Assembly (NCBI GenBank): GCA_938016515.1
Contig: CALILP010000214.1
Location: 1 to 37,105 of the forward strand
Direction: 5' to 3'
Length of the DNA: 37,105 nt
From: an uncultured Paracoccaceae bacterium
GTDB lineage: Bacteria; Pseudomonadota; Alphaproteobacteria; Rhodobacterales; Rhodobacteraceae
This document shows, one piece after another, positions 1-37,105 of this stretch (position 1 is its first letter; every line of letters begins with the position of its first letter). Below the pieces are notes generated by a model. That model did not search any database, was not told the DNA's origin, and worked only from the letters and a program-made list of their open reading frames with translations. A program made the translations under genes and the position numbers.

Positions 1-782
1 CGAAGGGCCATCCAGCCAGACGCGAAGGCGGTGGACACTGGCCCGAATTTCTTCATCCATGGACCCGCCATGGCCGAAGGGGTGGCAATGACCAAAGCGC
101 CGGGGTGGTCCTTGATCTTGATGTCGCCCCCCGCAAAGGTCGTTTCGGGCAATGTAATGCCCTGATCACGCAGGATTTTGTTGGTGTTTTCAATCGCGCC
201 GTGGGTCAGGATTGGCCCGATGTCAGGGTTGACAGTTGTCAACAACCGTTGGGCCTTACCCAATGCATAGGCCCCTAAAACAGAGGTCACGCCATTGGCC
301 GCGTTCATGGCCCACCAGTCGTTGATCTGTCGTGTCAGGACGTCCTGTGGGGTCCATGAGAATATCGGCAAGCCAAAGGTGCATTCTGTGATGAAGGCAT
401 GGCATTGGACTGGCTCAAACGGCTCTGACAGGCCGTCGTCGACGATTTTGTAGTCTCCTGACGCGACCCAGACCTCGCCTTTGACGGCGACGCGTATCTG
501 GGCAGAGCCGGGGACGTGACCCGCCGGGTGGAACGAGATTGTGGCATCTCCAATCTGTCGCTCCTCACCGTAAGCGATTGCTTCTAAATTGATATCGCCA
601 AGCCGATGCCGGATGACGGGTGCTGCAGCTTCGGTACACAGATAGCGGTTCATGCCCCAGCGGGAATGGTCGGCATGGCCGTGGGTGATCAGGGCGCGAT
701 CAACAGGTCGCCACGGGTCGATATAGAAATCGCCCGCGGGGCAATAAATGCCGCTGTCGGTAAAGGTAAGGACGTCTGCCAT
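1..782 (-). CDS. Ligase-associated DNA exonuclease, metallo-beta-lactamase fold (3' end missing)
   Basis: An open minus-strand frame starts at ATG 782 (MADVLTFTDSG...) and runs without a stop through the window edge, giving about 260 residues. The ORF track omits it because the stop lies outside. The metal-binding signature THGHADHS is near residue 35, followed by HPAGHVPGSAQ and ASGDYK, as in the beta-CASP/MBL nucleases. The sequence through ITECTFGLPIFSW matches what I know of the ligase-associated exonuclease family, which usually sits beside an ATP-dependent DNA ligase and a DEXH helicase; those would lie left of this window, which is inference. It probably acts on DNA ends in repair. It follows the alpha/beta hydrolase by 32 bp on the same strand, so it may be the last-read gene here of an SCP2-hydrolase-exonuclease unit. 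An RNA-processing MBL hydrolase is the main alternative. Confidence 0.85.
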   Translation of the reverse strand, partial: MADVLTFTDSGIYCPAGDFYIDPWRPVDRALITHGHADHSRWGMNRYLCTEAAAPVIRHRLGDINLEAIAYGEERQIGDATISFHPAGHVPGSAQIRVAVKGEVWVASGDYKIVDDGLSEPFEPVQCHAFITECTFGLPIFSWTPQDVLTRQINDWWAMNAANGVTSVLGAYALGKAQRLLTTVNPDIGPILTHGAIENTNKILRDQGITLPETTFAGGDIKIKDHPGALVIATPSAMAGPWMKKFGPVSTAFASGWMAL

Positions 783-814
783 GCCCCACAGAATAGGGCC
801 TGCATCGGGGATGC

Positions 815-1750
815 CTAGGGGTGGGCGTCGAAATGGGCCGCGATCATGTCAAAGACATGGGCGCGGGTTTCTGGAATTTCGACCATGACTTCGTGTTCGC
901 CACCTTGCAGCATTTCCAGATGTCCGCCGGGCCATTGGGCCATCCGCTCTTCGATGCGGCCGGGGTCAACGATCTTTTCTGCGGTGCCCAGGAAAGTCAG
1001 GCAAGGGTAAGCGGGGCTTGGCATTTCAGACAACGTCTGCATCTCGCGGGATGCCTCGTAAAGCCAGCCAAGCGACGGACCGCCCAGCGACAGGACCGGC
1101 TGCGCTTTGGCTTGTTCCTGCAAGCGTGTCCACATCTCGCGGTCGCGGGTCAGGGTGTTCAGCTCAAAATCTTCGCGTAACACGTAGGTTTCAAGCGTTT
1201 GGCCAGGGGCCAGCATCTCGTCGCGCCCCAGCTGACGGGCCACTGCTGGCAAACCCCAAGCGAAAGGCTTGAGCCAAGTGGCCATCGCAAGCCCCCACAT
1301 AGGGGCCGAAAACGCAGCTGCCTGCACATCCAAGCCATTATGGAGGGCGCGTAGACCAATGCACCCTCCCATGGAATGCGCTAGCAGGTAGTAAGGGCGG
1401 GGCAGGCCAAGCGCTTCGGCGTGTCCTACTGTCACGGCCACATCGTGTTGATAGTCACTGAACTTCTTGACGTGACCTATCCGACGTTCTTTCATCATGC
1501 GATCCGCCAGCCCCTGACCACGCCAATCGATGGCGATGCTGGCATAGCCGCGTTCCTTTAACGCTCCCGCTGTATCCCCATATTTTTCGACGTATTCGGT
1601 GCGGCCGGGAAAGATCAGCACCGTCCCTTTGATATTGGATCCGGTCCAATGGGCCACACGGATGCGCAGCCCGTCAGCCGTGGTCAGCCAGTTGGCGGCC
1701 CCCCCAAGGGGACCATAGGCGATATCGTCAAAGAACGGTGCGGGTGCCAT
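815..1750 (-). CDS. Alpha/beta hydrolase, lysophospholipase / monoacylglycerol lipase type
   Basis: A 311-residue serine hydrolase of the Hydrolase_4 (PldB-like) type. The nucleophile elbow AHSMGG carries the likely catalytic Ser, FLGTAEKIVDPG the likely Asp, and GGEHEVMVE the likely His, so the triad looks complete. The N-terminal half contains the oxyanion-region FPGRTEYVEKYG and the IDWRGQGLAD motif typical of monoglyceride lipases. There is no signal peptide or membrane segment, so it is probably cytoplasmic. The natural substrate (lysophospholipid, monoacylglycerol or another ester) cannot be read from sequence. It begins three bases after the SCP2 gene stop, which suggests translational coupling and a lipid-related theme for the pair. 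Its length is normal for the family. Confidence 0.88.
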   Translation of the reverse strand: MAPAPFFDDIAYGPLGGAANWLTTADGLRIRVAHWTGSNIKGTVLIFPGRTEYVEKYGDTAGALKERGYASIAIDWRGQGLADRMMKERRIGHVKKFSDYQHDVAVTVGHAEALGLPRPYYLLAHSMGGCIGLRALHNGLDVQAAAFSAPMWGLAMATWLKPFAWGLPAVARQLGRDEMLAPGQTLETYVLREDFELNTLTRDREMWTRLQEQAKAQPVLSLGGPSLGWLYEASREMQTLSEMPSPAYPCLTFLGTAEKIVDPGRIEERMAQWPGGHLEMLQGGEHEVMVEIPETRAHVFDMIAAHFDAHP

Positions 1751-1753
1751 GGG

Positions 1754-2041
1754 TTAGCCCAATACACCTGCCAACTTCATCGCCATGCCCATATCGCCAT
1801 CTACAGACAGTTTGCCTGTCATGAAAGCGGCTGTTGGATTTTCTTCACCGTCAAGGATCGCCTTGAAAGTTTCAGTAGAGGCAGACAGCGTGACGTCAGC
1901 ATCTGCATCGCCTGCGCGCGCGCCATTTGCGTCGATAATGATGCTGCCTTCGCCTTCAATGTCGAACTTTGCGGTGCCGTCAAAACCACCTGTGATCTTT
2001 TCGTTCAGCTTTGTGACTGCTTCTGCGATGACGTCGCTCAT
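1754..2041 (-). CDS. SCP2 sterol-binding domain protein
   Basis: A 95-residue protein consisting of essentially one SCP2 (sterol carrier protein 2) domain: KITGGFDGTAKFDIEGEGSIIID, then DVTLSASTETFKAILDGEENPTAAFMTGKLSVDGDMGMAMKLA. The family binds lipids or acyl chains in a hydrophobic tunnel; the bacterial ligand is generally unknown. The ORF track extends it to 2092, but ATG 2041 (MSDVIAEAV) is preferred because AAGGA lies about seven bases upstream and the SCP2 homology begins just after. It is the first gene of the leftward unit and is followed after 3 bp by the alpha/beta hydrolase. It is divergent from the TPR gene, with 65 bp between the two starts. Confidence 0.92.
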   Translation of the reverse strand: MSDVIAEAVTKLNEKITGGFDGTAKFDIEGEGSIIIDANGARAGDADADVTLSASTETFKAILDGEENPTAAFMTGKLSVDGDMGMAMKLAGVLG

Positions 2042-2106
2042 GAGATATTCCTTTGTTTCTTGGTATGCCCTCTGGCGAATGCCGTCTGACACGTTACATA
2101 TAGGTT

Positions 2107-2667
2107 ATGGCTACGCTGACCCACCGCTTCAAATGTACCGTTACGGCATTTGCCCTGTCGCTTGCGATCGCGTCACCTCTTGCTGCGCAAGAGACCGATT
2201 TGGACACGATTTTTCAAGAGCTGATTGAGGCTGATGAGTTTACGCATGAACGCGTTGCGGATCGGATTCGCGCACGGTTCGAGAAAAGCGGCTCTGCGTC
2301 AATGGATTTGCTGCTGCGACGCGGAAACGAAGCGGCAGAAGAAGGGGAGTATCAAGTCGCGATTGAGCATTTTAGCGCGCTTGTCGATCACGCCCCTGAT
2401 TTTGCTGAAGGATATCACAGCCGCGCCTCTGCTTTCTTTGGGATCGGTATGATTGGCCTCGCGCTGGATGATCTGCGTCAGACACTTGTGCTGAACCCAC
2501 GCCATTTTGAGGCGATGTTCGGTGTTGGCATCATGCTAGAAGAGCTTGGCCGCGATCAGGATGCGATTGCAGCTTATGAAGCGATTCAAGAAATTTATCC
2601 GCTTGATCCGCAAGCCGCTGCTGCATTGGCGCGGATGGAAATGAAAACAGAAGGTCAGGCGATCTAA
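2107..2667 (+). CDS. Exported tetratricopeptide-repeat protein
   Basis: A 186-residue protein with an N-terminal signal peptide (FALSLAIASPLAAQ, cleavage probably after AAQ near residue 28) followed by tandem TPR-like helices. LLLRRGNEAAEEGEYQVAIEHFSALVDHAPDFAEGYHSRASAFFGIG and the following NPRHFEAMFGVGIMLEELGRDQDAIAAYEAIQEIYPLDPQAAAAL are recognisable repeats. TPRs mediate protein-protein contacts; nothing identifies the partner. The export signal puts it in the periplasm. It precedes the Suv3-like helicase gene by 29 bp on the same strand, so co-transcription is plausible but a functional link between a periplasmic and an RNA-acting protein is not evident. Confidence 0.88.
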   Translation: MATLTHRFKCTVTAFALSLAIASPLAAQETDLDTIFQELIEADEFTHERVADRIRARFEKSGSASMDLLLRRGNEAAEEGEYQVAIEHFSALVDHAPDFAEGYHSRASAFFGIGMIGLALDDLRQTLVLNPRHFEAMFGVGIMLEELGRDQDAIAAYEAIQEIYPLDPQAAAALARMEMKTEGQAI

Positions 2668-2696
2668 TTCTCGCCTGATCCCCACCGGGGACTGAT

Positions 2697-5456
2697 ATGC
2701 AAAACTCCCGGATCACGGCTGTTCTCGGCCCAACCAACACCGGAAAAACCCACTACGCCATTGACCGCATGCTGTCTTATCGGACGGGCGTGATTGGCCT
2801 GCCGTTGCGGCTTTTGGCCCGCGAAGTTTATGACCGGATCGTCGCGATCAAAGGCCCGTCTGTGGTGGCCTTGGTCACGGGGGAAGAGCGGATCGTCCCG
2901 CCCCGCGTCCAGTATTGGGTGTGTACTGTCGAGGCGATGCCAGAGGGCATGGGCTGCGATTTTCTGGCAATTGATGAAATCCAATTGTGTGGCGACGCCG
3001 AACGTGGCCACATCTTTACCGACCGTCTTTTGCACGCGCGTGGGTTGCACGAGACCTTGTTTCTTGGGGCTGCCACAATGCGCTCTGCCATCGCGGATAT
3101 GGTGCCGGGTGTCCAGTTCATGCACCGCGAGCGGATGTCTCAACTCACGTACTCAGGTTCGAAAAAGATAAGCCGTATGCCGGCGAGGGCAGCAATTGTC
3201 GGGTTCTCGGTTGAGAATGTCTATGCCATTGCAGAGCTTTTGCGCCGCACGAAAGGCGGGGCAGCGGTTGTGATGGGTGCGTTGTCGCCACGCACCCGTA
3301 ACGCGCAGGTTGAAATGTATCAGAACGGGGATGTGGACTATCTGGTCGCCACGGATGCCATCGGGATGGGTCTGAACCTTGATATCAACCACGTTGCCTT
3401 CTCGGCGTTGGCAAAATTCGACGGCTTGCGGATGCGGGCGCTGTTTCCCGAAGAGTTGGCACAGATCGCGGGCCGGGCTGGGCGACATACCGCCAACGGG
3501 ACCTTTGGGGTGACGGGTGAAGCGCCTATGCTGGACGACGGCGTGGCGCAGGCAATTATGGATCACACCTTCCAGCCGGTAAAAAAATTACAATGGCGGA
3601 ACAGTGACTTACAGTTTGGATCGGTGAAGCGACTGATCCAAACTTTGGAGGTTCGCACGCAAGACCCGTGGCTGACGCGGGTCCGCGAAAGCGATGACCT
3701 TAGTGCGTTGAAAACACTGGCAGAAGACCCTGTCGTTGCTGCTCGTGCAACTGATGGCCCTTCGGTGCGTTTGCTTTGGGATGTCTGCCGCATCCCGGAC
3801 TTTCGCGGCATAAGTAAAGGGGAACATGCGGCCCTTTTAACCCGTATTTTCAGCGACTTGCATCAGTCGGGCCATGTTGACGAAAGCTGGCTGGCGTTGC
3901 AGATTGCGCGCATTGATCGTCATGATGGCGATATTGATACCCTGTCCAAGCGGCTTTCTTTCATCCGCACATGGACTTACGTGGCCCAACGCAAAGGTTG
4001 GGTCCGTGACGAAAGCCATTGGCGCGACCACACACGCGCGGTAGAAGACCGACTATCAGATGCGCTTCATGGTGCACTGACCCAAAGATTTGTCGACCGG
4101 CGCACCAGCATCTTGCTGCGCCGGTTGAAACAGAAGGAGAGCCTTGTGGCTGACGTGAACGAAAACGGCGAAGTCACCGTTGAAGGTGAATTTGTAGGCA
4201 AGCTGGAAGGCTTCCGCTTCCGCATGGACAAGGCGGGCAGCCCGGATGAGGCGAAAACGCTGAAACAGGCAAGTGTCGCAGCACTGGTTCCGCATTTCCA
4301 CCTGCGGGCCGACAAGTTCTACAACGCGCCGGACACCGAGATCGACTTCACCGAGCAGGGTGGCCTGATGTGGGGCGATCAGGCTGTCGGCAAGCTCGTG
4401 GCAGGGTCTGACATTCTGAAACCCGCCGTGTCTGTTTTTGTCGACGACGAGGCTGGCTCGGATGTGGCCGCCAAGGTCGAACGCCGGTTGCAGCATTTCA
4501 TTGACCGTAAGATCGCGGCAGGGTTTGAGCCGCTGATTGGTCTCAAGAATGATGAAACGCTGGAAGGTATCGCCAAGGGCTTTGCCTTCCGTCTGGCCGA
4601 AGGCTTTGGGATCGTCCCACGCGGCGAAGTAGCCCAAGAGGTCAAAGACCTCGATCAGGACGCCCGCAGTGCGTTGCGCAAGCATGGGATTCGCTTTGGT
4701 CAGTTCACGATCTTTATGCCGCTACTTTTGAAGCCAGCACCGACCCGCTTGCGCTTGGTGCTTTGGGGCCTGTCGAAAGATTTGGGCGAGTTTCCAGAAG
4801 CGCCTCCGCCGGGACTTGTCACTGTGCCAAGCGAAAAAGGTGCGACGCCCGGCTACTATGCGATGGCGGGCTACCGCGCCGCGGGTGAGCGTGCGATCCG
4901 CATCGACATGTTGGAACGCCTGGCTGATATGCTGCGCGATCAGGATTCGCGTGGCGGGTTTGAAGCGACCGCTGACATGCTGTCCATTACGGGCATGACC
5001 TTGGATCAGTTCTCGGATCTGATGGGTGGCCTTGGGTACAAGGCTGAAAAGGGCGAGCGCGAAAAGGTGAAGGCAGTGTCTACAGATGTTGTTGCCAAGT
5101 CAGATGCGCCATCTGCCGAAATTCCGGAAACCAAACCCGCCGAAGTTGTAACGCCATCGGATGAGGTCACTGAAGACGCTGCTGCCGCACCCGAAACTGC
5201 GGCACCGGCAGAGCCAGAAATGGAAGTCTTCTACACCTTCACATGGGGTGGCCGCGCAAACCAGCAGCGCCAGGGCGGTCGTCCGCAAAACGCACGCGGT
5301 GGCAAGCCGCAGGGCAAGGGTAAACCGCGTGGTAAGCCGGGCCAGAAGGGTGGCGGCAACAAGCCGCAAAGCTTCCAATCCAAACCGAAGCGCGAAAAAC
5401 AAATCGATCCGGACAATCCTTTTGCAGCGGCCTTGGCTGGCCTGAAGAAAGATTGA
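2697..5456 (+). CDS. Suv3-like superfamily 2 RNA helicase
   Basis: A 919-residue helicase resembling the mitochondrial degradosome helicase Suv3. Motif I GPTNTGKT is at residues 11-18, motif II is DEIQ at 93-96, and the C-terminal RecA domain shows ATDAIGMGLNL and QIAGRAGR. A long middle region follows, then an acidic Pro/Ala/Glu-rich linker and a basic Gly/Arg/Lys/Gln-rich tail (GGRANQQRQGGRPQNARGG...) that probably binds RNA. In mitochondria Suv3 works with PNPase or an exoribonuclease; the bacterial homologue's role is inferred to be RNA unwinding or decay. A GGGGA stretch precedes ATG 2697. Its TGA overlaps the TTG start of the S4 RNA-binding gene, so the two are translationally coupled, consistent with a shared RNA role. 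Confidence 0.9.
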   Translation: MQNSRITAVLGPTNTGKTHYAIDRMLSYRTGVIGLPLRLLAREVYDRIVAIKGPSVVALVTGEERIVPPRVQYWVCTVEAMPEGMGCDFLAIDEIQLCGDAERGHIFTDRLLHARGLHETLFLGAATMRSAIADMVPGVQFMHRERMSQLTYSGSKKISRMPARAAIVGFSVENVYAIAELLRRTKGGAAVVMGALSPRTRNAQVEMYQNGDVDYLVATDAIGMGLNLDINHVAFSALAKFDGLRMRALFPEELAQIAGRAGRHTANGTFGVTGEAPMLDDGVAQAIMDHTFQPVKKLQWRNSDLQFGSVKRLIQTLEVRTQDPWLTRVRESDDLSALKTLAEDPVVAARATDGPSVRLLWDVCRIPDFRGISKGEHAALLTRIFSDLHQSGHVDESWLALQIARIDRHDGDIDTLSKRLSFIRTWTYVAQRKGWVRDESHWRDHTRAVEDRLSDALHGALTQRFVDRRTSILLRRLKQKESLVADVNENGEVTVEGEFVGKLEGFRFRMDKAGSPDEAKTLKQASVAALVPHFHLRADKFYNAPDTEIDFTEQGGLMWGDQAVGKLVAGSDILKPAVSVFVDDEAGSDVAAKVERRLQHFIDRKIAAGFEPLIGLKNDETLEGIAKGFAFRLAEGFGIVPRGEVAQEVKDLDQDARSALRKHGIRFGQFTIFMPLLLKPAPTRLRLVLWGLSKDLGEFPEAPPPGLVTVPSEKGATPGYYAMAGYRAAGERAIRIDMLERLADMLRDQDSRGGFEATADMLSITGMTLDQFSDLMGGLGYKAEKGEREKVKAVSTDVVAKSDAPSAEIPETKPAEVVTPSDEVTEDAAAAPETAAPAEPEMEVFYTFTWGGRANQQRQGGRPQNARGGKPQGKGKPRGKPGQKGGGNKPQSFQSKPKREKQIDPDNPFAAALAGLKKD

Positions 5457-5851
5457 TCGACCAGCCGAAGGAAACGATCAGGCTGGATAAATGGCTCTGG
5501 CAGGCGCGGTTTTTCAAATCGCGCTCGCTGGCCGCTGGGGTGGTCAGCGCTGGAAAAGTGCGTGTGGACGGCACCCCAGTCAGTAAGCCCGCGCGCAGCG
5601 TCAGTACTGGCGATACCCTCACCTTTGTCAAAGAGCGCGAGACAAAGGTTGTGCGGATCTTGGCTTGCGGCACTCGGCGCGGGCCAGCCACAGAGGCGCA
5701 GGCACTTTATGAAGACCTCACGCCGGAGCCGCCAAAGCCAAAACCGGGGGACACCCGTTCTGCGACACCCAGCTTTGACGGGAAAGGTCGCCCAACAAAG
5801 AAGCATCGCAGGAACTTGATGTCTCATCGTGACGCAGATGATCCTTTCTAG
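5453..5851 (+). CDS. S4-domain RNA-binding protein, Hsp15/HslR-like
   Basis: A 132-residue protein with an N-terminal S4 domain (IRLDKWLWQARFFKSRSLAAGVVSAGKVRVDGTPVSKPARSVSTGDTLTF, about residues 8-58) and a short basic C-terminal region. The pattern matches Hsp15 (HslR), which in E. coli binds stalled 50S subunits carrying a nascent chain. The start is a TTG at 5453 that overlaps the TGA of the helicase gene (TTGA), so expression should depend on translation of the upstream gene. The C-terminal tail (KGRPTKKHRRNLMSHRD) is lysine/arginine-rich as expected for an rRNA binder. A ribosome-recycling role is by family; the pairing with the helicase is seen directly. Confidence 0.88.
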   Translation: MIDQPKETIRLDKWLWQARFFKSRSLAAGVVSAGKVRVDGTPVSKPARSVSTGDTLTFVKERETKVVRILACGTRRGPATEAQALYEDLTPEPPKPKPGDTRSATPSFDGKGRPTKKHRRNLMSHRDADDPF

Positions 5852-5852
5852 C

Positions 5853-5884
5853 TTGAACGCATCAAAATCTTCGCCTAGCTAGGC
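5853..5884 (+). promoter_or_regulatory. Possible fdxA promoter overlapping a 12-bp palindrome
   Basis: TTGAAC at 5853-5858 and TAGCTA at 5876-5881 are spaced by 17 bp. The second hexamer lies inside the perfect palindrome GCCTAGCTAGGC (5873-5884), about 30 bp before the fdxA start. The -10 match is poor, so this is a weak promoter call; the palindrome itself is certain and could be an operator. Confidence 0.3.
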
Positions 5885-5913
5885 TGCGGATTGATACGGA
5901 TGAACCAACGCCC

Positions 5914-6249
5914 ATGACCTACATCGTCAACGACAGCTGCATTGCCTGCAAATACACCGACTGCGTCGAAGTCTGCCCTGTGGACTGCTTTTACGAAGGC
6001 GAGAACATGCTGGTGATCCACCCGGATGAGTGCATCGACTGCGGCGTGTGCGAACCTGAGTGCCCGGCAGACGCAATCCGTCCGGACACAGAGCCTGACA
6101 TGGAAAAATGGGTGGAATTCAATCGCAAGTATTCCGAGATGTGGCCGGTCATTATCACCAAGAAAGACCCGCTGCCTACGGCCGAAGAAATGGACGGCAA
6201 AGAAGGCAAGATGGAGCTGTTTTCAGAAGCCGCAGGCGAGGGCGGCTGA
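5914..6249 (+). CDS. fdxA: Ferredoxin FdxA, 7Fe-8S type
   Basis: A 111-residue ferredoxin. The N-terminal cluster region is [18 protein letters not shown] (Cys 9 onward) and the second is [12 protein letters not shown]. The first region has the spacing seen in FdxA proteins that hold one 3Fe-4S and one 4Fe-4S cluster; the C-terminal extension ([23 protein letters not shown]...) is typical of this subgroup and gives near-family length. It is a cytoplasmic electron carrier whose partner is not shown by the context. It lies 62 bp after the S4 gene and ends 31 bp before a strong terminator, so it may be monocistronic. The fdxA-carD neighbourhood is, from memory, common in alphaproteobacteria. Confidence 0.95.
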
Positions 6250-6280
6250 ACGTCGACGCTACGTGATTTTGTTGCCTGCA

Positions 6281-6309
6281 ACGCCCCGCTTTTATCGGGG
6301 CGTTTTTTG
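6281..6309 (+). terminator. Intrinsic terminator of fdxA
   Basis: The inverted repeat ACGCCCCG / CGGGGCGT with a 7-base loop is followed by a run of six T's. It lies 31 bp after the fdxA stop and is a textbook Rho-independent terminator. Confidence 0.93.
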
Positions 6310-6366
6310 TGGTATACTGTGCCTAATGACGTTGAATATCTAACAATGCCCGGCGATTGTAATTCC

Positions 6367-6397
6367 CCGACGTGGACTGTGTCCTTGTCGGTTTTTT
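6367..6397 (+). terminator. Intrinsic terminator inside the carD leader
   Basis: CCGAC and GGAC pair with GTCC and GTCGG around a TGT loop, with small internal mismatches, followed immediately by six T's (6392-6397). It lies 40 bp upstream of the carD ATG and 58 bp after the fdxA terminator. A second terminator here cannot be explained by fdxA alone. It either attenuates transcription into carD or ends a short transcript that starts near 6320 (a TATACT is at 6313-6318). Confidence 0.8.
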
Positions 6398-6437
6398 GTC
6401 GTCCGGGCACTGCATTAACCGCCGTGAGAGGATTATC

Positions 6438-6944
6438 ATGAGCAAGAAGAAACTGGATTTTAGCCCGAACGAATTTGTCGTTTATCCTGCGCATGGCGTT
6501 GGAAAAATCGTTTCGGTCGAAAAGCAGGAAGTGGCAGGGTTCGACCTAGAACTGTTTGTGATCGCTTTCGAAAAGGACAAGATGACGTTGCGTGTGCCAA
6601 CCCACAAAGCGACAGACGTCGGAATGCGCGCGCTGGCGACGCCCGATATAGTGGCCCATGCAATGAAAACACTGCGGGGTAAGGCCAAGGTCAAAAAGGC
6701 CATGTGGTCTCGTCGAGCGCAGGAATATGAACAAAAGATCAATTCCGGTGATCTGATCGCTATTGCCGAAGTTGTGCGTGATCTGCACCGTCAAGACGAC
6801 CAGCGCGAGCAAAGCTATTCAGAGCGGCAGCTGTATGAGGCAGCACTCGAACGGTTGACCCGCGAGATTGCGGTTGTAGCAGGCAACGATGAGACCGCAG
6901 CAACAGAAGAAATCACATCTGTTCTGGTTGGTCGCGCAGCTTAA
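6438..6944 (+). CDS. carD: CarD family transcription factor
   Basis: A 168-residue CarD/CdnL protein. The N-terminal RNA-polymerase interaction domain is DFSPNEFVVYPAHGVGKIVSVEKQEVAGFDLELFVIAFEKDKMTLRVPTHKA (about residues 5-57), and the C-terminal helical DNA-binding domain includes KKAMWSRRAQEYEQKINSGD with the Trp that wedges into the promoter bubble. CarD binds RNAP beta and stabilises open complexes; in alphaproteobacteria it supports promoters lacking a T at -7. The ORF track starts at 6372, but that stretch contains a terminator; ATG 6438 has GAGAGGA just upstream and starts at the conserved MSKKKLDFSPNEFVVYPAHG. A terminator lies on each side of the gene, so carD is probably transcribed alone with regulated read-through. 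Confidence 0.96.
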   Translation: MSKKKLDFSPNEFVVYPAHGVGKIVSVEKQEVAGFDLELFVIAFEKDKMTLRVPTHKATDVGMRALATPDIVAHAMKTLRGKAKVKKAMWSRRAQEYEQKINSGDLIAIAEVVRDLHRQDDQREQSYSERQLYEAALERLTREIAVVAGNDETAATEEITSVLVGRAA

Positions 6945-6965
6945 ACCGCGCGTCAAAATGGATTG

Positions 6966-6995
6966 AAAGGGCTGCGCTTTGCGTGGCCCTTTTTT
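6966..6995 (+). terminator. Intrinsic terminator of carD
   Basis: AAAGGGC pairs with GCCCTTT across a 13-base partly structured loop (TGCGCTTTGCGTG), and the 3' arm continues into a T run. It lies 21 bp after the carD stop. Confidence 0.8.
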
Positions 6996-7055
6996 GCGAT
7001 TTTCCTCTGAAAAATCAAGCACGATGCATGGCGTCGCTCGGATGGTAGCGACAGC

Positions 7056-7103
7056 TTGGGGGCCAGCCCCCAAACCCCCGAAGGTATTTAGGACCAAAAG
7101 AAG
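7056..7103 (-). repeat. Dispersed gene-end repeat, copy 1 (after purD)
   Basis: Read on the minus strand it starts CTTCTTTTGG directly after the purD stop, continues with a CGGGGGTTT stretch and ends in the hairpin GGGGGC-TG-GCCCCC (7058-7071). It shares this order with copies at 9981, 14101 and 22089. A further minus-strand inverted repeat of GATTTTTC / GAAAATC (about 7000-7017) resembles, loosely, the AT-rich box of the longer copies. Confidence 0.8.
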
Positions 7104-8357
7104 TTAAAGCGCGCGCCAACCGATGTCTTTGCGATAAAACCCTCCGGGCCACGTGATCGCCTTGATATTTGCATAGGCCCCATCGCGCGCCTGAGTGAGG
7201 CTGTCAGCACGGGCGGTCACCGCAAGGACGCGGCCTCCGGTTGCTGTGATCTGTCCTGCGACGGCAGTCGTGCCCGCGTGAAAGACCATGTTCTTGCTGT
7301 CTTCGGGCAGGGTGCCAAGACCTTCGATGACGCTGCCTTTCGTGTAGGCTCCGGGGTATCCGTTGGCGGCCATGATCACAGTCAGGGTGTGATCATCTGC
7401 CCAGTTTACCGTCATCTCGTCCAGGCGATGTTCCGCACAGGCCTGCAGCAAGTCAAGGATCTGCCCCCCCAGACGCATCATCAGGCATTGGCATTCGGGG
7501 TCACCAAAGCGGACATTGTATTCAACCAGTTTCGGCTGACCGTCTTTGATCATCAGGCCCACAAACAGGACGCCTTCAAACGGTGTGCCGCGCTTTTTCA
7601 TTTCGGCCATTGTGGGGGCCACGATTTGATCCAGCGCTTTTTGCGTCACCGCATCAGTCATCACCGGTGCGGGTGAATAAGCCCCCATGCCGCCGGTGTT
7701 GGGCCCCTCATCGCCGTCAAAAGCACGTTTGTGATCTTGGGCGGTGCCAACAGGCAGGATGGTTTCACCGTCACACAGCACGAAGAATGAGGCCTCTTCG
7801 CCCTCCATGAACTCTTCGATCACTACTTCTGCACCGGTCGTGCCTTCGAACATGTCGGTGATTGCGGCCTCTGCCTCGGGGAGGGTCATGGCGACGGTGA
7901 CACCTTTACCAGCCGCCAAACCGTCGGCTTTGACTACGATAGGGGCGCCTTGCGCGCGGATGTAGGCCATGGCTGCCTCACCGTCGATGAAATGTGCGTA
8001 GCTTGCAGTGGGGGCGCCAGCTGCGTCACAGATGTCTTTGGTGAAGCTTTTTGAGGCTTCCAGTTTGGCAGCCGCTTGAGATGGTCCGAAGACCAGAAAG
8101 CCTGCCTGGCGCAGGTGATCCGCGATGCCGCGGGCCAGTGGGTCTTCGGGGCCGACCACAACAAAATCAATAGCGTGGTCCGATGCAAAGCTGCAGACGG
8201 CGTCTCCGTCAAGAATGTCGAGCTTTGCACATTCGCACATCTGCGCGATGCCGGCATTACCCGGGGCTACGATCAGCTTGTCGCATTTTGGGTTCTGCTG
8301 AATCGCCCAAGCCAGACTGTGTTCGCGTCCGCCGCTGCCCAAAATCAAGATATTCAT
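7104..8357 (-). CDS. purD: Phosphoribosylamine--glycine ligase
   Basis: A 417-residue GARS enzyme that joins phosphoribosylamine and glycine with ATP in step 2 of purine synthesis. The N-terminal MNILILGSGGREHSLAWAI is diagnostic. The ATP-grasp region shows GAPIVVKADGLAAGKGV, EEFMEGEEASFFVLCDG, and the signature RFGDPECQ, which is the PROSITE-type GARS motif. The track extends the frame to 8516, but ATG 8357 begins exactly at the conserved N-terminus and gives the usual length. It is divergent from xseA across 67 bp, which must hold both promoters. The stop is followed with no gap by a dispersed repeat on the same strand. Confidence 0.97.
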   Translation of the reverse strand: MNILILGSGGREHSLAWAIQQNPKCDKLIVAPGNAGIAQMCECAKLDILDGDAVCSFASDHAIDFVVVGPEDPLARGIADHLRQAGFLVFGPSQAAAKLEASKSFTKDICDAAGAPTASYAHFIDGEAAMAYIRAQGAPIVVKADGLAAGKGVTVAMTLPEAEAAITDMFEGTTGAEVVIEEFMEGEEASFFVLCDGETILPVGTAQDHKRAFDGDEGPNTGGMGAYSPAPVMTDAVTQKALDQIVAPTMAEMKKRGTPFEGVLFVGLMIKDGQPKLVEYNVRFGDPECQCLMMRLGGQILDLLQACAEHRLDEMTVNWADDHTLTVIMAANGYPGAYTKGSVIEGLGTLPEDSKNMVFHAGTTAVAGQITATGGRVLAVTARADSLTQARDGAYANIKAITWPGGFYRKDIGWRAL

Positions 8358-8424
8358 GCCACGTCCCCCGTTGGCCTTTGGTTGAGGGCGTTCTAAAGTC
8401 GCCCAAAGCGGGCGGCAAGGACAT

Positions 8425-9948
8425 ATGATGGACCTTTTTGAAGACGATGGCCCCGAGGAAGGTGGCAAGGACAACGCACCGGAATTCTCGGTCTCTGAAA
8501 TCTCGGGCGCGGTCAAGAAAGCCGTTGAGGCCGGGTTTGGCCACGTTCGGGTACGGGGCGAGGTGGGGCGCGTGTCGCGGCCGCGGTCGGGTCATCTATA
8601 TTTGGACCTGAAAGACGATCGCGCAGTGCTGGCAGGGATCATCTGGAAAGGCCGCGCTGTTGCCTTGGCCCAACAGCCTGAAGAGGGCATGGAAGTCGTG
8701 GCAACCGGTAAGCTGACGACTTTCCCCGGCCAATCCAAGTATCAGATGGTGATCGAAGACATCGCGCCCGCTGGGGCTGGTGCCCTGATGGCGATGCTTG
8801 AAAAGCGCAAGGCAGCACTGGCCGCAGAGGGTCTGTTTGCACCGGAACGCAAAAAAGCACTGCCCTATCTGCCAGAGGTGATTGGGGTTGTGACCTCGCC
8901 GTCCGGTGCGGTTATTCGGGATATTCTGCACCGACTGCGAGATCGGTTTCCGCGCAAAGTGCTGGTCTGGCCAGTGGCTGTGCAGGGCCAGCGATCGGCA
9001 CCAGAGGTGGCGGCGGCGATCAATGGTTTCAATGCGATGACCCCCGGCGGGGCCTTGCCGCGTCCGGATTTGCTGATTGTCGCGCGCGGTGGTGGGTCCA
9101 TTGAGGACCTGTGGGGCTTCAATGAGGAGATCGTGGCACGCGCCACCGCCGCATCCGACATTCCGCTGATTTCCGCGGTTGGCCACGAAACGGATACAAC
9201 GTTGATCGATTTCGTCTCGGATCAGCGTGCCCCGACGCCGACTGCCGCCGCTGAATTGGCCGTGCCAGTCCGGTTGGACTTGCTAGGGTGGACGGACGAG
9301 CAGAGCGCGCGGCTTTTACGGTCCTTGACGACCGGTTTGCAGCAACGCCAGCAGCGGGTGCGCGATCTGGGGCGGGCTTTGCCTAACAAGGACAGTCTTC
9401 TCGCGACGCCGACCCAAAGGCTGGACCACCTTGGCGGGCGGCTTCCGGGAGCATTGCAGGCTGCAGCGGCCAAAAAACGCGTCGCGCTTTCTGACGTAAG
9501 CGGTGCCTTACGGCCTGCTGCACTGACGCGCAGTGTCGCTGTTGAAAGACGGCGGTTGGAAGAGTTGAGCGCACGGCTTGAACCGGCATTGCGCCGACAA
9601 CTGTTCGAGCGAAAGCAGGGCTTTGCGCAGGTGAGGCGCGGCCTGCAACCACGTCTTGTTCAAGGGGACGTGACCCGCAAACACGAACAGTTACAGGGGC
9701 TTCTGCGGCGATTGTCAGACCGGGCGGGACGTCAGCACGCTGAACGCGCAGCCCGGCTAGACGCATTGGAGCGCGTGCGGACAAGTGTCGGCTACAAGGC
9801 AACGCTTGAGCGCGGCTATGCCGTCGTGCGCGGGGATGGGGCGGTTGTGACCAACATCAAAGCGGCGCAGAAAGCGAAAGAAATTGAGGTCCAGTTCGCT
9901 GACGGGCGGGTTAAATTGGATCGTGATCCGCAAGGATCGTTATTCTGA
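8425..9948 (+). CDS. xseA: Exodeoxyribonuclease VII large subunit
   Basis: A 507-residue XseA. The N-terminal OB-fold is [44 protein letters not shown] (about residues 22-65), followed by the catalytic region [58 protein letters not shown] and [28 protein letters not shown]. The long central helical region and the C-terminal [15 protein letters not shown] are typical. With XseB (not in this window) it forms ExoVII, which degrades single-stranded DNA from both ends. AAGGA precedes tandem ATGs at 8425 and 8428, either of which could be the start. It is full length and intact. Confidence 0.96.
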
Positions 9949-9980
9949 CCTAAGGGGCTCTGGCTGATCCAACCTTGAAA

Positions 9981-10029
9981 TGGGGGCCAGCCCCCAAACC
10001 CCCGGGATATGAGATCGAAACAAAGAAGT
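9981..10029 (-). repeat. Dispersed gene-end repeat, copy 2 (after the small exported protein gene)
   Basis: On the minus strand it reads ACTTCTTTGTTTCG, then a CATATCCCGGGGGTTT stretch, then the hairpin GGGGGC-TG-GCCCCC (9982-9995). It begins 11 bp after the stop of the 10041-10433 gene and lies in that gene's sense orientation. Its far end is close to the convergent xseA stop, leaving no room for the AT-rich box of the longer copies. Confidence 0.8.
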
Positions 10030-10040
10030 CGGGAAGGCGA

Positions 10041-10433
10041 TTAGGACGACAGGTTTCCACAGATAAGCGGGACGGTGTAGTCTTCAGCCTCGAAGATGAC
10101 TGTGGTGTTTGGGCGAGTTGTAAAGATTGCGCGGATGCCGTTGTCTTCGCGGTAGATCGACCAACATTTTGCCTCTGGGTCTCCGTCGTAGCGAAAGCAG
10201 ATGTCGCCTTTGCTTTCATACCAGACCCCGTTTGTGCATTCCCCGTTGCCTGTCGACCAGATCACGCGGCGGTTCGGTAGATACTGTTCAACCCCGAACG
10301 TCGGATCGCCTTCGCTACCAAATGACATGATACGACCTTCAACATAGGCTTCGAATTCAGCGGCGGTCATCGGTGTCTGGGCAACCGCGGGGACAGCAAG
10401 GCAGGCAAGGGTCAGGGTCAGTCGCAACATCAT
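10041..10433 (-). CDS. Small exported protein of unknown function
   Basis: A 130-residue protein with a signal peptide (MLRLTLTLACLAVPAVAQ) and four cysteines in the mature part (NGECTNGVW, GDICFRYD, EAKCWSIY, PLICGNLSS), likely forming two disulphides in the periplasm. I do not recognise a named domain; similar small Cys-containing exported proteins with a GEC...ICF...CW pattern are, from memory, common in Rhodobacteraceae. The ORF track begins at 10547, but the tandem ATGs at 10433/10430 are directly before the signal peptide. No strong ribosome-binding site is seen. It converges on xseA and is divergent from the NuoE/F gene with 184 bp between the starts. Confidence 0.75.
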   Translation of the reverse strand: MMLRLTLTLACLAVPAVAQTPMTAAEFEAYVEGRIMSFGSEGDPTFGVEQYLPNRRVIWSTGNGECTNGVWYESKGDICFRYDGDPEAKCWSIYREDNGIRAIFTTRPNTTVIFEAEDYTVPLICGNLSS

Positions 10434-10617
10434 GCCGTCTTTTGCCACGCCGCCAGGCATGGGTCCACCGCATGACGCGCTAAAGTGACGCCTATGGTGG
10501 CACAATGACGCCGATTGGCGCGCAAACACTGCGCCTCTGGACGCCATGATGTCGTTTTTCCATAGCCTGCATCCGGGCCGGGCGGGTATTCAGGTGCAAA
10601 TGTAGGAGAATGTGACC

Positions 10618-12306
10618 ATGGCGCTGGACGACAAAAAGGGCGTTTGGAAATCAGGCAAAGGCAAGGGCCGTCACACGCCCAAGGGCCGCCAGGTCGAAGA
10701 TCAGGCGTGGGAAGAGGTCAAGGCGCTGCTGGGCGACCGGCCACGAAAGCGTGACCTGCTGATCGAATTCATGCATCTGATACAAGATCAATACGGCTGT
10801 TTGTCTGCGGCCCACCTTCGGGCATTGGCCGAAGAGATGCGGCTGTCGCAGGCAGAGGTCTATGAGGTTGCCACGTTTTATGCCCACTTTGATGTTGTCA
10901 AAGAGGGCGAGCCTGTCCCGCCTGCTTTGACGATCCGGGTCTGCGATTCCCTATCTTGCGAGTTGGCTGGTGCGCAGGCCCTGAAAACCGCCCTTGAGGA
11001 TGGTCTTGATCCGGCAAAGGTGCGGGTTTTGCGTGCCCCCTGCATGGGCCGCTGCGATGCGGCACCTGTGCTTGAAATTGGGCACAAGCACCTCGATCAC
11101 GCGACACCCGCAGCCGCGATTGCGTTGGCGCAGGGTGATGCACCGCTTTGCCCAGAGATCCCGGACTACGACGACCTGACCACATACGTCGCTGCGGGTG
11201 GATATGCCGTCCTCAAAGATTTGCGTGCCAGTGGTGACTGGGAAGCGGTGCAAGACACTGTCTTGTCGAGCGGTTTGCGCGGTCTTGGTGGCGCTGGGTT
11301 CCCGTCTGGCAAGAAGTGGGGCTTTGTGCGCGCCAACGCAGGCCCGCGCTATCTTGCCGTTAATGGTGACGAAGGCGAACCTGGGACCTTCAAGGATCGC
11401 TATTACCTCGAACGTACCCCGCATCTTTTTCTTGAGGGGATGCTGATCGCGGCCTGGGCTGTAGAGGCCCAGACCTGCTTTATCTACATGCGCGATGAGT
11501 ACCCGGCGGTCCTGCACATCTTGCATACCGAGATAAAAGCGCTGGAAGACGCAGGTATCGTCGCACCCGGCTTCATTGACCTGCGCCGAGGGGCCGGTGC
11601 TTACATTTGCGGTGAAGAATCCGCGATGATTGAAAGCATTGAGGGCAAGCGCGGTATTCCGCGTCACCGCCCGCCATTTGTTGCCCAAGTCGGTATCTTT
11701 GATCGTCCGACGTTAGTGCACAACGTGGAAACCCTGTTGTGGGTCGCCCGCGTGTTACGCGAAGGGCCGGAGGTGTTGAGCAGCACCGAGAAGAATGGTC
11801 GTATCGGGTTGCGGTCTTACTCTGTCTCTGGCCGGATTGCTGCACCGGGTGTGTATCTGTTGCCCGCTGGATCTACGATTACAGACGTGATTGCGGCGGC
11901 TGGCGGGATGGCTGATGGGCATATGTTTAAGGCGTATCAGCCCGGTGGCCCGTCCTCTGGCCTCCTGCCTGCGTCGATGGATGACATCCCACTGGATTTT
12001 GACACGCTGCAACCGCATGGAACCTTCATTGGCTCGGCTGCTGTTGTAGTCCTGTCGGATCAGGACAAAGCGCGGGACGCAGCGTTGAACATGTTGCGGT
12101 TCTTTGAAGACGAAAGCTGTGGTCAGTGTACGCCTTGTCGGGTTGGTTGCGAAAAAGCGGTCAAGCTGATGGAAGCGGATCATTGGGATCAGGCCTTACT
12201 CGGAGATTTATGCACCGCGATGGCGGACGCCAGCATTTGCGGACTGGGCCAAGCGGCCCCGAACCCGATCAAACTGGTGATCAGACACTTCCCCGACGAG
12301 ATTTGA
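10618..12306 (+). CDS. Fused NuoE/NuoF-like NADH-oxidising flavoprotein (formate dehydrogenase beta type)
   Basis: A 562-residue fusion. Residues about 25-160 form a NuoE-like thioredoxin-fold 2Fe-2S domain with ligands Cys109 and Cys114 (CDSLSC) and Cys142 and Cys146 (CMGRC). The rest is NuoF-like: GLRGLGGAGFPSGKKW and NGDEGEPGTFKDRYYLE for FMN/NADH, GAGAYICGEESAMIESIEG, and the 4Fe-4S motif SCGQCTPCRVG near the C-terminus. Such fusions form the diaphorase part of NAD-dependent formate dehydrogenases (FdsGB) and some hydrogenases. No catalytic alpha subunit is next to it: ftsY follows after 75 bp. AGGAG sits about nine bases before ATG 10618; GTG 10612 is the alternative. Formate dehydrogenase beta is the likeliest role, but the electron partner is outside the window. 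Confidence 0.85.
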   Translation: MALDDKKGVWKSGKGKGRHTPKGRQVEDQAWEEVKALLGDRPRKRDLLIEFMHLIQDQYGCLSAAHLRALAEEMRLSQAEVYEVATFYAHFDVVKEGEPVPPALTIRVCDSLSCELAGAQALKTALEDGLDPAKVRVLRAPCMGRCDAAPVLEIGHKHLDHATPAAAIALAQGDAPLCPEIPDYDDLTTYVAAGGYAVLKDLRASGDWEAVQDTVLSSGLRGLGGAGFPSGKKWGFVRANAGPRYLAVNGDEGEPGTFKDRYYLERTPHLFLEGMLIAAWAVEAQTCFIYMRDEYPAVLHILHTEIKALEDAGIVAPGFIDLRRGAGAYICGEESAMIESIEGKRGIPRHRPPFVAQVGIFDRPTLVHNVETLLWVARVLREGPEVLSSTEKNGRIGLRSYSVSGRIAAPGVYLLPAGSTITDVIAAAGGMADGHMFKAYQPGGPSSGLLPASMDDIPLDFDTLQPHGTFIGSAAVVVLSDQDKARDAALNMLRFFEDESCGQCTPCRVGCEKAVKLMEADHWDQALLGDLCTAMADASICGLGQAAPNPIKLVIRHFPDEI

Positions 12307-12381
12307 TAGAGGGCGGCAGGCCTTCCCCTTTGGCTGGGTCCGTATTAGGTGATTGGAAAGAACTTCCAAAGGCCTAGGCGC

Positions 12382-14097
12382 ATGTCATTTTTCAAGAAAC
12401 TCAAAGACCGGATGTTCAAATCCTCGTCTAAGATTGACGAGGGGCTGGATGCGATCGTCAGCGATGGCGGCGAAGAAGAAACGGTTGAGGTGGATACGGC
12501 TGCCCAAGAAGCGGAACGCCTGAGGGTTGCGGAACAAGAGCGCCTTGCTGTTGAGGCGGCCGCCGCGGAAGCGGCCGCAGCGGAGGAGCGCGCGCGCCAA
12601 GCCGCAATGGACCGTGCCGCCGAAGACGCCCGCCTTGCTGAAGAGGCCGCTGCTGCGGCCGAGCGCGACAGACGAGCCGCAGAAGATGCAGCCCGCCGCG
12701 AGGCACAAGCGGCTGCCGCCGAGTCTGCCCGTCAAAAGGCTGCAGCAGATGCCCGCGCCGCAGATGAGGCGCGCTTGCTGGCTGAGAAAGACGCCGCAGA
12801 GGCCGCCGACGCGGAACGTGCCGCTGCTGCAGCGCACGCAACTGCGGCTGCGGAACAGGCACGGCTGGAAGCTGAAAAAGCGGCGGCTGCAGAGCAGGCG
12901 GCACTGGCCGAGGCCGTGCGTTTGGCTGAAGAGGCCCGGTTGGCCGAAGAGACCCGTCTTGCCGACGAGGCCAAGCAAGCAGAAACTGCTCGGATTGCGC
13001 AAGACGTGGCCGCCCGGCAGGCCGAACAGTTGGCGCAAGAAGAGGCCGTGCGCGCCGCTGCGCAAATGGCAGAAGATGCCGCCGCCGCAGAAGCCGCAGC
13101 AGCATTGCAAGAGATCGAAGATACGCGGCCTGCGCCGCAAAGTGTGATCCAACCGTTAACGACATTGACGCCCTCGGCGCTGGACGTCGCCGATACTGAA
13201 GAAGAGCCGCAGAAACGGGGCCTTATGGGTCGTATTTTCGGTCGTGAAAAGAAAACGGTAGTCCGGCGGACGCTTGATGACGACATGCTCGAACAGCTCG
13301 AAGAGCTGCTGATCACGGCTGACATGGGGGTGGATACGGCACTCAGGGTGACGGCCAATATGGCGGAAGGTCGGATCGGCAAGAAGTTGTCTGTGGCCGA
13401 AATCAAAGATCTGATGGCACAAGAAGTGGCCCGGATCATGGACCCGGTCGCGCGTCCGATGCCGCTTTATACCCATAAACCACAGGTCGTGTTGGTTGTT
13501 GGGGTCAACGGATCCGGGAAAACCACAACCATCGGCAAATTGGCCAGCCAGTTCAAAGCGGCGGGCAAATCGGTGGTGATCGCGGCAGGTGACACGTTCC
13601 GGGCGGCAGCAGTAGAACAATTGCAGGTCTGGGGGGACCGGGCTGGCGTGCCGGTGCTGACAGCCCCGGAAGGCAGTGACCCGGCCAGCCTCGCGTTTGA
13701 TGCAATGACGCAGGCCCAGGCGGATGGGGCAGATCTCTTGATGATCGATACGGCGGGCCGGTTGCAAAACCGAGCGGATCTGATGGAAGAACTGGCTAAA
13801 ATCGTACGGGTCATCCGTAAAAAAGACCCCGACGCGCCACATAACACACTGCTGGTTCTTGACGCGACGACGGGTCAGAACGCGGTCCAGCAAGTCAAGG
13901 TTTTTCAAGAGCTTGCGGATGTCTCTGGTCTGGTGATGACCAAACTGGACGGCACTGCAAAGGGGGGTGTGCTGGTAGCACTTGCAGATCAATTCGGCCT
14001 GCCGATCCACGCCATCGGTGTGGGAGAACAAATCGACGATTTGGCGCCCTTCGACCCGGAAGAATTCGCTCAGGCGTTGGTGGGGATCGAGACGTGA
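12382..14097 (+). CDS. ftsY: Signal recognition particle receptor FtsY
   Basis: A 571-residue SRP receptor. After a basic N-terminal helix (MSFFKKLKDRMFK) comes a very Ala/Glu/Arg-rich, probably coiled-coil A domain of roughly 220 residues. The NG GTPase domain occupies the C-terminal half: G1 GVNGSGKTTTIGKL, DTFRAAAVEQL, G3 DTAGR and G4 TKLDGTAKGG. FtsY docks ribosome-SRP complexes at the inner membrane. ATG 12382 gives the conserved N-terminus; the track's extension to 12349 is unlikely. The A domain is longer than in many homologues, and its GC-rich repetitive codons create many long false ORFs on other frames. It is followed by a dispersed repeat, then an EamA transporter. Confidence 0.97.
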   Translation: MSFFKKLKDRMFKSSSKIDEGLDAIVSDGGEEETVEVDTAAQEAERLRVAEQERLAVEAAAAEAAAAEERARQAAMDRAAEDARLAEEAAAAAERDRRAAEDAARREAQAAAAESARQKAAADARAADEARLLAEKDAAEAADAERAAAAAHATAAAEQARLEAEKAAAAEQAALAEAVRLAEEARLAEETRLADEAKQAETARIAQDVAARQAEQLAQEEAVRAAAQMAEDAAAAEAAAALQEIEDTRPAPQSVIQPLTTLTPSALDVADTEEEPQKRGLMGRIFGREKKTVVRRTLDDDMLEQLEELLITADMGVDTALRVTANMAEGRIGKKLSVAEIKDLMAQEVARIMDPVARPMPLYTHKPQVVLVVGVNGSGKTTTIGKLASQFKAAGKSVVIAAGDTFRAAAVEQLQVWGDRAGVPVLTAPEGSDPASLAFDAMTQAQADGADLLMIDTAGRLQNRADLMEELAKIVRVIRKKDPDAPHNTLLVLDATTGQNAVQQVKVFQELADVSGLVMTKLDGTAKGGVLVALADQFGLPIHAIGVGEQIDDLAPFDPEEFAQALVGIET

Positions 14098-14100
14098 GGG

Positions 14101-14200
14101 CTTCTTTGTTTATCTCTATATCCCGGAGGGAGGCGCAAGCCGGGGGGCTGGCCCCCCAACCACCGGCAGCGTCTGATCCGAATCTTCCAGAAAATTCACC
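14101..14200 (+). repeat. Dispersed gene-end repeat, copy 3 (after ftsY), long form
   Basis: It starts CTTCTTTGTTTATC three bases after the ftsY stop, continues TATATCCCGGAGG, has the hairpin GGGGGGC-TG-GCCCCCC (14142-14157) and ends with the box GAATCTTCCAGAAAATTC (14180-14197). The box is an imperfect inverted repeat and is identical to that at 22189-22206. It ends 12 bp before the EamA start codon. Confidence 0.85.
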
Positions 14201-14209
14201 GCCCGCAGT

Positions 14210-15118
14210 ATGAGCGACTGGCTGGTTTCCATTGCGGGCACGCCAGCCGGTGCGCAACTGGCGACGTACCTCGCGTTGATGTCGGCCATTGCACATGCAG
14301 CCTTTGGGGCGCTGCAAAAAGGCAGGCATGACCCCTGGCTGACACGTGGGGCGATTGATGGCTGGCTGGTCGTGATCTCTGCCCCGGTTGCCCTTTTTGT
14401 GGTGCCTTGGCCCAACATGCAAACCGCCTTGATCCTGGCAGGGGCCCTTGTGATCCACTTCGGATACAAGCTGACGATGGCCTTAGCATATGAACGCGCG
14501 GCTTACACCGTCGTCTACCCGGTCGTGCGGGGAACAGGACCGCTGGTGACTGTCATCGCGGCCAGCGTTGTGTTTCAAGAGCATTTCACAGCAACGCAAT
14601 GGCTGGGCGTTGCTTGCCTGTCGGGCGGTATCCTGCTGCTGGCGCTCAGAAATCTGTTGGAAGAGGTGATCGACCCCCATGCCTTGAAAACAGGTCTGGC
14701 GTGGGCGTTACTGGGCGGCATTCTTGTTGCCGTCTACACCACTTACGATGCCTACGGTATCAGACAATCCCCCGATCCCTTCACCTTTCTGGCGTGGTTT
14801 TTCTTTGTCACCGCCTTTGATTTTCCGGTCATCGCCGCGTGGCGCTATCACAAAATGGCGGATGCCCCTGATCTGGGCCCACTTATGTGGCGCGGATTTG
14901 CGGGGGCGATTATCGCCTGGATCAGCTTTGGGGGGGTGATGCTGGCGACCCGGTTGGACAAGGTCGGCGAGGCAGCGGTCCTGCGCGAGACCTCGACCGT
15001 TTTTGCAGCCTTGATCGGATGGTTCATCCTCAAAGAAATGGTTGGGCCAAGGCGCTTATTCCTGATGGCCCTCGTGGCGCTTGGGGCTGTCATTGTCGAG
15101 ATGGGCGGTCGCACATAG
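14210..15118 (+). CDS. EamA/DMT family transporter
   Basis: A 302-residue integral membrane protein with about ten predicted hydrophobic segments arranged as two EamA repeats. The first half includes YLALMSAIAHAAFGALQKG and YKLTMALAYERAAYTVVYPVVRGTGPLVTVIAASVVFQE; the second includes AISFGGVMLATRLDKVGEAAVLRETSTVFAALIGWFILKE. The family exports or exchanges small metabolites; the substrate cannot be told. It lies between ftsY and ispZ on the same strand. The ATG at 14210 comes just after the end of a dispersed repeat, with no strong ribosome-binding site visible (CCGCCCGCAGT precedes it). Confidence 0.88.
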   Translation: MSDWLVSIAGTPAGAQLATYLALMSAIAHAAFGALQKGRHDPWLTRGAIDGWLVVISAPVALFVVPWPNMQTALILAGALVIHFGYKLTMALAYERAAYTVVYPVVRGTGPLVTVIAASVVFQEHFTATQWLGVACLSGGILLLALRNLLEEVIDPHALKTGLAWALLGGILVAVYTTYDAYGIRQSPDPFTFLAWFFFVTAFDFPVIAAWRYHKMADAPDLGPLMWRGFAGAIIAWISFGGVMLATRLDKVGEAAVLRETSTVFAALIGWFILKEMVGPRRLFLMALVALGAVIVEMGGRT

Positions 15119-15163
15119 ATCATTGACACTAGCGCCGCCCGACAATTCGCGTAGAAAGCAGAT

Positions 15164-15778
15164 ATGAGCCAAAAATCTATCAATCCGATCCTCAAACAGG
15201 TCCTTGAATTGGGACCGACCATTATCTTTTTTCTGATTTACTTACGGATCAAGGACGACACCTTCACCCTTGCAGGGACAGAGTATTCGGGGTTCATCGT
15301 TGCAACCTTGATCTTTGTGCCCGTGCTGCTTGTGGCAATGGGAATCTTGTGGGCCCTGACCAGAACGCTAAGCCGGATGCAGATATTCACGGCCTTCATG
15401 GTCATCTTTTTTGGTGGCCTGACGGCGTATTTCAACGATGAAAGGTTCTTCAAGATGAAGACCTCTATCGTTTATGGGTGCTTTGCGGCCATTCTGGGCA
15501 TCGGGTTGCTGCGGGGACGCAGTTATCTGGAATGGGTGATGGGAGACTTTTTGCCCATGAAACCCGCAGGATGGATGATCCTGACCAAACGGATCACCGT
15601 GATGTTTATCGCGCTGGCAATTGCCAACGAGCTGATTTGGCGCACACAATCCACGGAACTATGGGTCAAGCTAGAAACCTTCGCCTTCCCTGTCGTCCTA
15701 TTTGTGTTCTTGTGGTTACAGATCATCAGTCTGCAACGCTTCCTGATCGAACCCGACAGCGGCTCTGAAACGCCCTAA
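15164..15778 (+). CDS. ispZ: Inner membrane septation protein, YciB/IspZ family
   Basis: A 204-residue polytopic protein with about five membrane segments. The N-terminal LGPTIIFFLIYLRI, the central FTAFMVIFFGGLTAYFNDERFFKMKTSIVYGCFAAILG and the ELIWRTQSTELWVKLETF segment match the IspZ/YciB (septation protein A) family. Members are linked to cell-envelope synthesis and intracellular septation in some bacteria; the molecular activity is unknown. It follows the EamA gene by 45 bp, and the ftsY-eamA-ispZ order is plausible as one unit. Its last codons and stop lie in a 20-bp sequence that is repeated immediately downstream. Confidence 0.93.
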   Translation: MSQKSINPILKQVLELGPTIIFFLIYLRIKDDTFTLAGTEYSGFIVATLIFVPVLLVAMGILWALTRTLSRMQIFTAFMVIFFGGLTAYFNDERFFKMKTSIVYGCFAAILGIGLLRGRSYLEWVMGDFLPMKPAGWMILTKRITVMFIALAIANELIWRTQSTELWVKLETFAFPVVLFVFLWLQIISLQRFLIEPDSGSETP

Positions 15779-15806
15779 AGCGACGGGGCTCTGAAACGCC
15801 CTAAAG
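15761..15806. repeat. 20-bp direct repeat spanning the ends of ispZ and the PilZ gene
   Basis: GGCTCTGAAACGCCCTAAAG occurs at 15761-15780 and again, unchanged, at 15787-15806, separated by CGACGG. The first copy supplies the final codons and TAA of ispZ. The second contains the TAG of the convergent PilZ gene on the other strand. It looks like a short tandem duplication between two converging genes. Confidence 0.9.
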
Positions 15807-16130
15807 TGATGCGGCCCTGATGTCTGTCATAGGGGGACTAACCTGATAGGCGGTTCCGCGTAGACGCAACATTGCCAGATATTGTGGTGGAATGGGGCGC
15901 TCGAAATAGACGCCAACCCGGTTGTTGTCTTGCCAGCGAATGCTGGCAACATTCGTCTCTATCGCCCCGCGCAGATGCAACACTTCGTCCGGTGCAACCT
16001 TTGCGATGCCGCTCAAACAGGCCCCATGCGTGTTGATGTCCACGATGTACCCTGTCTGTGGTGATCCTGCCTGGGTCACGATGACTGGGATATGGGTTGG
16101 GTAACGAGGGGGGCGGTTTGGGTAGTTCAT
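15801..16130 (-). CDS. PilZ-domain protein
   Basis: A 109-residue single-domain protein. RPPRYPTHIPV near the N-terminus stands where PilZ proteins carry the arginine motif, and VDINTHGACLSG stands where the D/NxSxxG motif is expected; the C-terminal part (RWQDNNRVGVYFE) is the usual PilZ strand pattern. PilZ domains bind cyclic di-GMP. Here the arginine spacing is RxxR and the Ser of the second motif is replaced by Asn, so binding is not assured. ATG 16130 is chosen because AAAGGA lies about nine bases upstream; the track's start at 16172 is less likely. It is divergent from metZ, and its stop lies in a direct repeat shared with ispZ. Confidence 0.75.
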   Translation of the reverse strand: MNYPNRPPRYPTHIPVIVTQAGSPQTGYIVDINTHGACLSGIAKVAPDEVLHLRGAIETNVASIRWQDNNRVGVYFERPIPPQYLAMLRLRGTAYQVSPPMTDIRAASL

Positions 16131-16252
16131 GGGCAATGTCCTTTCGTGCGTGGGCACAGGAATATGCATCAATTTTTACTGTGATCTTAACGGACCGCGA
16201 AAAACTGCGCGTCCTGTTGCGTGATCTCGCAACATGTTGACCGGCAGGACGG

Positions 16253-16281
16253 TTGACGGCTTCATGGCACAGGCGTAGTGC
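16253..16281 (+). promoter_or_regulatory. Possible metZ promoter
   Basis: TTGACG at 16253-16258 and TAGTGC at 16276-16281 are spaced by 17 bp. Transcription would start around 16287, exactly where the SAM-II aptamer begins. The -35 is good, the -10 weak. Confidence 0.45.
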
Positions 16282-16286
16282 AGGTC

Positions 16287-16342
16287 TTGTGGCGATTTGT
16301 TACCGGATTGCGGGCCACGTTAAACATGCCGCTAAATAGGTG
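16287..16342 (+). promoter_or_regulatory. SAM-II riboswitch upstream of metZ
   Basis: The leader contains GTGGCGATTTGTTACCGG, TTGCGGGCCACGTTAAA and GCCGCTAAATAGG in order. P1 is GTGGC (16289-16293) with GCCAC (16314-16318), and the conserved GTTAAA and CGCTAAA segments follow as in the metA-type SAM-II aptamer with its H-type pseudoknot. SAM-II is found mainly in alphaproteobacteria upstream of metA, metX and metZ. Binding of S-adenosylmethionine is expected to reduce metZ expression. A terminator lies ten bases downstream, which fits transcription attenuation. Confidence 0.95.
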
Positions 16343-16351
16343 AGGGGATTG

Positions 16352-16384
16352 CCCCGATACCTTGCCCGGTGTCGGGGTTTTTTT
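16352..16384 (+). terminator. Terminator of the SAM-II riboswitch
   Basis: CCCCGATACC pairs with GGTGTCGGGG (one wobble) around a 6-base loop and is followed by seven T's, 34 bp before the metZ start. The 5' CCCC can instead pair with GGGG at 16344-16347, a possible antiterminator that would compete with this stem when SAM is absent. Confidence 0.92.
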
Positions 16385-16417
16385 GTGGCCCCCAGAACGT
16401 AAGAAAGACGAAACGCT

Positions 16418-17605
16418 ATGACCGACACATCCAAATGGTCCCGCCGCACCCAAGCCGTGCATGCTGGCATTCGCCGCAGCCAATACGGTGAGATATCAGA
16501 GGCGATCTATCTGACGCAGGCCTTCAGTTATCCCACCGCAGAGGCCGCAGAAGCCCGCTTTATCGACGCCCCGGATGATGAATTCATCTATGCCCGGTAT
16601 GGCAACCCAACCTTGGCGATGTTTGAAGACCGGATGGCAGCGCTTGAAGGGGCCGAGGCAGGCTTTGCCTGTGCCTCTGGCATGGCGGCGGTGAATGGTG
16701 CGTTGATGGCGATGGTCAAAGCCGGCGATCATATCGTGTCCTCGCGGGCCTTGTTTGGGTCTTGCTTATACATTCTGGAAGATATCCTGCAGCGCTTTGG
16801 CGTGGAGGTCACCCTTGTGGACGGCCGTGATCTGAATGCCTGGCAGACTGCGATCCGGCCTGACACAAAGATGGTGTTTCTCGAAAGTATCTCAAACCCG
16901 GTTTTGGAAGTCATCGATCTGAAAGCAGTGTCCGAGATGGCTCATGCAGTTGGCGCATTGGTTGTGGTGGACAACGTCTTTGCGACCCCGACCTATTCCT
17001 ACGCCTTGGCATGTGGGGCCGACTTGGTTGTTTATTCAACAACGAAACACGTCGACGGGCAGGGCCGTTGCCTTGGCGGGGTCATCCTTGGACCCAAGGA
17101 AATCGTGCGCGGTCCGGTAGAAGCTTACATGAAGCACACAGGGGGTGCCATGTCGCCCTTCACGGCCTGGGTCATGCTCAAGTCGCTCGACACGCTGGAT
17201 TTGCGGGTCAACGCGCAATGCGACACGGCTGAGGTTCTGGCGGCAGCCCTGTCCGATCATCCCAAGCTTGAGAAGGTGATTTACCCGGGCCATCCGTCAC
17301 ACCCCCAATACAGCCTATCAAAACGCCAATGTGAACGGGGCGGGACGGTTCTGGCGATTGAGGTCAAGGGCGGCAAGGCAGCCACATTTCGGTTCTTGAA
17401 CGCCTTGGAAATCTTCACGATTTCCAACAACTTTGCAGACAGCAAATCAATCGTCACGCATCCGGCGACGACAACGCACCAAAGGCTTAGCGTCGAAAAG
17501 CGGGCAGAGTTGGGGATCAGTGACGGTATCGTGCGCGTGTCGTGTGGTTTGGAAGATGCCAGTGATTTGCTGTCTGATCTGACGATGGCCCTTGATGCGG
17601 TGTAA
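16418..17605 (+). CDS. metZ: O-succinylhomoserine sulfhydrylase
   Basis: A 395-residue PLP enzyme of the Cys/Met metabolism family. The PLP lysine is Lys210 in YSTTKHVDGQGR; other family marks are YARYGNPT, EGAEAGFACASGMAAVN, and the C-terminal ATTTHQRLS...GISDGIVRVSCGLED. MetZ makes homocysteine directly from O-succinylhomoserine and sulfide. The family also contains O-acetylhomoserine sulfhydrylase and cystathionine synthases, so acyl specificity is by closest resemblance. A methionine role is confirmed by the SAM-II riboswitch and terminator in the leader. The start is ATG 16418; no strong ribosome-binding site is visible. Length is typical. Confidence 0.94.
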   Translation: MTDTSKWSRRTQAVHAGIRRSQYGEISEAIYLTQAFSYPTAEAAEARFIDAPDDEFIYARYGNPTLAMFEDRMAALEGAEAGFACASGMAAVNGALMAMVKAGDHIVSSRALFGSCLYILEDILQRFGVEVTLVDGRDLNAWQTAIRPDTKMVFLESISNPVLEVIDLKAVSEMAHAVGALVVVDNVFATPTYSYALACGADLVVYSTTKHVDGQGRCLGGVILGPKEIVRGPVEAYMKHTGGAMSPFTAWVMLKSLDTLDLRVNAQCDTAEVLAAALSDHPKLEKVIYPGHPSHPQYSLSKRQCERGGTVLAIEVKGGKAATFRFLNALEIFTISNNFADSKSIVTHPATTTHQRLSVEKRAELGISDGIVRVSCGLEDASDLLSDLTMALDAV

Positions 17606-17806
17606 GTGCTGACAGATGGCATTGTGTCGAAAATGACAGGGACAGCAGCCTGCCGCGTGTTATAGTTACGAAAGTGTAAACGCGGCGGGGCCCTTGTAAT
17701 GACTGACGAAAAAGGTGGCTTGCAGCGGTTTGTCGACCATGTGAGTGGAAAACTGTCACAATCCCCCCATATTGTTTCGCAGACGACGCAGCCAGGAGAT
17801 GCAGCG

Positions 17807-18910
17807 ATGAATATCCACTCACGCGACATGGACAGGGATCCATCCCGCGCCGAGGCTGAGGCAGCCCTTGCCTTGCTGCGGCGCTGGGCGGGGGATGTGA
17901 CACCAGAAGAGGTCGCAACCCTTGATCCGCTTGTGGCGCGATTGATTCCGGGGCAAGAGGTCAGCAATTATCCTGCTTTGGCGCGTGCCTACCCTGAAGA
18001 ATTTGCGGTAGATGATGCCTACAAAGCCAGCATGCCGGATTTGCAAAACGGGCCGTCCTCGCTGATCCGCGGTGCGAAACAGCAGATTCAACACGTCGGG
18101 ATTTCCAACTTCCGCCTGCCGATCCGGTTTCGGACGCGGGACAATGGAGACTTGACGCTTGAGACCTCGGTGACAGGGACTGTGTCTTTGGATGCCGAAA
18201 AGAAGGGCATAAACATGTCCCGGATCATGCGGACATTTTATAAGCACGCTGAAGAAACCTTCAGCTTCGAGGTGATCGAAAAGGCACTGGACGCTTACAA
18301 AACAGATCTCGAAAGCTTTGACGCCCGCATTCAGATGCGACTGTCTTTCCCGATCAAAGTTGACAGCCTGCGGTCTGGTCTGTCGGGGTACCAATATTAT
18401 GACATCGCGCTCGAGCTGGTGGAACAAGACGGGGTGCGCAAGAAAATCGTGCACTTCGACTATGTCTATTCCTCTACATGCCCGTGCTCGCTGGAACTGT
18501 CGGAACACGCCCGCCAGTTCCGGGGGCAACTGGCGACGCCGCATTCGCAACGGTCTGTGGCACGGATGTCTGTACACCTGGAAGAAGGGCAGGGCATCTT
18601 GTGGTTCGAGGACCTTGTCGATATGGCGCGCACCGCTGTGCCCACGGAAACGCAGGTGATGGTCAAGCGAGAGGACGAACAGGCCTTCGCAGAACTCAAC
18701 GCAGCCAACCCGATCTTTGTTGAAGATGCTGCCCGTCTTTTCTGCGAACAGCTGTTGAAAGAGCCGCGCGTTGGCGACTTTCGGGTCATCGCCAGCCATC
18801 AGGAAAGCCTGCACAGCCATGATGCGGTGTCGGTCCTGACGGAAGGCGAAACCTTTGCGAGCGAAAGCATTGATCCCAGACTTTTCAGTACGTTATTTCA
18901 CGTCGGGTGA
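17807..18910 (+). CDS. folE2: GTP cyclohydrolase FolE2 (type IB)
   Basis: A 367-residue FolE2 (COG1469). It converts GTP to dihydroneopterin triphosphate, the first step of folate synthesis. Residues about 75 onward match the family: ISNFRLPIRFRTRDN, SRIMRTFYKHAEE, FDYVYSSTCPCSLELSEHAR with Cys225 and Cys227, and the C-terminal RVIASHQESLHSHDAV. The N-terminal 70 residues are an extension relative to short FolE2 proteins. The track starts at 17699, but AGGAG lies eight bases before ATG 17807. FolE2 can use metals other than zinc, and in many bacteria is induced by zinc shortage through Zur; I see no convincing Zur box in the 201-bp upstream gap. folB and folP lie 12.5 kb downstream. Confidence 0.94.
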   Translation: MNIHSRDMDRDPSRAEAEAALALLRRWAGDVTPEEVATLDPLVARLIPGQEVSNYPALARAYPEEFAVDDAYKASMPDLQNGPSSLIRGAKQQIQHVGISNFRLPIRFRTRDNGDLTLETSVTGTVSLDAEKKGINMSRIMRTFYKHAEETFSFEVIEKALDAYKTDLESFDARIQMRLSFPIKVDSLRSGLSGYQYYDIALELVEQDGVRKKIVHFDYVYSSTCPCSLELSEHARQFRGQLATPHSQRSVARMSVHLEEGQGILWFEDLVDMARTAVPTETQVMVKREDEQAFAELNAANPIFVEDAARLFCEQLLKEPRVGDFRVIASHQESLHSHDAVSVLTEGETFASESIDPRLFSTLFHVG

Positions 18911-18968
18911 GGCCAAACAAAATTTGTCCCAAATTTTGGTGGCAAAATCTCTAAGAGATTTTGTGGCC
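18911..18968. repeat. Three-stem palindromic element after folE2
   Basis: Starting on the base after the folE2 stop: outer stem GGCCA (18911-18915) with TGGCC (18964-18968); first inner hairpin CAAAATTTG-TCC-CAAATTTTG (18918-18938); second inner hairpin CAAAATCTC-TAA-GAGATTTTG (18943-18963). All three stems are perfect. There is no T run, so it is not a standard terminator. It probably folds as a three-way junction in RNA or single-stranded DNA. It is AT-rich in a GC-rich setting. Confidence 0.9.
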
Positions 18969-19023
18969 GCGTCACGCAGCACAGCGGCTTGACACCCCAC
19001 GGGCCACAGGCCAACCCTGCGGC

Positions 19024-20472
19024 ATGATCGACTTGCGCCCTATCGGATATGTAATTGGCCTGCTTGTGGCCTCGCTTGGGGCGACAATGTTAGTGCCGTT
19101 GGTGTTGGACCTGGTGGACGACAACGGGCATTGGCCGGGCTTTCTGGAAAGTGCTGTCATCACCATTCTGACCGGTGGTCTGGTTGCATTGGCCTGCGCG
19201 AATGGTGTGTCTCAACGCCTAAGCCTGCGCCAAACCTTTCTACTGACCACAATGGTCTGGATCATGTTGCCGATCTTCGGCGCACTCCCGTTTGTATTCG
19301 GGGAAACCAAAGCACCCTTTACCGACGCGTTTTTCGAGGCGATGTCGGGTCTGACCACCACAGGTTCCACGGTCTTTACCGGACTGGATGATTTACCCCG
19401 TAGCCTTTTGTTGTGGCGCGCAACCCTGCAGTGGCTTGGAGGCATTGGGATCATCGTTGTCGCGATGGTGTTCTTGCCGGAATTGCGGGTTGGGGGCATG
19501 CAAATCTTCCGATCCGAGGGCTTCGATACGATGGGAAAAATCCTGCCGCGGGCTGCAGAGATTTCCAGCTCTATCTCGATCATCTATTTCAGCCTGACGA
19601 TTGCCTGCGCCTTTGCCTATGCCGCAACAGGGATGGACCGTTTCGATTCCATCGTGCATGCGATGACAACGGTCTCGACAGGGGGCATGGCCACCAGCGA
19701 TCGCTCATTTATCGACATGTCGGCCGCTGCCCACTATGTGGCGGTTGTCTTCATGATCCTCGCGGCACTGCCTTTTGTACGCTTCGTTCAAATCCTCGCA
19801 GGCTCTGCGCAACCCTTGTGGACCGATCCACAGGTGAGGGGCCTGATGACTGTCATCACAGTTTGCGTTCTGCTGATCACATCGTGGGTCTGGGGACGCG
19901 AAGCAGTTCTGTCCGAGGTTGCCTTCCGCGAGGCCTTGTTCAACGTGACCTCGATCATGACCGGGACCGGTTATGCCAACGCCGACTACATGACGTGGGG
20001 GACCTTCCCGGTCGTCATGTTCTTTTTCATCGGCCTTGTGGGGGGATGCGCGGGATCGACCTCCTGTTCGGTCAAGATATTTCGATACCAACTGCTTTTT
20101 GCCTCCGTCAAAAGCCAGATCCGGCAGATCCACTCGCCCCATGGGGTCTTTACGCCGCGCTATGACGGCAAACCGGTCAGTGACGACGTCCTGAATTCGG
20201 TGATGGCCTTCTTTGTGGCCTTTGTCTTGCTGGTGGGGTTTGTGGCAGTGCTTTTGGGCATGACCGGCCTCGACTTTATCACCTCCGTTTCCGGGGCGGC
20301 CACGGCAGTGGCCAATATCGGACCGGGGCTGGGCACCGAGATTGGACCCACCGGCAGCTTCGCGGGGCTCAATGACCCAGCCAAATGGATCCTGTCCATC
20401 GCGATGTTCGTTGGCCGGTTGGAAATCATGGTTGTCCTGACCATCCTGACCTTCAAATTCTGGAGAGCCTAA
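19024..20472 (+). CDS. trkH: TrkH family potassium uptake protein
   Basis: A 482-residue ion-channel-like membrane protein with the four pore repeats of the Trk/Ktr/HKT superfamily. The selectivity segments are SGLTTTGSTVF, TTVSTGGMATS, SIMTGTGYANA and VANIGPGLG, each with the key glycine. TrkH takes up K+ together with the NAD-binding gating protein TrkA, which is not in this window. ATG 19024 (MIDLRPIGYVIGLLV) fits the family N-terminus; the track's earlier start would run into the palindromic element. No good ribosome-binding site is seen. Its TAA shares one base with the ATG of the next gene (TAATG), so the two are translationally coupled though functionally unrelated on present knowledge. 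Confidence 0.95.
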   Translation: MIDLRPIGYVIGLLVASLGATMLVPLVLDLVDDNGHWPGFLESAVITILTGGLVALACANGVSQRLSLRQTFLLTTMVWIMLPIFGALPFVFGETKAPFTDAFFEAMSGLTTTGSTVFTGLDDLPRSLLLWRATLQWLGGIGIIVVAMVFLPELRVGGMQIFRSEGFDTMGKILPRAAEISSSISIIYFSLTIACAFAYAATGMDRFDSIVHAMTTVSTGGMATSDRSFIDMSAAAHYVAVVFMILAALPFVRFVQILAGSAQPLWTDPQVRGLMTVITVCVLLITSWVWGREAVLSEVAFREALFNVTSIMTGTGYANADYMTWGTFPVVMFFFIGLVGGCAGSTSCSVKIFRYQLLFASVKSQIRQIHSPHGVFTPRYDGKPVSDDVLNSVMAFFVAFVLLVGFVAVLLGMTGLDFITSVSGAATAVANIGPGLGTEIGPTGSFAGLNDPAKWILSIAMFVGRLEIMVVLTILTFKFWRA

Positions 20473-22061
20473 TGTCCAACCGTCCCCTAGGTGCGCAAAT
20501 CTCGCATATGCTGAAAGCGCGCGGGGTCGGGGTGATCTTTGGTATTCCGGGGGTCCATAATCAGGAAATGTACCGGGGCATTGCACAGGCAGGTCTGACC
20601 CATGTGCTGGCCCGGCATGAACAAGGCGCGGGTTTTATGGCAGACGGCTATGCCCGCGCGACAGGCCGGCCGGGGGTGACCTATGTGATCACCGGACCGG
20701 GGGTGTGTAACATCATGACACCGATGGGGCAGGCCTACTCAGACCGTGTGCCGATGCTGGTGATCTCAAGCTGTCTGAACCGGGCGGATCTGGGGCTGGG
20801 GCGTGGGCGTCTGCACGAGATGAAGGACCAGGAGATCGCGGCAGGGACGGTGACAGACTGGTCGCTGACAGCACAAGACGCGGCCTCCGCCTACCAGTTG
20901 ATCGACCGGGCCCTTACAGAGTTTGCGGCAGGTCAGACCCGACCAAAACATATCCAAGTCCCCATCGAAGTCCTGGAAGCTGTGGCGCCACCGCCACCAG
21001 ACAACTCGGTTCAGGTGTCACCGGATCAAAGCGTGGACGTAAGTCAGGTCGTTGATCTGTTGGAAACAGCCAAACGGCCCCTCTTTATCTTCGGCGGCGG
21101 GGCTCTTGGGGCGCAGGCGCAAGTCTTATCGGTGCTGGCGGCCACGCAAGCAGCCAGTTTTCTGACCTTCACAGCCAATGGGCTGGTTCCCCCAGCGGAC
21201 CCATTGTGCTTTGGGACGTCGCTGGCGCGGCCGGGTAGCGCGGACATGATTGCCAGTGCCGATGTCGTGATCGCAGTTGGAACAGCACTCAGCGAGGTAG
21301 ATCTGTGGCGCAACGATCTGGGGCATACGGGGCCTCTGGTCCGGGTCGACACTGATCCGGCCGTCTTGGTGGATCAGCAAGATGCGACGCTGCAGATCAA
21401 TGCGGACGCAGGGGCATTCCTGAATGCACTCAGCGAAGGTCTCTCGCAGCGACAGGCAACAACAACCAACTGGACGGCCGCGGAGGTGGCGCAGGCCCGC
21501 GTGCGCTGGCGGGCAGAGGTCGACAGCGAACGCCCGGGTTTGCTGGCCGTCATCGACGCAGTGGCAGCAGCGCTTCCGGATGACACGGCCGTCTATTCTG
21601 ACATGACCCAATTCGCCTACGCAGCCCTCGAGGTTTGGCCCCGGAAAGCCCCCGGCCTTTGGCACCACCCCCACGGCTTCGGAACACTGGGCTACGCCTT
21701 ACCGGCAGCCATCGGGGGAGGCATTGCACGGCAAGGCAAACCGACTATCGCCATCGCCGGGGACTACGGCTTTCAATATACCCTGCAAGAACTGATGGTG
21801 GCGGTCGAACGCAACCTTTGCCTGCCGATCATCCTATGGGACAACGGAAAGCTTGGCGAAATCGAGGACAGCATGATTGCAGCCCAAATCGCACCCAATG
21901 CAGTGATCCAGAAAAACCCAGACTTCTTGAAATTCGCGCAAAGCTTTGGCGCTGCCGTCAGTGCACCAACACGCCTGTCCGACATCGCAGGTGCGGTCAC
22001 AGCAGCATTTGCCCATGACGGACCGACCCTGATCTATCTGACGCCCGCAATAGAATCCTGA
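20472..22061 (+). CDS. ThDP-dependent decarboxylase, acetolactate-synthase-like; possibly 5-guanidino-2-oxopentanoate decarboxylase
   Basis: A 529-residue three-domain thiamine-diphosphate enzyme. The N-terminal pyrimidine-binding domain contains the catalytic Glu in VLARHEQGAGFMADGYARATGRPGV and TGPGVCNIMTPMGQAYSD. The central domain has PLFIFGGGALG. The C-terminal domain has the ThDP/Mg motif GDYGFQYTLQELMVAVERNL...WDN (a GDG-type motif with Tyr). It resembles the large subunit of acetolactate synthase but lacks a neighbouring small subunit and is shorter. From memory the closest Rhodobacteraceae proteins are annotated as 5-guanidino-2-oxopentanoate decarboxylase (AruI, arginine transaminase pathway); the substrate is therefore tentative. 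The start ATG 20472 overlaps the trkH stop. A long-form dispersed repeat follows. Confidence 0.85.
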   Translation: MSNRPLGAQISHMLKARGVGVIFGIPGVHNQEMYRGIAQAGLTHVLARHEQGAGFMADGYARATGRPGVTYVITGPGVCNIMTPMGQAYSDRVPMLVISSCLNRADLGLGRGRLHEMKDQEIAAGTVTDWSLTAQDAASAYQLIDRALTEFAAGQTRPKHIQVPIEVLEAVAPPPPDNSVQVSPDQSVDVSQVVDLLETAKRPLFIFGGGALGAQAQVLSVLAATQAASFLTFTANGLVPPADPLCFGTSLARPGSADMIASADVVIAVGTALSEVDLWRNDLGHTGPLVRVDTDPAVLVDQQDATLQINADAGAFLNALSEGLSQRQATTTNWTAAEVAQARVRWRAEVDSERPGLLAVIDAVAAALPDDTAVYSDMTQFAYAALEVWPRKAPGLWHHPHGFGTLGYALPAAIGGGIARQGKPTIAIAGDYGFQYTLQELMVAVERNLCLPIILWDNGKLGEIEDSMIAAQIAPNAVIQKNPDFLKFAQSFGAAVSAPTRLSDIAGAVTAAFAHDGPTLIYLTPAIES

Positions 22062-22088
22062 CGCCAGACAGGATCGCAGACCAAAGGA

Positions 22089-22206
22089 CTTCTTTGTTTC
22101 TTTCTATATCCCGGGGGGAGACGCAGTTGGGGGGCTGGCCCCCTTTGCACGCTCAACTCTTACGCACAGACGTCCGCGACCATACCCCGAATCTTCCAGA
22201 AAATTC
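22089..22206 (+). repeat. Dispersed gene-end repeat, copy 4 (after the ThDP enzyme), long form
   Basis: It starts CTTCTTTGTTTC 27 bp after the ThDP-enzyme stop, continues TATATCCCGGGGGG, has the hairpin GGGGGC-TG-GCCCCC (22130-22143) and ends with GAATCTTCCAGAAAATTC (22189-22206), three bases from the stop of the convergent gene. About 45 bp between hairpin and box are not shared with copy 3. Confidence 0.85.
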
Positions 22207-22208
22207 GC

Positions 22209-23978
22209 CTACCAACAGGACACAAGCACTGTGACATCAGTTGCTTGACGCGACAGCATCTGTGCCGGCAGAAACGCGACGTTGTCGGTGGTTTGCACCG
22301 CAATATCAGCATCACGCAGGGACTGCACAATCTCTGAAGCGTCTACCGAAAACTGGACGTCCGCGGGCAACTGCTGACCGCCCGATGTTTGCTGTGGCAG
22401 CAACATGCCCAATACGGCCCCGCCATTGTCAAACACCGGACCACCAGCATCGCCGGGCTGGGTGACAAGGCTCAGGCGTTTGATATCTTCTTCACCGTTC
22501 AAGCCACGAATATCGGCCAGTTTGCCAAAGGTCAGCGAGGGGGTGGTCAGGACACCGCCATAGGGATACCCGCCAACAGCAACTTCTGCTTGCAGGCGCG
22601 GGACGCCGTTTTGAAACGCAGCAACCTTGCGCGGAGCAAGGGGAACAACAGGCCGCAAAACGGCGATACCTCGTTGCAGGTCCATGTGCACAACGTCCGC
22701 ATCATACACATTGTCGATTGTCATACGGGCGCAATCACCGACAACTTCGGTGGTGGTCAACACATCGCCGCGACCGTCAATAAAGAAGCCAGATCGGGAC
22801 ATCTGAGGCTTGCGGATCTGCAGGCCGGAAATCAAATCGATGGCCTGACTGTCATCAGGTTTCACAAGGGCAGGGTCCAGTACACCGGGGATCGCTTTGA
22901 AGCTGGCGGTCATCTCTTCAAGCACGCGTATCCGCCGGGCGTCGTCCCCTTCAGGCCATACCAGGGTAAAGCCTTTGATCTGGCCATTCTCAAGACCAAC
23001 GGTCGTGTACGAATGAACGCCGTCACCAATGCCCTCCAAAACGAAGGATGTATTGCGACGGGTGCGGGGGCCTTCGGTGGGGACAATGGCAAGGGTCTGC
23101 ATGATTTCGTACAACCCAAACAAGCGGTCCTGATCGCCTTCCTGAGAGATCAGCAGCACTTGGGCTTGTAAGTCACCCTTGGGCTGAAAGCGGGCGAAAG
23201 GCGGCTCATACTCGCTGAAGGCCACAACGCCGGTCGGGATTAAAAGCTCGATGCCGGTTGCATCATCGCGGACCAGCTGCAAATCCATCCCGTCAAGGAC
23301 AGCGTTGTAGTCCGCAATCAGTTTTTGGCGCTGTTTGGTGGTCAAAACGCCTGTTGGTTCAAAATTATTGGCAACCTGCCAGTCGCCCATCGAACTGCGG
23401 GTGCCACGCCCAAACGCACCGTCAATCGCGGCCGTGTAGAAACCAGCCCATTTTAGGGCAGTTTGCAGCAATTCACGCTCTTCACGGTTCAAAAGCGCCT
23501 CAGAATCGCGGGCTTCGCGGACGGTCTCATCTGAAGTTTCAAGCGGGATTGCAGGAACCTCGATGACCTCTGCAGTCGGAGCGTCTTCAGGTGCGGCAGT
23601 CTCTTCTTGCGCAGCATCGCGGAGTCCGGGCAATGGCTGTGCCGATGTCGGCGCACCCACGCCAACCGGCCAGAATTGCTGCCGGAACCCGCGGCCATCT
23701 GCAATAAAGCTGTCGCGCGGAATTTGTCCGGCGTTTCGCAATCGGCGCAGCAAAACTTCTGCGTCATCAGGGGTATAAGGACCCAGTGCAATTGCATACC
23801 AGCGACCGCCTGTTGAAAAGCCTGCAACATCATCAAGCTGGCGCGCATAAACACGGGCCCGCTCTTGCGCAGAGTTCAGCGATGGCTGGGCCTCAACCTG
23901 GACCCAGACCGGGCTTTGCGCCCATGCCGCAAGGGGCATCCAAACACTGAAAACAACCGTAAAGATAAGTCTGATCAT
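22209..23978 (-). CDS. SPOR / peptidoglycan-binding / trypsin-like protein with degenerate catalytic triad
   Basis: A 589-residue exported protein (signal peptide ending PLAAWAQ). Residues about 22-100 look like a SPOR domain (WVQVEAQPSLNSAQERARVYARQL...YAIALGPYTPDDAEVLLRRLRNAG); about 165-220 is a PG_binding_1 domain (ELLQTALKWAGFYTAAIDGAFGRGTRSSMGDWQ). The C-terminal third has the trypsin fold (SGFFIDGRGDVLTTTEVV...GIAVLRP...QPGDAGGPVF). The His position of the usual AAHVV motif is TTEVV, the Asp position reads RGIAVL, and the catalytic Ser of GDSGGP is Ala near residue 511. It is therefore probably not a protease. SPOR and PG_binding domains point to periplasmic peptidoglycan, perhaps at the septum. 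It is divergent from glyQ with a 209-bp gap and converges on the ThDP enzyme. Confidence 0.85.
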   Translation of the reverse strand: MIRLIFTVVFSVWMPLAAWAQSPVWVQVEAQPSLNSAQERARVYARQLDDVAGFSTGGRWYAIALGPYTPDDAEVLLRRLRNAGQIPRDSFIADGRGFRQQFWPVGVGAPTSAQPLPGLRDAAQEETAAPEDAPTAEVIEVPAIPLETSDETVREARDSEALLNREERELLQTALKWAGFYTAAIDGAFGRGTRSSMGDWQVANNFEPTGVLTTKQRQKLIADYNAVLDGMDLQLVRDDATGIELLIPTGVVAFSEYEPPFARFQPKGDLQAQVLLISQEGDQDRLFGLYEIMQTLAIVPTEGPRTRRNTSFVLEGIGDGVHSYTTVGLENGQIKGFTLVWPEGDDARRIRVLEEMTASFKAIPGVLDPALVKPDDSQAIDLISGLQIRKPQMSRSGFFIDGRGDVLTTTEVVGDCARMTIDNVYDADVVHMDLQRGIAVLRPVVPLAPRKVAAFQNGVPRLQAEVAVGGYPYGGVLTTPSLTFGKLADIRGLNGEEDIKRLSLVTQPGDAGGPVFDNGGAVLGMLLPQQTSGGQQLPADVQFSVDASEIVQSLRDADIAVQTTDNVAFLPAQMLSRQATDVTVLVSCW

Positions 23979-24187
23979 CGGTAACCCACCGCACCCCGTG
24001 ACATCGTATCAAAAATCTGCGCCGTACCTAGCAGATCAGGGCCGGGACGCATCCTGATTCTGCCATTAGATTGGTTAATATGCCGTGATCTGTTGCGCAG
24101 ATGGTATCTGGGCGTCACTTGGCCATGCCTGATTGACCCTTGGCCCGCCCCCGCCTATTGACGCATCAACGACGAACGAGGGTGACG

Positions 24188-25114
24188 ATGGCCGATAAAC
24201 CGCGCAGTTTTCAGGAAATCATATTGCGGCTTCAGACCTACTGGGCAGGCAAAGGCTGCGCTGTGATGCAGCCTTACGATATGGAAGTGGGCGCAGGGAC
24301 ATTCCACCCGGCTACCACTCTGCGGTCATTGGGCAGCAAGCCTTGGGCTGCGGCCTACGTTCAGCCCTCCCGCCGTCCGACTGATGGACGCTACGGCGAG
24401 AACCCAAACCGTTTGCAGCACTATTACCAATACCAGGTCCTGATCAAACCCAGCCCACCTGATCTGCAGTATTTATACCTGGGATCTCTTGAAGCTATCG
24501 GCATCGACGCGGCCATGCACGACATCCGCTTTGTCGAGGATGACTGGGAAAGCCCGACGCTTGGGGCCTGGGGCCTTGGCTGGGAAGTTTGGTGCGATGG
24601 CATGGAAGTATCCCAGTTCACGTATTTTCAGCAGGTTGCGGGCTACGACTGCAAGCCTGTGTCGGGCGAGTTGACCTATGGGTTGGAACGTCTGGCAATG
24701 TATATCCTCGACATTGATCATGTGATGGACATGCCATTCAACGATCCGCAAACCCCGATTGCCCTGACCTATGGGGACATCTTCAAACAAACCGAGGAAG
24801 AATACGCGCGCTGGAACTTCGACGTGGCAGATACGGACACGCTTTTGCAGCACTTCAAGGACGCCGAGGCAGAATGTGCGCGCATTTTGGATCAGGACCA
24901 CATCGACCCCAAAACCGGCAAGCGCATCATCATGGCCCACCCGGCCTATGACCAAGCGATCAAAGCTAGCCATGTGTTCAACCTGCTGGACGCGCGCGGT
25001 GTGATCTCTGTCACCGAAAGGCAGTCTTACATTTTGCGGGTCAGGACGTTGACCAAAGCCTGCGCAGATGCCTTCGTACAAACGGCAGCCGCCGGGTTTG
25101 AGCCTGCGGCATGA
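24188..25114 (+). CDS. glyQ: Glycine--tRNA ligase alpha subunit
   Basis: A 308-residue class II aminoacyl-tRNA synthetase alpha chain of the bacterial alpha2beta2 type. Family marks are [97 protein letters not shown] and [13 protein letters not shown]. It makes glycyl-adenylate and charges tRNA-Gly together with GlyS. The track begins at 24140; ATG 24188 follows GAGGGTGACG and gives the conserved N-terminus. Its TGA overlaps the ATG of the DUF6446-like gene (ATGA), beginning a tightly coupled three-gene unit ending in glyS. Confidence 0.97.
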
Positions 25115-25641
25115 ACCCCGCTCGCCTTGTTATAGGAGCCCTCCTTTTGTCAGCATTACTTGCGGGCGCGGCCCTCTATTACCTTCAAATCTATGCCTAT
25201 TATGACGAAGTGGCACTGACCACGGAAGATGTGCAGCTGACCTCGATTTTCACCGGCGCGCCGGAACCGATCATGGTTGAAAACGTGCGGGCCATCGACG
25301 GTGACAGCAGCCCGCTCAAATTCCGGGCCTGTTTTGACACCAACCTGTCTTTTGGCCTGCTGACCGAAACCTATGAAGTCTACGAGGCCGCTGAACCCAC
25401 AATCGCCCCCCCTTGGTTCGACTGCTTTGACGCAGAACAGATTGGCGAAGATCTGGCCTCCGGGGTGGCCCTTGCCTTTATGGGGATCGAGAACTTCCAA
25501 TACGGGATCGACCGTGTGGTGGCCGTCTACCCCGATGGCACATCGTTTGCCTGGCACCAGATCAATGCGTGCGGCGAAGCTGCTTTTCACCGCGACCCTG
25601 TCCCCGACACCTGCCCACCGGCACCCGAAAGACTGCAATAA
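25111..25641 (+). CDS. Membrane-anchored DUF6446-like protein between glyQ and glyS
   Basis: A 176-residue protein with one N-terminal membrane segment ([26 protein letters not shown]) and a periplasmic domain of about 145 residues. The segment [20 protein letters not shown] and the [13 protein letters not shown] and [22 protein letters not shown] stretches resemble what I remember as DUF6446 in Rhodobacteraceae. Four cysteines are in the exported part. The function is unknown. It overlaps glyQ by four bases and glyS by one (TAATG), so its synthesis is locked to both synthetase subunits, which is unusual for a membrane protein and suggests either stoichiometry setting or a historical insertion that became fixed. 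Confidence 0.85.
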
Positions 25642-27869
25642 TGGCTGACTTACTGATCGAACTCTTCTCGGAAGAAATCCCGGCGCGGATGCAGGCGAAA
25701 GCCGCGTCTGATTTGCAAAAGCTGGTCACGGATGGGCTGGTCGAGGCGGGCTTGACCTATGCGGGTGCTGCGTCTTTTGCGACGCCGCGCCGGTTGGCTT
25801 TGTCTGTCGAAGGGCTGACTGCGCAAAGCAAGGCCGTGCGTGAAGAACGCAAGGGGCCATCGGTCTCTGCACCTGATAAAGCGGTTGAGGGCTTCATGCG
25901 CTCTGTCGGGTTGACCAAGGACCAGCTTGAGGTGCGTGAGGACAAGAAGGGTCAGGTCTATTTCGCGGTGATGCAAAAGCCGGGGCGTGCGGCGGCCGTG
26001 ATTATCGCAGAAGTGCTCGAACACGCGGTGCGGACTTTCCCTTGGCCCAAGTCGATGCGCTGGGGGACGGGGACGCTGAAGTGGGTGCGCCCGCTGCATT
26101 CCATCCTGTGCATTCTTTCCGATGAGGCCGGGGCCGAGGTCGTCCCGTTAAAGATCGACGGGATCGCGGCTGGCAATACGACACGCGGTCACCGCTTCAT
26201 GGCGCCGGACCCATTTTCTGTCACCTCTTTCGAGGATTACGAGGCGAAGTTAAAGCGCGCTAAGGTCGTTTTGCGCAGCGAAGAACGCCAAGACCTGATT
26301 TGGCAAGACGCGACTAATCAGGCATTTGCGCAAGGTTTGGAGATTGTCGAGGATCGCGGCCTTTTGGCGGAAGTTGCCAATCTGGTGGAATGGCCTGTGG
26401 TTTTGATGGGCACGATTGCCGAGGATTTCTTGGATATGCCGCCCGAAGTTTTGCAGACTTCGATGAAGGATCATCAGAAATTCTTTTCGCTGCGAAAATC
26501 AAAAACGGGCCGGATTGAGCGGTTTGTGACCGTCGCCAACATCGAGACCCCCGATAATGGCTCCACAATTCTGGCGGGGAACGAGAAGGTTCTGTTCGCC
26601 CGATTGTCCGATGCGAAGTTCTTTTGGGAGAACGATTTGCGCGTGGCGAAGGCGGGGATGGGCGAATGGGTCGATGGTCTTAAGTCCGTAACGTTCCACA
26701 ACAAGTTGGGGTCGCAGGCCGACCGGGTCGAACGGATTGTGGCCTTGGCCCGCGAGATTGCCCCGGTGGTTGGGGCTGACCCGGATGAGGCGGCTACGGC
26801 TGCGCGGGTGGCGAAGGCCGATCTGCAATCCGAGATGATCTATGAATTCCCTGAATTACAGGGGCTTATGGGGCGCTATTACGGTAAGGCGGCGGGGCTG
26901 TCTGCCGAGGTTGCGGCTGTGGCGGAGGAGCATTACGCGCCGTTGGGGCCGTCAGATGATGTGCCCACTGCGCCGTTGTCGGTGACGGTGGCATTGGCGG
27001 ATAAGCTGGACACACTGACCGGGTTCTGGGCGTACGATGAAAAACCTACGGGGTCAAAGGACCCGTTCGCACTGCGGAGAGCGGCGCTGGGGGTCATTCG
27101 GTTGGTAATAGAGAATGATCTGCAGGCACCAGTCAGAGTTACCTTGCTTCGCCTAATTGATGAGCATCGCACAAAAGCCATCGGTGAAGCACACCTTGAA
27201 AGTCTGGAAGAGATTTCAGACGCTCTTGAGCGGGCCGGACTAGACGAACAAGTTTCGAAAATCGTTGATGCAAAAACACAAGCTTTCCTCGAGGAACAGT
27301 TTGCTGAGGCTCGCGAAGAGGTCTTGGAGAGCGCTAAGCGTGCATTTTCGCTCCTCTCCTTCTTTCACGACCGCCTCAAAGTCTTCCTCAAAGACCAAGG
27401 CATCCGCCACGACATCATCGACGCTTGCATCGCCATGCCGGGCAATGACGACCTGACGCTCCTTGTGAAACGCGCCAAGGCGCTGTCGGAAACGCTGAAG
27501 ACCGATGATGGCGAGAACCTTCTCCAAGGTTTCAAGCGCGCCAACAACATTCTGACCCAAGCGGAAGAGAAAGATGGCGTCGCATACGAGTACGGCGCGG
27601 ACATCAAATTTGCCGAAACCGACAGCGAAAAGGCGCTCTTTACGGCCCTCGATGCTGCAGATGCAAAGATCGCACCGGCCATGGCGGCAGAGGATTTTAC
27701 CACTGCGATGACCGCGATGGCTGCACTACGTGGGCCGATTGATGCCTTCTTTGATGACGTGAAAATCAACGCGGACAGCGAGATCATCCGCCGAAACCGC
27801 CTTAATTTGTTGAGCCGTATCCGTACAATCTGCCTTTCTGTCGCTGATCTGACGCGGATCGAGGGATAA
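25641..27869 (+). CDS. glyS: Glycine--tRNA ligase beta subunit
   Basis: A 742-residue GlyS, which binds tRNA-Gly for the alpha subunit. Family marks are DLLIELFSEEIPARMQAKA at the N-terminus, RKGPS, KSMRWG...RPLHSILCIL, DHQKFFSLRKSK, and near the end LSFFHDRLKVFLKDQGIRHDIIDACIAMPGNDDLTLLVKRAKAL. ATG 25641 overlaps the DUF6446-like stop by one base; the track's start at 25569 lies inside that gene. The part between about 27100 and 27360 uses codons that are rare elsewhere in the window (GTA, ATA, AGA, CTA) and encodes a Glu-rich variable linker before the conserved LLSFFHDRL. The protein is full length and reading frame is intact. Confidence 0.97.
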   Translation: MADLLIELFSEEIPARMQAKAASDLQKLVTDGLVEAGLTYAGAASFATPRRLALSVEGLTAQSKAVREERKGPSVSAPDKAVEGFMRSVGLTKDQLEVREDKKGQVYFAVMQKPGRAAAVIIAEVLEHAVRTFPWPKSMRWGTGTLKWVRPLHSILCILSDEAGAEVVPLKIDGIAAGNTTRGHRFMAPDPFSVTSFEDYEAKLKRAKVVLRSEERQDLIWQDATNQAFAQGLEIVEDRGLLAEVANLVEWPVVLMGTIAEDFLDMPPEVLQTSMKDHQKFFSLRKSKTGRIERFVTVANIETPDNGSTILAGNEKVLFARLSDAKFFWENDLRVAKAGMGEWVDGLKSVTFHNKLGSQADRVERIVALAREIAPVVGADPDEAATAARVAKADLQSEMIYEFPELQGLMGRYYGKAAGLSAEVAAVAEEHYAPLGPSDDVPTAPLSVTVALADKLDTLTGFWAYDEKPTGSKDPFALRRAALGVIRLVIENDLQAPVRVTLLRLIDEHRTKAIGEAHLESLEEISDALERAGLDEQVSKIVDAKTQAFLEEQFAEAREEVLESAKRAFSLLSFFHDRLKVFLKDQGIRHDIIDACIAMPGNDDLTLLVKRAKALSETLKTDDGENLLQGFKRANNILTQAEEKDGVAYEYGADIKFAETDSEKALFTALDAADAKIAPAMAAEDFTTAMTAMAALRGPIDAFFDDVKINADSEIIRRNRLNLLSRIRTICLSVADLTRIEG

Positions 27870-27892
27870 TCCGCCCAGACTGTCACGTTTCC

Positions 27893-27929
27893 TTTACACA
27901 TGCGCCTGCAACCCCCTATGTTGCAGGCG
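27893..27929 (+). promoter_or_regulatory. Inverted repeat and possible promoter upstream of the PPDK-like gene
   Basis: The perfect inverted repeat CGCCTGCAAC (27903-27912) / GTTGCAGGCG (27920-27929) has a 7-base loop. TTTACA at 27893-27898 and TATGTT at 27917-27922 are spaced 18 bp apart, so the presumed -10 lies inside the repeat. It could be a regulator site or, if transcribed, a leader hairpin ending a few bases before the ribosome-binding site AGAAGGAA. No T run follows, so it is not a clear glyS terminator. Confidence 0.5.
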
Positions 27930-27947
27930 AATAGAAGGAATGCCGCA

Positions 27948-30530
27948 GTGCAGCAGCAGAACCCGTACCAGCCGATCACGCTGATCACACCCACGGCCCA
28001 GATGGCCGCTGATGTGCACGGTGGTCGTGCCAAATGTCTGCAACGTCTGATCCGGCTGGATATGCCCGTACCCACAACGGTCGCATTGTCCTTTGATGCG
28101 GTGCATCAGATCGCCAAGGGCCAAATGCCCGATATGGATGATATCCTGCGCAATTTTGTGGATGGCATGCTGTTGTCGATCCGCCCATCCAGTCAGGACC
28201 CCGATTGGGGTGGACCGGGCGCGATCTTGAATATTGGCATGAACGCCGAAAAGCATGCCGCCTTGTGCGACCGGATTGGCGAGGGGCCAGCGACGCGTCT
28301 CTATCTGCATTTCGTACAATCCTACGCCGTCCATGTGCACAGGCTTGACCCAGAGGCGTTTGAGACTCCGGATGCTACCGACACCGAGGCCTTGCAGAAT
28401 GCGCTTGAGGCCTATGAGTTTGAAACCGACGAGGTGTTCCCATCTGACCCTGCTGTTCAGCTGAAAGAAGCCCTGCGCTCTATGGCCCGTGCCTGGGATG
28501 GCACAACCGCGCGGTTGCTGCGCGAAGCCAAAGGTGCCCCTGTGGATGCCGGTCTGGGCTTGGTTGTGCAGGCGATGGTGATGGGCCTTGGCACTGGCGA
28601 ATGCGGCGCTGGGAATATCCAGTATGTGAACAGCGATACGGGTCTGCCCCAGATCACTGGCCGCTATATTCCCCAAAGCCAGCGCCGTCGTGCGTTAATG
28701 GATGATGAACGGGCCATGTTCCTGACGAAAGACCCCCGTGGGGCCTCTTTGGAAGAGCAGGCCCCCGAGGTCTTTACCCAGCTTGCTGCCCTTGGCGATG
28801 TCTGCCGCCGAAAGTTGCGCGAAGAGATGATCGTCGAGTTTACTGTCGAATCCGGTGTGCTGTGGATTTTGGACGCCGTCCGGGTGCCCCGTGCTTCGCG
28901 CGCTGCTGTCCGGATTGCCGTGGCTTTGGCCAGCGACAAGATCATTCCCCGCGAAGAAGCTGTAATGCGGGTGCAGCCTGCTGCCTTGAATGAGTTGCTG
29001 CACCGCCAGGTTGACCCGATGGCCCCCCGCGATTTGGTTGTGAAAGGGATTGCCGCCAGCCCCGGTGCTGCGGCAGGTCGATTGGTGTTTACGTCTCAGG
29101 ATGCCCAAGCCAGTGCTGCACGTGGCGAGCCTTGCGTTCTGGTCCGCCGCGAAACAACGCCTGAAGACATCCGTGGAATGCATGCCGCCCAAGCTGTCCT
29201 GACTGTGCGCGGCGGGGTGACGAGCCACGCTGCTGTGATCGGTCGTGGTTTGGGTTTGCCTTGCGTCGTGGGTGCCTCTGCCTTGCGGATCAACACGAAG
29301 CGCCGTCAGATTGCTGTGCCCGATGGTCGTGTGCTGACCGATGGTGATATCGTGACCGTTGATGGCACAACCGGACAGGTGCTGCTGGGCGAAGTTCCTA
29401 TGCTGGAAGCCGCCCTCGATGATGCCTTCCAGACGTTGCTGACCTGGGCTGATGATATGCGTGATATTGGTGTGCGTGCCAATGCCGACACACCCACCGA
29501 TGCCCAAACCGCCCGCAACTTTGCCGCTGAGGGCATCGGGTTGTGCCGGACCGAGCATATGTTCTTTGAAGGTGACCGTCTGGGTGTCATGCGCGAGATG
29601 ATCTTTGCCGATAATGCCGATGACAGGCGTGCTGTGCTGGATCGTTTGATGCCGATGCAGCGGGCTGACTTTGCTGCATTGTTCGAGATCATGGCCGGTC
29701 TGCCCGTATGCATTCGTTTGTTTGACCCCCCCTTGCACGAGTTTCTGCCTGCTGATCGGGCTGGCCTGCGTGATCTGTCAGAGCAGTTGGCCTTGCCATT
29801 GGCCGAAGTGACAGAGCGGGTCGCCGCCCTGGCTGAATACAACCCAATGCTGGGGATGCGCGGTGTGCGTCTGGGGATCGCCATCCCCGAGATTTATGAG
29901 ATGCAGGCTCAGGCTATCTTTGAAGCGACCGTTGACGCCCATGAGCGTGGGGCCACCGTTGCCCCCGAGATCATGATCCCCGTTGTCAGTGCCATGCGTG
30001 AAGTTGAGCTGGTCAAATCGCGGATCGATGCTGTTGCTGCGTCGGTCAGTGCTGCCCGATTGCATGACTTTGATTATAAGCTGGGTGTGATGGTGGAAAC
30101 GCCGCGCGCTGCATTGCGTGCTCAGGATATCGCCCAGCATGCCGAGTTTCTGTCCTTTGGGACGAACGATCTGACGCAGATGACATATGGCTTGTCACGC
30201 GATGATGCTGGCCGTTTCATGTCCTCTTATGTCCAGCAGGGCGTCTACGAAGAGGATCCTTTCCACAGTCTGGACATTGAAGGAGTGGGCGAATTGCTGT
30301 CGATTGGCGCCGCGCGGGGCAGATTGGGTCGACACAATATCACCCTGTCGTTGTGCGGCGAGCATGGTGGTACACGTTCTGCGATTGGCTTTTGTCGCGC
30401 GCAGGGGTTTGATTACGTCTCTTGTTCGCCTTTTCGGGTCCCGGTTGCGCGGCTTTCCGCCGCTCAGCTGACCTTAGAGGACAAGTTAGGCAGCACTCAT
30501 TTAGGTAAGAAACGCCTCTCAACCACATGA
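27948..30530 (+). CDS. Pyruvate, phosphate dikinase-like PEP-utilising protein
   Basis: An 860-residue protein with PPDK architecture: ATP-grasp, phosphohistidine and PEP/pyruvate domains. The swivelling domain has the phosphorylated His427 in GGVTSHAAVIGRGLGLPCVVGA. The C-terminal TIM barrel has GIGLCRTEHMFF, GVMVETPRAAL, SFGTNDLTQMTYGLSRDD and the catalytic Cys in LCGEHGG. In contrast the ATP-grasp half diverges: SIRPSSQDPDWGGPGAILN stands for the usual SVRSGARASMPGMMDT, and CGAGNIQYVNSDTG stands for SGTGVAFTRNPATG. So PEP-side chemistry looks intact but nucleotide binding is doubtful. GTG 27948 follows AGAAGGAA at good spacing; ATG 27900 would place the start in the inverted repeat. It follows glyS by 78 bp. 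Confidence 0.85.
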   Translation: MQQQNPYQPITLITPTAQMAADVHGGRAKCLQRLIRLDMPVPTTVALSFDAVHQIAKGQMPDMDDILRNFVDGMLLSIRPSSQDPDWGGPGAILNIGMNAEKHAALCDRIGEGPATRLYLHFVQSYAVHVHRLDPEAFETPDATDTEALQNALEAYEFETDEVFPSDPAVQLKEALRSMARAWDGTTARLLREAKGAPVDAGLGLVVQAMVMGLGTGECGAGNIQYVNSDTGLPQITGRYIPQSQRRRALMDDERAMFLTKDPRGASLEEQAPEVFTQLAALGDVCRRKLREEMIVEFTVESGVLWILDAVRVPRASRAAVRIAVALASDKIIPREEAVMRVQPAALNELLHRQVDPMAPRDLVVKGIAASPGAAAGRLVFTSQDAQASAARGEPCVLVRRETTPEDIRGMHAAQAVLTVRGGVTSHAAVIGRGLGLPCVVGASALRINTKRRQIAVPDGRVLTDGDIVTVDGTTGQVLLGEVPMLEAALDDAFQTLLTWADDMRDIGVRANADTPTDAQTARNFAAEGIGLCRTEHMFFEGDRLGVMREMIFADNADDRRAVLDRLMPMQRADFAALFEIMAGLPVCIRLFDPPLHEFLPADRAGLRDLSEQLALPLAEVTERVAALAEYNPMLGMRGVRLGIAIPEIYEMQAQAIFEATVDAHERGATVAPEIMIPVVSAMREVELVKSRIDAVAASVSAARLHDFDYKLGVMVETPRAALRAQDIAQHAEFLSFGTNDLTQMTYGLSRDDAGRFMSSYVQQGVYEEDPFHSLDIEGVGELLSIGAARGRLGRHNITLSLCGEHGGTRSAIGFCRAQGFDYVSCSPFRVPVARLSAAQLTLEDKLGSTHLGKKRLSTT

Positions 30531-30682
30531 TCTATTGGGGGAATCGTTTCTGTAAAGGAAACTCTTCGTTGATGGGCCAATGGTTGCGGGTGCTGCACTA
30601 GACTCTCGGCGGATGTTTTCCTAAGGACACGGCGCTTGCGTGGGGCTGTGCCACGCGTCGCGTGGTGGGGACCATGGGAAGT

Positions 30683-31345
30683 ATGTTGATGCGCAAAGCG
30701 CTTGTAATTGGTTTGGCCGTTTCGGCCATTGGGTCTTCTGTTGTCGCACAAAGCGCGTTGGAAAGCCGTTTGGGTGCTCTTCTTGGTCAAGAGCGTCAGG
30801 CGCTTGCAATGGTTCCGGATGCGCGTCTTGCCGCGCTGACGACCGTTCCGCCTGCCGCGGAGCGTGATATCGCGGTATCCCCACAAGCGATCAGCTACAG
30901 CAATGCGTTCCTTGCCAACATGCCTGCCGCCCAGGGGAATGCGCAATGGCGCTGCCTGTCTGAAGCGCTGTACTTCGAAGCGCGCGGGGAAACGACCGAA
31001 GGTTTGTTTGCCGTCGGCGAAGTGATCCTGAACCGCGTCGACAGCAACAACTACCCCAATTCGCTGTGTGCCGTGATCAATCAGGGCACTGGCCGCAAGT
31101 ATGCCTGCCAATTCACCTACACCTGCGATGGCCGCCCCGAAGTCATCAATGAAAAAGCAGCATGGAGCCGCGTTGGCAAAGTGGCGCGTTTGTTGATGGA
31201 TGGCCTGCCGCGTGACCTGACCAAAGGTGCCACGCATTATCACACGACGGCTGTCAGCCCGTCATGGGCCCGCCGGTATCCCAAAGTGGCCCAATACGGT
31301 GTACATTTGTTCTACCGTCAGCCAACACTTACAGCCTCAAACTAG
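30683..31345 (+). CDS. SleB-type cell wall hydrolase
   Basis: An exported protein of about 220 residues. A signal peptide ([21 protein letters not shown]) is followed by a spacer and a C-terminal Hydrolase_2 (SleB) domain from about residue 95: [53 protein letters not shown] and [30 protein letters not shown]. The Glu of YFEARGE is the likely catalytic residue. The family cleaves peptidoglycan; here it probably acts in the periplasm on cell-wall turnover. The exact start is uncertain: ATGs at 30674, 30683 and 30689 are all in frame. A perfect small hairpin CCACGC-GTC-GCGTGG (30651-30665) is just upstream and might hinder ribosome access. It is 152 bp after the PPDK-like gene. Confidence 0.88.
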
Positions 31346-31361
31346 GCCAATTGCGTCGCAT

Positions 31362-31383
31362 GCGGCGGCAGTTTTGTCGCCGC
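31362..31383. terminator. Hairpin after the SleB gene, possible terminator
   Basis: GCGGCG (31362-31367) pairs with CGCCGC (31378-31383), extended by ATGC/GCAT-type pairing with one mismatch. The only T run (TTTT) is in the loop, so it is not a classical intrinsic terminator. It separates the SleB gene from the folate operon. Confidence 0.35.
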
Positions 31384-31445
31384 GCATAGCCTTGCCCGCG
31401 TCTGCGCGTGCGAGTATGCCGCCCATATCCTAAGGGGACGGTACG

Positions 31446-32363
31446 ATGACTAACGACATACACCTTGCCTTTGCGCATCCCTCTGAACGCGCAGCCGCCA
31501 GCACTGACATGCCATATGATCGCATTTCGGTACGCGACTACACCGTTGAGGTTGAGATTGGTGCGTTTCAGGCAGAGCGGGGGACATTGCAGCGGGTCCG
31601 CTTCAATGTCGTGGTTGAGGTATTGCCGATTGCTGATCCGCTAGAGGACGATGTGGACCGCATCTTGTCCTATGACAAGGTCACCGAGGCCATTACGCTG
31701 GAATTGCAGGCAGAGCGGATCAACCTGCTGGAAACCCTTGCCGCCCGCGTCGCCGAACGCATCCTGATGGAGCCGCAGCCGGAACGTGTTTTTGTGCGTA
31801 TCGAAAAGCTGGATCGCGGCCCATTTGCTTTGGGCGTCGAAATCGTGCGCGCCCGCGATGGTGCAACCCCCGCCGCACAGGATCACGTCGAAACTCCGCA
31901 CCCTCGCGTTGTCTATCTGGCGAATGCGATGATCCACGCAGACGGTCTGTCGCAATGGATTGATACGCTGGTGGCAGATGATGGCCCTTTGATTTTTTGC
32001 GTCGGTGCAGGTGACACTGCTGCCCCCCAAACCGGCCACACAATGACCCAGCGCCGTGTTGATTTGCTGGCCATCGAACAAAACGCTTGGGTGCTTGCTG
32101 CCCGCGACCATCGCTGCAAGGTCGTCGAGACCCGGACAGAGTTGGATTGGGCCATGAAGAACGGTCAGATCTGCGTCTGGGCCCCGTCAAAGATTGTGCT
32201 GGACGCGGTAGATGGCGCCTCTGCCGGTCCGCGAGAGCCTGCCGCCTTGGCAAGCTGGTTCGCCGCCGAAATGCAGGCCGCAGAGTTGTTGGTCGTTGGG
32301 GCAGAGGCCCCGGCTGCAACGGTTCCCGTCCGCGCAATTGCCGTCAGAGACACCATAACATGA
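31446..32363 (+). CDS. folB: Dihydroneopterin aldolase fused to a C-terminal domain resembling an amino-acid kinase
   Basis: A 305-residue two-part protein. Residues about 24-135 are a FolB domain: RISVRDYTVEVEIGAFQAERGTLQRVRFNVVVEV, with likely catalytic Glu44 and Lys121 (RIEKLDRG). FolB cleaves dihydroneopterin to hydroxymethyl-dihydropterin. Residues about 153-300 form a second domain. VVYLANAM, FCVGAGD, RVDLLAIEQNAWVLAARDH, VWAPSKIVLD and ALASWFAAEMQAAELLVVGA resemble, in order, the motifs of the amino-acid-kinase proteins linked to methanofuran synthesis (VVKxGGS, PGGG, LLAMEQ, PSRMV, SLAAWLA). The phosphate-binding GGS is lost, so it may be a non-catalytic relic. AGGGG precedes ATG 31446. 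It overlaps folP by four bases (ATGA). Confidence 0.85.
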   Translation: MTNDIHLAFAHPSERAAASTDMPYDRISVRDYTVEVEIGAFQAERGTLQRVRFNVVVEVLPIADPLEDDVDRILSYDKVTEAITLELQAERINLLETLAARVAERILMEPQPERVFVRIEKLDRGPFALGVEIVRARDGATPAAQDHVETPHPRVVYLANAMIHADGLSQWIDTLVADDGPLIFCVGAGDTAAPQTGHTMTQRRVDLLAIEQNAWVLAARDHRCKVVETRTELDWAMKNGQICVWAPSKIVLDAVDGASAGPREPAALASWFAAEMQAAELLVVGAEAPAATVPVRAIAVRDTIT

Positions 32364-33370
32364 CATTGGCCCAGCTGATCCCCCAGACAACGGCTTACGC
32401 TGTTAGTGCCCGTGTGGGGGGCAGTGCATGGCTGTTTGCCGAGACAGCCTTGATCAAGGCGCGCGATACTGAGCCAGAGGAAGTGCTGTTCGACGACCTG
32501 CCATCCGATCAACGGACCCGCCTGAGCCAACAGCGTGCGCCGATCTGCGGGCTGACCCTCGATGTGCCTCGGATCATGGGCATTCTCAACGTGACGCCTG
32601 ACAGTTTTTCGGACGGGGGGACGCTTGCAAATGTGCAAGATGCCGTCGACCGGGCGCGCGCGATGGCGCAGGACGCCGATATTCTTGACATCGGGGGCGA
32701 AAGCACGCGGCCCGGTGCGCAAGAGGTCGCCTTGGACGAGGAGATCAGGCGCACGGTGCCTGTGATCAAAGCGATCCGGGAGGCCGGGATCACAACCCCG
32801 ATTTCGATTGATACCCGCAAAGCGCAGGTCGCCGCCTCGGCGCTGGCGGCGGGGGCCGATATGGTCAATGACGTCACAGCCATGCGCTATGACCCGGATA
32901 TGATCCATGTCGTGGCGCAGGCCGGTGTGCCTGTCTGCCTGATGCACTCCCAAGGTCGGCCGGACACGATGCAGGACGATCCGCGCTACGACGCCGTCAC
33001 ATTCGACGTCTACGACCACCTTGCAGAGCGGATCGCCGCTGCAGAGGCCGCAGGCATCGCGCGTCACAACATCATCACCGATCCGGGCATCGGTTTTGGT
33101 AAGACTTTGCAACACAATTTGAGGTTACTTCGCGACATAGCCATCTATCATGATCTTGGGCTGCCGATCCTGCTTGGGGCATCGCGGAAACGGTTTATCG
33201 GGACGATTACCGGGGCTGAGGATGCGTCAAACAGGCTCGGCGGTTCCATCGCGGTTGCCTTGCATGGGATCGCACAGGGCGTGCAGATCGTGCGGGTTCA
33301 TGATACCAAGGATACAAGACAGGCACTGAGCCTGCAAATGGCAGTGAACGGAGCGGGCAGCGATGGCTGA
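32360..33370 (+). CDS. folP: Dihydropteroate synthase
   Basis: A 336-residue enzyme joining hydroxymethyl-dihydropterin diphosphate with p-aminobenzoate; it is the sulfonamide target. The TIM-barrel marks are all present: [70 protein letters not shown] and [10 protein letters not shown]. About 70 N-terminal residues precede the barrel and are not part of the core family. The track starts at 32087, inside folB; ATG 32360 overlaps the folB TGA and is preferred. It ends eight bases inside glmM. Folate genes folB and folP are thus coupled with cell-wall precursor gene glmM, as folP and glmM are in E. coli. Confidence 0.96.
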
Positions 33371-34709
33371 AAAATTATTTGGAACCGACGGTGTCCGGGG
33401 CAAGGCGAACGTGCACCCGATGACCGCAGATATGGCCCTTAAGATCGGGGCTGCTGCAGGCCGCTATTTCCGCAACGATGGCTCGAACGGGCATCGGGTG
33501 GTGATTGGCAAGGATACCCGTTTATCGGGCTACATGTTCGAGAACGCATTGACTGCGGGATTGACGTCGACCGGCATGAACGTTCTTTTGCTTGGCCCCG
33601 TCCCAACGCCCGCAGTTGGCATGTTGACCACATCGATGCGCGCTGATGTTGGCATCATGATCTCGGCCAGCCACAACCCGCACCACGACAATGGCATCAA
33701 ATTCTTTGGCCCCGACGGATACAAGCTGTCCGACGAGGCCCAGTCAACCATTGAAGAGCTGATCGCGGGTGATATCGATCCTGCACAGGCCGGTAATATT
33801 GGTCGGGCCAAACGGATCGATGACGGCCGTTTTCGGTATGCAGAGCGGGTGAAATCAACCTTTCCGTCAGGCATGCGCCTTGACGGTCTAAAGGTCGTGC
33901 TCGATTGCGCAAACGGGGCCGCATACAAGGTTGCACCAGAGGTTTTGTGGGAAATGGGGGCCACCGTGATCCCGGTTGGGGTGACCCCGGATGGCTTTAA
34001 CATCAACGACGGCTGTGGATCCACAAGCACCCAATTGGCCGCCGAGACAATTGTCAGTCATGGCGCTGATGTCGGCATCTGTTTGGATGGTGATGCGGAT
34101 CGGGTCATGATCCTTGATGAGACCGGCAAGGTTGCGGACGGCGATCAGCTGATGGCCCTTATGGCCGATAGGTGGGCCTCGCAAGGACGGCTGGTTGGGG
34201 ACACTCTGGTGGCCACTGTGATGTCGAATCTCGGGCTGGAGCGGTATCTGCAAGGCAAGGGCCTGCATCTGGAACGCACAGCCGTCGGTGACCGCTATGT
34301 CGTCGAAGCGATGCGCGAGAAGGGCTATAATTTGGGTGGCGAGCAATCCGGCCATATCGTGATGACCGATTATGCCACAACCGGGGACGGCTTGCTGGCA
34401 GGTATGCAGTTTTTGGCCGCTATGGTGGATAGCGGCAAGAAGGCCAGCGCCTTGACCCAAAGCTTTGATACCGTCCCTCAGATGTTGAAGAACGTGCGCT
34501 ACGCGGCTGGAAAAAACCCGCTGGAAGCTGCCAATGTGACCGGTGCGATTGCGGATGCAGAGACAAAGTTGACCGGTAAAGGCCGCTTGCTGATCCGCAA
34601 ATCCGGCACAGAGCCTTTGGTTCGCGTCATGGCCGAATGCGAAGACCCGGACATGCTGTTGGAAGTCGTCGACGGGATCGTAGCTGAGGTCGAGGCGGCC
34701 TCAGCCTAG
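33363..34709 (+). CDS. glmM: Phosphoglucosamine mutase
   Basis: A 448-residue alpha-D-phosphohexomutase converting glucosamine-6-phosphate to glucosamine-1-phosphate for UDP-GlcNAc, the precursor of peptidoglycan and lipopolysaccharide. The N-terminus [13 protein letters not shown] is diagnostic. The phosphorylated Ser103 lies in [15 protein letters not shown]; the metal loop is [10 protein letters not shown]; the sugar-binding loop is GGEQSGHIV; and the phosphate-binding loop is [14 protein letters not shown]. All active-site elements are intact. ATG 33363 lies eight bases inside the folP end. It converges on the lipoprotein-like gene with only eight bases between the stops and no visible terminator. 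Confidence 0.97.
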
Positions 34710-34717
34710 CGCCACCC

Positions 34718-35239
34718 TTAGCACGACATATAGACCGCAAACAATTTGTACTGACCGCCCTTGGTTTGGGTCACGGTTTGACCTTCCCACGCGCAGCCTG
34801 CCTGCGCTGAGACCTGTTGCCCGACAGTTCGCGCCAGTGTGTCCTTGTCATATTGCGATCCTGCGAGGAACGGCGCCGATACGTTTGTCAAAAAGCCAAG
34901 CGACCCGGATGGGCCGTCCACGCGGAATGCGATGCCAGAGATATCAAGGACATTCATCGAGACACCAGAGTGCTGGCCGCTGATTCCAGCACGGTTGGCG
35001 CTTAGGTAGAAATTGATCGATCGTCCGGCGGCTGCCGCTGATTGTGCTGTGCGTCCCCTTGCCTGAAAGATCGGTAAAGCAGTTGACATCGTTGATTGTG
35101 CGACAACGGCTGAAGTGGGCGTTGATGCCGGAACGGTGGCGCCTCCGACGGATGTGCCAAAGCCTGGACCGGTTGTCGTCGGCGTTTGTGCAACACAGGC
35201 GGCTGTCGCCAGCATGGCGATAAAGGGTACGAATTTCAT
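34718..35239 (-). CDS. Lipoprotein-like exported protein of unknown function
   Basis: A 173-residue protein with an N-terminal hydrophobic segment ending in LATAACVAQ, compatible with a weak lipobox (the -3 residue is Thr, not the usual Leu) or a normal signal peptide. The next 50 residues are Thr/Ala/Ser/Pro-rich and probably disordered. The C-terminal half (INFYLSANRAGISGQHSGVSMNVLDISGIAFRVDG...YDKDTLARTVGQQVSAQAGCAWEGQTVTQTKGGQYKLFAVYMSC) looks like a small beta-rich domain with two cysteines. I recognise no family. It is convergent with glmM and lies 111 bp downstream of the EamA gene end on the same strand. Confidence 0.7.
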   Translation of the reverse strand: MKFVPFIAMLATAACVAQTPTTTGPGFGTSVGGATVPASTPTSAVVAQSTMSTALPIFQARGRTAQSAAAAGRSINFYLSANRAGISGQHSGVSMNVLDISGIAFRVDGPSGSLGFLTNVSAPFLAGSQYDKDTLARTVGQQVSAQAGCAWEGQTVTQTKGGQYKLFAVYMSC

Positions 35240-35350
35240 AACTACTCTCTCAACTTGCTTTTTTGCCGACGTTACCGATGGATGTGGCCAAAATATGAAG
35301 AGATGACGGTTGGTGGGAAAGCCTTTGTCGCTGTGAGGCCTGCATGCGGG

Positions 35351-36247
35351 TTACGATAGCAGGCGCTTGAGGCTGGCTGATTGGCTGATCGCGAGACCCG
35401 CAAGGATCAGGCCAAGGGCGACGAAGAATCGAAGGGGTAGGGTCTCGCTGAGAATCCATGCCCCGAAGATCATTGACCAGACCGGGACCTGGTAATTGAC
35501 CAGCGTCATGAACACCGCCCCCGCGCTGCGGATCGTGAAGACGCGGATCAGGGCGGCAAGGGCTGTTGGGAAGATCCCGAGAAAGACGATGGCCCAACTG
35601 CTGCGTCCGGGCGCGATGGCTGGCACCCCTTCGATCAGCAACATGATCGGCAAAAGGCTTGCGCAGCCGATGATCATCAGGATCGCGGCCATGGTGATGG
35701 AATCCATCGGGGGGCATTGCCGCGTCATCACGCTGGACACCGCATAGGACAGGGCCGCCCCGATGCAGGCCAATTGGCCCAGCGGTTCCATCCCGGTGCC
35801 GATCTTCAAGACCGATGGACCGATCAGTACCACGGCCCCAACGAAACCAAGGGTCACCCCAACCACGTTCCGCGCTTTCAGCTTTTCATCCGAGAAAAGA
35901 TGCGCAAGGGGCAAGACAAACAAGGGGATCGCTGCCATCGAGATGCCTGCAAAAGCTGATGGCACAAATTGCTGACCCCAGCTGAGCATCGCAAAGGGCA
36001 GGGCGGTGTTCAGCACCCCGATCACCAGTAGATATTTGATCAAACGGGGGGTGAAGACTGGCAAGGGGCTTTTCATCGCCCCCATCACACCTAACAAAGC
36101 CAGTGACCCAAGCGTCGTGCGCGCCGTCGCCACCGTGAGGGGGCCATACCCTTCCAATGCAATCGCCACGACCATAAAGGTGCCGCCCCAAATGAGGCCC
36201 AAGGCAATAATCGATGCCCAGTTTGCGCCTGTTGGGGATTGCGTCAT
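35351..36247 (-). CDS. EamA/DMT family transporter
   Basis: A 298-residue integral membrane protein with ten hydrophobic segments in two EamA repeats. The first begins WASIIALGLIWGGTFMVVAIALEGYGPLTVATARTTLGSLALLGVM; the second contains GQLACIGAALSYAVSSVMTRQCP and ends GAWILSETLPLRFFVALGLILAGLAISQS. The substrate is unknown; EamA proteins include exporters of amino acids, sugars and metabolites. It is not closely similar in sequence to the EamA gene at 14210, so the two are separate members rather than a recent duplication. ATG 36247 begins MTQSPTGANWASII. It is divergent from the small membrane-protein gene. Confidence 0.9.
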   Translation of the reverse strand: MTQSPTGANWASIIALGLIWGGTFMVVAIALEGYGPLTVATARTTLGSLALLGVMGAMKSPLPVFTPRLIKYLLVIGVLNTALPFAMLSWGQQFVPSAFAGISMAAIPLFVLPLAHLFSDEKLKARNVVGVTLGFVGAVVLIGPSVLKIGTGMEPLGQLACIGAALSYAVSSVMTRQCPPMDSITMAAILMIIGCASLLPIMLLIEGVPAIAPGRSSWAIVFLGIFPTALAALIRVFTIRSAGAVFMTLVNYQVPVWSMIFGAWILSETLPLRFFVALGLILAGLAISQSASLKRLLS

Positions 36248-36316
36248 GCCGGAACAATCACCTGGATGTCTGCGTTGGCATGACAGGGCTGAAGCATATG
36301 GGGGAGAAGAGCAGGC

Positions 36317-36478
36317 ATGGATTTTCCACTTCTTGCCATACTGGCGTTAGTTATCTGCAACTTCGTATTTGCATTTGCGCTGTGGAGCAAACACCGAACT
36401 GAAGGTCGTCGCGTTGATCCGTCTGACACGTCTTTGACGGCGCGGCGACGGATGAGTAATCGCCTAGATGACGATTAA
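36317..36478 (+). CDS. Small single-span membrane protein, 53 aa (not in the ORF track)
   Basis: ATG 36317 opens a 53-codon frame ending TAA 36476-36478. It encodes MDFPLLAILALVICNFVFAFALW, one membrane helix, followed by a hydrophilic tail rich in Arg and Asp (SKHRTEGRRVDPSDTS... RRRMSNRLDDD). A GGAGAAGAG stretch lies about nine to fourteen bases upstream. A strong terminator begins four bases after the stop, supporting a transcribed short gene. The gap would otherwise be 288 bp with no product. No family is recognised. Confidence 0.65.
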   Translation: MDFPLLAILALVICNFVFAFALWSKHRTEGRRVDPSDTSLTARRRMSNRLDDD

Positions 36479-36481
36479 CGC

Positions 36482-36509
36482 AAAAGGCCCGGACACTGCC
36501 GGGCCTTTT
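36482..36509. terminator. Bidirectional terminator between the small membrane gene and ilvC
   Basis: AAAAGGCCCGG (36482-36492) and CCGGGCCTTTT (36499-36509) form a perfect 11-bp stem with an ACACTG loop. It has T's at the 3' side on either strand, so it can end both the rightward small gene and the leftward ilvC transcript. Confidence 0.93.
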
Positions 36510-36535
36510 CTGTTTGTGATCGGCATAAGGCCCGC

Positions 36536-37105
<570 letters not shown>

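Follow-up and report, generated by a model that had tools for sequence, protein, structure and literature searches.

A pair of small, perfect hairpins directly downstream of folE2 in an uncultured Paracoccaceae bacterium belongs to an apparently undescribed repeat family of tandem small hairpins. Members of this family share a fixed architecture, keep their base pairing while their stem sequences vary, lie at the 3' ends of genes, and are conserved at their sites. Our best reading is that they form a new REP-like family of U-tract-free, bidirectional mRNA 3'-end hairpins, which would act in transcript termination or protection.

The window, the whole stretch of DNA that was analyzed, comprises 37,105 nucleotides (contig CALILP010000214.1). 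The features around folE2 are as follows:

17699-18910, plus strand: folE2, encoding the type I GTP cyclohydrolase FolE2 (PF02649); stop codon TGA at 18908-18910
18911-18915, no strand assigned: GGCCA, left half of the outer stem proposed in the initial annotation; incidental, outside the family features
18918-18938, no strand assigned: hairpin 1, a perfect 9-bp stem CAAAATTTG/CAAATTTTG with loop TCC
18939-18942, no strand assigned: spacer GTGG between hairpins 1 and 2
18943-18963, no strand assigned: hairpin 2, a perfect 9-bp stem CAAAATCTC/GAGATTTTG with loop TAA
18964-18968, no strand assigned: TGGCC, right half of the same outer stem; incidental, outside the family features
18989-18994, plus strand: TTGACA, possible -35 box, upstream of the trkH-like gene
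19024-20472, plus strand: TrkH-type cation transporter gene (PF02386), downstream and co-directional

Starting directly 3' of the folE2 TGA, positions 18911-18968 read GGCCA, AA, CAAAATTTGTCCCAAATTTTG, GTGG, CAAAATCTCTAAGAGATTTTG, and TGGCC. The two perfect 9-bp hairpins and the 5-bp GGCCA/TGGCC match reported in the initial annotation are both present next to the stop codon, and no T run follows the element, as was also reported. Each hairpin is 21 nt long (9 bp with a 3-nt loop), the two are separated by 4 nt, and the first begins 7 nt past the stop codon. When folded as RNA, the element has a z-score of -3.8, and none of 200 shuffled sequences was equally stable. No other hairpin with a 9-bp stem and a 3-nt loop occurs anywhere in the 37-kb window. 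In 60 first-order simulations of the window sequence, such hairpins numbered 0.25 per simulation, and tandem pairs never arose. The double hairpin is therefore real, and a chance origin is excluded.

The outer stem had been drawn as closing a three-way junction, or cloverleaf, and this design did not hold up. The minimum-energy fold of the folE2 element does not use the outer stem in that way, and many other copies in the family consist of three hairpins in a row. Outer stems of at least 5 bp occur in 26 of 166 copies, compared with 29 when the flank partners are reshuffled. Because outer stems occur at chance frequency across the family, we regard the folE2 closing stem, and with it the three-way junction, as incidental.

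The TTGACA at 18989-18994, judged by its sequence, is a possible promoter -35 box of the trkH-like gene, in which case the element would sit between the end of folE2 and the trkH promoter. The same hexamer is found in L095-L097, relatives that lack the element. The element was found at the folE2 junction in 0 of the 29 relatives examined. In several of them, a different, unrelated hairpin without a T run, such as GTAAGGTGGGTC..GACCCACCTTAC, occupies the same place after folE2. A further T-run-less hairpin repeat, GTAAGRTGGGT..ACCCAYCTTAC, stands directly past stop codons in relatives, including after folE2 in L102, L103, L109, L113, L119, L120, and L123 and at G015:C4:4741-4766 and 89044-89069; its start resembles that of GTAG REPs.

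Elsewhere in the window, a SAM_alpha riboswitch (RF00521, 58.8 bits, 16279-16356) precedes a gene for a PLP enzyme of Cys/Met metabolism (16418-17605), which is a known arrangement. A second repeat family, CTTTGTTT..TATATCCCGG..GGGGGCTGGCCCCC followed by CCGAATCTTCCAGAAAATTC, occupies intergenic positions 14090-14165 and 22078-22143, and the related GGGGGCCAGCCCCCAAACCCCCG is also found at 7057 and 9981. This is probably what the initial annotation called the other repeat family.

A plain DNA search of the genome with the folE2 element returned 14 further weak matches, most of which were arrays of perfect 21-nt hairpins that start with CA, end with TG, and have site-specific stem sequences. 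We built a covariance model (R1) from 13 hairpin pairs, using both orientations. The covariance-model search, which the initial annotation had recommended, revealed copies elsewhere that covary, rather than a unique occurrence without covariation. At least ~36 R1 sites were detected in the window's genome and ~30 in each of two relatives; these copy numbers come from searches in which at most 150 candidates were scored and may be low. At an E value of 0.001, R1 was found in 25 of 49 genomes from the genus (counting the genome of the window) and in 0 of 32 genomes from other families of the same class. Across Rhodobacteraceae, 40 of 298 genomes carried it at an E value of 1e-4 with strict filters. 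An exact pattern for one arrangement had matches in genomes of Litoreibacter, Yoonia, Loktanella, Pseudooctadecabacter, Octadecabacter, Ruegeria, and Anianabacter. Rfam 15 covariance models at gathering score matched neither the element in the window nor 20 carrier loci, and we found no description of the family in Rhodobacterales in the open-access literature. The window's genome also contains single 20-nt palindromes, CAAATTTTCYAGAAAATTTG (L071 1866-1885, L075 4605-4624, L081 1960-1979, L083 1946-1965, and L085 1948-1967), which by their sequence are perhaps one-hairpin relatives of the family.

The anatomy of the unit was determined from 155 distinct copies with 372 hairpins; both the search pattern and the CA..TG detection rule introduce some bias into this sample. 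The unit measures 21 nt in 337 of the 372 hairpins, and the spacer, free to vary in sequence, is 4 nt in 177 of 217 cases, giving a period of ~25 nt. Two hairpins are present in 93 copies and three in 62. Each half-stem consists of CARWNYYT plus a ninth pair (CARWNYYT…ARRNWYTG for the hairpin); the outermost pair is an invariant C-G, and the stems are AT-rich. Three-hairpin copies nearly always follow the order CAGACTTT - CAAATCCT - CAATTYCT, or its reverse. This fixed order and the preferred stem sequences suggest sequence recognition beyond folding. Identical stems are never neighbors (0 of 217, with 38 expected and a minimum of 23 across 2,000 shuffles), to which the fixed three-hairpin order contributes.

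Covariation was assessed in 148 model-aligned rows, in which most copies appear on both strands and the alignment leans towards structure. All 18 pairs vary on both sides, with 601 double-changed cells. Pairing is kept in 99.6% of cells, and G·U accounts for only 3 of 2,662. When the partner is slid by one column, pairing falls to 54-60%. Half-stems change together, never separately. An uptake-type short word or a single operator was rejected as an identity for the element, as stem sequences vary widely while pairing is kept. The symmetric change of half-stems, the absence of identical neighbors, and the free loops indicate that selection acts on the self-pairing of one strand. A lack of identical neighbors is expected if mispairing must be avoided, and the scarcity of G·U would be accounted for if both strands have to pair.

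To measure conservation at fixed places, we compared the sister species G015 and G087, which are ~93% identical and have nearly all element sites in common. Across 26 orthologous pairs, stems changed at 3 of 1,150 positions (0.3%), compared with 32 of 196 loop and 23 of 143 spacer positions. Loops and spacers together changed by 16%, and the 150 bp around the element by 7.5%. Stems are thus ~50-fold more conserved than loops (Fisher P about 2e-33), in a test that slightly favors intact copies, as only recognized hairpins were counted. Stems this well preserved at constant sites speak for a host function. Each of the three stem changes disrupts a pair in one of the species and none is compensatory; therefore, the compensatory diversity lies mainly between sites. 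At one site followed across four species (L250, L270, L276, and L279), the two hairpins are kept and the second stem has changed. At another junction, three species (L233, L271, and L274) have different two-hairpin arrays, one of which is GA..TC rather than CA..TG, and a fourth (L277) has no element and almost no gap between the genes.

The copies cluster at gene ends. Gene context, which is approximate because it relies on home-made gene calls, places the element start at a median of 5 nt past the stop codon. The surrounding genes are arranged in tandem in 31 cases, convergently in 28, and divergently in 2; between some convergent pairs, the element fills the entire gap of 47-48 bp from stop to stop. 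A T run (at least 4 T in 8) accompanies only 4 of 87 gene-end sides. Canonical intrinsic terminators were rejected as an identity for the element: the T run is lacking, the stems are AT-rich, and the element lies outside the terminator-like sites of the window. Among 14 co-directional copies with a CAGACTTT hairpin, this hairpin is last in 10 and first in 4, and the orientation preference of copies is at most weak. The first ~10-15 nt outside the arrays have, on both sides, a C content of ~0.40 and an A content of 0.11-0.16 before returning to background (162 copies). This C-rich, A-poor flank could be a weak hint at Rho.

The same position is occupied by other hairpins. In 140 aligned kb, every perfect non-coding hairpin of at least 8 bp is close to a stop codon irrespective of sequence, and none is found at the 25 divergent gene pairs. 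Stems outside the tandem class changed at only 1 of 228 positions. Perfect hairpins, almost all T-run-less, occur at 13 gene junctions, compared with 5 junctions that have T-tailed terminators, and canonical T-tailed terminators look scarce here. We found no paper on roseobacter transcript ends in the open-access literature.

The location past stop codons, which other U-less hairpins have as well, suggests a link with mRNA 3' ends. From the sequence evidence, we give about even chances to the explanation that the element is a bidirectional, U-tract-free mRNA 3'-end signal, and we rank it above a function at the DNA level and above a purely mobile element. The active form would be RNA, and the outcome would be 3'-end formation or protection. 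The transcribed hairpins would fold at the mRNA 3' end and would end the transcript, either through U-tract-free termination, possibly with Rho, or as a stop for 3'-to-5' exonucleases. An element could serve a single gene or, where two genes converge, both of them; the folE2 copy would set the folE2 transcript apart from the promoter region of trkH. Several observations count against a 3'-end signal. The missing T run does so for a canonical intrinsic terminator. G·U pairs are also missing at co-directional genes, where one strand should suffice; the only two orientable non-Watson-Crick pairs there are both G·U in the sense strand, a number too small to be decisive. The L233 copy lies between genes that nearly overlap in the relative L277, so copies may sit inside operons. 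Finally, the fixed order and preferred stem sequences of three-hairpin copies point to recognition of sequence in addition to folding.

A clearly less probable, though credible, alternative is that the repeat functions as DNA, with a nucleoid, topology, or replication protein binding a hairpin, a cruciform, or an array of palindromic sites, which would be placed at gene ends because supercoils accumulate there. Binding of gyrase or IHF has been reported for BIMEs. Strict Watson-Crick pairing with almost no G·U, little or no orientation preference, the location at gene ends, and a fixed period of ~25 bp with a fixed order of stem types would all suit such a role. However, neither independent half-sites nor a dimer site on double-stranded DNA would need half-stems to change symmetrically and never separately, and the exclusion of identical neighbors likewise speaks against it. 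Unrelated hairpins that replace the element at the same place imply that a specific DNA sequence is unneeded there.

We consider it unlikely that the family is chiefly a mobile or selfish REP- or MITE-like repeat that lands beside stop codons and has no host function. In favor of such a repeat, the element is absent at folE2 in 29 relatives, and an empty site in G027, compared with G087, has a 6-bp ACGCGG direct repeat at its ends; this site could also result from deletion between direct repeats. Within the window's genome, L062 1968-2038 and L066 606-676 are identical at 67 of 71 bp, spacers included, between unrelated flanks, and this hairpin array appears from its sequence to have been copied as one unit. 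In other copies of the same type, however, non-stem identity is little above chance, and a selfish repeat would not account for stems so much better conserved than loops at orthologous sites. No Y1 transposase tracks the carriers: Y1_Tnp matches occur in 11 of 57 genomes of the genus, mostly as fragments, and are absent from complete carriers such as G015, G027, G031, and G012. Contig ends in G013 and G023 carry many short Y1_Tnp-like fragments, which would suit an IS200/IS605-type element that has multiplied in these genomes. Of the mobility suggested in the initial annotation, limited evidence of dispersal remains, while most sites are common to and fixed between the two sister species. A single functionless palindrome, as the one copy in the window and the relatives without it at folE2 might have implied, has next to no probability left and is refuted by the ~36 sites in the same genome, the covarying copies across the genus and family, and the absence of tandem pairs from all 60 simulations.

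The family has parallels among known systems. GeSTer describes bidirectional (X-shaped) and tandem (V-shaped) terminators without a U trail. Our elements resemble these in lying past stop codons and between convergent genes, in being tandem, and in lacking a T run. They differ in forming a repeat family with a degenerate stem code and a fixed unit length, period, and order, and in that termination is putative. Mitochondrial double-hairpin elements also consist of two perfect hairpins side by side whose stems show compensatory changes from copy to copy, but they are organellar and different in sequence, and an association with stop codons like that seen here is not known for them.

The initial annotation's comparison to REP-like elements and structured 3' UTRs was well founded, as the motif recurs at many gene 3' ends, varies strongly while keeping its pairs, and shows limited evidence of dispersal. 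Among described classes, REPs come closest. Under the broad REP definition (20-40 bp palindromes in many intergenic places), 21-nt palindromes at ~36 sites qualify. The copy number here is lower than the usual REP copy number of more than 100 given in PMC2817692. The family shares with GTAG REPs, BIMEs, and REPINs, which RAYT transposases mobilize, its dispersed extragenic palindromes at gene 3' ends, their occurrence in pairs, and stem variants that keep pairing. In contrast to those elements, it has far fewer copies, and its tandem arrays combine different hairpins where those elements repeat one REP in inverted orientation. The GTAG tag is absent, with GTAG at the outer edge of only 3 of 386 hairpins. 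G·U pairs are reported to be frequent in GTAG REPs (PMC3733652) and are nearly absent here. A RAYT-driven REP was rejected, as the GTAG tag is absent and there is no Y1/RAYT link.

CGTC REPs of alphaproteobacteria have 8-9 bp stems, 4-5 nt loops, and A-T pairs near the stem base (Di Nocera et al. 2013, PMC3733652), and they are often downstream of coding regions and have no dedicated transposase (PMC3733652). Our family is similar in its short palindromes, downstream position, and lack of a dedicated transposase and, if its outer C-G pair is disregarded, in A-T pairs near the stem base. The text of PMC3733652 names no Rhodobacter or Roseobacter species. The CGTC REP tag is no commoner than chance among our hairpins: CGTC, TGTC, and CCTC occur in 13, 12, and 8 of 386 hairpins, with ~12 each expected by chance over the two ends. 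The CCA tail is likewise absent: what follows the A-T pairs is always a G, paired with C, and the bases beyond it are free. The stem and loop format of CGTC REPs, with A-T pairs at the first and second stem positions, would fit only on disregarding the invariant outer C-G pair and counting the loop as 5; without that pair, the second stem position is A (252) or G (117). The invariant C-G outside the A-T pairs and the ordered tandem arrays of different stems also set our family apart. Distant kinship with CGTC REPs is possible, the two being distinguished here by text description rather than by the printed consensus. Because the defining tags and tail are absent, we do not file the family as a GTAG or CGTC REP, although it may work like one.

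A more specific and still more tentative proposal is that Rhodobacteraceae use, as a dedicated signal, an ordered array of different, strictly Watson-Crick hairpins with a common degenerate stem code (CARWNYYT), which is read by a putative hairpin-binding factor that ends or protects the transcripts of both strands with no need of a U tract. For an RNA motif, such strong covariation with hardly any G·U is unusual, and it makes the question of RNA or DNA directly testable. If the elements are indeed compact, conserved, bidirectional 3'-end signals, they would improve operon prediction, supply parts for engineering, and provide a natural test of U-tract-free termination.
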